A DNA stretch of 64,000 nt, from contig NC_009976.1 in the NCBI RefSeq assembly GCF_000018585.1, positions 186,001 to 250,000 on the forward strand, in the 5' to 3' direction. The notes beneath the pieces were generated by a model. It saw nothing but the letters and a program-made list of their open reading frames with translations, had not been told where the DNA came from and did no database searches. Source of the stretch: Prochlorococcus marinus str. MIT 9211 (GTDB taxonomy: Bacteria > Cyanobacteriota > Cyanobacteriia > PCC-6307 > Cyanobiaceae). Numbering within the stretch: the first letter of the stretch is position 1; each line of letters starts with the position of its first letter. Of the stretch, positions 1 to 64,000 are shown piece by piece. Position numbers and translations under genes: made by a program.

Positions 1-775
1 ATTTTGGCCAGTAACCAAACAAGATTGGTAAAAGTTCTAATGCAAAACTGATAGATACAAACCATGGGACAAGCAAGGCAGCACGTTTTGTGCCAAGTCG
101 AACTAGCAAGGTTTGCTTTCCATGGGCTGCATCTTCATTTACTTGATGAAATTGCGCGCAAAAAAGGACTAAGGTTGTTGCAAGAGCAGGGCCTGCACCA
201 AGCATGGTTGCTGTTGTCCATGGAATTGTGGTTTCATCTATAGCCCTAGGAGAGAGGACTAATAATGCTGCCGCTGTTGCTAGCGGGCCAAAAGCTAGCC
301 AGCATAAAGGCTCTCCTAGTCCTTGATATCCCAATCTAAATGGGGGACCTTGATATAAATAGCCCAGGACACAGCTTCCCACAACTAAGAAAAAGACTGC
401 AGAACTACTTTTTAAAGCAAGCATTAGCATTACTAGCATGCCTAGTAGAAGCATCAGGTAAGCCAAATATCGAACTAATTGTTTTTTCCCAGTCAGGGTA
501 ACTACAGAGTGAAACTTGAATTCATCAACACCGGTTTCTGCATCAAAAAGATCATTAGTCAGATTTTCCCAAATCAAAAGTAGTATTGATGCCACTAGAA
601 AACCAATTAATTGGTCAATACGAATAATTTCACCAGTACCTTGCTTCCAGCCACCGGCCAAAAGTACTGGCATGACAGCTACTGAATATAAAGGCCATTT
701 AATTGCTTTTTCCCAAAGTCTGTTTGTATTGACTTTGGAGGCGTGAAGTGATGCAACAGCATTTTTGTCTTGCAT
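1..775 (-). CDS. menA: 1,4-dihydroxy-2-naphthoate phytyltransferase (MenA), 3' end cut by window edge
   Basis: Translating the minus strand from the ATG at 775 gives at least 258 residues with no stop, running off the left edge. It is a polytopic UbiA-superfamily membrane prenyltransferase. Both Asp-rich motifs are visible: NDLFDAETGVD near residue 75 and DAAHGKQT near residue 215. These bind the Mg-diphosphate of the prenyl donor. The enzyme attaches the phytyl chain to the naphthoate ring in phylloquinone synthesis, which feeds photosystem I. A GGGAGG ribosome-binding site lies upstream of the ATG. It diverges from menF across about 80 bp, so the two pathway genes probably share a promoter region. 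The MenA assignment over other UbiA members rests on family resemblance and this neighbour. Confidence 0.9.
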   Translation of the reverse strand, partial: MQDKNAVASLHASKVNTNRLWEKAIKWPLYSVAVMPVLLAGGWKQGTGEIIRIDQLIGFLVASILLLIWENLTNDLFDAETGVDEFKFHSVVTLTGKKQLVRYLAYLMLLLGMLVMLMLALKSSSAVFFLVVGSCVLGYLYQGPPFRLGYQGLGEPLCWLAFGPLATAAALLVLSPRAIDETTIPWTTATMLGAGPALATTLVLFCAQFHQVNEDAAHGKQTLLVRLGTKRAALLVPWFVSISFALELLPILFGYWPK

Positions 776-854
776 GGGTTTTTGAATGCCTCCCTTTAAT
801 CTGAATTATGGTTTATACATTTGATCAGTCTCGTTGATCAGTGCCTAATTAGGT

Positions 855-2252
855 ATGAAATGTGGCCCAACTTTTAGTGAATTTTTGCAAGCGTCTTTAC
901 GAGCTTGGGCTTTAAGGCGAATTGAAGACTGTGTTTTGAGCCTGGCCTTGCCTTTAGAAAGTGTTGACCCGTTAACTCAATTACCTGTAATTGCTGATAG
1001 GCACCATTTTAGTTTCCTTTGGGATAGTTCTCCAGGATTAACTCTTGCAGCTGCGGGCAAATGTCAGAATTTTGAATTAGTTGGTCAAAGAAGATTTGAA
1101 TTAGCTCAAAGATTCAGTGATGAGACACTTAATAGGCTTATAGATGGAACTCCAGAGGCACCAAGCCATGCAAAACCTAGAGTCTTGCTTGCCTTTACAT
1201 TTTTTGAACAAACCACTGAAATTAAAATTGGTACAAAAAACATTCCTGCTGTTCAAGCTATTTTGCCTTCTTGGCAATTAACCCGTCAGACCGGTCAAAG
1301 TTGGTTGCGTTTGAACGCTGTTGTTGCTCATGAAGCAGATGTTAGGGATTTTGTCGAACAGCTTTGGTTAATGCGTGAAAAACTGGTTACAAGTTCTAAG
1401 CAGGTCTGGCTTACATCGATCAATATGTTGGGGGTTTCAATATCTCAAAATTGGCAAAACAATTATCGGCTAGCTCTCGCAAAGGGTATTGATTTGGTTA
1501 ATTCTGGTGAACTTAAAAAATTAGTTCTTGCTGTCAAAGAGTCAATTGTACTTAAAGAACCATTAAACCCTCTCGTTGTTTTGTCTAATCTTCGCATTCG
1601 TCAACAAGGAAGTTGTCGCTTCTTATGGAAGAGAGCTAGTGATGAGTCTTTCTTTGGAGCTTCTCCAGAACGTCTACTAAGTTGTAGGAACGGCCTAATT
1701 AGAACTGATGCACTTGCTGGAACTGCTAGTAAAGATGATGATGGCTACGATTTACTTCGTTCAGATAAGGACCTGCGAGAACATGAACTAGTTGTTAGTT
1801 CGATTCATAATCAAATGATTCAACAAGGGTTAGAACCGTATAGATCAAGGAGTCCACGTTTGGCTAAGCATGGCCATTTAGTTCACTTACATACACCAAT
1901 TACTGCAATGAATAAAGGTCTTTCGCCGCTTCAACTTGCAGATGCTTTGCATCCAACACCAGCAGTCGCTGGACTACCAAGGCCTAAGGCCTTTAAGTGG
2001 TTGAGAACACTTGAATCTTTTGATCGAGGGAATTATGCCGCCCCTATAGGATGGATAGATAATCTTGGCAATGCAGAGTTTAGAGTCGCTATTCGATGTG
2101 CTTATGCTAGAGGTACAAGTCTCGAATTAATAGCTGGAGCAGGACTTGTAAAGGGATCAGTAGTAGAAAAAGAGTTGCAAGAAGTTAAGTTGAAACTTGG
2201 TGTTATGGCTGATCATGTTTCATCTGAATCATTAACTAAACTTGTCAAGTAA
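855..2252 (+). CDS. menF: isochorismate synthase
   Basis: This 465-residue chorismate-utilising enzyme converts chorismate to isochorismate, the first step towards phylloquinone. Family motifs in order are [10 protein letters not shown] and TDALAGTA in the middle, HLHTPITA and [14 protein letters not shown] further on, [14 protein letters not shown], and the C-terminal [16 protein letters not shown]. The HPTPAVxGxPR block and the GAPIGW-like block are typical of isochorismate synthases rather than TrpE. The first half is divergent, as is usual for the family. It sits divergently next to menA, which supports a menaquinone/phylloquinone role over a siderophore one. Its last 21 bp overlap the end of the convergent gshB gene. 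Confidence 0.92.
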
Positions 2253-3158
2253 TTGACTGATAATTTGTTCGGAGAGTGGGATTCCCATAAGCTGCTCCAC
2301 TTCTCGGATACCTGTAGGACTGGTGACATTAATTTCACTTAACATGCCGCCAATAACATCAATACCAACAAAAAAGAGTCCTTCCTTTTTTAGTGCAGGA
2401 GCAAGCTCTTCACAAATCTCTTTCTCGCGTAATGATAACTCTGTAGCTTCTGCTTTACCTCCTAGGGCAAGATTGCTTCGAAAATCTCCATCTTTAGGTC
2501 GTCGGTTGATGGCTCCAAATGGTTGACCATTGACTAATAATATGCGTTTATCTCCTTCTAATACTTTTGGAAGAAATTTTTGAACCATTACAGGTAGATT
2601 TTCTTGCAACGTTACCAATTCAAGTAATGCTTCAAGGCCAGGTGCTCCTGTTGCGATTCGAATAACCCCTTGACCACCTTTTCCTCCAAGTGGTTTTAGA
2701 ACTACTTCCCCTTGTTCTTGTGCAAAGTCTTTCAATTCTTGAACTCTGCTTGCGACTAGTGTAGGAGCCATTAATTTGCTAAACCTTAGTGCTCCAAGCT
2801 TTTCATTCCATGCTCTGAGAGAGGCAGGTTTATTCAGAACTAGGACTCCTTCACGTTCAGCAACTTCGAGTAAGTGAGTTGCATATAAAAAGGCTTCATC
2901 CACTGGAGGGTCCTTACGCATCCAAATACATTGAAATTCATTGAGAGCAAGATTCTGAGGCTCTTGCACAGTGATCCATGGCTCTGGGTCAACATGACTT
3001 GCACAAACACCTGCTTTATTCCCTTTGGCCTGCAAATCTGATGGAGTGCATATCCAAACTTCAATTGCAGCCTTATGTGCAGCTTCCATCAAAGCGGCAG
3101 AAGAATCTTTGATCGGATTTATGTGCTTAATAGGATCAAGCACAAAGAGTTGCTTCAT
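2232..3158 (-). CDS. gshB: glutathione synthetase
   Basis: This 308-residue ATP-grasp ligase joins gamma-glutamylcysteine and glycine. The glycine-rich ATP loop [14 protein letters not shown] is near residues 154-167, and the C-terminal [13 protein letters not shown] segment is typical of prokaryotic GshB. Length matches the family (about 310). It is followed upstream on the same strand by grxC with a 13-bp gap, so the two form a small glutathione operon transcribed grxC then gshB. The 3' end overlaps the convergent menF by 21 bp. Confidence 0.95.
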
Positions 3159-3171
3159 AGTGTTAATTGGA

Positions 3172-3426
3172 TTAGTTCAAAAGACTGTCTAATTGATGGC
3201 TGTCTTCCAGGGCATAAAGCTCATCACAGCCTCCAATACCTTTTTCATTAATAAATATTTGGGGGACAGTTGTACGTCCACCTGCTCGTTCGGACATCTT
3301 TAAACGTCCTTCTGGGTCCCCATCAATTGGGTATTCTTTGTAATCCACGCCTTTCTTGTTAAGAAGATTTTTTGCGCGTATACAGAAAGGGCAAAATTGC
3401 CAGGTGTAAATCTCAACTTGTGCCAT
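3172..3426 (-). CDS. grxC: glutaredoxin (GrxC type)
   Basis: This 84-residue thioredoxin-fold protein has the dithiol active site CPFC at residues 12-15, the cis-proline motif TVPQIFI, and the GGCDEL glutathione-binding segment. It uses glutathione to reduce protein disulfides and mixed disulfides in the cytoplasm. It lies 13 bp upstream of gshB in the same direction, linking glutathione production with its use. It diverges from prfB. Length and motifs are ordinary for a class I dithiol glutaredoxin. Confidence 0.95.
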
Positions 3427-3506
3427 GTGAGCATGATTCTTTGAAGATCATCCCATGTGCGTCAACTTTGCTTATAGTTTCTTAAGTGACTTTTGACTTT
3501 TAAGAA

Positions 3507-4635
3507 TTGCAAGATCTGTCAGATTTCAAACGAGACCTCTCTGTACTTACTAAGCGCCTGGGCAATGCTCAGGACTGTCTTTGACGTTCCAGCATTAAAT
3601 GCACTAAGGAAAGATCTGGAACAGATTGCTTCTCAACCTGAATTTTGGAATGATCAGCAGAAGGCGAAGAAAGAGATGAGAAGGCTTGATGAAGTCAAAG
3701 CGCAGTTAAAGAAATTGGTTGACTGGGATGCGGCTATAGAAGATGCACAAGTTTCACTGGAGTTATATGAGCTTGAGCCAGATGATGAGATGCTTGCTGA
3801 GGCGATTAAAGGGTTAGATAACTTGAAATCTGATCTTGATCTTTGGGAGCTTGAACGTCTTTTGAGTGGTCAATACGATAAAGAGGGAGTCGTTTTATCG
3901 ATTAATGCAGGAGCAGGTGGGACTGATGCACAAGATTGGGCACAAATGCTTTTAAGGATGTATACCCGCTGGGCAGATGATCATGGTATGAAAGTAACTG
4001 TAGATGAGCTCTCTGAAGGAGAAGAAGCAGGGATTAAAAGTGCGACCTTGGAGATTGACGGCCGCTATGCCTATGGATATTTACAAAACGAGAAGGGGAC
4101 GCATCGTTTAGTGAGAATTTCTCCTTTTAATGCAAATGGTAAACGTCAGACAAGTTTTGCCGGTGTAGAGATTATGCCTAAACTTGAAGAAGAAGTTGAG
4201 TTAGATATTCCTGAAAAGGATTTGGAGATTACTACTAGTCGCTCTGGAGGAGCGGGTGGCCAAAATGTTAATAAAGTAGAAACGGCGGTACGCATTGTTC
4301 ACCTTCCATCAGGTTTGGCAGTTCGTTGTACACAAGAACGCTCTCAATTGCAAAATAAAGAAAAAGCTATGGCATTGCTTAAAGCAAAATTGATGATTAT
4401 TGCGCAAGAACAACGAGCCTCTCAGATAGCAGATATAAGAGGTGACATTGTCGAAGCAGCATGGGGCAATCAAATTAGAAATTATGTGTTTCATCCATAT
4501 CAGATGGTTAAAGATCTACGCACTGGCAAGGAATCAACTGATGTTGAGGGAGTTATGAATGGAGATCTAGACCCTTTTATTCAGGCTTTGCTCTTAAAAG
4601 GTATAGACAATAAACAGAATGATCATGAGAATTAG
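3507..4635 (+). CDS. prfB: peptide chain release factor 2, expressed by programmed +1 frameshift
   Basis: The main frame carries RF2 signatures: the SPF stop-codon recognition tripeptide ([12 protein letters not shown]) and the catalytic GGQ in [13 protein letters not shown]. The N-terminal helix is encoded in another frame. From TTG at 3507 (TAA lies in frame at 3501) it reads 25 codons, with residues [20 protein letters not shown], and meets TGA at 3582 directly after CTT. Slipping on CTT-T-GAC moves ribosomes into the main frame at GAC 3583 (DVPALN). The CDS is therefore join(3507..3581,3583..4635), 375 residues, close to the usual RF2 size. An AGGA just upstream (3571-3574) may stimulate the shift. 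RF2 reads UGA, so the site gives autoregulation as in Escherichia coli. A continuous-frame TTG at 3493 would give an N-terminus unlike RF2. Confidence 0.93.
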
Positions 4636-4638
4636 TTA

Positions 4639-4830
4639 ATGACTGAAAACTCTTTTTCAAAGACTTCTTCTGCAAAGAAGACCCCACCACCAAGCTTTGT
4701 CAAATTGGCTATGAAAAATATGGTAAGGAAGGGAAGTCAGAGCCTTTTTCATTTTGGGTTGACAGCCATTGGGTTTATAGGATTTATTTTAGTGATTGCT
4801 GCCCTCGGCAGACCAAACCTTCCACAGTAA
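4639..4830 (+). CDS. DUF3285 small membrane protein
   Basis: This 63-residue protein has a polar, lysine- and proline-rich start, a conserved PPPSFVKLAMKNMVRKGSQS block, and one hydrophobic segment at about residues 39-58. That arrangement matches DUF3285, a cyanobacterial family of unknown function. It starts 4 nt after the prfB stop and is followed by ybeY after 8 nt, so it is co-transcribed in a translation-related run. Nothing in the sequence reveals a biochemical activity. Confidence 0.8.
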   Translation: MTENSFSKTSSAKKTPPPSFVKLAMKNMVRKGSQSLFHFGLTAIGFIGFILVIAALGRPNLPQ

Positions 4831-4838
4831 TTTTCCTC

Positions 4839-5408
4839 ATGCTTTCAGCTAGTGAAAATAGATTTGAAATAGATTTGGATCTTGTTTTTCATAGCTATCA
4901 AGATGCTCATCTTATTAATAATATTTTTTTTAATAATGAAGCGTTATGGCGAAGTAATTTGAAGGTTTGGATTGACTATGTTCGTAGAAATGATAATTAC
5001 CTATGCCCAGCAATAGTTAGGTCAGTGAATTGTTTAAGTATTGGACTTCAATTTACTGATGATAAGAGCATAATGAAAATTAATCAGCAATGGAGAGCAA
5101 AAGAAGAGCCTACTGATGTACTTTCTTTTCCTGTGATTGATCAAGATAGTATTGCTCCACCACCCAATCATTTCCTTGAGTTAGGAGATATTATCGTTTC
5201 TGTGCAAACAGCTCAAAAACAAGCGGATGAAAATAACCATTCTTTAGACAAGGAATTGTGTTGGCTTGTTAGCCATGGACTCTTACATTTGTTGGGATGG
5301 GATCATTTAAATGAACATAGTCTTGATCAGATGTTGAGTTTTCAAGATAAGCTTCTCCAGATCAACCATGATTCTCAAATTGCTGTTTCTAGAGGCTTAC
5401 AACCTTGA
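4839..5408 (+). CDS. ybeY: endoribonuclease YbeY (rRNA maturation factor)
   Basis: This 189-residue protein has the UPF0054 zinc motif SHGLLHLLGWDH, which supplies three histidine ligands, near residues 146-157. It also has the conserved EEPTDVLSFP strand. YbeY acts in 16S rRNA 3'-end processing and ribosome quality control. The N-terminal 30 residues are longer and more polar than in many homologues, so an internal start is possible, although the ATG at 4839 fits the operon spacing. Its stop overlaps the dgkA start. Confidence 0.92.
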   Translation: MLSASENRFEIDLDLVFHSYQDAHLINNIFFNNEALWRSNLKVWIDYVRRNDNYLCPAIVRSVNCLSIGLQFTDDKSIMKINQQWRAKEEPTDVLSFPVIDQDSIAPPPNHFLELGDIIVSVQTAQKQADENNHSLDKELCWLVSHGLLHLLGWDHLNEHSLDQMLSFQDKLLQINHDSQIAVSRGLQP

Positions 5409-5866
5409 TAAATACAGATAACACTCATTCTGAAGCAGACAATATTGCTGACCTAGCGACTCATGCGCAATGGTCTTCTAAAAGAGGGTCATGGCAAATA
5501 GCTAAAGATTTGCCTTCTAGTTTTAAATATGCAGCTCAAGGGATTGCTTATAGTTTTGTAAGTCAAAGGAACTTTAGAATTCATTTGGTCATTGGTTCGT
5601 TAGTTAGTGCTTTAAGCATTTGGTTGAAATTACCCTTTTCAGAACTTGCGATACTTGTTCTTACAATTATGGCTGTATTAGTTTTGGAATTAATCAATAC
5701 TTCTATAGAAGCAGTGGTAGACCTTGCTATTGGTAGGCGCTTTCATCCTTTGGCGCGAATAGCAAAAGATTGCTCTGCAGCAGCAGTACTGGTGGCATCT
5801 CTCAGTTCTTTAGTTATTGCTTTGCTTTTAATTGCTCCTCCACTTCTAATGCGCTTGACCCGTTGA
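5405..5866 (+). CDS. dgkA: diacylglycerol/undecaprenol kinase family protein
   Basis: This 153-residue integral membrane kinase has three hydrophobic segments in its last 100 residues. The family signature is present: ELINTSIEAVVDLAIGRRFH followed by HPLARIAKDCSAAAVL. In Gram-positive and cyanobacterial relatives the substrate is usually undecaprenol or diacylglycerol; the sequence does not decide which. The first 40 residues are polar and extra to the core. It starts at TTG 5405, overlapping the ybeY stop by 4 nt, which suggests translational coupling. Confidence 0.88.
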   Translation: MINTDNTHSEADNIADLATHAQWSSKRGSWQIAKDLPSSFKYAAQGIAYSFVSQRNFRIHLVIGSLVSALSIWLKLPFSELAILVLTIMAVLVLELINTSIEAVVDLAIGRRFHPLARIAKDCSAAAVLVASLSSLVIALLLIAPPLLMRLTR

Positions 5867-5876
5867 GAAAGTTTAA

Positions 5877-6482
5877 ATGCTTTTAGTTATTGACAATTAC
5901 GACAGCTTCACCTTCAACCTTGTTCAATATTTGGGCGAGTTGGCAGAAAGCCATCCTTCGGCTCGAGATATACGAGTAGAACGCAATGATGCTCTAACAA
6001 TTAAGGAAATTCAAGAATTAGGCCCTGAGGCTATTGTCTTATCTCCAGGACCTGGAGATCCTGATCAGTCTGGCATCTGCCTAGAAGTTTTAAGGAATTT
6101 TTCTGCGCAGATACCAATTCTTGGTGTTTGTTTAGGTCACCAAGCAATAGCTCAAGTATTTGGAGGAAAAATTGTACAAGCTAAGGAACTTATGCACGGG
6201 AAGACATCACAAGTTTTTCATAATAGTAAAGGTGTATTTTTTGATTTACCAAATCCCCTTGTCGCAACTAGATACCACAGCCTTATAGCTCAAAGAGAGA
6301 CTTTGCCTGATTGTTTTGAAATTACAGCCTGGCTTAAAGATGGCACAATTATGGGACTTCAACATAAGGATTACCCTTATCTTCATGGAGTTCAGTTTCA
6401 CCCTGAAAGTGTTCTGACTGAAGCTGGGCCTTTACTACTAAGTAATTTCATAGCTTTGGCTGAATCTAGAAAAAAACCATGA
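5877..6482 (+). CDS. trpG: glutamine amidotransferase, anthranilate/aminodeoxychorismate synthase component II
   Basis: This 201-residue class I glutamine amidotransferase has the oxyanion motif LSPGPGDPDQSG, the nucleophile cysteine in GVCLGHQAIAQ near residue 80, and the His-Glu pair in HGVQFHPESVLTE. It supplies ammonia from glutamine to a chorismate-utilising partner. In organisms with one such subunit it serves both tryptophan and folate synthesis; the neighbourhood does not say which role dominates. Its stop overlaps the next start as ATGA. Confidence 0.9.
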   Translation: MLLVIDNYDSFTFNLVQYLGELAESHPSARDIRVERNDALTIKEIQELGPEAIVLSPGPGDPDQSGICLEVLRNFSAQIPILGVCLGHQAIAQVFGGKIVQAKELMHGKTSQVFHNSKGVFFDLPNPLVATRYHSLIAQRETLPDCFEITAWLKDGTIMGLQHKDYPYLHGVQFHPESVLTEAGPLLLSNFIALAESRKKP

Positions 6483-7219
6483 TTTTTAATCGCTTGCTTA
6501 CTAGAGACATATTTAAAAAAGCATGTCTAGGAATTGTCTTAGCCTTTGCTTCGATTTCATCAGTTAAGGCAGAGCGTGTCCAGATTACAAGCTTTGGCCA
6601 TAGCTCCTTGCTAATAAAGGGTGGTGGACATTCAGTTCTGTTGAATCCTTTTAAGGCTGTTGGATGCGCTGAAGGCTTAAGTGAGCCAAAGAATGTTTCA
6701 GCAGATGTTGTTCTTGCCAGTTCTGAGTTGGCTGATGAGGGGAATAGAAACGTGAGAGGACTATTTCTTTCAGAACCAGGCTCATATCGGATACGAGATC
6801 TGGCTTTAGAAGGTTTTACAGCACCACATGATCGGTTTGGAGGCCGTAGGTATGGCTTGGCTACTGCTTGGCAATGGGTTCAAGGAGGAGTCAACTTTGT
6901 TCACCTGGGAGGCAGTGTGTCTCCAATTAGATTCCAAGAAAAATTGCTTGTAGGTAGACCAGATGTTTTAGTCATTGCTGTTGGTGGAGGAGCGAAGGTA
7001 TATAACGCTAGGGAAGCAGCAGCTGTGGTGAAGTATTTAAATCCGAAAATTGTTATTCCTGTTCAATATGTAAGGGGTACCAATCCAAGTAGTTGTGATC
7101 AAACTGGTATTGAACCCTTTTTGGAAGCAATGGAAGGGATTCAGGTAAGGGATGTAGGTAAAACTTTTAATGTTAGAGGTAAGATTTCTGACGAGCTTGT
7201 CATTAAGCTAATGCCTTAA
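6479..7219 (+). CDS. exported MBL-fold protein lacking the metal-binding motif
   Basis: This 246-residue protein has an N-terminal signal-like segment (residues 10-31, ending VKA). The rest resembles the UPF0173/metal-dependent hydrolase type of the metallo-beta-lactamase fold: FGHSSLLIKGGGHSVLLNP, a central HDRFGGRRYGLA, and NPKIVIPVQYVRGTNPS. The HxHxDH zinc motif expected after DVVLAS reads SELADEGN, and the later Asp site reads HLGGS. Both metal sites therefore look lost, so catalysis is doubtful. It overlaps trpG by 4 nt and the convergent hisC gene by 17 nt. Confidence 0.8.
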   Translation: MIFNRLLTRDIFKKACLGIVLAFASISSVKAERVQITSFGHSSLLIKGGGHSVLLNPFKAVGCAEGLSEPKNVSADVVLASSELADEGNRNVRGLFLSEPGSYRIRDLALEGFTAPHDRFGGRRYGLATAWQWVQGGVNFVHLGGSVSPIRFQEKLLVGRPDVLVIAVGGGAKVYNAREAAAVVKYLNPKIVIPVQYVRGTNPSSCDQTGIEPFLEAMEGIQVRDVGKTFNVRGKISDELVIKLMP

Positions 7220-8333
7220 CCTCATCACTTTTCTTAAACGCTTCCCAGAACTGTTCCATCTGTGTAGATACACCAATACTAACTCTTAAAGCACCTTCTA
7301 GTAGTGGCTTATTGTTCATATTTCTAACTAAGACTCCGTGCTTCTTAAGAGATTGCTCTACTATTGAGACATTAGATTTTGGCCAGAGTAGGAAATAATT
7401 ACCACTTTGTATAACGTGCCTGACGTCATGTTCCTTTAACTTTGTTTTAATCCACTCTCGTGCTCTCAAAACTTCTCTTATATATTCATCTATGTAAGCT
7501 TGGTCCTTAAGTGCTGCGAAGGCGGCTGTTACGGCAAAGCTATTGATATCATACGGACCAGTTACTCGTTGAATTCGATTAACTACCGCCATATGCCCAA
7601 TAGCAAAGCCGATTCGCAATCCTGCCAATCCATATGTTTTAGAAAGTGATCTCAGGACAACAATATTTGGTGTTTTTTCATAGTTAACGATGGGAATTAC
7701 ACTATCTCCCAAGAAAGCCTCATAAAGTTCGTCAATAACTATTAACGTCTCAGGAGAGGCCTTTGCTAATTGAATGATTCTCTCTGCTGAAAGATTTGTA
7801 CCGGTAGGATTATTGGGGTTACAAATAATTAGTAGTTTTGGGTTTTTTTCAATTAATGCTTTATAAATTCTATTGAATGGGAATTCAAAGCTATTTTGCT
7901 CATAAGGTATTTCAATGATCTCCATTCCTTGCATGCAGGCACAAGGGTGGTAGTAACCAAAGGTTGGGGTGGTTGTTAAAAAGGCATCTTTTCGATTTCC
8001 ATATGCATGGAATATCGCATGGAGCGCAGCATCTACTCCATTGAATAATCCTATTTGGTTAGATTTAATTGGATTTGCAATCTCGGAAGAATTTAAATGA
8101 TTAGCAATTGCCTCTTTTAACCCATTGTATTCCGGATAAATAGAGATTTGATCTGCAGGGATATTCTGAATGGCCTGTATAACTTTAGGGCTAGGACCAA
8201 TAGTATTTTCATTAAAGTCCAGCCTTAGAAGCTCTCGACGACCTTCTAATGGAGCAGAGTAAGGAGTCATTTTTTCTACCTCTTGTCGAGCTTGAGGGAG
8301 TTTTACAAATTGGGATGTCTTGAATGATTCCAT
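7203..8333 (-). CDS. hisC: histidinol-phosphate aminotransferase-like class I/II aminotransferase
   Basis: This 376-residue PLP enzyme of fold type I has NPNNPTGTN for cofactor contact, the DELYEAFLG aspartate motif, and the Schiff-base lysine in SLSKTYGLAGLRIG. The subgroup pattern (LDFNENTIGPSP near the N-terminus, Arg in LRVSIG near the end) matches HisC, which makes histidinol phosphate from imidazole acetol phosphate. Some HisC-like enzymes act on aromatic or other substrates, so the exact substrate is inferred. Its ATG overlaps the argS stop in a TAATG junction, so the two are coupled. Confidence 0.82.
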   Translation of the reverse strand: MESFKTSQFVKLPQARQEVEKMTPYSAPLEGRRELLRLDFNENTIGPSPKVIQAIQNIPADQISIYPEYNGLKEAIANHLNSSEIANPIKSNQIGLFNGVDAALHAIFHAYGNRKDAFLTTTPTFGYYHPCACMQGMEIIEIPYEQNSFEFPFNRIYKALIEKNPKLLIICNPNNPTGTNLSAERIIQLAKASPETLIVIDELYEAFLGDSVIPIVNYEKTPNIVVLRSLSKTYGLAGLRIGFAIGHMAVVNRIQRVTGPYDINSFAVTAAFAALKDQAYIDEYIREVLRAREWIKTKLKEHDVRHVIQSGNYFLLWPKSNVSIVEQSLKKHGVLVRNMNNKPLLEGALRVSIGVSTQMEQFWEAFKKSDEVKALA

Positions 8334-10144
8334 TACATCCTGTCTAAAGTTGGAATACCAAGGAGCTTTAAACCTAGTTTAATAGTGTCTGCGGTAAGTT
8401 GACATAGAGCTAAGCGTGATGCTTTTAATGAATCATTAGCTTTTAATACAGGAACTTGGTCATAGAACCTATTGAAGACTTGGCTAAGTTCAAATAAATA
8501 ATTGCAGAGACGATTTGGTAGCAATTCCTCTTCAACTTGAAGTATCACTTCATCAAATTTCAATAATTCTCGAGCTAACATCCATTCTTGGGGTTCATTA
8601 AATGTGAGCTTATTGATAGTCGCATTGAGACTCCCCCCCTTACGATTTATTCCGGCAATACGAACTAGGGCATATAAAAGATATGGCGCAGTATTTCCTT
8701 GCAAGGCAAGCATCCGATTAAAACTAAACTGATAATTAGTAATTCGATTTTGACTTAAGTCGGCATACTTTACTGCCGCGATACCAATTACTCTTGAGAC
8801 TTTATTGATAAACTCTTGATCCTCTTTACGACCTTCGGCATTAAGACGTTCTTCGAGATCATTTTTTGCACGAATAATTGCTTCATCTAATAGGTCTTTT
8901 AGCCGAACGGTATCCCCAGAACGTGTTTTAAGTTTTTTGCCGTCCTCTCCTTGAACCAAGCCAAAGGGAACATGTTCAATACGGCAATCATTGGGGATCC
9001 AGTTTGCACGCCTTGCAACTTGGAATACAGCAAAGAAGTGACTTGCTTGCCCAGCATCAGTGACGTAGATCAACCTACATGCACCATCACCTTGTGGATA
9101 GGCCTGGAGTCGATATCGTATCGCTGCTAGATCAGTAGTTGCATAATTAAAACCACCATCAGTCTTTTGAACAATAAGGGGAAGAGGCTTACCATCTTTG
9201 CCAGTAATATCATCTAGGAAAATGCATTTTGCCCCATTGTCGGTTACCAAGAGATTTGTACTTTTAAGATCATCTATTACATCTTGTAGATATTGATTAT
9301 AAAAAGACTCTCCTCTCTCGGTGATATGAATATCAAGACGCTTATAGATCTTTTCAAACTCTATACGAGATTGATCGCACAATAATTGCCATGCTTTCAG
9401 ACTTTGTGGGTCTCCGTTTTGTAGCCTTACGACTTCTTCTCTTGAAGCGTCTTGAAAGGTCTCATCTTCATCAAAGAGTTTTTTAGCCTGTCGATAGAAT
9501 TTGACTAGGTCTCCGAGATTAATGGCGTTGGCAGTTGTTAGTGCTTCTGGAGCAACTAATTTGAGATATGTTATCAACATCCCAAATTGAGTTCCCCAAT
9601 CTCCAACATGGTTGAGGCGCAGAACAGGATGCCCTCGAAATTCTAAAACACGTGCTATCGAATCACCAATAATTGTTGATCGTAAATGACCTACATGCAT
9701 TTCTTTGGCAATATTTGGGCTAGAGAAGTCAACGACTATTGGCTTGAGGCTTTTATGAGTTTTTAGAGGCTTAGCAATTGGAACTCCAAGATGATCGTCA
9801 TTTAGTCGAGCACATATCTCTGTAGTAAGACAACTATTCTGAATAGTTAAATTAATAAAGCCTGGCCCGGCGATTTCAGGCTTAAGGCATAGTTTGTTGA
9901 AATCATCATTTTTTACAAGCTGCTTAATAATTTCTTCTGCAATTTTTCGAGGCGCCTTCTTAAGTATTTTTGAGAGTGCCAAGGCACCATTAACTTGAAA
10001 ATCACCAAACTCAGGCTTGGTTGCAGGAACTAATTGTGGATTTAATGATTGCCCAGATTGTTTGGCCACTAAAGAAGCCTGAGGGAAAGCAGCTTCTAAT
10101 GCACCGCAAATGTGTTGATTTAAGGCTAAGTAAATATTGCGCAT
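8333..10144 (-). CDS. argS: arginyl-tRNA synthetase
   Basis: This 603-residue class I synthetase has the Arg-specific N-terminal Add-1 domain (about residues 1-110), the HIGH-type motif HVGH within [16 protein letters not shown] near residue 150, and a C-terminal DALR anticodon-binding domain. The KMSKS site is replaced by a degenerate KLKTRSGD, common for ArgRS. I chose the ATG at 10144, which overlaps the nadC stop as TAATG. An in-frame TTG nine bases upstream is less likely. Confidence 0.95.
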
Positions 10145-11025
10145 TATTTGCAAGTATCGTCGATGTTAAAACGCATACTGAAATCTATCCAACTGCTTTG
10201 TGTAATTGGCGAACTACTTGAGATTAAGTCTATACCTGTGTTTGCATAGCTTTTGATATTGGCAGGGTCTATCCCTGAAACTTCTATCACAACTTGATTA
10301 GATGTTCGAGTTTTGGTGTTTTTAGCTGCTAATTCTCTTAAACGCGGGACAAGTAAATGTACTTCGGCTGGAGACATTTCATCAAGCAATATTGCATCAG
10401 CACCTAATAACACAGCTTCTTCTGCTTGGAGAGGTGTTTCTGCTTCGACAATAATTTTGGAAGTCCATGGAATTGATGATTTTAGAGCTGCGATTGCTTG
10501 CCCAATCCCTTCACTCCATGCGATGTGATTTTCCTTCAGCATTGCAGCATCATCTAGGCCCAGTCGATGGTTTGTTCCTCCGCCACACCTTACAGCGTAT
10601 TTCTCCAGCAAACGAAGTCCAGGAGTCGTTTTCCGAGTATCTACTAGATGTATTCCTGTGTTTTCTAAATCCAAAACAAGTTTCGCTGTTGCCGTAGCAA
10701 TTCCAGATAAATGCATGGCAATATTTAACGCTGTACGCTCACCTGCCAAAAGGGCTGATGTTGGACCCTTGAGTTCTAATATGATTTGTCCGGCTTCAAA
10801 ACTTTCTCCTTCTTCTACAAGCAATTGAACTTGTACAGAAGGATTTAATCTTTGAAAGACTTTTTTTACTAATGGACCACTACAAAAAATACCAGTTTTC
10901 TTAGCTATCCAATTTGCGGAAACGATTTGTTCATGAATAGCACTTTGTGTAAGATCTCCTTTCCCTAAATCCTCATCAAGCCAAATATCAATGAGTCGAT
11001 TAATTGTAGGAGTGTTTAAATGCAC
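10144..11025 (-). CDS. nadC: nicotinate-nucleotide pyrophosphorylase (carboxylating)
   Basis: This 293-residue quinolinate phosphoribosyltransferase makes nicotinate mononucleotide in de novo NAD synthesis. Family blocks are [37 protein letters not shown] with the substrate-binding Arg-Lys, [20 protein letters not shown], and the phosphate-binding VSGIDPANI near the end. It starts 3 nt after the mnmE stop and its own stop overlaps the argS ATG, so mnmE-nadC-argS-hisC reads as one leftward transcription unit. Confidence 0.95.
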
Positions 11026-11028
11026 TTT

Positions 11029-12396
11029 TTATTTACCTATACAAAAGCGTGAGAAGATCCTATCTAGAAGAGCCTCAGAAATTTCATGACCTGTTAGTTC
11101 TCCTAATTTTTGAATTGCATCGCGTAAATCAATAGTCCAAAAATCCCATGGTAATTCTTGAGTTGTCACTTCCAGAGTTTTTCCCAAAGCTTTAGAGGCA
11201 GCATTTACAAGGTCAAGCTGTCGTTCATTCAGAGCGATTTCAATTCCGTGAGTTTCGTGTAGCCCACATATCTTTAATAGGGCTTGTATTAAATTATTTT
11301 CTCCTTGACCAGTTAAAGCACTAAAGATGATTTCTGCTTGATTGGTATCTTGCTGGACTTTTATATCAGCTTTATTGCCTATAAGTAGTGTGGGCATTTG
11401 TTTGGGAATTTGATCAAATAGATCTTGGTCAGCTGTTGTCCAGCCAATGCTCATATCAAAAATAAATAGCACAATATCGGCTGTCATTAATGCATTCTTG
11501 CTTTTGGCTACACCAATTTTTTCTACCTCATCATTTGTAGAGCGTATGCCAGCAGTATCAAGAAGCGTAATAGGGATTCCTTCTAAAATAATTTCACTTT
11601 CTAGTAGATCCCTCGTTGTGCCTGGTAAAGCAGTCACAATTGCTCTTTCACGTTTACTAAGACGATTAAGAACTGAACTTTTCCCAACATTTGGCAGTCC
11701 AATTAGGGCAATTTTTAACCCATTACGAAAAATACATCCTTGCTTTGCATCAATTACTAGTTGCTGCAGCTCGTTATTTATTTTAATTAGATCAGCCAAC
11801 AATGCTTGCTTATTAAGGGGGGGGAGGTCATCTTCAAAGTCAATGCGAGCTTCTATTTCACTGAGTTGATCTAAGAGCTTATCTCGTAGTGAATTAATTC
11901 TCTGAGTTATATCGCCATCAACACCTGCCATGGCAAGTTCAGCGGCCTTTTGACTTTTGGCGCTAATTAAATCATTAATTGCTTCTGCTTGTATAAGATC
12001 AAGCCGTCCATTCAATACTGCACGCTGGCTAAACTCCCCAGGCAAGGCTCTCCTAACGTCTGGTTGTTCAAGGATTTGGTTGAGTATTCTTTGAACTGAG
12101 ATCAATCCTCCATGACAGTGAATCTCTACTACATCTTCCCCAGTGAAGCTTCTCGGAGCCTCCATAATTAATATCAATACTTCGTCTATATGCTTTTGAG
12201 TTTTCTTCTCTATTACATGCCCATAAACAATTCTGTGACTACTCCAAATTTGATCACCAGGGATGTGGACAATTTGTTTGCAAGTTTCTTGAGCAGATCG
12301 TCCTGAAATGCGAATTACCGCCACTCCTCCCTGCCCTGGTGACACTGCCGAAGCAATCGCTGCGATTGTTTCTTCTGTTGAGAAAGCCAAATTCAT
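11029..12396 (-). CDS. mnmE: tRNA uridine-5-carboxymethylaminomethyl modification GTPase MnmE
   Basis: This 455-residue protein has the three-part MnmE layout. There is an N-terminal folate-binding domain (AVIRISGRSA, GEFSQRAVLNGRLDL), a central helical region, and an inserted GTPase domain with P-loop GLPNVGKSS, DTAGIR and NKAD. It ends in the catalytic FCIGK. With MnmG it modifies the wobble uridine of certain tRNAs. It is the first gene of the leftward mnmE-nadC-argS-hisC run. Confidence 0.96.
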   Translation of the reverse strand: MNLAFSTEETIAAIASAVSPGQGGVAVIRISGRSAQETCKQIVHIPGDQIWSSHRIVYGHVIEKKTQKHIDEVLILIMEAPRSFTGEDVVEIHCHGGLISVQRILNQILEQPDVRRALPGEFSQRAVLNGRLDLIQAEAINDLISAKSQKAAELAMAGVDGDITQRINSLRDKLLDQLSEIEARIDFEDDLPPLNKQALLADLIKINNELQQLVIDAKQGCIFRNGLKIALIGLPNVGKSSVLNRLSKRERAIVTALPGTTRDLLESEIILEGIPITLLDTAGIRSTNDEVEKIGVAKSKNALMTADIVLFIFDMSIGWTTADQDLFDQIPKQMPTLLIGNKADIKVQQDTNQAEIIFSALTGQGENNLIQALLKICGLHETHGIEIALNERQLDLVNAASKALGKTLEVTTQELPWDFWTIDLRDAIQKLGELTGHEISEALLDRIFSRFCIGK

Positions 12397-12465
12397 TAAT
12401 TAAGAATTAAGCACAGTTCTTTAGCATCATGTTGAGTCTCTTTTATAAATCTTGCTGGGCATGAA

Positions 12466-12915
12466 ATGATTCCCATATGCCATAAATTGTTCATAAAGTC
12501 CCGTCAATTTTGTCTTTGGGCTTGGAGGCAAGAAGGGACGCCTGCCCAGCGAGCACGTGGCTTGGCTGTAGGAGTTTTCAGTGGATGCTTCCCTTTCTTT
12601 GGGTTTCAAACATTTTTTGGGATTTTCTTGGCAAGTGTCTTTAGAGGGAATCATTTACTAGCAGCTGCGGGGACCTGGATAAGTAATCCATTCACTTATG
12701 TTCCTCTTTATTGGTTTAACTATAAAGTTGGAGAAGTATTTTTGGGACAAGGGCGAGACTCGCAAAGTTTAGCGCAGTTAACTAGAGATCAGTTATGGGA
12801 TAAGGGCTTAATCCTTAGTAGTAGGATTTTGTTAGGGTCATCAATAGTCGGTTTACTGTTGGGCATTGTCGTTGGGTTTAGTTTTTATGCTCTCCACAAA
12901 TCTCTGACTAGATAA
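12466..12915 (+). CDS. DUF2062 membrane protein
   Basis: This 149-residue protein matches the DUF2062 pattern: a basic start with GTPAQRARGLAVGVFSGCFP, then FQTFFGIFLASVFRGN and TWISNPFTYVPLYWFNYKVGE, with two or three hydrophobic segments and a final transmembrane helix. DUF2062 proteins are small inner-membrane proteins of unknown function. It stands alone, divergent from mnmE, and is followed by about 240 bp without an obvious gene. Confidence 0.82.
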   Translation: MIPICHKLFIKSRQFCLWAWRQEGTPAQRARGLAVGVFSGCFPFFGFQTFFGIFLASVFRGNHLLAAAGTWISNPFTYVPLYWFNYKVGEVFLGQGRDSQSLAQLTRDQLWDKGLILSSRILLGSSIVGLLLGIVVGFSFYALHKSLTR

Positions 12916-13156
12916 AGTACTCTTTCTGAGGAAATCTTTGCTTAGAGATTTAAGATATTATTTGCAACTAATTAGTAAAGGATTGATTTGTCAAGGTGTT
13001 TTAAAAACTCCTGCTGTTGTTATTTTCAGTGAAGGGTTTCTAGATTATTGAACTAACAGACTTGATGGTTATTTTGAAAGGAGTCCATTCCCCTGAACCT
13101 AATAGATAATTTGGTGGAATCGGATAAGTTAATTCTACGAATGCACTTGAGCTTAT

Positions 13157-15487
13157 TTAATTAAGACCAGTCCGAGCAATATCAATTACATCGGCCATTG
13201 AACGAATTTGGCGCATTGTGTTTTTTAATTGCTCTGCATCTTTCAATTCAATTCTTAGATCAATACATGCAGGTTTCCCAAAAGCTGTCTTTACTCGAGC
13301 ATCACTTACATTAATCCCACTATCAGATAGTCGCAGTAAAATATCTTTCAAAATCCCCACCCGATCAATTACTTCAATCCTTAATTGCGTTGTGAATTTC
13401 TGATCTTGTAGATATGAACTTTGATTCCATTTGACTGGTAATCTCCTACTATTCGGTATTGAATTTAGATTAACACAATTTTCTCGATGTACTGTAATAC
13501 CATGATTACCTAAGGCAACAGTTCCTAATATTTCTTCTCCAGGTAATGGGCTACAGCAGCCACCCAAGCGATAGTCCAAGCCTTCTATCCCAAGAATTGG
13601 AGAAGAATTCAAAATAGACCTTTTAGAAGGTATTGATCCTGCTTGACTTGAAAAGTGTTTGGCGACATCAGAGTTTGTCGGATGTATTTCTGGGGATATA
13701 TTTTGAAGACGTATTTCTTCTCGTAAACGATTTAGTACTTGTTGCAAAGTTATTGCGCCAAATCCAAGAGCTGCTAGAAGATCATCTATTGACTTTACAT
13801 TACAACGCTCAGCAACTTTTTGCATCGCCTGACTACGTAGTAATGCATCAAACCCTTTCCGACCTAAATCTCTTTCTAGCAAGCTTTTCCCACGATCTAT
13901 AGTCTCATCCCGATGACTTTTCTTATACCATTGCCTTATGCGATTGCGGGCAGTCGGAGTGGCTACAAAATTAAGCCAGTCAAGACTAGGATGGGCAGTC
14001 TTGTTGGTAAGAATTTCGACAAAGTCTCCATTGCATAAAGAAGTTGATAAGGGGCATAACCTATCGTTAATGCGGGTTCCGTGGCAATGATTACCAACTT
14101 CAGAATGAATCCGATATGCAAAGTCAATTGCTGTGGAGCCTTTTCTGAGTCCGACCACATCACCTTTTGGTGTAAATACAAACACCTCTTCATCAAATAA
14201 GTCTTCCTTTATTGAAGCTAGATAGTCATTATGATCATCATTGCCGCCTTCTTGTTGCCATTCAACTAGCTGACGAAGCCAATTAAACCGTTCTGTGTTT
14301 CCTGATGCTGGGGAGCCACCTTCTTTATATTTCCAGTGAGCTGCTATTCCGAACTCAGCTACTTGATGCATTTCTGGCGTTCTTATTTGCACTTCAATTG
14401 GTCTATGGCGTCCAATGACGGCTGTATGCAATGATTGGTAGCCATTGGGTTTTGGTAGGCCAATATAGTCTTTAAAACGACCAGGGATAGGGCGGAAAGT
14501 ATCATGAACAACTGCTAGGGCTCTGTAGCATGTTTCGAGGTTAGGAACGATGATTCGAAGAGCTGCTATATCGTAAATTTCATGAAATTCTTTTTGTTGA
14601 CGTTCCATTTTGCCCCAAATACCAAATAGATGTTTTGGTCTACCATTAATCTCATATTCCGTAAGACCTGCTGCAAGTAACTTGGTTCGTAGTAGCTCTA
14701 TTGTTTTGTCCAGGCGTTTTTCTCTTTCGCTTCTTTTGGTCACTACTTCTTGCTGAATTTCTCTATAAGAATCAGGTTCAAGGAGTTTGAAGGCAAGGTC
14801 TTCTAATTCCCATTTAAAACGTCCTATCCCTAAACGGTTCGCTAATGGGGCATATATTTCGCGAGTTTCTAACGCAATACGTTGCTGTTTATCAGATTGG
14901 AGCGAGTCTAGGGTCCGCATATTGTGGAGCCTGTCAGCAAGCTTTACAAGTACAACTCTGATGTCACTAGCCATAGCAAGAAACATTTTTCTCAAGTTTT
15001 CTGCTTGAGCTTCTGTTCTATTGGTTACGTGAATTCCTCCTAGCTTGGTTACTCCTTCTACTAATCCAGCTACTTCATTACCAAAAAAACTTTGTAATTG
15101 TTCCAGAGTTAGATCTGTATCTTCAATTGCATCATGAAGTAATCCTGCAGCTATAACCGTCGGTCCTGCTCCTATCTCTTGTAACAAGTCTGCAACTGCA
15201 ACAGGATGAACTATGTATGGATCACCACTTGCACGGAATTGACCTTTGTGAAGGCGAAAAGCCAAGTCAAATGCATTTGCAATTAATGCTTCTGAATCTC
15301 TAGGGCAACTATCCCCCAACCCTGGAGGTACTTTTAAAATACAAGTTTTTAACCAATCAGGTAATTGAATCCCGTAGTCCTCTGTGCTACTGATGGGTTC
15401 AGTTCTAAGTTGAGGTTCACCATCCACTGTCAAGCTAGAGGTCAAGTTGACCTGTTCTTTATTTGATTTTGAAGTGGCATTTAACAT
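13157..15487 (-). CDS. rel: bifunctional (p)ppGpp synthetase/hydrolase
   Basis: This 776-residue long RSH enzyme has an N-terminal HD hydrolase domain with intact ligands (H94, H118-D119, E122-D123), then a synthetase domain with GRFKDYIGLPKPNGYQSLHT. A TGS domain (VFVFTPKGDVVGLRKGST), a Cys-containing region and a C-terminal ACT domain follow. The intact HD motif means it should both make and degrade the stringent alarmone. No second RSH gene is in this window. The extended first 55 residues vary among relatives. It diverges from the ABC ATPase gene over 55 bp. Confidence 0.95.
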   Translation of the reverse strand: MLNATSKSNKEQVNLTSSLTVDGEPQLRTEPISSTEDYGIQLPDWLKTCILKVPPGLGDSCPRDSEALIANAFDLAFRLHKGQFRASGDPYIVHPVAVADLLQEIGAGPTVIAAGLLHDAIEDTDLTLEQLQSFFGNEVAGLVEGVTKLGGIHVTNRTEAQAENLRKMFLAMASDIRVVLVKLADRLHNMRTLDSLQSDKQQRIALETREIYAPLANRLGIGRFKWELEDLAFKLLEPDSYREIQQEVVTKRSEREKRLDKTIELLRTKLLAAGLTEYEINGRPKHLFGIWGKMERQQKEFHEIYDIAALRIIVPNLETCYRALAVVHDTFRPIPGRFKDYIGLPKPNGYQSLHTAVIGRHRPIEVQIRTPEMHQVAEFGIAAHWKYKEGGSPASGNTERFNWLRQLVEWQQEGGNDDHNDYLASIKEDLFDEEVFVFTPKGDVVGLRKGSTAIDFAYRIHSEVGNHCHGTRINDRLCPLSTSLCNGDFVEILTNKTAHPSLDWLNFVATPTARNRIRQWYKKSHRDETIDRGKSLLERDLGRKGFDALLRSQAMQKVAERCNVKSIDDLLAALGFGAITLQQVLNRLREEIRLQNISPEIHPTNSDVAKHFSSQAGSIPSKRSILNSSPILGIEGLDYRLGGCCSPLPGEEILGTVALGNHGITVHRENCVNLNSIPNSRRLPVKWNQSSYLQDQKFTTQLRIEVIDRVGILKDILLRLSDSGINVSDARVKTAFGKPACIDLRIELKDAEQLKNTMRQIRSMADVIDIARTGLN

Positions 15488-15542
15488 CCGACTCAGCGGA
15501 TTTATACATATTATTCAGGATTAACACCTCTCGCTACATCTT

Positions 15543-17153
15543 ATGACTAGTTCTTTAGGGGATGTTTTAAATATTCAAAACTTGAGGGTTTGTTATCCCA
15601 ACACTTCTAAATGGGTATTGGATCGCTTCAATTTAAATATTCGAGCTGGAGAACGTGTTGCTCTCATTGGTAGCTCAGGGTCTGGGAAAAGTACTGTTGC
15701 TAAGGCTTTAATGCAAATTCTTCCTTCAGGGAGTATCTGTCAAGGTTCTCTATTAGTTGCTGGACAAGATCTCATGAACTTAGAGCCTAAAAGCTTGGTT
15801 CAACTTAGAGGAGAGTTGGTTGGTTTGGTTTTTCAAGATCCAATGAGTCGCCTGAATCCATTAATGACAATTGGAGATCATATCTTGGATACATTAAAGG
15901 CACATAGACCAGAGAAGACTTCTTCTTGGCGCAGATTTCGGGCTGAAGAATTGTTGATAAAAGTTGGGATCAATCCTGCTCGTTTCAATGCTTTTCCTCA
16001 TCAATTTAGTGGTGGCATGCGTCAACGATTAGCCATTGCTTTGGCAATTGCTTTGAATCCACCTTTAGTCATTGCAGATGAGCCTACTTCTAGCTTGGAT
16101 GTCGCAGTGGCAAACCAGGTAATGAGAGAGTTGAACAACCTTTGCAATGAACTTGGCACTAGTCTCTTATTAATTACCCATGACCTTGCTCTGGCAGCCA
16201 GATGGTGTGAACGCATGGCAATCCTTGGGGAAGGCAATATAGTTGAGGAAGGTTTCAGTAGAGATGTTGTAGAGCAGCCATTATCTTTGCTGGGGAAGAG
16301 CTTGGTTGGTGCTGTTAAAGCGCGAGAACAAAAATCTTTAAAGTCTCAAATTGAGGGAAAAGTTGTATTAAAGGTTGATCGATTGCGATGTTGGCATGCT
16401 GGGGGTTGGTTGCCTTGGCAAACTAATTGGATTAAAGCTGTTGATGAAGTTAGTTTTTCTTTGCTACAAGGGGAAACATTAGGAGTAGTAGGAGTATCAG
16501 GCTGTGGGAAGAGCACTTTGTGTAGAGCCCTCGTGGGCTTGTTGCCTATCAGAGGAGGTGATGTGATGTTGTTTGGGCAAAATTTAGCAAGATTAAATAG
16601 GTCCTCTGTTAAACAAGCTAGACAGGCATTACAGATGATCTTTCAGGATCCTTTTGGTTCTATGAATCCCAAGATGACAGTTTTAGACACCATCTCCGAT
16701 CCACTACTTGCTCATAATTTATGCAATAAAGCAAGTGCAAAAGAGCAATCAAGAAAGCTGTTGGATCAAGTAGGTTTAAGCCCACCTGAAAACTTTCAAC
16801 ACCGTTTACCTCATGAACTTTCTGGTGGTCAGCAACAAAGAGTTGCGATTGCGCGTGCTCTTGCTTTGACTCCCAAGGTACTTATTTGTGATGAAAGTGT
16901 GAGTATGCTAGATGCTGAAATGCAAGCAGATGTCCTAAATTTATTGAGCTCACTGCAAAAAAAACTTGGATTAGCAATTCTTTTTATCACGCATGATTTA
17001 TCGGTTGCCCATAGCTTTTGCCATAGGTTGATTGTTTTAGATAAGGGAAAAATTGTTGAAGAAGGTTTGTCACATCAGATATTTAATAAACCTCAGAATG
17101 AACTTACTAAAACACTAGTTAGTGCTTGCCCAAGGATTAAATCCTTTAATTGA
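15543..17153 (+). CDS. tandem ATPase of a peptide/nickel-type ABC transporter
   Basis: This 536-residue protein contains two complete ABC ATPase domains in one chain, like DppD fused to DppF. The first has Walker A GSSGSGKST (residues 42-50), signature SGGMRQR and Walker B IADEPTSSLD. The second has GVSGCGKST, SGGQQQR and CDESVSMLD, where the usual P-T after DE is replaced by S-V while the catalytic glutamate remains. It would energise import of oligopeptides or a related solute, but no permease or binding-protein gene lies beside it, so the substrate is unknown. Confidence 0.9.
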   Translation: MTSSLGDVLNIQNLRVCYPNTSKWVLDRFNLNIRAGERVALIGSSGSGKSTVAKALMQILPSGSICQGSLLVAGQDLMNLEPKSLVQLRGELVGLVFQDPMSRLNPLMTIGDHILDTLKAHRPEKTSSWRRFRAEELLIKVGINPARFNAFPHQFSGGMRQRLAIALAIALNPPLVIADEPTSSLDVAVANQVMRELNNLCNELGTSLLLITHDLALAARWCERMAILGEGNIVEEGFSRDVVEQPLSLLGKSLVGAVKAREQKSLKSQIEGKVVLKVDRLRCWHAGGWLPWQTNWIKAVDEVSFSLLQGETLGVVGVSGCGKSTLCRALVGLLPIRGGDVMLFGQNLARLNRSSVKQARQALQMIFQDPFGSMNPKMTVLDTISDPLLAHNLCNKASAKEQSRKLLDQVGLSPPENFQHRLPHELSGGQQQRVAIARALALTPKVLICDESVSMLDAEMQADVLNLLSSLQKKLGLAILFITHDLSVAHSFCHRLIVLDKGKIVEEGLSHQIFNKPQNELTKTLVSACPRIKSFN

Positions 17154-17172
17154 GATTAGTAGACTATATTGA

Positions 17173-18156
17173 CTATGAATTATTGTCATTAGTAATTAGT
17201 CTCTTTTGTAATCGAGTCAAAACATTTTTAAATGTATTGGGCAATGGTGCTTCAAAAAGCATTGTTTCATTGTTATGTGGATGCTTTAGACCAAGTTTAA
17301 CAGCATGTAAAACTTGACTGGAGACTCCATTAGGCAATTTTTTGCAGCGACTATATGTTTGGTCTCCAAGGATGGGGTGACCAAAATGGGCACAATGTAC
17401 ACGGATTTGATGAGTTCTCCCTGTATCTAATTTGAAGCTTAGGAGTGAGTAATCGCCAAGTCTTTCTTTAAGCTCCCAATGAGTACAAGCATATCTGGCC
17501 ATCTCATTGGTTACAACGGCGTATTTTTTTCGATCGACTGGATGCCGTCCTATTGCTCCAATGATTGTCCCCTTGTCTCCCTTGGGTACGCCATGAACAA
17601 TAGCAAGGTAAATCCTAGATGCGACTCGTGTCTGAATTTGTTTCTGTAGATTCACTAATGCTTCTTGTGTCTTTGCAACCACAATGCAGCCTGTTGTGTC
17701 TTTATCTAGACGATGTACAATTCCTGGCCTAAGTTTTCCACTAATTCCTGGGAGATCATTGCAATGATGGAGTAAGCCATTGACTAACGTACCGAATTTA
17801 TTTCCTGGTGCAGGATGGACGGCTATGCCTGCTTGCTTATTTATTACGATTAAATATTTGTCTTCATATAATATGTCCAAGCTAATTTTTTCTGGTTTCA
17901 GATATGGGAGTGGCTCGGGTGGTGGTAGCCATAGTTTAATTTCGTCTCCTTGCCTAAGAGGTGTTTTTGCCTTACCTATTTTTTCATTCACTTTGACTAA
18001 TCCTTCATTAATAAATTTCTGAATACGTGCACGACTTTGTTCTGACCTTTGACTCACTAGCCAGCGATCAAGTCTCATTGGAAGTGGCTTGGGATAATGG
18101 AGGATTACTAGTTCTCCTTCTCCTTCGCCAAAGCATTGCTTAGTACTATCTTCCAT
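17173..18156 (-). CDS. rluD: RluD-family 23S rRNA pseudouridine synthase
   Basis: This 327-residue protein has an N-terminal S4 RNA-binding domain (RLDRWLVSQ, about residues 27-85) and a catalytic domain with HRLDKDTTGCIVVAK holding the nucleophilic aspartate. RTHQIRVH occurs later. The RluA/C/D family is certain; RluD is the best fit by length and domain order, which would mean modification of helix 69 of 23S rRNA. Its ATG overlaps the rbgA stop in a TAATG junction. Confidence 0.87.
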   Translation of the reverse strand: MEDSTKQCFGEGEGELVILHYPKPLPMRLDRWLVSQRSEQSRARIQKFINEGLVKVNEKIGKAKTPLRQGDEIKLWLPPPEPLPYLKPEKISLDILYEDKYLIVINKQAGIAVHPAPGNKFGTLVNGLLHHCNDLPGISGKLRPGIVHRLDKDTTGCIVVAKTQEALVNLQKQIQTRVASRIYLAIVHGVPKGDKGTIIGAIGRHPVDRKKYAVVTNEMARYACTHWELKERLGDYSLLSFKLDTGRTHQIRVHCAHFGHPILGDQTYSRCKKLPNGVSSQVLHAVKLGLKHPHNNETMLFEAPLPNTFKNVLTRLQKRLITNDNNS

Positions 18157-19049
18157 TATTTAGGAAGTTCAAGAGAAATTTGGCCAAGTAATAATTTGCG
18201 GAAGTCATCTAATAATTTCTGTGCCATTCTTCTCAAGTCGTCTGAAGTGTGTACACTCGCTGAATTAGCCAACCAGTCATGGACATTGGGCTCACAGTTT
18301 TCTAGAGCAATTCCATAGCGTTCCTTAAGAGATTCTTTGTTGAAACCAGAATATGTTTCTTCAAGAGCACTTAGGAGCCTTAAAAAGGCTATCCCTACCG
18401 ATTCAACATCATACGCTGCTTGACCAATGTCATCGCATATAGCAAGTAGCAGTGCAGCTTTTTGGTTCTCTAATCGTGGTGGCAATACACCAGGAGCATC
18501 TAATAGATCAAGCTGTTGACCAAGCCTGACCCAACGAAGAGATTTTGTTACTCCTGCTCGACGCGAACTCTCAACAACTTTTTGCATGGTTAGCCTATTG
18601 ATTAGAGCAGATTTGCCAACATTTGGGAAGCCCAGTGTAAGAGCTCTTACTGCACGACTTCTCATTCCTCTTGATTTACGGCGCTCGTTCAATTCATCCC
18701 CTAGTCTAATAGCTGCTTCTTTGATCATGGCTACGCCATTTCCATTTTTGGCATTACACCACCATGGAGTTTTCCCTTCAGACTTAAACCACTGATCCCA
18801 TTCTTTAATAGCTTTATTTGTAATCATGTCTCTACGATTAATCACTAATAAATGCTTTTTATTGGTGATCCATTTTTCAAGATGAGGATGTGAAGTTGAT
18901 ATTGGTATACGAGCATCTCGTACTTCTATTACGAGATCTACTTTATCGATATGCTTCTTTAGCTGCTTTTCTGCCTTAGCAATGTGGCCTGGATACCATT
19001 GAATAAGAGGGGAAATCATTGCATTACCCGGATTGGGATTGGAAGACAT
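18156..19049 (-). CDS. rbgA: ribosome biogenesis GTPase RbgA/YlqF
   Basis: This roughly 297-residue protein is a circularly permuted GTPase. The NKxD-type motif (VINRRDM, with Arg for Lys) comes first, then P-loop GFPNVGKSALINRL, then DAPGV. It starts with the hallmark QWYPGHIAKAEKQL. In Bacillus it acts in late 50S assembly. Start choice is uncertain: ATG 19049 is used here, ATG 19019 lies closer to the conserved block, and a TTG at 19067 is least likely. It is coupled to rluD, another 50S factor. Confidence 0.9.
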   Translation of the reverse strand: MSSNPNPGNAMISPLIQWYPGHIAKAEKQLKKHIDKVDLVIEVRDARIPISTSHPHLEKWITNKKHLLVINRRDMITNKAIKEWDQWFKSEGKTPWWCNAKNGNGVAMIKEAAIRLGDELNERRKSRGMRSRAVRALTLGFPNVGKSALINRLTMQKVVESSRRAGVTKSLRWVRLGQQLDLLDAPGVLPPRLENQKAALLLAICDDIGQAAYDVESVGIAFLRLLSALEETYSGFNKESLKERYGIALENCEPNVHDWLANSASVHTSDDLRRMAQKLLDDFRKLLLGQISLELPK

Positions 19050-19408
19050 TGCTTGTTTGGCAGGCAATGTAGTGAATGTAGTGTTTTTATCTTTGTCGAA
19101 ATTGAATACTTGGACTCATGAGGATCAATTAATATTATTGATTTATTTTCTTTGTTGCAAAGAAGACTTTCTTTTTTACAAGATTCAAAAAATTCAACCT
19201 TTCAATTGCTAGTTAGTTTTTAGTTATTGCTTTCAAAAATGATCAAGCCTTATCATTCTATGGACATTTGAACCTTTTTAACAAGGAATGCCCTCGAGGG
19301 GGACCTGGATGGTTGATTGCTATGGCCAGATGATTTCTCTGGCTGAGAGAAAAGCCATTAATAGATTTAACAGGTTATTCTCACAACGTTTAAATTTTCA
19401 AGGTACCC
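19050..19408 (+). other. intergenic leader upstream of pgk
   Basis: This stretch of about 350 bp separates the divergent rbgA and pgk genes and must hold both promoters. Visible structure lies near pgk: a palindrome CCCTCGAGGG at 19291-19300 and a stem GCCAGA/TCTGGC at 19325-19330/19338-19343. An AAGGA-preceded ATG at 19288 opens a 47-codon frame that runs out of frame into the pgk start, ending at 19431. I see no tRNA, known riboswitch motif or sigma-70 boxes I would defend. Confidence 0.5.
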
Positions 19409-20617
19409 ATGGCAAAGCGTTCTCTCTCTAGTCTCAGCGCAGAGGAGCTATGCGGTAAGCGAGTTTTTGTGAGAGTTGATTTCAATGTCCCAGTAAATGC
19501 TGAAGGTGATATAACTGATGACACAAGAATTCGTGCTGCTCTACCAACAATTAAAGATTTAATAGATAAAGGTGCGCGAGTTATCCTTTCTGCTCATTTC
19601 GGACGTCCCAAAGGCCAAGTTAATGATGCTATGCGACTTACTCCAGTTGCTCAAAGGTTGAGTGAATTATTAGGTCACACTGTTATTAAAACAGATAGTT
19701 GTATTGGGTCAGATGCTCAAGCAAAGGCTCAAAGCTTAAATAATGGAGATGTGATGCTTTTAGAAAATGTCCGATTTATTCAAGGCGAGGAAAAAAATGA
19801 CCCAGATTTTGCTAAAGAATTATCTGAGTTGGCAGAAGTTTACGTTAATGATGCTTTTGGAGCTGCTCATAGGGCCCATGCATCTACTGAAGGAGTAACG
19901 AAATTTCTTAGCCCTAATGTTGCAGGATATTTGATGGAGAAGGAGCTTCAGTATTTACAAGGTGCAATCGATTCACCAAAGAGACCCTTGGCTGCAATAG
20001 TTGGTGGGTCAAAAGTGAGTAGCAAGATTGGTGTACTGGAATCATTAATTGATAAATGTGACAAGGTTCTTATCGGTGGAGGTATGATCTTTACTTTCTA
20101 TAAAGCTAGAGGTTTATCTGTGGGGAAAAGCTTGGTTGAAGATGACAAGCTTGAACTTGCGAAAGCACTTGAAGAAAAGGCTAAATCAAAAGGTGTTGAG
20201 TTACTTTTGCCTACGGATGTTGTGTTGGCTGACAATTTCTCTCCAGATGCAAATAGTCAAATAGCTCAAATAAATTCTATCCCTGAAGGTTGGATGGGGC
20301 TAGACATTGGCCCTGATTCAGTAAAACTCTTTCAAGATGCTTTAGAGGATTGTCAGACAGTCATTTGGAATGGTCCTATGGGTGTTTTTGAATTTGATAA
20401 GTTTGCTAATGGTACAAACTCTATAGCAACTACTTTGTCTGTATTAAGTCAGAAAGGTTGTTGCACAATTATTGGTGGTGGCGATTCAGTTGCTGCTGTA
20501 GAAAAAGCAGGCTTGGCAGATAAAATGTCCCATATCTCTACAGGAGGTGGAGCTAGTCTTGAGTTGCTTGAGGGGAAAACACTTCCAGGTGTTGCAGCTC
20601 TAGATGAATTAGATTGA
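19409..20617 (+). CDS. pgk: phosphoglycerate kinase
   Basis: This 402-residue enzyme transfers phosphate between 1,3-bisphosphoglycerate and ADP/ATP, working in the Calvin cycle and glycolysis. Motifs are RVDFNVP with the substrate arginine, [30 protein letters not shown], the hinge WNGPMGVFE, and the nucleotide loop [12 protein letters not shown]. Length is standard. It has a long 5' leader and stands as a single gene, convergent with the next. Confidence 0.98.
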
Positions 20618-20662
20618 TTGAATATCAGTAAAGAGATTCTCTATAGAAAAAATAACAATCCT

Positions 20663-21406
20663 TTAAGGGATTAGCTCATCTGGATTAGATACTATCTTTA
20701 CTCTTTTAGTGATTGCTATAAGCCCATCTGGGTGGGCTATTAGAGCTGCCCATTGTTGAATACCAGGATTGAGAGGTGATTGTGCTGATTTAAACAATCC
20801 TCCTGACTCGGTAGGCATTAGAGGCATCTGAGGGAATTCTTCGTTAGTTATTCTGCCAGGTTCAATGGCTATTAACCCACCGGCAATAATTCCATCTTTT
20901 AGAGGCTTCTCAAGAATAATGTCGATATCATAGTTGGTGCCTGTGAGGACTATGTCTGGAATGTTTAGACTTATCTGCAGAGGACTTTTTAGTGCTCGTA
21001 AGATTGAGTACTCACTTAGAATTTCTTTCCTAATAATTCGATTTCCTTCTTTAGTAAAAGCCAATTTCTGCTTAGCCTCTAACAAGTATGTTTGATTATT
21101 TAATTTTTTTTCAGACCGAATGGATAGATTAAGAGATTCTCGATTATCTTTTAATTTTTTTCCTGGCTTGATAGTCCACTCTGCATTTGGGAATCTTTTG
21201 AGAAAATCCTGATACTCTTGCTTTAAAGTGATAGCGATATCTGTTGACATTAGAGTTTCCCAACCCGAGGTATTTCGGCTATTGAAAGATTTCTCGAGTT
21301 CGCGACTGAGTGTTTTTATATCTATTTCTCTGGAGTATGTTTGGCTTGTGAATGCGACCATGAGCAGAATGACTGAACTGACGCAAAATCTGATGAGATG
21401 CTCCAC
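20663..21406 (-). CDS. conserved exported protein of unknown function
   Basis: This 247-residue protein has a clear N-terminal signal segment (hydrophobic residues 9-22, ending near TYSRE). The mature part mixes beta-strand-rich and Lys/Glu-rich stretches, with NSRNTSGWETLMSTDI resembling the start of an NTF2-like fold, though I cannot confirm that. No catalytic motif is visible. It lies between convergent pgk and divergent murG. I recognise it only as the type of secreted hypothetical protein common in picocyanobacteria. Confidence 0.6.
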   Translation of the reverse strand: MEHLIRFCVSSVILLMVAFTSQTYSREIDIKTLSRELEKSFNSRNTSGWETLMSTDIAITLKQEYQDFLKRFPNAEWTIKPGKKLKDNRESLNLSIRSEKKLNNQTYLLEAKQKLAFTKEGNRIIRKEILSEYSILRALKSPLQISLNIPDIVLTGTNYDIDIILEKPLKDGIIAGGLIAIEPGRITNEEFPQMPLMPTESGGLFKSAQSPLNPGIQQWAALIAHPDGLIAITKRVKIVSNPDELIP

Positions 21407-21465
21407 CTAGGAATTTTTCTTATTACGTATAACTTTAAGCGTAGGTATGAATAGCAATTATTTCT

Positions 21466-22533
21466 ATGTCCTGTCTTTTGATCGCAGCAAGTGGAACCGG
21501 TGGTCATCTCTTTCCAGCTCTCGCTGTTGCAGAGGCCTTGCCTGAGTCGTGGAAAGTTAGTTGGCTAGGAGTCTCTGACCGCCTAGAGTCGAGTTTGATA
21601 CCTAAAAAGTATCAATTATCAACTATTGGGGTTGAAGGGGTACAAAGTCGTGGAATTAAGAGAATCGTTCAAATTTTCAAATTACTCGCAGCAACTGGAT
21701 CAGTAATTTGCCTGATTAGAAGGAATCGAATTCAAATAGTTTTGACAACAGGTGGTTATATTGCTGTCCCAGCAGTACTTGCAGCAAAACTCACTGGCAA
21801 AAAAGTTATTCTTCATGAATCAAATGCTATTCCAGGGAAAGCGACTAGATTGTTAGGCCGATTATGCGACAAAGTTGCATTAGGCTGGCCCCCTGCAAAA
21901 AAAAAATTGCCAGGGTGCAAAGTGACTGTGACTGGAACTCCAGTTAGAAAATCTTTCTTGATGAAAAATAAATTACCTTCATGGGCTCCTTCTGGACCTG
22001 GACCTTTAATTGTTGTAATAGGCGGTAGTCAGGGTGCGGTTGGTTTAAATGATATGGTTAGAGCTGTCCTCCCGTTTTTACTTGATCAAGGTTGTCGAAT
22101 AGTTCATATAACGGGAAAGAATGCTCAGTCAAAAATTATTCATACGAATCTTGTTGAGCAACCATTTTCTGATGATATCCCAGGGCTGTTGCAAAATGCC
22201 GACCTTGTCATTAGTAGGTCTGGTGCTGGTGCCTTGAGTGAATTCGCAGTCTGCGAAGTCCCAGCGATTCTTGTGCCTTATCCCTATGCAGCAGATAACC
22301 ATCAAGAATGTAATGCTATATATGCATCACAATTTGGTGCTGCATTGATTGTGCATCAGCATGAGCCAGAGGGAAAGGCGTTAAGAAATGCACTGGAAAG
22401 GCTATTGAAAAAAAATCTTTCTCAAGCAGATACAGTTGAGAACTTACTTAATTTGATGAGAAAAGGCATGGCAAAGATGGCAGTTAGAGACGCTCACATT
22501 CATTTGATGTCTCTATTAAAGGAAGCTAGTTAA
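21466..22533 (+). CDS. murG: UDP-GlcNAc:lipid I N-acetylglucosaminyltransferase MurG
   Basis: This 355-residue GT-B glycosyltransferase has the N-terminal glycine loop [17 protein letters not shown], the [16 protein letters not shown] block, [15 protein letters not shown], the second-domain [11 protein letters not shown], and [11 protein letters not shown] that holds the UDP sugar. It makes lipid II at the cytoplasmic face of the membrane for peptidoglycan. It overlaps the convergent aminotransferase gene by 8 bp. Confidence 0.96.
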
Positions 22534-23641
22534 TTACTTCCTTCATTGCATCCAAGATGCGCAGATTTTCATGTCGACTTTTTAAGCTAATTCGTAGCCA
22601 GTTAGCTCCTAGACCTTCAAAAGATTGACAATCTCTAAGTAAAATCTTTCTTTGCGCTAGCTGTTCGCGTAATAGACTTAGTGAATTGCTACTATGAATT
22701 AATTGGAAGTTAGTTGAAGATGGGTAAGATTTTATGCCATGAAGACCCTCAAGTTTTGAATGTAGCCAAGCCCCTTCATTTGATACCCATGATTGGACTT
22801 TCTGAATTTGCCTGTTCATTAATGTTTGGTTACTCATTAGCATTGTTCCTACAGCTATTGCAAGGCCATTCATTGGCCATGGATCTCTACATTTCTCCCA
22901 TTCATGTAATCTGTGCCTCGAACTAATCGCATACCCAACTCTTAAACCAGCTATTGAGAAAAGCTTAGTAAGACTTCTTATGACAATCAGATTTGAATGA
23001 CTAGTAATAAGAGGTATAAGTGATTGTTTGTCGCCGTTAGGAACTAGCGGTAAAAATGCTTCGTCACAGATCACTAGCCGATTAGATACAAGTAATTTTT
23101 CCAGAGAATTTCGACTCCATAATTGACCTGTTGGATTATGTGGATTCGTTACCCAAATCACGTTAGAGGATGTACTAATCGGAAATGATTGAGGGAAGAT
23201 AGAATCCCATGACAATGGCAGAGGAGTTTGCTTATAAAGGGAGTTCCAGCATTTTAAGGCGCGCTTATAGTCACTAAAACCTGGCGAAGGCAAGATACTT
23301 AGGCCATGCTTCGCAGCATCGCGAGCAGCCCATGTAATTAACTCTGCTGCTCCATTGCCAGGCAATACACAGGAGGGATCAATACCATGCCAAGTGCTGA
23401 TTACATCTCTTAGAGTTGTAAGACTTGGGTCTGGATAACTTGTGATATCCATTCCTTTAAGCGCATTGATAATACACTTTTTAATTTCTTTAGGAGGAGG
23501 GAAGGGAACTAATGATGCACTGGCATCTATTAGTTCATTTGGCTGGAATCCCAATCTTTTTGCTTCTTGGGCAATATTCCCTCCATGTTTAAAGAAATTT
23601 GAGACTTGTTGATGATTATCAATCTCAGCTTCTATATCCAT
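22526..23641 (-). CDS. cobC: CobC/CobD-like PLP aminotransferase (threonine-phosphate decarboxylase group)
   Basis: This 371-residue fold type I PLP protein has the opening [13 protein letters not shown], which is typical of L-threonine-O-3-phosphate decarboxylases of the cobalamin pathway, then [10 protein letters not shown], a CDEAFLP aspartate motif, and the lysine in [15 protein letters not shown]. Prochlorococcus makes pseudocobalamin, so a role in the nucleotide-loop aminopropanol arm is plausible. HisC-type activity cannot be excluded by reading alone. It overlaps the pyrD stop by 10 nt. Confidence 0.75.
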
Positions 23642-24810
23642 GGTGCATTACTCCCTATAGCTTCAGTGATATTTCGAAACCCATGCTGATCTAGTTGGCT
23701 CGACAATCCATCTAAAATTAAAGGTACCAGTGTCGGCCCTTGAAAAATCCAGCCTGTATATATCTGAAGAAGAGTAGCACCGGCACTAATACGTTCCCAA
23801 GCATGTTGTGGAGAGTTGATACCACCAACTCCTATAAGTGGTAGGTTTTCACCAGCTGACTCTCGAAGTAGTTTTATAACCTCTATGGCTCTTTTGTTTA
23901 GTGGAGCCCCACTCAAACCACCGACTTCATTTCCTAGAGTTAATCCAGTTTGTGAAATAACTCTATTTCCTAATCCTAATCTATCAACACTAGTATTGAT
24001 AGCAATTATCCCTGCTAAACCTTCTTCGTAAGCTAGCTTTGCTAAGTCACTAATTGCATGGTCTTCTAGATCCGGTGAAATTTTTACAAGTAATGGTGGA
24101 CAACTACGTAGTCGTCGTAGACGTTCGATTAAGCGTCGTAATTGTTTCGGGTCTTGTAACTTCCTTAGACCTGGGGTATTAGGAGAGCTGACATTTATGA
24201 CAGCATAATCGGCCAAGGGAGCTAGTAATTCAAGAGATGCAGCATAGTCATCGGCTGCTTGCTCTAGTGAGCAGATTTTCGACTTTCCAAAGTTGATTCC
24301 AAGTACTGCAGGTCTTTGCCCTCGAGCAGAAATCTTTTGCTTTTCTAATGTACTTCGCATGATAATGGCGCCGTTATTGTTAAAACCCATGCGATTTAAA
24401 GCTGCTTGTTCCTTTGCTAGCCGGAACAAACGTGGTTTTGGATTCCCTTGCTGAGGATGCCAAGTGACGGTGCCGAGTTCTGCAAACCCAAAACCAAAAT
24501 AATGCCAAATACCCGCTGCAATAGCATTCTTATCAAAACCTGCTGCTAGGCCTATAGGGTTATCAAAATTACAACCAAATAACTTTTGCGTTAATCTTGG
24601 GTCACTCCTTTGAAGTTCTTTGCCTACTTGAGCTAATAACCCGGAAAAGCCTGGCCATTGTCTATAAATGGAGACTTGTCCAAGCGTATTGAGTGCAAAG
24701 TTTGTTAGTTGTTCGGCATCAATCCCTTCATCTTCTGAAAGGATTGGCGAAAGGAATCGTTGATATACGGATTTGATTGACAGAAATTTAGACTCTGATG
24801 GATGTGCCAT
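23632..24810 (-). CDS. pyrD: dihydroorotate dehydrogenase (quinone), class 2
   Basis: This 392-residue FMN enzyme oxidises dihydroorotate in pyrimidine synthesis and passes electrons to membrane quinone. Class 2 features are the N-terminal quinone-tunnel extension, [51 protein letters not shown] with the catalytic serine, and [18 protein letters not shown]. It lies downstream of rnhA (14-bp gap) and overlaps the next gene. Confidence 0.95.
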
Positions 24811-24824
24811 CTTTCACACCTCTC

Positions 24825-25295
24825 TCAGTTGAGTTGTATCGCAAGATTTTTTGAAAAGCTTACAGCGATCTTGTCTACTCTGTCATTGTCATGGTCACCA
24901 CTATGACCTTTAACATATTCAAGGCTTACACCTGTGAGACGCTCTTTGTCTAAAGTCTCCCACAGATCTTTGTTGAGAACAGGTTTGCCTGAGGAAGTTT
25001 TCCATCCTTTTTTTTTCCATCCTATAATCCATTTCCCTAGGCCATCTATTAGATACTTGCTATCTGTTCTGATCGTTAACCTTGGGTGAAGAGGTAGATC
25101 TTTTAGTCTTCTCATTATTTCAAGAGCTGCTTGTAATTCCATTCGATTGTTGGTGGTTTGCTGTTCAAATCCACCAAATTCTTTAGTAGTGCCATCTTCA
25201 AAACGGATCAGAGCACCCCAACCTCCTGGGCCAGGATTGCCACTACAGGCACCATCCGTGGCTGCCGCTATAACCAGCCCATGATTAGTAGTCAT
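24825..25295 (-). CDS. rnhA: ribonuclease HI
   Basis: This 156-residue enzyme cleaves RNA in RNA-DNA hybrids. The four acidic catalytic residues can be placed: Asp in [16 protein letters not shown], Glu in [11 protein letters not shown], Asp in [10 protein letters not shown], and Asp in the [13 protein letters not shown] region. I place the start at ATG 25295. The frame continues upstream to 25340, but those codons overlay the rplL terminator hairpin and would add residues absent from the family. Confidence 0.93.
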
Positions 25296-25327
25296 TAGAA
25301 AAAAATAGCCGGCCATTGAGACCGGCT
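25296..25327 (-). terminator. rho-independent terminator of the rplJ-rplL unit
   Basis: Read on the minus strand, AGCCGG (25327-25322) pairs with CCGGCT (25312-25307) around a 9-nt loop, followed by ATTTTTTTCT. It lies 38 bp past the rplL stop and directly before the rnhA start codon, so it separates the highly expressed ribosomal operon from rnhA. Confidence 0.9.
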
Positions 25328-25364
25328 TGAAAATAGCCAAAAGATCGGAGTGATGAAAAAAAAA

Positions 25365-25763
25365 TTATTTAAGAGTTACTTTTCCTCCGACCGCTTCAAT
25401 AGCTTTTTTCAATGCTTCTGCATCTTCCTTGCTAGCACCTTCTTTAATTGTTTTAGGTGCAGCTTCGACCATTGCTTTTGCTTCTCCAAGACCTAGCCCT
25501 GTGGCATTACGTACTTCCTTTAAAACTTTGATCTTTGCAGCCGCATCAAAGCTTTCAAGTATTACGTCAAATTCAGTCTTTTCTTCAGCTGCTTCACCAG
25601 CAGCTGAAGCACCACCACCAGCTCCAGGAGCTGCCATTACCACACCTGCAGAAGCTGCTGCTGAAACACCAAAGGCTTCTTCGATTTGCTTGACAAGCTC
25701 AGAAGCTTCAAGCAATGAGAGGCTTTTAAGGGAATCAAGAATTTCGTCGGTTTTTTTAGACAT
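25365..25763 (-). CDS. rplL: 50S ribosomal protein L7/L12
   Basis: This 132-residue stalk protein has an N-terminal dimerisation region ([20 protein letters not shown]), an Ala/Gly-rich hinge at about residues 33-62, and the C-terminal factor-binding domain with [20 protein letters not shown] and GGKVTLK at the end. It recruits translation GTPases. It follows rplJ by 53 bp in the same unit. Confidence 0.98.
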
Positions 25764-25816
25764 GGTTTGAATTGATCAATTATTGAGAGAGAAAAAGGAT
25801 TAAAAAGTTGGTGAAA

Positions 25817-26344
25817 TTAATTTTCACCACTATCAGCATGCTGCTTAAGAGATCTTGCAAGACCAGAAGGAACCTCATTAATTCCAACTGCCATTTTTGT
25901 GGCTATGGAGTTTAATGCACCTGCAATTTGTGCCATTAAAACTTCTTTTGTAGGAAGGTTGGCAATTGCCTTGATTTCATCCTGCGATAAGAGCTTGCCT
26001 TCAAAAAGACCGCCTTTTGTTTTGGATTTTTTGGTTTCCTTTTGGAAAGCTTGAACTGCTTTCAAGGCACCACCTACATCGCCTTTTACAAGGACGAATG
26101 CATTGGTACCATTTAATAATGACTCCAGACTTGACCAAGAAGTATCACCATCAATTGCCTTGCGCATTAAGGTGTTTTTAGTCACCTTGCATATGCCACT
26201 GCTAGGCCCTAAGCGAGTCCGCAGATCAGACATTTCTTTGATGGTTAAACCTTGATAGTCAATGACCAGAGCCATTTCAGCTTGATCGAGGAGAGCTTTG
26301 AGCTCTTCGACAATTTGCTTTTTGCTCTCCAGCGTGCGGCCCAT
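25817..26344 (-). CDS. rplJ: 50S ribosomal protein L10
   Basis: This 175-residue protein anchors the L7/L12 stalk to 23S rRNA. Family blocks are [17 protein letters not shown] and [12 protein letters not shown], with the C-terminal stalk-binding helix at about residues 140-170. I use the ATG at 26344 ([10 protein letters not shown]); an in-frame start at 26359 would add five residues. It is preceded by the L10 leader, through which L10 or L10-L12 represses its own translation. Confidence 0.97.
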
Positions 26345-26439
26345 AGTAATTGGATCCAATCAGGGGAAAAGCTAGACATACGGGCCTAACTATCTCTTTG
26401 AAGAGACGAGGGCGCTATCGATTAATCCAAGTAAGGGAA

Positions 26440-26560
26440 ATCGTTGCGTTTACCTCGGCAGGATTTATCTAAACTTTCGCATGAAATGCAAAAGTTTATT
26501 TAACCTGCTGTCTTTGGCCGGGCGCATGCCCGTTGGCATAAGCCAATTACATAAATAATA
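26440..26560 (-). promoter_or_regulatory. L10 leader (autoregulatory RNA of rplJ-rplL)
   Basis: On the minus strand GCCAAAGACAGCAGG (26518-26504) is followed about 40 nt later by CCTGCCGAGG (26462-26453). This is the characteristic paired core of the bacterial L10 leader, closing over a hairpin with CTTTTGCAT/ATGCGAAAG arms. Two tandem hairpins precede it: TTGGC-TTAT-GCCAA and CGGGC-ATGC-GCCCG. It lies between rplA and rplJ, the usual place. Outer boundaries are approximate. Confidence 0.85.
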
Positions 26561-26573
26561 TCAAAAAGGCTAT

Positions 26574-27278
26574 TTATTCTTGGGAAATATCTTGTAATGC
26601 AGCGATGTCCACTTCTATCGAAGGCCCCATAGTAGAAGTTATATAAAGGGTTTTCCAGAAACGACCTTTTGCCCCACTGGGTTTGTTTCTATCAATTGTT
26701 TCTTGAAGTGTCTTGAGATTTTCCAATAGCGCGTCTGCGTTAAAGCTTGCTTTCCCAAAGCGAACATGAATAATTCCAGCTTTATCTGCCCTGAATTCAA
26801 GTTTTCCAGCTTTGAACTCTTTAATGGCTCCTACAAGGTCAGCTGTTACTGTTCCAGTTTTTGGATTTGGCATTAAACCACGAGGTCCAAGAACTCTGCC
26901 TAATTTTGCAACTTTAGGCATCATGTCTGGAGTGGCAATAAGTAGATCAAAGCCCATTTCTCCTTTACTAATGGAGTCTACTAATTCTTCTTCTCCAGCT
27001 AAATCAGCCCCAGCGGATTTGGCTTCAGCAACTTTTTCGCCCCTTGCTATAACAGCAATTCGTATTGTTTGACCAGTCCCATTAGGGAGTGTGACTGTTG
27101 TTCTAATTTGCTGATCAGTATATTTCGGATCAATTCCTAGACGTACATGGGCTTCGATAGTTTCATCGAACTTCGCGGTTGAGCTTTCTTTTACAAGATT
27201 AATAGCTTCAAGTGGTGGATATGCTCTGTCTTCAATTTTTGAAGAGAGGCTAGCCATTCTTTTTGAAATTTTAGTCAT
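26574..27278 (-). CDS. rplA: 50S ribosomal protein L1
   Basis: This 234-residue protein forms the mobile L1 stalk near the E site. Conserved segments are [17 protein letters not shown], the [20 protein letters not shown] strand, [16 protein letters not shown], and TITSTMGP-like residues at the end. It is co-transcribed after rplK (80-bp gap). In many bacteria L1 represses the L11-L1 mRNA; I could not identify that target site with confidence here. Confidence 0.97.
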
Positions 27279-27358
27279 AGATACTTGGGGTACTGGCGAC
27301 TAATAGGTCTCCCCCTTGATGGGTTAATTGTTCAAATTTGAATTTGATAAAACAAAGC

Positions 27359-27784
27359 TTAGTCCTTTACGGAAACGCCCATGTTTCGGGCTGTTCCTTC
27401 TATGACTCGCATTGCCGACTCAATGTTACTGCAATTGAGATCCGGTAATTTCGTTTTAGCGATTTCTTCAAGCTGAGCACGATTAATAGTACCTACTTGA
27501 CCTTTAGCTGAATCACCAGAGCCTTTTTCAATGCCTGCAGCTTTTGTGATTAATACAGATGCAGGAGGAGTTTTTGTGATGAAAGTAAAACTTCGATCTT
27601 CAAAAACGGATATTTCAACAGGAATCACAAAGCCTGCTTTGTCTTGGGTCTTTGCGTTGTATTCCTTGCAGAACGCCATGATATTTACACCATGCTGACC
27701 TAATGCAGGGCCTACAGGGGGCGCAGGATTGGCTTTACCAGCTTGGAGTGCCAATTTGATCACAGCTACAATTTTTTTGGCCAT
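27359..27784 (-). CDS. rplK: 50S ribosomal protein L11
   Basis: This 141-residue protein of the GTPase-associated centre has an N-terminal [20 protein letters not shown] block that binds factors and thiopeptides. Its C-terminal RNA-binding half has [20 protein letters not shown] and the closing [12 protein letters not shown]. Its role in the stringent response links it to the rel gene in this window. It lies 100 bp downstream of nusG. Confidence 0.98.
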
Positions 27785-27884
27785 CTTCAGGAAATTTGAT
27801 TCTGAGTTAAAGGACAGGTTTTTAAGGCTTTTGCAAACTTACTTCCTTGAGGTCTATCAAGTTAATAATAGAAAAAGAAGTTTG

Positions 27885-28544
27885 TTAGTTTTGTTTGTTG
27901 ATTTGTGAGAATTCAAGCTCAACAGGAGTTTCCCTTCCAAAGATAGATAGTAGAGCTTTTAACTTGTTTCTTTCGCCAGAGACTTCAATCACCTCTCCTT
28001 GGAAGTCTTTAAATGGTCCAGAAGTTACCAGGATCTGATCCCCTTCAGATAGATCAAGCTTAACTACTGTTTTCTTCTCTGATGTCCGTTTAAAGATCCT
28101 ATTGACCTCTTCTCGACTCAATGGCCTTGGCTTGATATGGCCTCTACCTCTGCCGGTAGGGCGACGATCTTCTGCTCCTACAAAATTAATTACATTTGGA
28201 GTGCTTCTAACAGCCATCATTGTGTCTTCATCAAGGACCATACGTACAAGTACATAGCCAGGAAATACTTTTTCTTCTGTTGATTGTCTGGATCCGTCTT
28301 TCTTTAATTTGACTGCAGGAGTTTGAGGAATCTCAATTTCCAGGATTCGATTGCTTACTCCTAGAGTCACCGCTCTTTGCTCAAGGGTCGCTTTGACTTT
28401 TTTTTCACAACTAGAAGCCACTTGAACTGCATACCAACGAGCAATGGTGGTTTTAGCGAGAATAGTGCCTTCCTCCCCACTGTTTTGAGAAGTCAAGTCA
28501 AGTAATTGTGATGACTCTTGGGGTGTGGAATCAAGCTCTGTCAC
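27885..28544 (-). CDS. nusG: transcription termination/antitermination factor NusG
   Basis: This 219-residue protein has an NGN domain (RWYAVQVASSCEKKVKATLE through GYVLVRMVLDEDTMMAVRST) and a C-terminal KOW domain (GDQILVTSGPFKDFQGEV). It binds RNA polymerase and can connect it to the ribosome. A variable 30-residue acidic N-terminal extension is typical of cyanobacteria. The start is GTG at 28544. It follows secE by 53 bp. Confidence 0.96.
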   Translation of the reverse strand: MTELDSTPQESSQLLDLTSQNSGEEGTILAKTTIARWYAVQVASSCEKKVKATLEQRAVTLGVSNRILEIEIPQTPAVKLKKDGSRQSTEEKVFPGYVLVRMVLDEDTMMAVRSTPNVINFVGAEDRRPTGRGRGHIKPRPLSREEVNRIFKRTSEKKTVVKLDLSEGDQILVTSGPFKDFQGEVIEVSGERNKLKALLSIFGRETPVELEFSQINKQN

Positions 28545-28597
28545 TGTTGAAATAGATCGGTAAAGGAGATTTGTAGGGGGTGTTGAAAATTACTGTT

Positions 28598-28840
28598 TCA
28601 ACGGAAAATATGTGATGCACCCCAACCATAAAAACGACTGACAGCTGCAATTGCTGCTGCAGATAGGGTGACCATTAATATTACAGCTATTGATTCACTA
28701 AATAGCTGTTGGCGAGTTGGCCAAACAACTAGTTTTAGTTCATCAATAGTTGAGCCAAGAAAACCTTTTTTCGGTGAAGGGTCTTCTTCATTGGGAGGTG
28801 AAACGGAATCTGAGGACTCGTTAGAAGATGAGCTTGTCAC
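28598..28840 (-). CDS. secE: preprotein translocase subunit SecE
   Basis: This 80-residue protein has a charged N-terminal region, the conserved amphipathic helix ELKLVVWPTRQQLFSESI, and one transmembrane segment at about residues 50-68. With SecY and SecG it forms the membrane channel for protein export into thylakoid and plasma membranes. The secE-nusG-rplK-rplA-rplJ-rplL order is the widespread bacterial one. Confidence 0.95.
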   Translation of the reverse strand: MTSSSSNESSDSVSPPNEEDPSPKKGFLGSTIDELKLVVWPTRQQLFSESIAVILMVTLSAAAIAAVSRFYGWGASHIFR

Positions 28841-28923
28841 TTTTGGGTTTTAGGTTGAAGATTGTGCAACAGCACTGACCTTCAAATTCTTTATAGTTAT
28901 TAGATTAATCGATAATCACTCTT

Positions 28924-31686
28924 TTAGTTCTCTCCAATAAATTCTAATGATTCAGATTTATCTGAAGAAACTTTTATTCTCACCGCATTTGCCCCAAAAA
29001 ATTTATCTTCTAATAATTGGTTTGCAAGAGGGTTCTCTATGCGCCTTCTGATGATGCGTCTTAAAGGTCTTGCGCCATATTCAGGCTCATAACCTTCCTT
29101 TGCAAGCGCTTCAATAGTTGAACTATCTACACGCAGCTCTAAGCCTTGCTCAGCTAGTAATTCTCTCAGCTCAGTTAGCTGTAATCTCACAATGCGTTGG
29201 AGATGATCTATAGAAAGTGGCTTGAAACAGATTATTTCATCTATACGATTGAGAAACTCTGGTCGGAACTGCTGCCTTAATGCTTGATCAATACTTTTGG
29301 TTAATTTCTCATTGCTAAGAGTAGTTTCATTTATCTCTGCAGATAAGGAGTTAGCGTTTTCTAGAATTGTGCGACTTGCAAGATTACTTGTCATAACAAC
29401 AACTGTGTGACGAAAATCTACTGTTCTCCCTTGAGAGTCTGTAAGACGTCCATCATCCAAAACTTGAAGAAGAATATTGAATACATCTGGGTGACCTTTT
29501 TCTATTTCGTCTAAAAGTAGTACTGAATATGGCCGCCGTCTTACTGCCTCAGTGAGCTGACCTCCTTCTTCATAGCCTACATATCCTGGTGGCGCTCCAA
29601 GCAATCTTGCAACTGCATTTCTTTCCATAAATTCACTCATATCCAATCTGATTAAGGCCTCCTCTTCATCAAACAGTGAAGCAGCAAGGGCTTTTGCAAG
29701 CTCTGTTTTTCCTACGCCTGTTGGCCCTAAGAAAAGAAACGATCCAATTGGTCTATAACTATCTTTCATCCCAGCTCTTGCTCGTTTTATAGCCTCTGCA
29801 ACTGCTTTGACTGCTTCAGATTGACCAATTACTTTATTTCCTAGATCTGTTTCTAAATTTAAAAGCTTTTGTTTTTCACCAGCCATAACTTTATTGACAG
29901 GTATCCCAGTCCATCTAGAAACAACATCAGCTATATCTTCAGGCTCTACTTGGTCTCTTATTAAAGATGTTCCATCACTTTTGAATCTCTCAATCGAAGC
30001 TTTTAAGTCATTAATTGCTTCATGTAAATAGTGAAGTTCATCATATTTCAACCTGGCTACTGTTTCTAAATCTCCTTTCTCTTCTGCGTCTTCTATTGAA
30101 TTGCAAATAATATTTTCTTGATTGACTAACTCACTAAGTTCTTTAGCCATTAGTTTTTCATTTTCCCATTGAGCAGAGATTTTTTTGGACTCTTGAATTA
30201 TAAGATCACGTTTCGATTTTATTCTAATTACTTCTGTTTCTAATGAATTTTCTTCGGCTTTAATTAAATCGACGCTTAACTTATGAAGGCTTGATTCTAA
30301 TTCTTCTAAAGCTAATGGTTTTGAGGTTGCTTCCATCTTTAGCTGAGCAGAAGCTTCATCAATTAGATCAATTGCTTTATCTGGAAGGCAGCGATCACCA
30401 ATATATCTATCTGCTAATCGATTGGCAGCAATTAATGCTTCATCACTAATTTTGACTCCATGATGTAATTCATAGCGCTCTTTAAGTCCTCTTAGAATAT
30501 CTACGCTTACTTCAAGATTTGGTTCTTTGATTGGGACTTGTTGAAATCTTCGATTAAGAGCCTGGTCTTTCTCTATTGTGCGTTGAAAGCTTTCAGGGGT
30601 AGTAGCACCAATACAACGTAGATCACCGCTTGCAAGAACAGGCTTTAGTAAGCTTCCTGCATCTGCGCTAGAGCGATCTGTACTTAAAACTGTATGTAAT
30701 TCGTCAATAAATAAGATGACCCCCGCATCAGGGTTGCTAGCTCTAGCTAATACCGATCTTAATCGCTCTTCAAATTGACCACGAAACTTTGTACCTGCAA
30801 TTAAAGCCCCTATATCTAACGAAATTAGCTTTAGACCCTTTAAAGAATCTGGTACTTCGTTACAAATTATTTTTTGGGCTAATAATTCAGCAATGGCTGT
30901 TTTGCCAACTCCTGGAGCACCAATTAACACAGGATTATTTTTACCTCTTCGAGATAAGACTTTGATGACTAATTGAATTTCTTCATTTCTGCCGATTACA
31001 GGGTCTAGTTTGCCGTTCATGGCTGCTAGGGTTAAATCTTTTCCAAATTCCTTCAGTGGATTTATTTCTTCATTAATATTTGAACCATTTTTTAATTGAA
31101 TTTGGGCTGTCTGGGTTTTTTGGATAGAAGATTCTTGATCAAAAATTTTAGAGTTTTCTTCCTTATCATTAATGGTTGTCTGATAAGGAATTGATTCTTT
31201 TATAAGAATTGATTCTTCGGATCTGCTGCGTTTTTTATTTATTGGTTTTGGTAATCGCCTTAACTCGCTTTCTAGAATCTCACTTGGGAGTCCGAGTTCT
31301 GTGAATAGCTTCGTCCCGATGCGCTTATCTCTACCTAGGGCAATTAGAATATGTGAGATCTCAATTAAACGAGATCCCCACCTTGCTCTGAAATTTTCAG
31401 CTGTGTCTAGTAACTCCTCCAGATCTTCACCTATAAAAATTCTGTTTGAACTAGATGCTGGCAAGTTTGCAAGAAATTCTTCCACTTCATCAAGTAGTTC
31501 GGCATTATTTATTGGCAGTGGATCTACAATATTTTTGTAATTAGAATCAGTAAATAGCACTTGAAGAAGATGCTCAACATCTAGATATTCATGTCTCCAT
31601 CTACGAGCTTCATGCTCACTTCCTATTAATAGCTCCCATGCAGAATTGCTAAAGAGATCAGGGTTAGTTGTAAGACTTTTTTTCAT
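28924..31686 (-). CDS. clpB2: ClpB-type AAA+ disaggregase paralogue
   Basis: This 920-residue Hsp100 protein has a divergent Clp N-domain (residues 1-150) followed by a polar linker. AAA1 has Walker A GAPGVGKTA and the ILFIDELHT Walker B. A coiled-coil middle domain (about residues 430-560) separates it from AAA2, with GPTGVGKTE and LLLDEIEKGHPDVF. The middle domain marks it as ClpB-like, not ClpC, and no ClpP-binding loop is obvious. The acidic linker at about residues 155-215 is longer than in classical ClpB. It would unfold aggregates with DnaK, or have specialised. It precedes the secE block. Confidence 0.88.
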   Translation of the reverse strand: MKKSLTTNPDLFSNSAWELLIGSEHEARRWRHEYLDVEHLLQVLFTDSNYKNIVDPLPINNAELLDEVEEFLANLPASSSNRIFIGEDLEELLDTAENFRARWGSRLIEISHILIALGRDKRIGTKLFTELGLPSEILESELRRLPKPINKKRSRSEESILIKESIPYQTTINDKEENSKIFDQESSIQKTQTAQIQLKNGSNINEEINPLKEFGKDLTLAAMNGKLDPVIGRNEEIQLVIKVLSRRGKNNPVLIGAPGVGKTAIAELLAQKIICNEVPDSLKGLKLISLDIGALIAGTKFRGQFEERLRSVLARASNPDAGVILFIDELHTVLSTDRSSADAGSLLKPVLASGDLRCIGATTPESFQRTIEKDQALNRRFQQVPIKEPNLEVSVDILRGLKERYELHHGVKISDEALIAANRLADRYIGDRCLPDKAIDLIDEASAQLKMEATSKPLALEELESSLHKLSVDLIKAEENSLETEVIRIKSKRDLIIQESKKISAQWENEKLMAKELSELVNQENIICNSIEDAEEKGDLETVARLKYDELHYLHEAINDLKASIERFKSDGTSLIRDQVEPEDIADVVSRWTGIPVNKVMAGEKQKLLNLETDLGNKVIGQSEAVKAVAEAIKRARAGMKDSYRPIGSFLFLGPTGVGKTELAKALAASLFDEEEALIRLDMSEFMERNAVARLLGAPPGYVGYEEGGQLTEAVRRRPYSVLLLDEIEKGHPDVFNILLQVLDDGRLTDSQGRTVDFRHTVVVMTSNLASRTILENANSLSAEINETTLSNEKLTKSIDQALRQQFRPEFLNRIDEIICFKPLSIDHLQRIVRLQLTELRELLAEQGLELRVDSSTIEALAKEGYEPEYGARPLRRIIRRRIENPLANQLLEDKFFGANAVRIKVSSDKSESLEFIGEN

Positions 31687-31723
31687 TGTTGTAATTTCAG
31701 GGATTTTAAAAAATATTTAGTCA

Positions 31724-32122
31724 TTATTTGAGGGTTCTCGATGAGAGATCTATTAATTCAATTTTGTACCCATCAGGATCTTCCACAAAAGCAATAATAG
31801 TTTTTCCGTGTTTCATTGGACCTGGCTCTCTAACAATATTTCCACCATTTTTTTTGATCAACTCACAAGTTTCAAAGATATTTTTGACTCCCAAAGCAAT
31901 GTGGCCATACGCATTGCCAAGTTCATAGTGGTCAACATCCCAGTTATGAGTCAATTCTAAAACCGTATTATTTTCTTCTGGTCCATAACCCACAAAAGCC
32001 AGAGTGAAACGACCTGATGGATATTCTTTTTGTCTCAGTAGATTCATGCCTAAGATTGTGGTGTAAAACCAAAGTGATTTTTCAAGATCACCGACCCGAA
32101 GCATCGTATGGAGCATTCTCAT
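31724..32122 (-). CDS. gloA: lactoylglutathione lyase (glyoxalase I)
   Basis: This 132-residue VOC-fold enzyme has [19 protein letters not shown], the metal-ligand Glu in [19 protein letters not shown] with the His ligand, and the closing [14 protein letters not shown] with the last Glu. It isomerises the methylglyoxal-glutathione hemithioacetal. Its divergent neighbour is eno, and methylglyoxal derives from triose phosphates, so the pairing makes metabolic sense. Confidence 0.93.
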
Positions 32123-32250
32123 GTTGGGTGATATGTTTTTAAGGAAGTTATCTTTATTTTGCTTGGTAACTGAGTTTCTTAAAGGCTTTGCTATTACACA
32201 AAGTACTAAAAACTACAAAGGCAATGCTACCAGCAACTCATAAGATCTAA

Positions 32251-33567
<1,317 letters not shown>

Positions 33568-33590
33568 TAAGGATATTTCTATTGGGATAA

Positions 33591-35273
33591 CTATTTATTG
33601 CTGTCTTGTATCCTTTCAAGTCTTTCATCCCGTCTCATTTTTAGTTGCAGTTTTATCCATCCCATAGACACTGGAACTGCCCCTAATATTGGAATAATTG
33701 CAAAGCTAGGTTGATTGCTTGAGCCTAGTAAGGCTGCGGCAATACCAAGGCAACCAATTAAAATCGATTGTCCCATTGATTGTTGAGCATTGATCATTCG
33801 GCGCAGTTGTCTATCTGATTCGCCAAGCCTGATTTGTAATTGAAGATCACCTTGCTCAAGCCTTTCTAGACTTTCATCTAAACGTTTAGGAAGTCCAACT
33901 GCTTTACTACCTAACTCTCCCATTTGGCGACCTATCTCATTGATTAAATCATTTGGATTTGAATTAGTTGAGCTCATAAGTGAAATTAAGTATGGCTTTG
34001 TTATTGAAATTAAATTAAAGCTAGGATCAAGAGTTCTTCCTACCCCTTCAAAGGTTGAGAGAGCTCTCATAACAAAAATTAACTCAACAGGAAGTCTGAA
34101 AGGTTTGCCATAAACCAATTCATACAAATCTCCAGACAGTTTGTCCATAATATTTGCTGAGAATGGAGGAGTTAGCATTTCTTGGAGCATTACTCTGACT
34201 AACCTTCTTACAGGGCCAGCATCTATCCCTTTAGCAATTAAGCCAGCTTCTTGTAATTGCTCAACTAATGCTGATGCATCTTTAATTGCAGCCAAGCGAA
34301 CCATTTCACCAAGCCTTTCTCTCAAGCGTTGAGAAATAGTCCCCATCATTCCAAAGTCATAATAAATAAGAGATCCATCAGCACTAACTGCAAGATTTCC
34401 AGGGTGTGGATCTGCATGAAAAAAACCAAATTCAATAAGTTGTTTTAAATAACTGGAAGCCCCTATTTCAGCAATTTTGGAAGGATTGATTCCTTGTTGA
34501 GCGAGTGCTTTTTGATCATTGATTTTTATACCTGGTAAATAGTCCAGACAAATGACTTTTTTTGTTGTTAGTTCCCAAACCACACCAGGTATTTGAATTG
34601 CGGGATCTTCTAGAAATTGCTGCCGAAACCTTGCTGCAAATTCAGCCTCTATTTGAAAGTCCAATTCCCGGAGCAATACTCTTTGACATTCTTTTGCCAT
34701 GCCTATCCAATCTCTTCCTTCGCTCCAAGATTTGTTTTTTTGAAATAATGAAGCCACCTCTTGCATTATCTCAAGGTCTAGGCGAAAAAAAGTTTCTAAT
34801 CCTGGACGTTGAATCTTGAATACAACCTGTCTTCCACTTTTAAGACATCCTCTATGTACTTGTGCTAAGGAAGCTGCTCCTAGAGGGGTTTGTTGGATAT
34901 CTATGATTTCTTTGCAACGAGGGCCTAATTCCTTCTCAAGTATTTCTTGAGCTTTTACAAAGTCAAATGGCGGAACTTTGTCTTGGAGTGAAGCTAGTTC
35001 AACTATCCAACCTTTTGGTAATACATCTGGACGGGCTGAAAGCAGTTGGCCAAGTTTAATAAATGCAGATCCAAGATGAAGGAGTTCTTGGGTCAGCCAC
35101 TTAGCTCTAAGGGTTTGTCTTCTATCTTTCTTTCTTTTGTTATAACCACCTAGATAAGTCCACCCTTGGTTGTCCCACCAAAGAAATGTCATTAAAGCTA
35201 GAACAGATCGCCATATTTTCACTGCACGCAAATTTCTGCGAAAAGATTGCAGTAATTTTTTTAGATACCTCAA
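33591..35273 (-). CDS. ABC1/UbiB-family atypical kinase
   Basis: This 560-residue protein has the ABC1 signature KLGQLLSARPDVLP (the KxGQ motif), AAASLAQVHRG (Ala-rich loop PLGAASLAQVH), VFKIQRPG with the lysine, and HADPHPGNLAVSADG plus YYDFGMMG for metal binding. Two C-terminal hydrophobic segments (about residues 505-540) suggest membrane anchoring. Plant and cyanobacterial relatives act in prenyl-lipid and quinone metabolism; the specific target is unknown. Its start overlaps the next upstream gene by 4 nt. Confidence 0.88.
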   Translation of the reverse strand: MRYLKKLLQSFRRNLRAVKIWRSVLALMTFLWWDNQGWTYLGGYNKRKKDRRQTLRAKWLTQELLHLGSAFIKLGQLLSARPDVLPKGWIVELASLQDKVPPFDFVKAQEILEKELGPRCKEIIDIQQTPLGAASLAQVHRGCLKSGRQVVFKIQRPGLETFFRLDLEIMQEVASLFQKNKSWSEGRDWIGMAKECQRVLLRELDFQIEAEFAARFRQQFLEDPAIQIPGVVWELTTKKVICLDYLPGIKINDQKALAQQGINPSKIAEIGASSYLKQLIEFGFFHADPHPGNLAVSADGSLIYYDFGMMGTISQRLRERLGEMVRLAAIKDASALVEQLQEAGLIAKGIDAGPVRRLVRVMLQEMLTPPFSANIMDKLSGDLYELVYGKPFRLPVELIFVMRALSTFEGVGRTLDPSFNLISITKPYLISLMSSTNSNPNDLINEIGRQMGELGSKAVGLPKRLDESLERLEQGDLQLQIRLGESDRQLRRMINAQQSMGQSILIGCLGIAAALLGSSNQPSFAIIPILGAVPVSMGWIKLQLKMRRDERLERIQDSNK

Positions 35274-35584
35274 ATTTTGTCCTCGAGCTCTCTTGTGAGT
35301 TCAGAGACCTTGACTCTAATTAGATCAATTTTTGCTTTTGTACTATTAGGTTCTTTATCTTTGGCATCAGATTCTTGGCTGACATCTTTACCATTGGAAT
35401 CAGTATCTAATCGATTTGCTTCAGTAATAATTTCATCTTTTAAAATTTGCCATTCTTCTTTTAGCCGCTCAGGTCCCTCTTGAGCAATAACTGCAAGTTC
35501 AGCAGCGGCATTGACAATTTTGCTCCCTATTCGAACAGTCAGGCGATTAAGGGTTGCTTTTAGTAGGTTCTCGGATGAACTCAT
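35270..35584 (-). CDS. small acidic conserved protein upstream of the ABC1 kinase
   Basis: This 104-residue soluble protein is rich in Glu, Lys and Asp. It has an N-terminal alpha-helical block (NLLKATLNRLTVRIGSKIVN) and a C-terminal charged helix likely to form a coiled coil. I do not recognise a named family. Its stop overlaps the start of the ABC1 kinase gene by 4 nt, implying co-translation and perhaps a shared task. No signal peptide or transmembrane segment is visible. Confidence 0.65.
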   Translation of the reverse strand: MSSSENLLKATLNRLTVRIGSKIVNAAAELAVIAQEGPERLKEEWQILKDEIITEANRLDTDSNGKDVSQESDAKDKEPNSTKAKIDLIRVKVSELTRELEDKI

Positions 35585-35625
35585 GGCTTAATTCATCAAA
35601 CTAGACTTTATAAGATTGCATTCGA

Positions 35626-36126
35626 TTATGGATCTGGGAGTGATTTGAATAGTTTTTGGAATATTCTTTTCTCCTTTTCTAAATTTGATTCAATATTAGG
35701 AGCTTCATCTTTAAGAAATGAAGTCGGATGTTTTCTTGTTAGCTTTTCTGAAGACCCGTTGATTTCTTCAGTCGCGGATAAGGGTGTAGATACTTTGTCT
35801 TTTGACTCAAGGTTTTTCGAATCTAATAGCAGAGTTTTTTGAGTGGCTTTCAGATTTGTTTTGTTTGAAGAGTTTTTTATGACGATATCTTTTTCAAGAC
35901 TCTGAGTAGGGCCGTTCTGTTTAATGTGGATTCCTTGATAAGACTCTTCTAAGTCTTCCTGCGGAATCATTTTTTTAAGCAATAGTCTATTTTTGCTTTC
36001 CAGTAATTGGTTTCTATGAACAAATGCTTGGTTAGTAATTTTGTATCCAGTAGCCAATAAGCTTCCTATAAATAGTGGAATCAGCCAAAATTGTGAAAGT
36101 TTTCTCAGGTTTTCTTTCCTTTCCAT
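35626..36126 (-). CDS. hypothetical single-pass membrane protein
   Basis: This 166-residue protein has a short basic start, one hydrophobic segment at about residues 14-28 (WLIPLFIGSLLATGY) and a long, low-complexity, Lys/Glu/Ser-rich tail with no recognisable domain. A signal-anchor topology with an exported or lumenal tail is likely. It lies 41 bp upstream of the acidic protein on the same strand. Lack of motifs makes any function a guess. Confidence 0.55.
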   Translation of the reverse strand: MERKENLRKLSQFWLIPLFIGSLLATGYKITNQAFVHRNQLLESKNRLLLKKMIPQEDLEESYQGIHIKQNGPTQSLEKDIVIKNSSNKTNLKATQKTLLLDSKNLESKDKVSTPLSATEEINGSSEKLTRKHPTSFLKDEAPNIESNLEKEKRIFQKLFKSLPDP

Positions 36127-36154
36127 ATTTATGATTTGAAGGAGGATGAGTTAA

Positions 36155-36253
36155 ATGAGTTCTCGCGCACTTTCGCTTTTGGGAGGTCTTGCTTTTATCA
36201 GTTTTTACCAATTCTATTTAAAAGGCTCTCTATTTCTACAATGCGATCCATAA
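36155..36253 (+). CDS. candidate small membrane protein (32 residues)
   Basis: ATG at 36155 is preceded by AAGGAGG ten bases upstream, one of the best Shine-Dalgarno matches in the window. The frame gives 32 residues: a basic start (MSSR), a hydrophobic helix (ALSLLGGLAFISFYQFYL), then a short tail ending QCDP. Such a size and layout fit small thylakoid or membrane subunits, but I could not match it to a known Psb, Psa or Pet peptide. It lies between divergent genes. Confidence 0.4.
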   Translation: MSSRALSLLGGLAFISFYQFYLKGSLFLQCDP

Positions 36254-36369
36254 TCATTCAATAGATCACAGCTCTCGAATGATTAGCTTGATGATGTTCT
36301 TTCTCAGCATCACAAGCTTTATATTCTGCTAATAACAGAAGTTAAACCCTCAACGGAGACAAAGCTATT

Positions 36370-37326
36370 TTGGAAACTATTGAAACTGATGTAGTAATAG
36401 TTGGGGGTGGGCCTGCAGGATGTAGCTGTGCTCTATATACCTCTCGCGCTGATTTGAAAACAGTAATACTAGACAAGAATCCTTCTGTAGGTGCTTTGGC
36501 AATTACCCATCAAATAGCTAATTATCCAGGAGTTCCTACAGATATCAGTGGAGATGATTTATTAACTTTGATGCGTGATCAGGCAATTCAATATGGGACT
36601 GATTATCGAAGGGCACAAGTATTTGGAGTTGATGTTAATGGAGAATGGAAAACAGTTTTTACTCCTGAAGGTACTTTTAAAGCCAAAGCACTTGTACTGG
36701 CAAGCGGTGCTATGGGTAGACCGGCTTCTTTTAAAGGAGAGGCAGATTTCTTGGGAAGGGGTGTAAGTTATTGTGCAACCTGCGATGGGGCTTTTTATAA
36801 AGGACGAGAGGTTGCAGTAGTTGGTACTAACAAGGAGGCTATAGAAGAAGCAAATGTTCTGACTAAGTTTGCTTCAACGGTTCATTGGATAACCTCTAGT
36901 GACCCTAAAGACGATGATATGCATGCCCAAGATTTAATGAACCAGCCCAATGTGAAGCATTGGAGTCGCACAAGATTAATGCAAATTGAAGGTGATGATG
37001 GTGGTGTGACAGGTGTGCTTGTTAAAAATCGTTCTCAGGAAAGCAATCAATCTTTGACTCTAGAAGGTGTTTTTGTATATATGAGTGGTTCAAAGCCAAT
37101 TACCGATTTCCTTGGGGATCAAATTGCATTAAATGAAAATGGAGGTGTAGTTGTCGATGATTTTATGTCCACCACTTCTGAAGGTGTTTGGGCTATAGGC
37201 GATATACGAAATACACCTTTTAAGCAAGCTGTTGTAGCAGCTTCGGATGGCTGTATTGCGGCAATGGCTATTGATAGATATTTAAATAGCAGAAAATCAA
37301 TTAGAGTTGATTGGGTTCATTCTTAA
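36370..37326 (+). CDS. thioredoxin-reductase-like flavoprotein without canonical NADPH motifs
   Basis: This 318-residue protein has the TrxR layout: FAD loop VVIVGGGPAGCSCALY (residues 8-23), the redox pair CATC at 135-138, and the second FAD motif WAIGDIRNTPFKQAVVAASDG near the end. In the central domain, where NADPH-dependent enzymes have GGGxSA and an HRR-type phosphate site, it reads VVGTNKEAIEEA and HWITSSDP. NADPH binding is therefore probably lost. This matches the diflavin disulfide oxidoreductase (DDOR) type described from cyanobacteria, where a second FAD occupies the site; that assignment is inference. The start is TTG at 36370. Confidence 0.82.
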   Translation: METIETDVVIVGGGPAGCSCALYTSRADLKTVILDKNPSVGALAITHQIANYPGVPTDISGDDLLTLMRDQAIQYGTDYRRAQVFGVDVNGEWKTVFTPEGTFKAKALVLASGAMGRPASFKGEADFLGRGVSYCATCDGAFYKGREVAVVGTNKEAIEEANVLTKFASTVHWITSSDPKDDDMHAQDLMNQPNVKHWSRTRLMQIEGDDGGVTGVLVKNRSQESNQSLTLEGVFVYMSGSKPITDFLGDQIALNENGGVVVDDFMSTTSEGVWAIGDIRNTPFKQAVVAASDGCIAAMAIDRYLNSRKSIRVDWVHS

Positions 37327-37354
37327 TATTGAACTCATTAAATTCCATCAAAAC

Positions 37355-37636
37355 CTAAAGCTCAGTTGCTTCTGATACATAAGCAACTCCTCCATAATAA
37401 CTAAGTATAGACCTTATATTTTCCCTTACTTTATCTATAGTCTCCAATTCGCAAAAGACTATTACGTGGGCATTTGCGCCAAGACCAGTAAATTCCATAT
37501 CTTCTGAAACAACCGTTTGAGGACCTTTACCTGTTGCATGTTTTAAGACGGTATACCCAGGTACCTCTGCAGCTTCGAGAGCAGTAAGTATTGCATCTAG
37601 CTCTCTTTCTCCAAAAATGAGATCCAGTCGTTTCAT
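37355..37636 (-). CDS. sbtB: PII-like regulatory protein next to SbtA (SbtB-like)
   Basis: This 93-residue protein fits the PII-like ferredoxin fold: KRLDLIFGERELDAILTAL, then a T-loop region around HATGKGPQTVV, then a second repeat ending in YYGGVAYVSEA. It starts 4 nt after the sbtA stop, the position of SbtB, the trimeric nucleotide-sensing protein that binds and inhibits SbtA. The C-terminal redox loop with paired cysteines known from some SbtB proteins is absent. The symbol reflects position and fold, not demonstrated function. Confidence 0.75.
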   Translation of the reverse strand: MKRLDLIFGERELDAILTALEAAEVPGYTVLKHATGKGPQTVVSEDMEFTGLGANAHVIVFCELETIDKVRENIRSILSYYGGVAYVSEATEL

Positions 37637-37640
37637 TTAT

Positions 37641-38636
37641 TTATCCAATAGAAGGAATGAGTTTGTTTACCAGACCCATATATAGAGGTATTCCAATTAC
37701 AATATTAAAAGGGAAAGTTAACCCTAGGGTGGTTGAAATGTAATAGCTTGATTTAGCTTCAGGCACCGTCATTCTCATTGCAGCTGGAACTGCAAGATAT
37801 GAAGCACTGGCACATAGAATTGCAAATAAGAGTGAATTACCAGGACCTAGTAATAATGCTTTTGCAACAAAAATTCCTAAACATGCATTCAAAAGAGGAA
37901 TCAGTACCGCAAAAATAATTAGGAATGACCCTGCTTTCTTAAGACTAGGCAGTCTCTGAGCAGCAACTATTCCCATATCCAATAGAAAGAAACATTCCGC
38001 TCCATAAAACAACTTGCCAGTAAAAGGTTGCATTTTATCGACTCCAACTGGATTATGAGCAGCAGTGAGGAATCCAATAACTAGACTACCCAAAAGTAAA
38101 TAGACTGATCCATTTAGCATTGATTCATGCAAAATAGACCTCCATTTCATTTCTTGTATATTTGGCCGATTTTTTGGAGCGCCTAGCTTTACAAGTAAAA
38201 GACCAACAATTATTGCGGGCGATTCCATTAATGCTAAAGCCGCAACCATAAAGCCATCAAATGGTATGTTTTGACTCTCTAAAAAACTTTCTGCTGTTAT
38301 GAAAGTTACTGCACTTATCGATCCATAGGCAGCTGCAATTGCTGCTGAATTAAAAACATCAAGCTTTAATCGCAAAATTACAAAACATACTAGTGGTATA
38401 AGTAAAGACATTAATATCGCTGCAATAAGTGTTGGAAAAACTTGACCTCCAAAACCACTCTTTTCAAGCGCTAGTCCCCCTTTAAAACCAATTGCTAGTA
38501 GAAGATATAGAGAAAAAAGTTTGGGTAAAGGTGCAGGTATTTCCAGATCAGAACGTACTACTACAGCTACAATTCCTAAAAAGAAAAATAGTACTGGAGG
38601 TGTTAATACATTTTGAAGAATCAGATTGGTTTCCAT
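37641..38636 (-). CDS. sbtA: sodium-dependent bicarbonate transporter SbtA family
   Basis: This 331-residue polytopic membrane protein has about ten hydrophobic helices in two inverted halves. Family segments include LYLLLAIGFKGGLALEKSG, AAIAAAYGSISAVTFITAES and CASASYLAVPAAMRMTVPEA. SbtA imports bicarbonate for the carboxysome. It is slightly shorter than the roughly 370-residue Synechocystis protein, with a shorter central cytoplasmic loop. It is flanked by the PII-like gene (4 bp) and bicA (69 bp), all transcribed leftward. Confidence 0.9.
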   Translation of the reverse strand: METNLILQNVLTPPVLFFFLGIVAVVVRSDLEIPAPLPKLFSLYLLLAIGFKGGLALEKSGFGGQVFPTLIAAILMSLLIPLVCFVILRLKLDVFNSAAIAAAYGSISAVTFITAESFLESQNIPFDGFMVAALALMESPAIIVGLLLVKLGAPKNRPNIQEMKWRSILHESMLNGSVYLLLGSLVIGFLTAAHNPVGVDKMQPFTGKLFYGAECFFLLDMGIVAAQRLPSLKKAGSFLIIFAVLIPLLNACLGIFVAKALLLGPGNSLLFAILCASASYLAVPAAMRMTVPEAKSSYYISTTLGLTFPFNIVIGIPLYMGLVNKLIPSIG

Positions 38637-38705
38637 AATTTTCTTATCTCCTTAAGTGAGTTATTGGTTTTGCATAGGCTTAATGATTTTTCAGTATTGA
38701 TTGTA

Positions 38706-40439
38706 TTAATTTTTGATTAAACTGACAGCAGCTTCTAAAGCTTCTTTTCTCGTTGAGACTACTCCTTCGACTCCAAATTTGGATAGTCTTTCTTGTACTT
38801 TGCCACTTGCTCCAGCTACATAAGCTTTTCTAGAATTAATTTTTGCTTCTTGAATCATATCCTCTATAGCTAAGGTTGCAGTCACACCAAGTCGAGGCAC
38901 ATCCGTGATATCTAAGATTAAGACTTTATAGTTTCTGACAAGCATCATTCGCTCAGTAATTCCTTTTGCAGCACCAAAACTCAAAGGACCTTTGAGCCTA
39001 AAAAGCATTACCTCGCCTGAGCAACTCTCTAGTAATGATTGCTCATCGGCTGGCAATGATGGTAGATCGTCATCACTTCCTTGAAGAGGGTTATCTGCTT
39101 CCATTCCCTCTAATTGTGTTTGAGTAATTGAGTCAATTGTGAGCATATTTGCTATAAAAACACCAACTAAAACAGCCCATATTAGATCCCAAAAGACAGT
39201 CATTAATAAGACGCCATACATAACAGTGGCTGTCTTAAGTGAAAGACGATGAGCTCTGCGTAAAAATCCCCAATCGATAATATCTAGGCCAACCTTTATA
39301 AGAATGCCTGCAAGAAGTGCAGTAGGGATTTGCTCAGCAAGCGGCCCAGCACCAACTAAAACTATTAATAGGACTATTGAATGGACCATTCCAGATAAAG
39401 GAGTAGACCCGCCGGACTTGACATTTATGACTGTTCGCATCGTTGCGCCTGCTCCTGGCAGACCAGAAAACAATCCAGCTACTGCATTACCTATTCCTTG
39501 ACCAATTAGTTCCCTATCAGAGTTATGTCTGGTTTGTGAAATATTGTCCGCTACGAGCGATGTTAGTAGAGAATCAATTGCACCTAATACAGCAAGTACC
39601 AGTCCTGCTTTTAAGATTATTGGAAGGTATTGATTAAAACTTGGAAGGCTAAGAGATGGTACCCCTCTTGGTATTTCCCCTATACGATCTAAACCACTAT
39701 CTCCAAAAAGAATAATAGAAATAGGAGTGACTATTAGTAAAGCCATAAGAGGGGATGGGACCCATTGACTAACTTTACGGGGGGTTAAAAACACTATTCC
39801 AAGAGTCATTATTGCAACCCCTATTGCTGCACCATTTGGTTCAAAATTTGATGCAACTGTTGTTAAAGATTCAACGACGCCTCCTCTTGTACTAATTCCA
39901 AGTAGGGGTCCAATTTGTAATGCAATAATAATTACACCAATACCAGACATAAAACCTGAAACAACCGAGTAGGGAACAAGAGTTATGTATTTCCCAAGCT
40001 TTAAAACACCAAATAAAACTTGAAATAAACCGCCAATAACTACTGCAGCCATTACGAGCGGCAGAATTTGTTGAGCAGATAGATCCCTAGGAACACCTAC
40101 AGCAGCCAGGCTAGCGACTACTCCTGCCACAGTGACACTCATTGGTCCAGTAGGTCCACTTACTTGAGCAGGGGTACCGCCGAATAAAGCTGCCAAAAAA
40201 CCAACTACAACAGCACCATATAAGCCATATATTGCCCCTCCAGGGCCTAGGGCTGCATTACCAAAGGCAAGTGCAAGTGGTAATGCAACTACAGCAGCTG
40301 TGAGGCCACCTAATATGTCACCTCTAATATTCTTTAGATGAAAACCATTAATTAGGGTCACTGTGGAAAAACTCCATTTAGGATCCAAGTTGAACCAGAT
40401 TAGATCGTTGACCGTACTTTCGTACGGAGTTCCCTCCAT
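38706..40439 (-). CDS. bicA: SulP-family bicarbonate transporter (BicA-like)
   Basis: This 577-residue anion transporter has an N-terminal SLC26/SulP membrane domain (AAVVALPLALAFGNAALGPG, GPTGPMSVTVAGVVASLA, GLPGAGATMRTVINVKSGG) and a C-terminal STAS domain (about residues 460-565, GEVMLFRLKGPLSFGAAKGI). The family includes sulfate and bicarbonate carriers. Placement directly upstream of sbtA and its PII-like gene favours bicarbonate. It begins the leftward carbon-uptake cluster. Confidence 0.88.
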   Translation of the reverse strand: MEGTPYESTVNDLIWFNLDPKWSFSTVTLINGFHLKNIRGDILGGLTAAVVALPLALAFGNAALGPGGAIYGLYGAVVVGFLAALFGGTPAQVSGPTGPMSVTVAGVVASLAAVGVPRDLSAQQILPLVMAAVVIGGLFQVLFGVLKLGKYITLVPYSVVSGFMSGIGVIIIALQIGPLLGISTRGGVVESLTTVASNFEPNGAAIGVAIMTLGIVFLTPRKVSQWVPSPLMALLIVTPISIILFGDSGLDRIGEIPRGVPSLSLPSFNQYLPIILKAGLVLAVLGAIDSLLTSLVADNISQTRHNSDRELIGQGIGNAVAGLFSGLPGAGATMRTVINVKSGGSTPLSGMVHSIVLLIVLVGAGPLAEQIPTALLAGILIKVGLDIIDWGFLRRAHRLSLKTATVMYGVLLMTVFWDLIWAVLVGVFIANMLTIDSITQTQLEGMEADNPLQGSDDDLPSLPADEQSLLESCSGEVMLFRLKGPLSFGAAKGITERMMLVRNYKVLILDITDVPRLGVTATLAIEDMIQEAKINSRKAYVAGASGKVQERLSKFGVEGVVSTRKEALEAAVSLIKN

Positions 40440-40516
40440 TTGGAGTGACCCAACAATCAGACTGAGCTGGGAAACTTAATAGAGAAGGGCCTTCCAGGTC
40501 AAATCAAATATTTAAT

Positions 40517-41455
40517 ATGACAAAAGGGGGATTTCGAGATTATTTTAATTTGCTTGGTATTGAGCGAAATGCCAAAACCAGTGAAATCAAGGCTGCTTTT
40601 AGAAATCTTGCTAGGAAGTATCACCCTGACGTGAATCCTGGAGATAAGAATGCAGAAGCAAAATTTAAGGAAATAAATGAGGCTTATGCAGTGCTCTCTG
40701 ACGCTAAGAAAAGAAAACTTTATGAGGAGTATTTACAAAATTGGAAAAAATCTTCAGATATGAGTTCCAAAGGCTCTGGATTCCACGCTGATTTTGAATG
40801 GCATGGCAATTTTGATGATTTTATAAATGATCTTTTAGAAAGATTAGGAGGTTTTCAAGCAAGTAATGGGTTCCCACGAAGATCACCCTTGTACAGAACT
40901 GGCGCTAATACTCCTGTCAATTTAGATGCTGAAATAAATATGCAAATCACTTTTCTCGAGGCTTTTAGAGGGACAGATCGCAGGCTTAAAGTTAATGATG
41001 AGCGAGTTCAGATAAGGATTCCTAGGGGTGTTTGTACAGGAACAAAACTTAGAGTTAAAGGCAAAGGGAATTTTCAACCAGGAATGGGGAGACGAGGCGA
41101 TTTGATTATTACTTTGAAAGTTGCACAGCATCCGATTTGGAAACTAGAGCACAATCAACTTGTTGCAGATTTACCTCTTGCTTTAGATGAACTTTTGTTA
41201 GGAGGAACAGTTATAGTAATGACTCCCGATGGACAAGCTCAAATATTTATACCGCCAGGTACCTTGCCAGGTAAAACTTTGAAACTGAAAGGTAAGGGGT
41301 GGCCAGTGAAAAATGATCGAGGGGATTTGTTGCTTACTATTAAAATGGAACTGCCTGAACAATGGAGTCCTAAGGAGCTTGAGCTTTTTAATGAACTCAA
41401 GGAACAGCGGACTACTAACCCACGTAAGGATTGGTTGAGGTTGGCACGCTTATAG
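40517..41455 (+). CDS. DnaJ-class co-chaperone (CbpA-like, no zinc domain)
   Basis: This 312-residue protein has an N-terminal J domain with the HPD motif in KYHPDVNPGDKNAEAKFKEI (residues 36-38), then a linker and two C-terminal substrate-binding domains (LRVKGKGNFQPGMGRRGDL, LKLKGKGWPVKNDRGDLL). The cysteine-rich zinc-finger region of DnaJ is missing, which marks the CbpA/type II group. It stimulates DnaK ATPase. It diverges from bicA and precedes hemB by 40 bp. Confidence 0.9.
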   Translation: MTKGGFRDYFNLLGIERNAKTSEIKAAFRNLARKYHPDVNPGDKNAEAKFKEINEAYAVLSDAKKRKLYEEYLQNWKKSSDMSSKGSGFHADFEWHGNFDDFINDLLERLGGFQASNGFPRRSPLYRTGANTPVNLDAEINMQITFLEAFRGTDRRLKVNDERVQIRIPRGVCTGTKLRVKGKGNFQPGMGRRGDLIITLKVAQHPIWKLEHNQLVADLPLALDELLLGGTVIVMTPDGQAQIFIPPGTLPGKTLKLKGKGWPVKNDRGDLLLTIKMELPEQWSPKELELFNELKEQRTTNPRKDWLRLARL

Positions 41456-41495
41456 CGTTGCCCATATACGATCCTTATTATCACGTCTTCTGAGT

Positions 41496-42506
41496 ATGGA
41501 GTTAACTTATCGTCCTCGACGTCTGCGTAGAACAGCTTCGTTAAGAAGCTTGGTTAGGGAAAATATTTTAACTGCATCTGATTTTATCTACCCTCTATTT
41601 ATTCATGAAGGTCAAGATGTTCAGCCAATTGGTGCGATGCCAGGAGCCAATCGTTGGAGTTTAGATGCTCTTGTTGGCGAGGTAGAAAGGGCTTGGGAAC
41701 TAGGTGTTAAATGTGTAGTGCTTTTCCCAAAAGTGTCTGAAGAACTTAAATCTGAGGATGGCGCTGAGTGTTTTAATGCAAATGGCTTAATCCCCAAAGC
41801 GATTAGCCGTTTAAAGCAAGAGCTTCCTGAGATGACGATAATGACTGATGTTGCACTGGATCCATATTCAAGTGATGGCCACGATGGGATCGTTAGTTCT
41901 GATGGAGTTGTATTAAATGATGAAACTGTTGATAGTCTTTGCAAGCAAGCAATTGTACAGGCTCAAGCAGGTGCTGATCTAATTGGTCCCAGCGATATGA
42001 TGGATGGCCGTGTTGGTGCTATTCGTGAATCTTTAGATGATGAGGGTTTTGAGCATGTAGGAATTATTAGTTATACGGCTAAATATTCTTCCGCTTATTA
42101 CGGGCCTTTTCGTGAGGCATTAGATTCGGCCCCAAAGGTAATTAATAAAAAACCTATTCCTAAAAATAAAAATAGTTATCAAATGGATCCTGCTAACTCA
42201 CGTGAAGCAATTACAGAAGCTCAACTTGATGAGCAAGAAGGGGCTGATATTTTGATGGTGAAGCCAGGCTTAGCGTATCTGGACATTATCTATCGTTTAC
42301 GACAAGAATCTGAATTGCCAATTGCTGCTTACAACGTTAGTGGAGAGTATGCAATGGTTAAGGCTGCTGCGGAAAAATCATGGATAGATGAGAAATCGGT
42401 AGTTCTTGAAACGCTATTGAGTTTTAAAAGAGCAGGTGCAGACTTAATACTTACTTATCATGCATGTGATGCTGCACATTGGTTGAGAGATGGATTATTT
42501 GACTAA
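41496..42506 (+). CDS. hemB: porphobilinogen synthase (delta-aminolevulinate dehydratase)
   Basis: This 336-residue enzyme joins two 5-aminolevulinate molecules on the way to chlorophyll, haem and cobamides. Both active-site lysines are present, in YTAKYSSAYYGPFREAL and DILMVKPGLAYLDI. The metal region reads TDVALDPYSSDGHDGIV, the Asp-rich Mg-dependent form of photosynthetic organisms in place of the Cys-rich zinc form. Length is standard. Confidence 0.96.
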   Translation: MELTYRPRRLRRTASLRSLVRENILTASDFIYPLFIHEGQDVQPIGAMPGANRWSLDALVGEVERAWELGVKCVVLFPKVSEELKSEDGAECFNANGLIPKAISRLKQELPEMTIMTDVALDPYSSDGHDGIVSSDGVVLNDETVDSLCKQAIVQAQAGADLIGPSDMMDGRVGAIRESLDDEGFEHVGIISYTAKYSSAYYGPFREALDSAPKVINKKPIPKNKNSYQMDPANSREAITEAQLDEQEGADILMVKPGLAYLDIIYRLRQESELPIAAYNVSGEYAMVKAAAEKSWIDEKSVVLETLLSFKRAGADLILTYHACDAAHWLRDGLFD

Positions 42507-42564
42507 TCAGAGTAGTAGATTCCCTATCGGTTATCGCCTAACCAGTCTCAATAACTACTAAAGA

Positions 42565-42954
42565 ATGATGACTACAAATGTTCAAAGACTTGGTCACATA
42601 GCTATAAGAGTTGAAAATGTGGATCGTGCAAAAAAATTTTATAGTAATCTAGGGATGAAACTGGTGTGGGATGATCCTGATTGGTGTTATTTAGAAGCAG
42701 GACCTGGCAAAGATGGACTTGCTTTATTGGGACCCGGCTATAAAGCTGCAGGCCCACACTTTGCATTTCATTTTACGGATAAACAGGAAGTAAAAGTTGC
42801 TCATACTCAATTAAAGGAATCGGGAGTAGAGGTTGGCCCTCTTCATGATCACCGGGATGGAACAGCTTCGTTTTACTTGAAAGACCCTGAGGGAAACTGG
42901 TTGGAAATGCTTTATTTGCCCCCTGAAGGGATTCCCTCTAATCAGACGAGTTAA
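42565..42954 (+). CDS. VOC-family (glyoxalase-like) protein
   Basis: This 129-residue single-domain VOC protein has RLGHIAIRVENVDRAKKFYS at the start, HFAFHFTDKQEVKVAH in the middle and YLKDPEGNWLEMLYLP at the end. Candidate ligands (His, His, Glu) sit in the usual strands, so metal binding is plausible. The substrate is unknown; it is not close to the gloA product of this window. It ends 8 bp before mutS2 and is probably co-transcribed with it. Confidence 0.8.
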   Translation: MMTTNVQRLGHIAIRVENVDRAKKFYSNLGMKLVWDDPDWCYLEAGPGKDGLALLGPGYKAAGPHFAFHFTDKQEVKVAHTQLKESGVEVGPLHDHRDGTASFYLKDPEGNWLEMLYLPPEGIPSNQTS

Positions 42955-42962
42955 TGGTTTGA

Positions 42963-45380
42963 ATGGATGATTTGTTAAACAATTCCGTATTGCGAAGCTC
43001 AGCCACCGCTTTCGAAGAAACATTGGAGTTATTGGATTGGCGAATACTGTGTAATCATCTCTCAACCTTTGCACCGACTGCGAAAGGTAAGCGTGAGTGC
43101 AAGAATATTGAGATTCCACAAGATATTGAAACAACAAGAAAAAGATTATCTGAAACTCTAGAAATCGGTACTTTAGATAAAAATCTTGAAGCGGGCATAA
43201 GTTTTCAAGGCGTCAATGAATTGGATGGTGTGATTTTGCATTGTTCAAAGGGTGGAATTGCATCCGGGGAGGAATTGTTAAGCATTGCTGAGACCCTTAG
43301 AGCGGTGAGACGCCTAAAAAAAATTTTCGAGGATCCAGTATCTCGCCCTTATACAACCTCTTTATTCATTGATCTTGCCACTCACCATGAACTTGAAAAA
43401 GTTCTTTTGTTTGGGATAGAAGAAGGAGGTAGAGTCGCAGATAGAGCAAGCAATCAACTCTCTCAGCTTCGTCGTCATTTGCAGGATTTACGGATAGGAA
43501 GAAGGAGTATTCTGCAGGATCTGATCAGAAGGAATGGTTCAATCCTTCAAGATACTGTTATCGCAGAAAGATATGGGAGACCTGTAATAGCAATGAAAGT
43601 CGGTTCCGTAGATCAAGTTCCTGGTGTTGTTCATGACAGCTCATCTTCTGGGAATACAATTTTTCTGGAACCACAAATAGTTATCTCTCTTGGCAATCAA
43701 ATCGTTGAAATTCAAACTAAGATTTCCAAAGAGGAAGAACGTCTCCTTTCCATATGGAGTCAATTAGTCGCTAAGAATATTAATTCATTGAATCATCTGT
43801 CTAGTGTGCTTTTGCAATTGGAACTTGGCTTGGCACGAGCTCGGTATGGCGATTGGCTAGGAGGTGTGCTCCCTGTAATAACAACTAAAGAGGACGATCC
43901 TTTCCTGATTAAAGATTTCTCCCATCCATTATTGCTTTGGAAAAACAAAAAACTTGGTGGTCACAAAGTCATTCCAATAACTTTCGATGTCTCCAAAGGA
44001 CTAAAGGTAGTAGCTATTACTGGTCCCAATACAGGCGGGAAAACAATTGCTCTGAAAAGCTTTGGCTTGGCAGTTTTAATGGCAAGGTGTGGCATGCTTT
44101 TGCCATGTTCCTCGGAACCTACTTTACCTTGGTGCAATCAGGTCTTAGCCGATATAGGAGATGAACAATCTCTTGAGCAAAACCTTTCAACATTTAGTGG
44201 ACATATTGCTCGCATAGTTCGAATACTTGATGTAATTGCTCAATCTCCTGGACCAACGGTAGTTCTATTGGATGAGGTTGGTGCAGGCACTGATCCCACT
44301 GAAGGGAGTGCTATAGCTATTTCTCTATTACGAGCATTGGCCGATAGCGCAAGACTAACAATCGCAACAACTCACCTTGGAGAATTGAAAGCATTGAAAT
44401 ATAGCGATTCTCGCTTTGAGAATGCTTCGGTCGCCTTCGATAGTGAAACTATTCGGCCTACCTATCATTTGTTATGGGGAATTCCTGGCAGGAGCAATGC
44501 TGTTGCGATTGCTATTCGATTAGGGCTTGATTCTCAAATCACAGAAACAGCAAAAAAATTAATTGGACCCAAAGGATTGCAAGATGTTAATCAAGTGATC
44601 CTTGGACTCGAAGAACAGAGAGAGAGACAGCAGAAAGCTGCAGAAGACGCGGCAGCCCTTTTGGCTAGAACCGAATTGCTTTATGAAGAATTGCTTGCTA
44701 GATGGGAACAGCAACAAGAAACCAATAGAAAATGGCAGGAAGTTGGTAGATATAAATTAGGTACGTCTATACGTGAAGGTCAAAGAGAAGTTAGGAATTT
44801 AATCCGTCGTTTACGTGCAGAAGGAGCAGATGGAGATATAGCAAGAAAAGCAGGGCAACGTTTAAAGCAGATTGAATTTGACTCGCGTCCACAAGTTTCA
44901 AGAAGGAATGATTTTAATTGGAGACCAAAAATCGGAGATCGTGTGAGACTTATAGCTCTTGGCAAGTCTGGAGAGATAATCTCCATTTCTGAAGATGGTT
45001 GCCATTTAACTGTTCTTTGTGGGATTTTTCGTAGCACTGTTGATTTGTCTAGTATAGAAAGTCTTGATGGTCGCAAACCAAGTATTCCTAAGTCGTCGGT
45101 GAAAGTGACGACTCCTCGAACTATGGGAAGCTTTTCAACAGTGCGGACCGATCGAAATACTTTGGATGTAAGAGGTTTAAGAGTTCATGAAGCTGAAGCA
45201 GTAGTTGAAGAAAGTTTGCGCAATGCTATTGGGAAGGTCTGGGTAATTCATGGCATTGGAACTGGAAAATTAAAAAGGGGCTTACGTCAATGGCTTGAGA
45301 CTCTCCCCTATGTGGAGCGAGTCGTAGATGCAGAGCAAAATGATGGCGGATCAGGTTGCAGTGTGATTTGGTTGCGATAG
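42963..45380 (+). CDS. mutS2: MutS2 family ATPase with Smr nuclease domain
   Basis: This 805-residue protein has a MutS core and clamp (residues 1-300), an ABC-type ATPase with Walker A TGPNTGGKT and VVLLDEVGAGTDPTEGSA, a coiled-coil region, and a C-terminal Smr domain (LDVRGLRVHEAEAVVEESL, VIHGIGTGKLKRGLRQWL). It lacks the mismatch-recognition domain. Family members limit recombination, and some rescue collided ribosomes. Here it precedes obgE by 83 bp. Confidence 0.93.
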   Translation: MDDLLNNSVLRSSATAFEETLELLDWRILCNHLSTFAPTAKGKRECKNIEIPQDIETTRKRLSETLEIGTLDKNLEAGISFQGVNELDGVILHCSKGGIASGEELLSIAETLRAVRRLKKIFEDPVSRPYTTSLFIDLATHHELEKVLLFGIEEGGRVADRASNQLSQLRRHLQDLRIGRRSILQDLIRRNGSILQDTVIAERYGRPVIAMKVGSVDQVPGVVHDSSSSGNTIFLEPQIVISLGNQIVEIQTKISKEEERLLSIWSQLVAKNINSLNHLSSVLLQLELGLARARYGDWLGGVLPVITTKEDDPFLIKDFSHPLLLWKNKKLGGHKVIPITFDVSKGLKVVAITGPNTGGKTIALKSFGLAVLMARCGMLLPCSSEPTLPWCNQVLADIGDEQSLEQNLSTFSGHIARIVRILDVIAQSPGPTVVLLDEVGAGTDPTEGSAIAISLLRALADSARLTIATTHLGELKALKYSDSRFENASVAFDSETIRPTYHLLWGIPGRSNAVAIAIRLGLDSQITETAKKLIGPKGLQDVNQVILGLEEQRERQQKAAEDAAALLARTELLYEELLARWEQQQETNRKWQEVGRYKLGTSIREGQREVRNLIRRLRAEGADGDIARKAGQRLKQIEFDSRPQVSRRNDFNWRPKIGDRVRLIALGKSGEIISISEDGCHLTVLCGIFRSTVDLSSIESLDGRKPSIPKSSVKVTTPRTMGSFSTVRTDRNTLDVRGLRVHEAEAVVEESLRNAIGKVWVIHGIGTGKLKRGLRQWLETLPYVERVVDAEQNDGGSGCSVIWLR

Positions 45381-45463
45381 ATAATTGTGGACAAAAGATA
45401 ATCAGTTCAAGCTTTATTTATTTAGAAAGAGTTATTGTAAAAATGAATACTTGATGGCTTGAT

Positions 45464-46453
45464 GTGCAGTTTATTGATCAGGCATGTATCTCAGTAAAAG
45501 CAGGACGTGGTGGTGATGGGATCGTTGCTTTTAGAAGAGAGAAGTATGTACCTGCAGGAGGACCATCTGGAGGAGATGGTGGAAAAGGTGGAGAGATTGT
45601 GCTTCAAGCTGATTCAAATCTCCAGACGTTGTTGGACTTCAAGTTTAAGAAGTTCATCGTTGCTCAGGATGGACGAAGAGGAGGCCCTAATAAATGTTCT
45701 GGTGCATCTGGGAAAGACCTTGTTTTGAAGGTTCCTTGTGGTACTCAAGTTAGACATCAAACTACAGGGATAATTCTTGGTGATTTAAAACACCATGGAG
45801 AAATTCTTGTTGTTGCTTATGGAGGGAAAGGTGGCTTAGGTAATGCTCATTATTTAAGTAATAGCAATAGAGCACCGGAAAAATGCACTGAAGGGAAAGA
45901 AGGGGAGCAGTGGTTATTACATTTGGAATTAAAATTATTAGCAGAAGTTGGCATTATTGGTTTGCCTAATGCCGGGAAAAGTACCTTGATGTCAGTAGTT
46001 TCTTCGGCAAGACCAAAAATTGCTGATTATCCTTTTACTACTCTGATTCCAAATCTTGGTGTTGTTAGGAAGCCAACTGGAGATGGAACTGTTTTTGCTG
46101 ATATTCCAGGCTTAATTGAAGGAGCAGCTGCAGGGGTGGGCCTAGGTCATGAGTTTTTAAGACATATTGAAAGAACTCGGCTTTTAATTCATTTAGTAGA
46201 TGCAGCTGCAGCACGTCCAATAGAAGACATAGCGATCATTGAGAAAGAACTATTTGCCTATGGTCATTCCCTTATGAATAGGCCAAGAGTTTTAGTTTTT
46301 AATAAGAAGGAACTTTTGAATGAACAGTGCCTTCAGAAATTGCAAGCAGAGGCTCGTGCTTTTACTAATAGAGATATCATTTTTATTTCTGCTGCTACAA
46401 GTGAAGGTTTAGATGAACTACTCAAAAACGTCTGGGAAAAGTTAGAGATTTAA
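45464..46453 (+). CDS. obgE: Obg family GTPase
   Basis: This 329-residue protein has the glycine-rich Obg fold ([35 protein letters not shown]) followed by a G domain with GLPNAGKST, the [20 protein letters not shown] switch region, and NKKE. It acts in 50S assembly and growth control. The OCT extension of some homologues is absent. The start is GTG at 45464 ([16 protein letters not shown]). Confidence 0.95.
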
Positions 46454-46535
46454 TATTTTTTATGTGTTTGAGGTCTAATTCGTACTTGTCGATTACTCAA
46501 TGATTGGTCATAAATAGTATGAGGCTCTTCTAGTC

Positions 46536-46718
46536 ATGAATTTTTTTACTTGTTTCGATAGCCAAGGCAATGTAATTGCCAGGTGCCAAACCCCTCAGGA
46601 GATTGAAGTTCTCCGCAAAATGGGACGTCCTATAGATGAAGTGCGTGAGATGAGAAAAGAAGAATCAGTGGTTTGCTCTTTAACAGGAAGCCCTTCAGAT
46701 TTCAATATGGATTATTAA
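46536..46718 (+). CDS. small conserved protein of unknown function (60 residues)
   Basis: This 60-residue soluble protein has an N-terminal FTCFDSQGNVIARCQTPQE segment that looks like a beta hairpin and a basic helical middle (VLRKMGRPIDEVREMRKEE). It contains three cysteines (residues 6, 17 and 47). I do not recognise a family. It follows obgE by 82 bp and ends 17 bp before a strong symmetric terminator, which supports real expression. Confidence 0.6.
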   Translation: MNFFTCFDSQGNVIARCQTPQEIEVLRKMGRPIDEVREMRKEESVVCSLTGSPSDFNMDY

Positions 46719-46735
46719 AGCAATATTGTTGAATT

Positions 46736-46764
46736 AAAAAAGCGAGCTTTAAGCTCGCTTTTTT
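46736..46764. terminator. symmetric bidirectional terminator between the small gene and cp12
   Basis: A perfect inverted repeat has 14-nt arms, 46736-46749 and 46751-46764. Each arm carries AGCGAGCTT or its complement with a run of six A or T outside, so a GC-rich stem is followed by six U on either strand. It lies between two convergent genes and should end both transcripts. Confidence 0.95.
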
Positions 46765-46790
46765 AATTTCTATTATTTACCAGTGTTCGA

Positions 46791-47009
46791 TCAATCGTCA
46801 TATACTAGGCACTCAGGCTCATCTGGATTGGCATCACAGAATAACTCAAGAGCATTTGGATCATGCTTGTCTTCGGGGTGATGCTCTTTATATTCCTCAA
46901 GAGAATGAAGTTCCTCCTCTAAGTGGCGAACCTTTGGAGTGTTTCCTTCGGCTTTAGCAGAAAGGATCTCATTTTGATCCTTTTTAATGTGTTCGTCGAT
47001 TGTGTTCAT
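46791..47009 (-). CDS. cp12: CP12 Calvin-cycle regulatory protein, C-terminal cysteine pair only
   Basis: This 72-residue protein ends in LFCDANPDEPECLVYDD, the CP12 tail that inserts into glyceraldehyde-3-phosphate dehydrogenase and forms the redox-controlled loop. Classical CP12 has a second cysteine pair and an AWDxVEEL motif for phosphoribulokinase. Here that region reads RHLEEELHSLEEY and has no cysteine. The middle is charged and probably disordered. I use ATG 47009; an in-frame start at 47033 would add eight residues. It should bind GAPDH; phosphoribulokinase binding may be altered or lost. Confidence 0.88.
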   Translation of the reverse strand: MNTIDEHIKKDQNEILSAKAEGNTPKVRHLEEELHSLEEYKEHHPEDKHDPNALELFCDANPDEPECLVYDD

Positions 47010-47123
47010 GAATTCTTGGCGAAAACATCTCATTCATATATAGGTTAATAACCTTCTTGAATTTGTCATATGTAAAAACCGCACTTGGTTTGCTTTGCAA
47101 CACCTACGGTAAGAAATGTATTT

Positions 47124-47801
47124 CTAAATACCAGATGACTCGGCTGTCTTTTGATTGTCTAAGTATTCAAAAACACTTTTATCACCTATATCAAGAGCTG
47201 CATCAACTCCAAATTTTCGCACAGCCATTATTAATAAAAGGATTGCTGATATAAATAGAAGTGACATTACTGAGCTTAGACTTAAAACTCCTAGTAAATG
47301 TCCTAAAAGTGCAATAGGAATAAAGAATGTCATTCCTATTGCTTCTGGTCGACGGAAGCAAAAAAATTCTTTAAAACCTAAACCGGTTAGAGCCATAAAG
47401 AATGGCCCAATGAATAATTCTAATATTGGTTTTGAGGCAATGCTAGAAAGCATTTCTTGAGGGCCTATATTAAAAAGAAGGAATAATACTCCTAAAGATC
47501 CAACCGCCCAAAATATTTTTAGAGCATTATGAAGAAAGAGAATGTAGATGTGAATCCATTGCAGTGCTAGTCCTAGAGAAATCGTCATTGTTATAAGCCA
47601 TATCCAAGCCAAATTTGGACCGATAGCAAGCCATTGAGTTAAACCACAGCAAAAAGAAATTGCACAGACTAATACTGAGATTCGATAGCGCTTAACTTCT
47701 AGCTGGTCTACAAGGGTAATTTTGTATTTTCCATAAAAACCTTCAAACTCAGGCTCTATCAATGTTTTAGAAGTTACTAAACTTGGTGATTTCTCAGTCA
47801 T
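47124..47801 (-). CDS. DUF2301 integral membrane protein
   Basis: This 225-residue protein has an acidic start with EGFYGKYKITLVDQLEVKRY, then six or so hydrophobic helices. Conserved LALQWIHIYILFLHNALK and GLGFKEFFCFRRPEA segments match the DUF2301 family found in cyanobacteria. Function is unknown. Its start overlaps the stop of the glutathionyl-hydroquinone reductase-like gene by 4 nt, so the two are coupled. Confidence 0.8.
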   Translation of the reverse strand: MTEKSPSLVTSKTLIEPEFEGFYGKYKITLVDQLEVKRYRISVLVCAISFCCGLTQWLAIGPNLAWIWLITMTISLGLALQWIHIYILFLHNALKIFWAVGSLGVLFLLFNIGPQEMLSSIASKPILELFIGPFFMALTGLGFKEFFCFRRPEAIGMTFFIPIALLGHLLGVLSLSSVMSLLFISAILLLIMAVRKFGVDAALDIGDKSVFEYLDNQKTAESSGI

Positions 47802-48787
47802 TTCATAGTTTTTCTAGAACTATTTACTATTGTGGTTAGATCAGGACCATTTGGAACAATATTACTTGGATTTAAGGGGAATAGAGCTCCAAAATAATCG
47901 TTCTGCCAGTCAATTGAATTACAAGTCTTCATCACTTCGGGGATGTGGAAGAGCCTTCTTCTCCATTCGCAAATTTTGGGAAATAGCAACAAAGGTTTTT
48001 TGCTGCATTTAAATAACGGAGCGTATATAGCCTCCCAACGAATTAATGTTGGGAAAAGCTTTATATCAGCTAGTGTTAGATTTTCTCCACAAAGCCAAGG
48101 CCCTTTTTTAGAAAGTCTTAGCTCCACTTCATTTAAGCCATTGAAAAGCTCTTCGCTGGCATTTTCGTAGGCCTTTTGATTTCGAGCAAAACCGCATTTA
48201 TATACACCGTCATTAATTGATGATTGAAGTATTTTTGAACATTCGTTGATTTCCTTTCTCAATCTATGAGGGAAAAGGTCTGGAGAATTCTCTTTAGCTG
48301 GCCATTCATTAAGTACTTCAATTAATTGGGCACTTTCATTCCCAAGAAGTTTGGGTGCATTTGTGTGAGTCGATTTGGGATCAATAATTGCAGGAACAGT
48401 TGCACGATGTTTTGGACTGATCCCACATAGTTTGTAAAGGTCTAAAAGAGAACTGCAGCCTAGCCAAGAAGGCTCTATCTTCCAGAGACCTTGACGATGA
48501 TCAGCCTTTGCTAAAAGTAAATCAAGAGAAGTTTGCAAACCTCTGATTTGATAAACCAACCAAGTGCGATGAGCCCAAGGACAGCTTCGACCAATAATTA
48601 ATCTTGGAAACTCATTTGCGTGACGATTTACCAGATTCTCTTTAATTGGTACGACAGCATTAGTGACTTGGCTTGGTACTCTCTGGAAATTTCCTGACTT
48701 ATCTGCAGGTGCAAGCCCTTTCATTAATTGTTCCCATTGCCACCTCCAGCTTTCTCTAGCGATGGCAACAATTACTGGAGGTATCGA
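47798..48787 (-). CDS. glutathionyl-hydroquinone reductase-like glutathione transferase
   Basis: This 329-residue Xi-class-like GST has the active-site cysteine motif CPWAHRTWLVYQIRGL (residues about 73-88) and a C-terminal all-helical GST domain with GENLTLADIKLFPTLIRWE. Such enzymes reduce glutathionyl-hydroquinones using glutathione. The usual long first-domain loop is shortened and partly divergent. I chose ATG 48787; the frame upstream reaches only a TTG at 48838, inside the divergent promoter region. Confidence 0.8.
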   Translation of the reverse strand, partial: SIPPVIVAIARESWRWQWEQLMKGLAPADKSGNFQRVPSQVTNAVVPIKENLVNRHANEFPRLIIGRSCPWAHRTWLVYQIRGLQTSLDLLLAKADHRQGLWKIEPSWLGCSSLLDLYKLCGISPKHRATVPAIIDPKSTHTNAPKLLGNESAQLIEVLNEWPAKENSPDLFPHRLRKEINECSKILQSSINDGVYKCGFARNQKAYENASEELFNGLNEVELRLSKKGPWLCGENLTLADIKLFPTLIRWEAIYAPLFKCSKKPLLLFPKICEWRRRLFHIPEVMKTCNSIDWQNDYFGALFPLNPSNIVPNGPDLTTIVNSSRKTMK

Positions 48788-48845
48788 CATAAAGGTTTTC
48801 TTTTTAGTTATTTTCAGAGTTATAGAAGGCTTTACCAAAAAACGG

Positions 48846-49769
48846 ATGTCGGATCTTCAAGTTTTGTTGGTAGCTGGAACCCATGGGAATGAAATTAATG
48901 CGTCTTGGCTTTTAGATCAATGGAAAAAAAACCCAGGTTTAATAAAAACTCATGGTCTAGGCTTTTCTACGGTGATTGGTAATCCTCTAGCTAGACAATT
49001 GTGTAAAAGATATATAGATCGTGATTTAAATCGTAGCTTTTCTAAGGATTTACTTAATTCTTCAAAAATTGATGACTATGAGATAAAACGTGCAAAAGAA
49101 CTTCTTGATTTATACGGATCCAGAGCAATTGAGCCATGCCAAATTGCAATTGACTTTCACAGTACAACTTCTTCGATGGGTTCTAGTTTGGTTGTTTATG
49201 GAAGGAGACCGGCTGACTTGGCTCTTGCTGGATTGATTCAAAACCGTCTTGGCCTTCCCATTTATTTACATGAGGGTGAAAAGTCTCAGACAGGTTTTTT
49301 GGTTGAGTCATGGCCTTGTGGGATGGTTGTAGAAATTGGTCCCGTCTCGCAAGGTGTTTTACACAATAAAATTATTAATCAGACATTGATTGCATTACAA
49401 ACTTTCATTGATGAAATAGCACTTGCTAAGTCTGGGAAAGCAAAATTTCCTAAAAATATATTAGTTCATAGGCATTTAAAGAGTATAGATTTTCCAAGAG
49501 ATGAGTCAGGTAATCAATGCGGGTTTATTCATTCACAAATACAAGGGAAAGACTGGATTCCGATTAATAGGGAAACTCCTTTATTTGAAGATACTGAAGG
49601 AAATACAGTAAAATTATCTGCAGAGAACTTTCAGGAAGATTTAATCCCAGTATTTATAAATGAAGCTGCATATTTGGAAAAAGGAATAGCAATGAGTTTA
49701 ACGGTTAGAGAAAGTTGGAGATTTGAACGAAATTGGTACGAAGATTTGAAGAAAATTGTGATTCGATAA
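48846..49769 (+). CDS. aspartoacylase-like zinc carboxypeptidase family protein
   Basis: This 307-residue protein has the zinc ligands in GTHGNEINASW (His-Gly-Asn-Glu) and DFHSTTSSMGSSLVVYG (His), and the substrate motif RDLNRSF. VEIGPVSQGVL follows with the catalytic-glutamate region. The pattern matches the AstE/AspA group, and length and motifs favour aspartoacylase over succinylglutamate desuccinylase. The true substrate in a marine cyanobacterium is unknown. ATG 48846 precedes the conserved LLVAGTHGNE directly; earlier in-frame starts overlap the divergent gene. Confidence 0.85.
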   Translation: MSDLQVLLVAGTHGNEINASWLLDQWKKNPGLIKTHGLGFSTVIGNPLARQLCKRYIDRDLNRSFSKDLLNSSKIDDYEIKRAKELLDLYGSRAIEPCQIAIDFHSTTSSMGSSLVVYGRRPADLALAGLIQNRLGLPIYLHEGEKSQTGFLVESWPCGMVVEIGPVSQGVLHNKIINQTLIALQTFIDEIALAKSGKAKFPKNILVHRHLKSIDFPRDESGNQCGFIHSQIQGKDWIPINRETPLFEDTEGNTVKLSAENFQEDLIPVFINEAAYLEKGIAMSLTVRESWRFERNWYEDLKKIVIR

Positions 49770-50129
49770 TTATCCACAGGCCCAGATGTTCTCGTCTTCA
49801 GTACAAGGAAGATCAGTCTTTTCCCCATCTGACCAATAAATTCTTAACCGATCATCTTCACTTCCTAGTCTGAATGTTAAAGACTTTATATATATAGAAA
49901 AGTCTTTATTTTTGTTGCTTTTTAGTTTAATTATATTTTCTCTATCCATTCCCTCAACTTTAGATAATCTTTGACTTAGTATTTTATTGAAGTCCTCAAT
50001 TGCAGAAAGCCTACGTTGAGTTGGAAGTATCGTTACCAATACAATGGATGCAGTTAAGCCTAAATATAGGAATTTTAAAGATTTTGATTTGGCAATTAAT
50101 TCACTCAAAAAATGCATATTTAGCTTCAT
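49770..50129 (-). CDS. hypothetical membrane-anchored protein
   Basis: This 119-residue protein has one N-terminal transmembrane segment (residues 19-36) and a soluble tail containing a short helical stretch and a beta-like end with YWSDGEKTDLPCTEDENIWACG. The closing cysteines could form a disulfide in the periplasm or lumen. I recognise no family. It abuts the convergent aspartoacylase-like gene with no spacer. Confidence 0.55.
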   Translation of the reverse strand: MKLNMHFLSELIAKSKSLKFLYLGLTASIVLVTILPTQRRLSAIEDFNKILSQRLSKVEGMDRENIIKLKSNKNKDFSIYIKSLTFRLGSEDDRLRIYWSDGEKTDLPCTEDENIWACG

Positions 50130-50423
50130 TATTTTTTTTGAATTAAGTTCCTTGATAATTTAGCTGAAAATTAAGAATCTCTTTACTTAAGTGCTTCGTA
50201 GATCAGTTTCAGTCCCTTGCAAGGAATTGGAATCCTATTAGGCTTAAGAAAACCCCAAGAATTGATGCTTATAAGGGAAGGTCCTTTGTCCAGTTTTTGT
50301 ATTGTCTTAGTAAAAGTCCTATGGATTTGGTCACATTTTTGAGGTTTTTGGTTTAGAGTCCTTTCGGCGAGAAATATCTCGCTCTTAACTACCGTCCTCA
50401 AAAGGGACATAATTCACGTCCTC
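50130..50423 (+). promoter_or_regulatory. psbA upstream region and 5' leader
   Basis: This 294-bp region precedes psbA and should contain its promoter. The clearest element is a perfect stem GCGAGA/TCTCGC at 50367-50382 with an AATA loop, ending 41 bp before the start codon. The leader near the ATG has only a weak GGGA ribosome-binding match. A minus-strand frame at 50183-50410 looks accidental. Confidence 0.5.
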
Positions 50424-51506
50424 ATGACAACCATTAGGCAGCAGCGTTCATCGCTGCTAAAAGGTTGGCCACAATTCTGCGACTGGGTTACTTCCACAGA
50501 CAACCGAATTTATGTTGGTTGGTTTGGTGTGTTGATGATCCCTTGCCTTCTTGCGGCTGCTATTTGTTTCGTAATCGCTTTTATTGCGGCACCTCCTGTC
50601 GATATCGATGGAATTCGTGAACCAGTAGCTGGTTCATTCCTATATGGAAACAACATCATCTCTGGTGCTGTTGTCCCCTCAAGTAATGCCATTGGCTTGC
50701 ACTTCTACCCAATCTGGGAAGCTGCAACCGTTGATGAGTGGCTTTATAACGGCGGTCCTTACCAGCTCGTTGTTTTCCACTTCTTAATTGGTATTTGCGG
50801 TTGGATGGGACGTCAGTGGGAGCTTTCATACCGTTTAGGTATGCGCCCTTGGATCTGTGTTGCTTATTCAGCACCTGTTTCAGCTGCTTTCGCTGTCTTC
50901 CTTGTATACCCATTTGGTCAGGGATCTTTCTCTGATGGAATGCCTCTTGGAATTTCTGGAACCTTCAACTTCATGTTTGTGTTCCAGGCTGAGCACAACA
51001 TCTTGATGCACCCATTCCATATGTTTGGTGTAGCAGGTATGTTCGGCGGCAGTTTGTTCTCTGCTATGCATGGTTCTTTGGTGACTTCTTCACTTATTCG
51101 TGAAACCACCGAGACAGAGTCTCAGAACTATGGATATAAGTTTGGTCAAGAGGAAGAGACTTATAACATCGTTGCAGCTCATGGCTACTTCGGTCGTTTG
51201 ATCTTCCAATATGCCAGCTTTAACAACAGCCGTAGTCTTCACTTCTTCTTGGCTATTTTCCCTGTTGTTTGTGTTTGGTTGACTTCCATGGGTATATGCA
51301 CCATGGCTTTCAATTTAAATGGATTCAACTTTAACCAATCTGTAGTTGATGCAGGTGGAAAGGTTGTTCCAACTTGGGGAGATGTTCTTAACCGTGCGAA
51401 CCTAGGTATGGAAGTTATGCATGAGCGTAATGCTCATAACTTCCCTCTTGACCTAGCTGCTGCTGAGTCCACTTCTGTGGCTTTAGTTGCTCCAGCTATT
51501 GGTTAA
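50424..51506 (+). CDS. psbA: photosystem II reaction centre protein D1
   Basis: This 360-residue D1 protein has five transmembrane helices and all landmark regions. These are [28 protein letters not shown] (Gln at the position that is Gln or Glu in cyanobacterial D1 forms), [13 protein letters not shown] with the P680 and QA-side ligands, the QB loop [20 protein letters not shown], and the manganese-ligand C-terminus [23 protein letters not shown]. The last residues after the processing alanine are short, VALVAPAIG. The N-terminus carries one extra residue relative to most cyanobacteria. A strong terminator follows. FtsH, its repair protease, lies about 3 kb away. Confidence 0.99.
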
Positions 51507-51557
51507 TTAAGGCACTTCCTTAGAAAAATACGAACTCTCATTGATGAGTAGTTATCC

Positions 51558-51582
51558 AACCCCCTCTTTGAGGGGGTTTTTT
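51558..51582 (+). terminator. psbA rho-independent terminator
   Basis: AACCCCCTC (51558-51566) pairs with GAGGGGGTT (51570-51578) around a TTT loop, followed by a T run to 51582. It lies about 50 bp past the psbA stop and separates this abundant transcript from aroC. Confidence 0.95.
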
Positions 51583-51673
51583 ATTGTCTTATATGTATTT
51601 TCTGCTATATGAAAAACTGAAATGATGCCTTTTCCCAAGAACTTCCTTAGGATTTTTAAAAAATAAGAGATTT

Positions 51674-52765
51674 ATGGGCAGCAGTTTTGGAGATCTTTTT
51701 CGAATAAGTACTTTTGGAGAGTCTCATGGAGGAGGGGTGGGTGTAATTTTGGAGGGTTGCCCTCCTAGGCTTGCAATAGATGTTGATGCAATTCAGGCAG
51801 AACTGGATAGGAGGAGACCAGGACAAAGCAAAATTACAACCCCTAGAAATGAAGTTGACCAAGTAGAAATCTTGAGTGGGCTTGTTGACAACAAAACTTT
51901 AGGCACACCAATATCGATGGTCGTTAGGAATAAAGATTTCCGACCAAATGACTATGGGGAAATGCAAAATATTTTTAGGCCTTCCCATGCAGATGGAACT
52001 TATCATTTGAAATATGGAGTCCAAGCTGCTAGTGGTGGAGGGAGAGCTTCTGCTCGAGAAACGATTGGTCGTGTAGCTGCTGGAGCAATTGCGAAACAAT
52101 TACTTAGAAAAGTCAATCAGACGGAAGTTTTGGCATGGGTGAAACGAATTCACACTATTGAGGCTGATGTGGATCCAAATTCTGTTCAGATTAAAGATAT
52201 TGAATCGAATATTGTTCGATGTCCTGATCCCAAAATTGCAAAACTGATGGTTGAAAGAATTGAAGAAGTTAGTCGGGATGGAGACTCTTGTGGTGGAGTT
52301 ATTGAATGCATTGTGCGTAATCCTCCAGCAGGATTGGGAATGCCTGTCTTTGACAAATTAGAAGCTGATTTAGCCAAGGCATTGATGTCATTACCTGCAA
52401 GCAAGGGCTTTGAAATTGGATCAGGATTTAGTGGCACTTTTCTGAAAGGAAGTGAACATAATGACGCTTTTATTCCTTCAGGTAAAGGCATTTTGAGAAC
52501 AGCGACTAATAATTCTGGAGGCATACAAGGTGGGATTAGTAATGGAGAGTTAATTGTTTTAAGAGTTGCCTTTAAACCCACAGCCACAATTCGCAAAGAT
52601 CAAAAGACTGTTGATTCTGACGGGAAGGAAAGAACATTGTCAGCCAAAGGAAGACATGATCCATGTGTTTTGCCAAGAGCAGTACCTATGGTGGAATCTA
52701 TGGTGGCATTAGTTTTGGCTGATCATCTTTTAAGACAGCAAGGTCAATGCGGCCTTTGGCAGTAA
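51674..52765 (+). CDS. aroC: chorismate synthase
   Basis: This 363-residue FMN enzyme makes chorismate, the precursor used by the menF and trpG products in this window. Family signatures are [50 protein letters not shown] and [15 protein letters not shown]. Length is normal. It is convergent with ftsH. Confidence 0.97.
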
Positions 52766-52805
52766 ATTCGTTTACTTAAACCGATTAAAATATAACTTTG
52801 ATTAG

Positions 52806-54653
52806 TTATGCATACTCTGCAACTTCTACTTGACTTTGAATTAACAAGTCCTGTAAATCTTCTGAATTAACTGTTTCTTTCTCAACAAGCATTTCGGCAA
52901 GTTGATCAAGCACTTGTCGGTTATTAGTAAGAACTTTTGTGGCTCTTTTGTATGCCATATCAACTAATTGAGAGACTTCTTCGTCTATCGTTGCTGCTGT
53001 ATCTTCAGAAAAATCTCTTTCCGAGGCAATATCACGGCCAAGAAACATTCCTCCTTGGGATCGTCCCAATGCAACAGGCCCTAGTTTGTCGCTCATTCCA
53101 AATCGAGTAACCATTTGTCTGGCCACTTGAGCAACCTGTTTAAGATCGTTAGAGGCTCCAGTAGTTACTTCATCTTCGCCATAGACTATTTCCTCGGCAA
53201 CTCTTCCACCAAGTGCTACAGCCATTTGATTATGTAAATAAGACCGTGAGTACAGACCTGACTCCATGCGCTCTTCGCTTGGGGTAAAGAAAGTCAAGCC
53301 TCCTGCTTGGCCTCTAGGAATAATAGAAATTTTCTGGACTGGATCATAGTCAGGCATCAGTGCCCCAACTAAGGCATGTCCCGCTTCGTGATAAGCGACA
53401 AGCCTTTTTCTACGGTCACTCATTACACGATCTTTCTTCTCAGGGCCTGCCATAACACGTTCAATAGCATCACTTACTTCATCATTGCTAACCTCACTTA
53501 GCTCTCTTCTAGCAGCCAGAATTGCGGCTTCATTTAGTAAATTTGCAAGATCTGCTCCAGTAAAGCCAGGGGTCCTCCTTGCTACTTGGTCGAGATCTAC
53601 TGCTTTAGATAGCGTTTTTTCTCGGGCATGTACTTTTAGTATTTGCAGACGACCTGAATAGTCAGGACGGTCGACAACAACTTGTCTGTCAAAACGACCA
53701 GGTCTCATAAGAGCTGAGTCAAGAACATCTGGTCTATTAGTGGCTGCAACTATGATTATTCCTGTATTACCTTCAAATCCATCCATTTCAGTTAGTAATT
53801 GATTAAGGGTTTGCTCCCGTTCATCATTCCCACCACCAAGCCCAGCACCTCTTTGGCGTCCAACAGCATCAATCTCATCAATAAAGACTATGCAGGGGGC
53901 ATTTTTTTTAGCTTGTTCAAATAAATCTCTTACTCTGCTAGCGCCTACTCCAACAAACATTTCTACAAACTCTGAGCCTGAAATTGAGAAGAAAGGCACG
54001 GCTGCTTCTCCAGCGACTGCTTTTGCTAAAAGAGTTTTCCCTGTACCTGGTGGGCCAACCAAAAGTACACCCTTAGGAATCTTGGCTCCCACTGCTGTAA
54101 ATCGGTCGGGACTTTTTAAAAAGTCGACTACTTCAGCAAGTTCTAATTTCGCTCCTTCAATACCAGCAACATCTCTAAAAGTTACTTGAGTTGATGGTTC
54201 CATTTGTAATCTAGCCTTGCTCTTACCAAAACTCATAGCAGGATTGCCTCCTGCACCCCCTTGAGCTCGTCTAAACAGAAAAAATAATCCACCTAAAAGA
54301 ATTATTGGGAAAATAAGGCTACTTGCAGCTTGCTGCCATGGACCAGCTTGACGTGTTGGCTGAACAGCGATATCAACATTGTGTTCAGTAAGCAGTTTCA
54401 GCAGGTCTTGATCAGGAGCAAGGGTTACTTCAGCACGAGAACCGTCATTCTCAACTATTTGTGCAGTTCCATTATCTGGAGAGAGCATGACTCTGCTGAT
54501 TTGATCCTCTTGGATTGCTTCAATAAAGTCGCTGTATCGCAAAGTTCTTGAATCACGAGTTTCTGTGGGCTTATCTAATAAGGCAGTCCCAACAAAAATT
54601 ACTACTACTACCATTAGGAAGTAGAGGGCTATGTTTCTCCAGCGTTTGTTCAA
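52806..54653 (-). CDS. ftsH: ATP-dependent zinc metalloprotease FtsH
   Basis: This 615-residue membrane protease has two N-terminal transmembrane segments (about residues 8-25 and 110-126), an AAA domain with Walker [14 protein letters not shown] and the second-region homology segment [20 protein letters not shown], and the zinc site HEAGH. In cyanobacteria FtsH complexes degrade photodamaged D1 and other membrane proteins. The start is TTG at 54653, giving the MNKRWRN opening. Confidence 0.96.
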
Positions 54654-54697
54654 GGTTTTTTAGCTTGTATTGAGATGTTAATAGGAATTTGCTCTGA

Positions 54698-55870
54698 TTA
54701 GGCTTTACGTAGTACTTCAACCACGCTTTTGAATGCAAACCATTCTGGGATATCCTCTCCATTACGAAGCATTTTTCTAAATTCAGTGCCACTTAATTTT
54801 TTGATATGAAGGTTGCAGCTTTTAGCATGTTCAGCGGTTACATAGCCTTCTTCTTCTGTAAAAACAAGATTCAATGAAGGGACAGTGTCCATACTCAGTT
54901 CAGTGGAATACTTTTTAGCAAAATCTTGAGCTTCATATGGACCATAAAAGTCATCTCCATTAAGACTTGATTTGCACCCAGCCATATCTCTCCCAATGAT
55001 GAAATGTGTACAGCCGTAATTCCGACGAATAATCATATGTTGCAGAGCTTCTCTAGGACCTGCCATATGCATTGAATATGGCAGGTAAGCCCATTTTATT
55101 CTTGGATTATTAACTTCAGATGCAAGCCTTTCATAAGTTTGAAAACGAACTTCACCTGCGATGTCGTCTTCTTGAGTAGGACCACATGTTGGATGAACTA
55201 ATACAACTGCATTTTTACTCACATTATCTGCATCAAGAGCTCTAGTGAAGAGTTCATAATGAGCTCTATGGATTGGGTTCCGACATTGAAAGGCAACTAC
55301 ATCTTCATCCTTTGGCAATTCTTTTCTAAGCTCTGCAGGTGTTTTACATGGAAACACTCTTTTTGGAAGCTCTAACCCATGAACTGCGCCACCTAAATAA
55401 AAACGTTTTCTTTGCATTGCAATCATTCTGACTGCAGGATGTTCTAGAGATGTGGTTCCATAGCAGCCTTTTGCTTCAAGCATTTTATCTGGTTCCCATT
55501 TTTCTTCGATTTTTAGAACTGCAATATCTTGGCCTTTATATGTAAGTAATACTTGATCACCGATGACAAGATCTTCGCGATCAGTATCCATCACAATAGG
55601 TAAACCAAATAAGTCCCCGGACGTAGTTCTATGATTTTTGATTACAGATTCATAATCATCCTTCAACATGAATCCTCTTAATGGGGAAAAACCTCCAATT
55701 ACAAGTAATTCAATATCACATGCATTGCGATCGGAGCATTCTAATTTTCCTCTAACATTTTTTTTGACTTTTTCTTGATCAGCTTTTGGAAGCATTAAAT
55801 CAACAAGAGAGCCTCCGTATGGTGCTATAACCTCAGACTGCCTTTTAGGATGTGATTGATTAGAGGTCAT
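54698..55870 (-). CDS. sat: ATP sulfurylase
   Basis: This 390-residue sulfate adenylyltransferase activates sulfate for assimilation. Motifs are QCRNPIHRAHYE (the HxxH nucleotide site), VHPTCGPTQEDDI, and GRDMAGCKSSLNGDDFYGPY. The N-terminal PUA-like domain is complete, and no APS-kinase domain is fused at the C-terminus. It lies 44 bp upstream of ftsH on the same strand. Confidence 0.96.
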   Translation of the reverse strand: MTSNQSHPKRQSEVIAPYGGSLVDLMLPKADQEKVKKNVRGKLECSDRNACDIELLVIGGFSPLRGFMLKDDYESVIKNHRTTSGDLFGLPIVMDTDREDLVIGDQVLLTYKGQDIAVLKIEEKWEPDKMLEAKGCYGTTSLEHPAVRMIAMQRKRFYLGGAVHGLELPKRVFPCKTPAELRKELPKDEDVVAFQCRNPIHRAHYELFTRALDADNVSKNAVVLVHPTCGPTQEDDIAGEVRFQTYERLASEVNNPRIKWAYLPYSMHMAGPREALQHMIIRRNYGCTHFIIGRDMAGCKSSLNGDDFYGPYEAQDFAKKYSTELSMDTVPSLNLVFTEEEGYVTAEHAKSCNLHIKKLSGTEFRKMLRNGEDIPEWFAFKSVVEVLRKA

Positions 55871-55942
55871 TAGAACTATATGTATATTGCAAATTCTCCC
55901 AGAGAGCGATACAAAAAAACGGATCTATTAGTTTGAATGTTT

Positions 55943-55980
55943 GTGAAAAATTAAAAAGGGACCTAGAAAATAGGTCCCTT
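55943..55980 (-). terminator. psbO rho-independent terminator
   Basis: On the minus strand AAGGGACCTA (55980-55971) pairs with TAGGTCCCTT (55965-55956) over a TTTTC loop, followed by a U-rich stretch. It lies about 45 bp beyond the psbO stop, before sat. Confidence 0.93.
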
Positions 55981-56023
55981 CATTTCAAAGAAATGTATTC
56001 GCTTATAGGCTAAATAACCCTAA

Positions 56024-56812
56024 TTAAGCTTTACGCCCATAGAGCTCTCCAACGATTTTGACGTCTACTGGTTCTTTAGAACCAAGGTCATTATCTGATG
56101 GTTGAATTGCAACAAAGGAACCAGAAAATTCTTCTGTATCAGAGTCAACACTATCTATTGAAAGAGTAATAACGCCTTCTCCAGATAGGTCTCTTTTGAT
56201 GTTTTCTTTTGCAAGCTCTTCATCATCACCACCTAAAGCCACTAGACCTTGTGCATATTCAACACCAGTATCTTTTGCTCTGCTTTTTGGATCTAAGAAA
56301 TCACCTGTTCTGTAGCTTGGAGTGAATGTTGTTCCACTTGCTTCAGTTCCAGGAGAAATAGACTTACCTTTGAAATCTACTGCCATTTCTTTGGCCGAGA
56401 AGACAAAAGGGTATTCTTCGCCATTGGGGGCAAGTACTGTTATTAACTGGAAGTCAATGCCACCTTTTTCTTTAAAGGTGCCGCCAGACATATCTCCATA
56501 GACCTGCTCAACAGTTGTGTTGTTTCTAGGACTAATTATTTTTGCAGGTGCGAAATCAGCTTTTGATCGCTTTGATCTTGCAACCTTCACATACACCTCT
56601 GTTGGATGCATGCAGATGTCTGTTAGACCACCATCAACGCTAATTGATCCAGATCCAGCTGAGATAGTTGGACAATCATTAGCCTTGCCGGTATTAACAA
56701 TGTTGGCAAATTTGTCATTACCCCTTTCCCCGGAGGCGGAGACACTACTAGGGGCAGCTATGAAAGTGAGACAGAAAGCAAGCACCAGGGCTAGCAAAGG
56801 ACGAAATCTCAT
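56024..56812 (-). CDS. psbO: photosystem II manganese-stabilising protein PsbO
   Basis: This 262-residue extrinsic protein shields the Mn4Ca cluster on the lumenal side. It has a signal peptide (residues 1-26, ending VSASG), the paired cysteines in ANDCPTISAG and TDICMHPTEVYVK, and the conserved FKEKGGIDFQLITVLAPNGEEYPFVF and GRKA end. It carries its own leader and terminator, so it is likely monocistronic and highly expressed. Confidence 0.98.
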   Translation of the reverse strand: MRFRPLLALVLAFCLTFIAAPSSVSASGERGNDKFANIVNTGKANDCPTISAGSGSISVDGGLTDICMHPTEVYVKVARSKRSKADFAPAKIISPRNNTTVEQVYGDMSGGTFKEKGGIDFQLITVLAPNGEEYPFVFSAKEMAVDFKGKSISPGTEASGTTFTPSYRTGDFLDPKSRAKDTGVEYAQGLVALGGDDEELAKENIKRDLSGEGVITLSIDSVDSDTEEFSGSFVAIQPSDNDLGSKEPVDVKIVGELYGRKA

Positions 56813-57037
56813 GGGTTGGGATGCCTAAAGGCCAAATAAATGCGGTATTAAAAACCGCCCAATTACTCAGTTGGGAGCTTACAGGGGGAAATGCTCGTTA
56901 TGTACGGCCTTTTGCAGCTCTCAACAACCCGTAGCTTATTTAAGTCGCAAAAAAAGGGGGGTATTCTTTTAAGAACCTTTTAATTGCAGTTATTCTTGGA
57001 GATTTTGCTTAAAAAAAAACAATTGAGCGAGTTTTGA
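56813..57037 (-). promoter_or_regulatory. psbO leader with two tandem hairpins
   Basis: This 225-bp region lies between coaBC and psbO. Close to the psbO start, on the minus strand, are two adjacent stems: CCCAA/TTGGG (56875-56871 with 56862-56858) and GCGGT/ACCGC (56858-56854 with 56846-56842). They share one base, so they could stack or exchange. Poly-A/T runs nearer coaBC have no clear GC stem. Confidence 0.45.
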
Positions 57038-58330
57038 TTAATTATTTTTTTTTGATGTCTTTTTCAGGATTTTTAATAGTTCGTCAAGTAATAGATGCGC
57101 AATGGATAATTTTGACGCTACAGGTATTGATAGCGCCCTGTCGTTAGGACCAAGTAACCAGCCTCCATTAAATTCAGAATCAAAGCCTTGATTAGGCTTG
57201 TCAATAGGATTGGCGAATAGAAGATCGCAGCCTTTCTTAGATTTTTTCAGCTCTCCGCCTTTTTTTACTTTTTGATCGCTTCCTGTTAATGCTGTAAATC
57301 CTAGAATCACTTGATTTTTTGGTCGTTTTTTTATTAAGTCACTAATTAGGTCTGGGACTAGTTCAAAAGAGTCTTTGATTGAATCAATCAGAGACTCTTT
57401 ATTGACTTTGGTTTCTAAAGACCCTCCTTTTGATCGGATATCTGAGATGGCTGCTGTCATAGCAATTGCATTTGAATCAGATTGAAGCTCATTCAACATT
57501 TTTTGCATGTCAACCGCACTTCTAATTTGATAGGTTTCCAGGCCTTCTAAAAAAGAGTCTGATATTTGTAAAGGACCGTGGATCAAATCAACATTTGCGC
57601 CACGGAACTTTGCTGCTTGTGCAATTAGGACACCCATATTCCCACTACTCCTATTTGTCAGATATCTTGCTGCATCTATATCCTCAATAGTTGGTCCTGC
57701 AGTCACAAGTAATTTGTATCCTTCCCAGTCTTTTGAAAGTGAGGGATCCTTTTTCATTTGAATTACTGTGCTTTCTAGGGCTAATTGAATCATCTCTGGA
57801 TTAATCATCCTTCCATCACCAATTCGGTCACAAGCTAATAGCCCTTCAGATGGGCTCAAAGTTAATACATTTGAATATTTTTGAAGTGCGATCCAATTAC
57901 GCTGTACTCCTTCGTTGTGCCACATGCCTGTGTTCATTGCAGCTGCTGCAATAATTGGCTTTTCGCATGCCAAGAGGATACTGGCGGCTAGCCCTTCGGC
58001 TAATCCATTAACCCATCTTGCTAGGGATGAAGCACTTAATGGAGCAATTACAACTACTTCGGCCCACTCGGCTAGAGCGATATGAAGAGGCTTGGGTTCA
58101 GATGGATCCCATTGATCCTTGTCTTGGTAGCAGCGGCTCCTGCTAAGGGTTGCAAGAGATAATGGACTGATTAATTGAGATGCACTTGGACTAACTACAC
58201 ACCGAACTTCGGCACCTTCTTTGATCAAGCTACTAACTAGTAATGGTGTCTTTACTGCAGCTATGCTTCCAGTGGATATTACAAGGATTTTTCTACCTTT
58301 TAAGTGGCTTGATTCTTTAGTCTTCATCAA
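57038..58330 (-). CDS. coaBC: bifunctional phosphopantothenoylcysteine decarboxylase/synthetase
   Basis: This 430-residue coenzyme A enzyme has an N-terminal flavin decarboxylase domain (VISTGSIAAVKTPLLVSSL, PLSASSLARWVNGLAEGLAA, and the AAAMNTGMW substrate clamp) and a C-terminal CTP-dependent ligase domain (LVTAGPTIEDIDAARYLTN, AAAISDI). It overlaps the upstream DUF2555 gene by 14 nt. Confidence 0.95.
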   Translation of the reverse strand: MMKTKESSHLKGRKILVISTGSIAAVKTPLLVSSLIKEGAEVRCVVSPSASQLISPLSLATLSRSRCYQDKDQWDPSEPKPLHIALAEWAEVVVIAPLSASSLARWVNGLAEGLAASILLACEKPIIAAAAMNTGMWHNEGVQRNWIALQKYSNVLTLSPSEGLLACDRIGDGRMINPEMIQLALESTVIQMKKDPSLSKDWEGYKLLVTAGPTIEDIDAARYLTNRSSGNMGVLIAQAAKFRGANVDLIHGPLQISDSFLEGLETYQIRSAVDMQKMLNELQSDSNAIAMTAAISDIRSKGGSLETKVNKESLIDSIKDSFELVPDLISDLIKKRPKNQVILGFTALTGSDQKVKKGGELKKSKKGCDLLFANPIDKPNQGFDSEFNGGWLLGPNDRALSIPVASKLSIAHLLLDELLKILKKTSKKNN

Positions 58331-58553
58331 ATGGTTCCTGATCGATCAGATGTAAATAAGGAAGAGTTAATTCTGGACGATGAATTGCAAGTGCTCTTAA
58401 CCAATGCCAATCACTTAAACCATCAAAAGGGCTGGCATAATCATCTTGATCAAGACGTTTAGCAAGAACTGCAATAGATCTTTCGTCAAATGCTTCAAGT
58501 CGCTCTTGAGTAATGCCAAGAGTTGATTTTGAGACAGCATTCTTTTGAGTCAT
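58317..58553 (-). CDS. DUF2555 small protein
   Basis: This 78-residue protein has LAKRLDQDDYASPFDGLSDW followed by HWLRALAIHRPELTLPYLHL and an acidic end, the pattern of the cyanobacterial DUF2555 family of unknown function. I set the start at ATG 58553 because the 36 residues upstream in frame lie outside the family and would need a poorly supported start. Its end overlaps coaBC by 14 nt. Confidence 0.8.
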   Translation of the reverse strand: MTQKNAVSKSTLGITQERLEAFDERSIAVLAKRLDQDDYASPFDGLSDWHWLRALAIHRPELTLPYLHLIDQEPFDED

Positions 58554-58790
58554 AATTGCTGCTTCGTTATCAAGAAGTGATTTGATGGTTGCTTGAAAGA
58601 GAAATGATCTAGTAGCGAAGTGCCATAGTCTCTGAAAGAAGATTGTAATACTTCCAATCAATATTCTCCATTCTTCTTTCTATAGAAAAGAGTTTTCAAA
58701 AACTGTTGCTTGAAAAATGAATCTTCTTTGGTTGCAAATTCAAGAAAACAACTAATGTGTAGAAAATCTATTAAAAAATAAAAGTACTCA

Positions 58791-58991
58791 ATGTCTCAAT
58801 CTAAGAGAGAGCAGGTGGTTAGTCATCTTAGATACATCCGGCAAGAGCTTCGCGAGATGCATCAAGGCGTATTAGATGATGGGTTGCTTCCGGAACCAGG
58901 GGAGATTAGAGGTGTAATGGCACAAATGGAGGCATTGCTTGAGCTTTTAGAGGGTAAATCTAAAGCCAAGGCGAAGGCTGAGGCTAATTAA
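58791..58991 (+). CDS. small conserved protein (66 residues)
   Basis: This 66-residue soluble protein is helical and charged. It has SHLRYIRQELREMHQGVLDD, then LLPEPGEIRGVMAQMEALLE, and a Lys/Ala tail (KSKAKAKAEAN) that resembles nucleic-acid-binding tails. I do not recognise a named family. It stands alone, with a well-placed start and a leader shared with the divergent DUF2555 gene. Confidence 0.6.
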   Translation: MSQSKREQVVSHLRYIRQELREMHQGVLDDGLLPEPGEIRGVMAQMEALLELLEGKSKAKAKAEAN

Positions 58992-59140
58992 CAGGTTTGT
59001 GAGAATTGAACAACAAACAATATTTCATTAGAATTAAACTAGACTTTTATCTATTTTTCTAATTCTTTTGGAATTGAGGTTATTAACGCCTATTTTTATT
59101 TGCTGAGACTTTGCAGAAACTCTTACTTTTCAATGGTTCT

Positions 59141-59482
59141 ATGCCTAAGAAATACCAGTCAACAGCCCTTAATAAAAATATTACCAATGCCTTAATTATT
59201 TTAGAGACTTGGGCAGACAATCCATGGAGGAGGTATTCATTGCTACTAATTATTTTCTTTGGAGCATTTGTATTTGGCAGCTCTGTTGGAATGATTAATG
59301 CAGTTTTAGAATTAATGGATCTTATTGGGGCATTCTTTACAGTTCTTCTTTTAGAGTTTATGGTTCGATTGAGACAAGCATGGAATAGAAAAAATAGTTC
59401 TTCAATTCTCCTTCAAATTATTGATAGCGCACGTATTGGACTTCTTTATGGATTATTTATGGAAGGATTCAAGCTTTTATAA
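59141..59482 (+). CDS. Ycf20-like (DUF565) membrane protein
   Basis: This 113-residue protein has the DUF565/Ycf20 pattern: ADNPWRRYSLLLIIFFGAF followed by FGSSVGMINAVLELMDLIGA and a third hydrophobic helix, then a basic segment and a short hydrophobic end. A plastid homologue is linked to photoprotection in algae. I prefer ATG 59141; a TTG at 59111 would add ten residues. Neither start has a clear ribosome-binding site. Confidence 0.7.
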   Translation: MPKKYQSTALNKNITNALIILETWADNPWRRYSLLLIIFFGAFVFGSSVGMINAVLELMDLIGAFFTVLLLEFMVRLRQAWNRKNSSSILLQIIDSARIGLLYGLFMEGFKLL

Positions 59483-59523
59483 ATAATGCTTTAATCTTGT
59501 TAGAGTTAGGGCAATTCCATTGT

Positions 59524-60537
59524 TTATTTTGATGCCATAAGTAAATATAAAAGAGCCATCCTTATAGGAATTCCATTTTTAACTTGCTCCTGAGTTAAAC
59601 AAATTGATTGATCATCTAGAAGTTCACTGCTTATCTCTATTCCTCTATTTACAGGACCAGGGTGCAAGACAGGGATCTCCTTTCTAAAATTTTGAAGAAT
59701 TCGACGTGATATTCCATATTCTCTGTGATATGAACCTAGGTTAGTAAGGAGATTTTGGTTCATACGTTCTTTTTGAAGCCTTAGAGTTATTACAGCATCA
59801 GATTGTTGCAATGTTTCTTTTAACGATCTGGAAATCATTACTTTCCCTCGATTTTTAATTGGGTCAATTAATTGTCCTGGTGGTGGAGAAGATACAAAAT
59901 CAACAAAATCATTAGGTAGGAGGCTTTTAGGGCCACAAAGTATTACATCAGCACCACATCCCGTGAGGCTCCATAAATTAGACCTGGCAACTCTTGAGTG
60001 AAGAATATCCCCAACTATTGCAATTCTTTTACCTTTAATTGACTTTATATCAGGTTTGCTTGGTTCAAAAAAATTGACCAATGTAAATAAGTCGAGCAAT
60101 GCTTGACTTGGATGGCTGTGTAGTCCATCACCTCCATTCAGAATTGCTGTCTTTTTCCCAGCTTTTTCAAGAGATTTTGCAATTTGCTCTGGTACGCCAG
60201 ACGAACTATGGCGTATTACAAGAGTATCTGCCCCCATCGCGACATATGTCAGAGCGGTATCAAGTGGTGTTTCTCCTTTGGTTAAAGAACTAGTTGAAGC
60301 AGAAAATGTTTGGACATCTGCTGAAAGACGTTTTGCAGCAATTTCAAAGCTGGTGCGAGTTCTTGTACTTGGCTCGAAAAATAAAATTGCAATGAACCTA
60401 CCTTGTAAGGCAGGTAGTTTTCTGGCGCCAGATTTTGGGAGTGCTTTAAAGCGATTGGCAAGCTCTAGAACATTTTGGTAATCCTCCAAAGAGAATGCCG
60501 CCAGATCAATAATGTGCTTATGGTTCCAACTAGCCAT
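59524..60537 (-). CDS. pyrB: aspartate carbamoyltransferase catalytic chain
   Basis: This 337-residue enzyme commits carbamoyl phosphate to pyrimidine synthesis. It has [19 protein letters not shown] for carbamoyl-phosphate binding, [44 protein letters not shown], and the aspartate-binding RLQKERM segment. HPGPVNRG closes the active site. Its ATG overlaps the mpg stop as TAATG. Confidence 0.97.
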
Positions 60538-61100
60538 TAGCTTTCCTTAAGAGTTGGTTTCCATGCTTGGGAAATTGGTGGGCAACGATCTCCTTTTGCT
60601 CGCTTGCTTACGCTACGACTATTTTGCAGATACCACCTCCATGGCAAATCTTTGGCCTTTGAAACACCGACTCTGGTTGTGTTGATAACTTCTTTCATTT
60701 TGATGGCTGATGTGCTTTCAGCTAGCCAAAACATTTTTTCAGCTGTTATTAAATACTTATCATGTTCAAGATTGAATCCAAACCTTTTTGCCAATAAACC
60801 AGGCCCTGATGCAATCCGTTCATCTTCATTAGGCAAGGCAATGGATCTAAGAAGTACACCATTTGCCCAGTTTGCTTTATCTGTAACGACGTTTACGCAG
60901 TAATACATGCCATAACATAGGTATATATAAAATCGACCTGGCGGTCCAAAAAGAGTTTCATTTTTCGGAGTCCTTTTTTTATAACCATGACATGCAGGCT
61001 CAGACTCTGAATAAGCCTCAGTCTCGACGATTACTCCCCATAGTGGCTTGTGATTAGGCTGTTGCTTAATAAGTAAGCAACCAATTAAATCAGGTGCCAC
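60537..61100 (-). CDS. mpg: 3-methyladenine DNA glycosylase (AAG family), start unresolved
   Basis: This protein of at least 187 residues belongs to the Mpg/AAG base-excision family. [17 protein letters not shown] holds the catalytic Glu, and [21 protein letters not shown] and [11 protein letters not shown] are family blocks. The listed start is GTG 61100, but homology appears to begin upstream: codons before it read [10 protein letters not shown], matching the FFxxPAxxLA start of the family. That extension is open to TAA at 61173-61175 yet has no ATG, GTG or TTG codon. The true start is therefore non-canonical (for example ATA 61151), or the GTG product is shortened. It is coupled to pyrB. 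Confidence 0.88.
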
Positions 61101-61270
61101 AAGCTCTGCAGGCCTGCAGAAGAAGTCTGTTTGGAGAGCAGAAAAATCTATTTGAAAATAATGAGATGATAATTACCCTTTAGTAACTATTTCTATACAG
61201 TTTGGCAATTACTATTGTGATTAGGTAACTACTGCAGCCTAATTCATTCATATTGAAGTTATAAGCAATT

Positions 61271-62068
61271 ATGAACGAATGCATGACAAGTTTAAATTGT
61301 TCAGAGTTAATTCATAACTCATATCGCTTAGACCTTTGTACTTGGGCAGAGGTAGAGCAGTATTTAACTAAATGCAAAGGAATTATTTTGCCTATTGGCT
61401 CAACTGAGCAACATGGGCCAACTGGTGCAATCGGTACAGATGCTCTCACAGCCGAGGCAGTTGCTCTTGAGGTTGGGAAGAGAGCTGGCGTATTGGTTGC
61501 TCCCACGCAGGCATATGGAATGGCTGAGCATCATCTTGGGTTCCCAGGGACAATGAGTCTGCAATCATCTACTTTGCTTAACGTTGTTCACGACCTTTTG
61601 TTATCTCTTGCAAGGCATGGATTTGAAAGGGTTTTTGTTGTTAACGGTCATGGTGGAAATATTGCAACTGTGAAAGCTGCTTTCTCTCAAGCGTATAAAA
61701 CTGTTTTGAATTTAAAGCTGCCTGTCGCTGCAGGTTTTAGGTGCAAGCTTGTGAGTTGGTTTATGGTACCTGATGTTTTTAAGGAGGCCAAAGCAAGATA
61801 TGGGAATCTTGAGGGCCAGCATGCCACTCCAAGTGAGATTGCAGTTACTCTTTTTTTAGAACCCAACTTGCAAAGTAAACAACGACAATTGCCTGAACCT
61901 GCACCTGCAGGTCCAATTTATGATTATCAAGATTTTCGTCAAAGATATCCTGATGGCAGAATGGGTTCAGATCCTTTTTTGGCTAAACCGGATCATGGTG
62001 AAATCTTTTTGGATAAAGCTGCGATAGCTTTAACTGAAGACTTGTTGAATTTCCTCAAAGAACTATGA
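61271..62068 (+). CDS. creatininase-family amidohydrolase
   Basis: This 265-residue metal hydrolase has [20 protein letters not shown] (the EQHGPH-like metal site), [24 protein letters not shown] and the ligand Glu in [11 protein letters not shown]. The family includes creatininase and mycofactocin-type hydrolases. The usual creatine pathway is not expected here, so the substrate is unknown. It overlaps gatC as ATGA. Starts at 61271 or 61283 are both possible. Confidence 0.85.
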
Positions 62069-62358
62069 CTAAAATTACTTCTGATGATGTTCGTAAAGTA
62101 GCAACTCTTGCAAGATTAAATTTGCCAGAAGATCTTATTGATACCTATACCAGCCAACTTGAAAAAATATTGGGCTATGTGGCTCAATTAGAAGAGGTTG
62201 ACACTGAAGATATCCCTCCAACATCAAGAGCAGTTGAGGTGACCAATGTTTTAAGGGAGGATATTATTCAAGAAACAGATATTCGAGAAGATCTAATAAA
62301 CTTAGCTCCGAATAGAGAAGGGGACTTTTTTCGAGTACCAAAGATTCTTTCTGAATAG
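62065..62358 (+). CDS. gatC: Asp/Glu-tRNA(Asn/Gln) amidotransferase subunit C
   Basis: This 97-residue protein opens [20 protein letters not shown] and continues with [20 protein letters not shown] and a closing RVPKILSE, all typical of GatC. It stabilises the GatAB enzyme that converts misacylated Glu-tRNA(Gln) to Gln-tRNA(Gln). GatA and GatB are not in this window. It converges with crtR across 13 bp. Confidence 0.95.
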
Positions 62359-62371
62359 TTTAAGTTTTATT

Positions 62372-63397
62372 TTACTTAGGTAAAACGGCTGTTTTATGAA
62401 TTAAGTTAATCCAACTCTTTTTTAGTCGATAATTTGGCATTAATTTAGCTAGAGGGCGCATTTTGCTTCTATTTTTTCTATGACTTCTAATCCCAAGAAA
62501 AATATCATATAGAAAGTTAAAACTATCTTGTTTACTTTCAAAGATTCCCATTCTCTGAGGAGAGCCTTTTGCATCTAATAGAGGTTTGGTTTTTTCATAA
62601 GCTGCTTTGTATTCAAACCAAGGAATAGATGGCCAAAGGTGATGAATAAGATGATAGTTTTGACCCATTATCAGAATATTCATAACTCTACTTGGATAAA
62701 CCCGCGCATTCTTCCATTTATTGCGTGCTAGAAATGGTCTATGAGGTAGGTAATCGAAGAATATTCCTAAAGTTACACCTACCATTAGGGCAGGGCCAAA
62801 CCATAAATTATAAATAATATTCATGAAGTCAAATTTAATTCCAGCAAGAACTATTGATAAAAATATTGCTCTTTCTAAGCCCCATTGCATTAGTTCATAA
62901 CGGCGCCAAAGTTTGCGCTGAAAAAAGAAATATTCGTGATAAAAAAATCTTGGAGCAATTAACCAAACTGGGCCAAAAGTGCTAACAATGTGATCAGGAT
63001 CATTCTTAGGATCATTCACATGAGAGTGATGTTGTAGATGGACTCTAGTGAAAACGGGGAAGCTAAAGCCCAATAAAATTGCTGCTCCATGCCCCATCGC
63101 TTGATTTATCCACTTGTTGGGATGAGCTGCTTTGTGGCATGCATCATGAATGACTGTTCCCTCCATATGCAATGAAAGGAATGCCATCCCAACTAGTACT
63201 GGCAATGGCCAATCACCTTCGTACCATTGCCAGATAGTTAAGAATGCGATGAGATATCCACCTAGAAACAATGCCACTGTTGGGTTTATAGAATCAGGCG
63301 GATCTAGATAGTCTTTAATAACCTTTTGCCAAAATGCAAAAGATTGAGATTTCTCTGAGACTTCTTTGGCCTGAGCGACATCTAGTATCTGGGTCAT
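62372..63397 (-). CDS. crtR: beta-carotene hydroxylase (CrtR type)
   Basis: This 341-residue membrane di-iron enzyme of the fatty-acid desaturase superfamily has the three histidine boxes HDACHKAAHP, HLQHHSHVNDP and HLIHHLWP, and several hydrophobic segments. The CrtR-type hydroxylase adds the 3-OH groups that yield zeaxanthin, the photoprotective carotenoid of Prochlorococcus. A desaturase identity is less likely given the box spacing. It precedes tRNA-Leu on the other side of about 135 bp. Confidence 0.87.
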   Translation of the reverse strand: MTQILDVAQAKEVSEKSQSFAFWQKVIKDYLDPPDSINPTVALFLGGYLIAFLTIWQWYEGDWPLPVLVGMAFLSLHMEGTVIHDACHKAAHPNKWINQAMGHGAAILLGFSFPVFTRVHLQHHSHVNDPKNDPDHIVSTFGPVWLIAPRFFYHEYFFFQRKLWRRYELMQWGLERAIFLSIVLAGIKFDFMNIIYNLWFGPALMVGVTLGIFFDYLPHRPFLARNKWKNARVYPSRVMNILIMGQNYHLIHHLWPSIPWFEYKAAYEKTKPLLDAKGSPQRMGIFESKQDSFNFLYDIFLGIRSHRKNRSKMRPLAKLMPNYRLKKSWINLIHKTAVLPK

Positions 63398-63532
63398 TGC
63401 TTTTTTGGATTAATCCCTAGAAGAAAAATCATTTTTGGAAGTTTTGAGAATGATTTTTAATTCGGGTGTTTCCATTCCCAAGAGAAACTTTCTTAATAGA
63501 TAAAACCACTTTATCTAGAATTGCCTTAATAG

Positions 63533-63614
63533 TGCCCACCGGGAGACTTGAACTCCCACGACCGAAGTCACTGGTACCTAAAACCAGCGCGTCTACCAAT
63601 TCCGCCAGGTGGGC
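63533..63614 (-). tRNA. trnL-UAG: tRNA-Leu (anticodon UAG)
   Basis: The minus strand folds as a class II tRNA of 82 nt. The acceptor arms are GCCCACC and GGTGGGC with discriminator A. The anticodon stem CTGGT/ACCAG encloses loop TTTAGGT (anticodon TAG), the long variable arm is GAC-TTCG-GTC, and the T arm is GGGAG-TTCAAGT-CTCCC. No CCA is encoded. Leu identity follows from the long arm and anticodon. Confidence 0.97.
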
Positions 63615-63667
63615 TTACTGTTCAACTTAAGACAAAATATATAAAGTCATGGTCATTCTAGGAAATC

Positions 63668-64000
63668 ATGTTGGCCGTTTTTATTGGTGACCTTTCTGTT
63701 TTAGTAGGGTTTGTAATTTTAATTTTACCTTTGGTGCTTACTGAGTTGAGTCGGGCTCGAGATTCTTTATGGGGAGCCTTGGTAATCATTTTAGGTTTAA
63801 TTCTGATTACAGAGAATGATCGTTTTACTGGCACGCCAATGCTAGCAGTCCTTTTGGGAGCATTAATTATTTCAAGACTTTTATTGGAGGTCTCTAATAA
63901 TCGATGGCAGCAATTAAGTCCCGAAGAAAAAATTGCTTTGAAGTCGTTTCAAAAGTGGAATATCAGCATTAGGCAATTATTTTTAATCTTTGCAAAATTA
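63668..64000 (+). CDS. ycf66: Ycf66-like membrane protein, 3' end cut by window edge
   Basis: From ATG 63668 the frame stays open for 111 codons to the right edge. Two or three hydrophobic helices (FIGDLSVLVGFVILILPLVL, ALVIILGLILITEN, LAVLLGALIISRLLLE) are followed by SNNRWQQLSPEEKIALKSF, a linker seen in picocyanobacterial Ycf66 proteins. Function in cyanobacteria is unknown. The full length cannot be judged here. Confidence 0.75.
   Translation, partial: MLAVFIGDLSVLVGFVILILPLVLTELSRARDSLWGALVIILGLILITENDRFTGTPMLAVLLGALIISRLLLEVSNNRWQQLSPEEKIALKSFQKWNISIRQLFLIFAKL

Follow-up and report, generated by a model that had tools for sequence, protein, structure and literature searches.

The prfB locus

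The DNA analysed here, called the window throughout, is a stretch of 64,000 nucleotides from the genome of Prochlorococcus marinus str. MIT 9211 and contains prfB, the gene for release factor 2 (RF2), in two frames joined at a slip site (Table 1). The zero frame is closed by TGA (3582-3584) directly behind CTT (3579-3581), and the body of RF2 opens in the +1 frame with GAC at 3583, an arrangement that had been proposed in a sequence-only reading of the window and that is confirmed on the sequence. The early in-frame UGA is found likewise in 189 of 189 relatives, as is the CTT, and here the CTTT is followed by a C after the stop codon; at one locus of a relative (L215) a G follows the TGA. The heptamer CTTTGAC by itself is unremarkable, being present 17 times in the window as compared to 11.2 expected occurrences, so that the role of chance must be assessed through homology and the significance of the site comes from its conservation.

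The genome, a single contig of 1,688,963 bases, contains one prfB, a single gene that fits the family at its RF1 end, and a single short GGQ protein. Among named sequences the closest relatives of the RF2 protein come from Prochlorococcus and marine Synechococcus. Between prfB and ybeY an open frame for 63 amino acids (4639-4830) matches no NCBIfam family.

Table 1. Features of prfB and its frameshift region in the window.
Feature	Position	Strand	Basis
prfB zero frame, 25 codons, TTG start, ending at the UGA	3507..3584	+	sequence; start position and homologous peptide recur in relatives
Hairpin 5' arm CCTGGGC (from last base of Arg codon through Leu CTG and Gly GGC)	3557..3563	+	comparison, covariation
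Hairpin loop AAT	3564..3566	+	comparison
Hairpin 3' arm GCTCAGG, ending 5 nt before CTT	3567..3573	+	comparison, covariation
Residual SD-like AGGA, overlapping hairpin 3' arm, nearer to CTT by 1 nt than the hexamer of E. coli	3571..3574	+	sequence, anti-SD duplex energy
E-site codon TGT	3576..3578	+	locus comparison
Slip site CTT-TGA-C; tRNA-Leu would move from CTT to TTT, followed by GAC	3579..3585	+	sequence, conservation
RF2 body, +1 frame, stop codon (4633-4635) included	3583..4635	+	sequence, profile match, solved-structure alignment

Evidence for an obligatory +1 frameshift

Is the frameshift necessary for the synthesis of RF2? In picocyanobacteria, 80 named loci have CTTTGAC at exactly the homologous codon, each time after the same zero-frame peptide, and the heptamer was likewise found there in 189 of 189 prfB loci extracted from Cyanobacteriia, a set composed of picocyanobacteria and of genomes drawn across the class. 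Together with 10 loci added later from genomes that fail a stricter pattern (see below) this amounts to 199 of 199. The upstream start codon is also conserved, as TTG or GTG 25 codons before the stop codon in picocyanobacteria and elsewhere mostly as ATG at a distance of 24-25 codons. Residues 3-363 of the fused protein align with residues 2-362 of a solved RF2 (chain of 9fy1), and the fused protein scores 470.9 bits with the RF2 profile (TIGR00020, cut-off 370), starting at profile position 4.

A continuous reading of RF2 from the TTG at 3493, with no frameshift at all, has next to no chance of being right. The frame is indeed open in this genome, and the corresponding protein scores 467.5 bits from profile position 8, slightly lower than the fused form. 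However, in 91 of the 189 relatives the continuous frame runs into a stop codon before any start codon, a stem variant with CCTGAGC places a TGA in that frame, and it is the zero-frame N-terminus that matches the solved RF2, in line with the earlier suspicion that the continuous call produces an N-terminus unlike that of RF2. As a general mode of expression the continuous reading is excluded by the relatives lacking a usable start codon. Since these relatives could not translate RF2 continuously and the site is conserved in all 199 sequences, the +1 programmed frameshift appears obligatory. The proposal that prfB needs a +1 shift at CTT-T-GAC thus holds, with exact coordinates, a slip site universal in the class and an RF2-like zero-frame N-terminus, and comparison of the loci strongly supports the dependence of prfB in this genome on the obligatory shift at CTT-TGA-C. 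The RF2 frameshift as such is known biology, of which this site is a member of a well-known kind; by analogy to the known RF2 system, UGA-sensing autoregulation would follow.

A weak Shine-Dalgarno element at the slip site

In E. coli the prfB site reads AGGGGG-TAT-CTT-TGA-C (PMC13245932), and in a survey of 12,753 genomes the Shine-Dalgarno (SD)-like element three nucleotides before CTTT was described as "hyper-conserved" (PMC12421855). The cyanobacterial gene shares with the autoregulatory frameshift of E. coli and most bacteria the early UGA, the CUU-UGA-C, the body in the +1 frame and the place of the shift in the protein (PMC12421855; review PMC5009743). It differs in what lies upstream: most bacteria have AGGGGG or AGGAGG three nucleotides before CTT, whereas here a hairpin is found together with a weak AGGA one nucleotide closer to CTT. 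The supposed identity with the E. coli site therefore applies to the slip heptamer and does not extend to the upstream stimulator; similarly, the AGGA that had been pointed out just upstream is present but weak, and one nucleotide off the E. coli register.

The nine bases preceding CTT in the window are CAGGACTGT, with AGGA only in place of an AGGRGG three nucleotides before CTT that could pair with 16S rRNA. The predicted duplex of this AGGA with the anti-SD amounts to -3.7 kcal/mol, and averages in the class are -3.7 to -3.9, as compared to -10.3 kcal/mol calculated for the hexamer of E. coli and to -8.25 on average in 28 sequences of sister lineages, non-photosynthetic members of the phylum outside the class Cyanobacteriia, which mostly carry AGGAGG or AAGGAG before the slip site. 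A duplex of -8 or better is found in none of the 199 Cyanobacteriia sequences. AGGA itself is present in 190 of the 199 and lost in nine, which represent five lineages by taxon and sequence. The anti-SD in the 16S rRNA of this genome is an ordinary one (ACCTCCT). As the SD-like element is, according to the survey, a near-universal stimulator and not a defining feature of the frameshift, the site was classified as a variant.

As E-site codon all picocyanobacteria have TGT or TGC (Cys) and other Cyanobacteriia almost always TAT (Tyr), a difference that may alter the stability of the E-site tRNA at the slip. With a single exception, Cyanobacteriia sequences that have Asp at codon position -3 (3573-3575 in the window) encode it by GAC; the third base of this codon (3575) lies outside the stem described below, and the gene otherwise prefers GAT over GAC (23 to 6).

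A conserved hairpin upstream of the slip site

The sequence-only reading had overlooked that a stable hairpin lies just upstream of the slip site, with a stem of 6-7 bp formed by CCTGGGC-AAT-GCTCAGG (3557-3573). In the class as a whole the arms typically read CCTGGG[TCG] and [AG]CC[CT]AGG, separated by a 3-nt loop and ending 5 nt before CTT. A single hairpin pattern matches 366 of 388 genomes of the class and 155 of 160 genera, and the reversed pattern, used as control, gave 0 matches in the genomes listed. Folding energies of -6 kcal/mol or lower were calculated for 198 of 199 sequences, with an average of -11.8, and the equivalent 21 nt of the sister lineages fold at -1.4 on average.

A search of Rfam with the hairpin region returned chance matches only, far below gathering scores. 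A literature search on prfB or RF2 frameshifting in cyanobacteria, Prochlorococcus or Synechocystis, or in connection with a hairpin or stem-loop, did not find the element, which may have been noticed in older work. The word "cyanobacteria" is absent from the main text of the mBio survey (PMC12421855) and from the Pseudomonas study (PMC13245932), and the accessible parts of the review PMC5009743 make no mention of such a hairpin.

Two findings concern individual assemblies. In one genome (L195; G281, contig C196) the hairpin and slip site occur twice on opposite strands, a duplication or an assembly artefact; a partial prfB lies at a distance of about 200 bases from the second copy. Two metagenome-assembled genomes titled Verrucomicrobiales and Bifidobacterium breve (L049 and L081) carry a picocyanobacterial prfB, and these bins are probably contaminated or mislabelled.

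Selection on the stem

Folding of the window sequence taken by itself is not significant (z -1.03), and the case for the hairpin hence rests on comparison. Columns of the gene with at least 98% identical synonymous codons are confined to codons -9 to 0, save for one other column in the picocyanobacterial set. The Leu of the stem is always encoded by CTG and the Gln always by CAG (189 of 189), although the gene mostly uses other Leu codons. In comparison with random synonymous versions the stem in the 21-nt segment of the window has a p value of 0.003, and folding against the synonymous null model reaches p < 0.05 for 90% of the non-picocyanobacterial set, but only for 57% of the GC-richer picocyanobacterial set.

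Moreover, the arms vary together. Pairs 2-4 are invariant in the 189 sequences, pair 5 is G-C in 147, G-U in 22, A-U in 20 and A-C in 0, while at pair 7 C-G and U-A predominate. Fisher tests of covariation, uncorrected for phylogeny, gave 1e-15 for pair 5 and 1e-36 for pair 7. According to parsimony on the gene tree, G was replaced by A four times at pair 5, each time resulting in A-U and twice starting from a G-U state. In an alignment of the 59 distinct sequences 96.4% of the cells are paired, a value that drops to 55% or less if one arm is slid by 1-3 bases, and for these 59 sequences the covariation score exceeds those of all 500 shuffles.

It could be imagined that the inverted repeat is maintained for a role outside of frameshifting, as an mRNA stability or processing element, as target of a small RNA or as an intragenic DNA operator, and the palindromic character of the repeat would suit such a role. 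This seems quite improbable to us, as the spacing to the slip site is constant in every sequence with a standard stem, the stem sits where an SD duplex acts and appears where a strong SD is missing, and no Rfam family was matched. The tolerance for G-U pairs together with the absence of A-C fits RNA rather than DNA, for which reason the DNA operator was rejected. Taken together, the synonymous constraint, the covariation, the breadth of occurrence and the exceptions discussed below show that the hairpin is an RNA structure under selection.

Exceptions to the pattern

Among the genomes that do not match the hairpin pattern ten had a readable prfB and were examined; the others yielded no complete prfB. 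In four of the ten (L237-L239 and L241) the stem is preserved through U-G pairs and in two (L235 and L240) with a bulge, three (L232, L233 and L236) have an intact or extended stem with an altered SD, and one (L234) has a weak stem (-3.7) and lacks AGGA as well. Of the nine sequences without AGGA eight have a good hairpin. A hairpin traded for a strong SD was found in 0 of 199 sequences.

These exceptions also bear on the question whether the AGGA still acts as an ordinary SD-type stimulator, with the hairpin merely modulating the shift by competing for the AGG and thereby lowering or tuning its efficiency. Such a division of labor would be consistent with the near-universal retention of AGGA, with the normal anti-SD of the 16S rRNA and with the AAGGAG in the same register in one sister class (f31). 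Still, we consider it unlikely: the predicted pairing with the anti-SD is weak, the hairpin with its average folding energy would be expected to outcompete it, five lineages without AGGA nevertheless retain CTTTGAC, and no sequence has swapped the hairpin for a strong SD.

How the hairpin could promote the shift

How could a hairpin substitute for base pairing with rRNA? Huang and colleagues (2018) placed an engineered hairpin before CUUUGA and found, in an E. coli 70S system, that it stimulated +1 shifting to about 60% of the SD effect, but only in the absence of RF2 and to a smaller degree when the stem was destabilised; they viewed the hairpin as functionally mimicking the SD duplex (PMC6321510). 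Like it, the cyanobacterial element is an mRNA hairpin located directly before the E site at the same CUUUGA; it differs in being natural and class-wide, with a stem of 6-7 bp ending 5 nt before CTT in place of an artificial one of 12 bp. RF2 frameshifting is likewise retained where SD function is altered in Bacteroidia, in which the anti-SD is occluded, albeit the site of Flavobacterium johnsoniae has a perfect SD, AGGAGG (PMC8710568), whereas Cyanobacteriia lack a strong one.

The two frames, the conservation, the covariation of the hairpin, the synonymous constraint and the loss of strong anti-SD pairing are directly seen in the sequences. We infer that the mRNA refolds into the hairpin on the ribosome, that this hairpin promotes the shift and that the site senses RF2. 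By analogy to E. coli, scarcity of RF2 would cause the ribosome to pause with the UGA in the A site, upon which the tRNA-Leu would slip from CUU to UUU and RF2 would be completed, while plentiful RF2 would lead to termination at the UGA. Once both arms have cleared the mRNA channel they could pair again behind the decoding center, and the resulting duplex, located 5 nt before the P-site codon, might favor slippage in the forward direction, probably because the E-site tRNA is lost or because backward movement is blocked.

The presence of the stem in 198 of 199 sequences that lack a strong SD is what would be anticipated had the hairpin assumed the function of the SD, which is consistent with this reading without proving it. 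Some observations count against it. The weak AGGA has been kept in most sequences, though the stem needs the AGG anyway; the stem ends two nucleotides farther from CTT than the E. coli SD, which lies 3 nt before it; the stem is short compared to the engineered one; and L234 combines a weak stem with the absence of AGGA. On balance, the hairpin probably does the job of the Shine-Dalgarno element at the slip, and the comparison of sequences makes it fairly likely that throughout Cyanobacteriia an mRNA hairpin has replaced the SD:anti-SD pairing with rRNA as stimulator of the RF2 frameshift. With slightly less confidence, we would place this swap at the base of the class, regard the hairpin as a natural SD mimic and expect RF2 autoregulation in these organisms to be independent of the anti-SD.

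Release-factor-like genes of phages

When viral contigs were scanned for the motif, three matches were obtained, by a rough estimate about as many as expected by chance, one of which (L262) lies in the correct frame in a phage release-factor-like gene. Among viral loci of this family (L296-L374, IMG/VR contigs) 30 of 79 have CTT-TGA where a +1 shift joins two open frames, as exemplified by L296-L298, L306, L311, L320, L331 and L355, and most of these loci have a strong SD-like sequence, with a mean anti-SD duplex of -6.9 kcal/mol. The genes encode a GGQ motif and, in those read, no N-terminal domain. The shifty stop lies early in the second release factor domain, unlike its position in prfB, and at two different places in different phage groups, which suggests independent gains. 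It appears from these sequences that phage release-factor-like genes use RF2-type shifty stops, and a literature search for shifty stops in phage release factors found nothing.

In L326, L346, L356 and L361 (at about locus position 630), as well as in L305 and L318, the body frame contains an in-frame TGA (GGT-TGA-A), which in four members falls right where relatives have the shifty stop; these phages may decode the TGA as an amino acid, or there may be readthrough of the stop. Dense tRNA arrays lie beside the release factor gene in the three closest phage contigs (L262, L264-L266), with 24 tRNA genes in 13 kb of L262 and 10-11 per 3.3-kb phage locus.

Implications

Recoding driven by pairing between rRNA and mRNA has its textbook example in the prfB frameshift. 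With the frameshift itself already known, what would be new here is the probable exchange of the stimulator, kept across a whole class. If this is true, the ribosome responds to a duplex beside the E site irrespective of the origin of the duplex, and Cyanobacteriia would offer a natural system for studying how upstream duplexes push the frame forward. Programs that depend on the SD motif for finding frameshifts may miss such sites. The finding also bears on the control of RF2 in some of the most abundant phototrophs.
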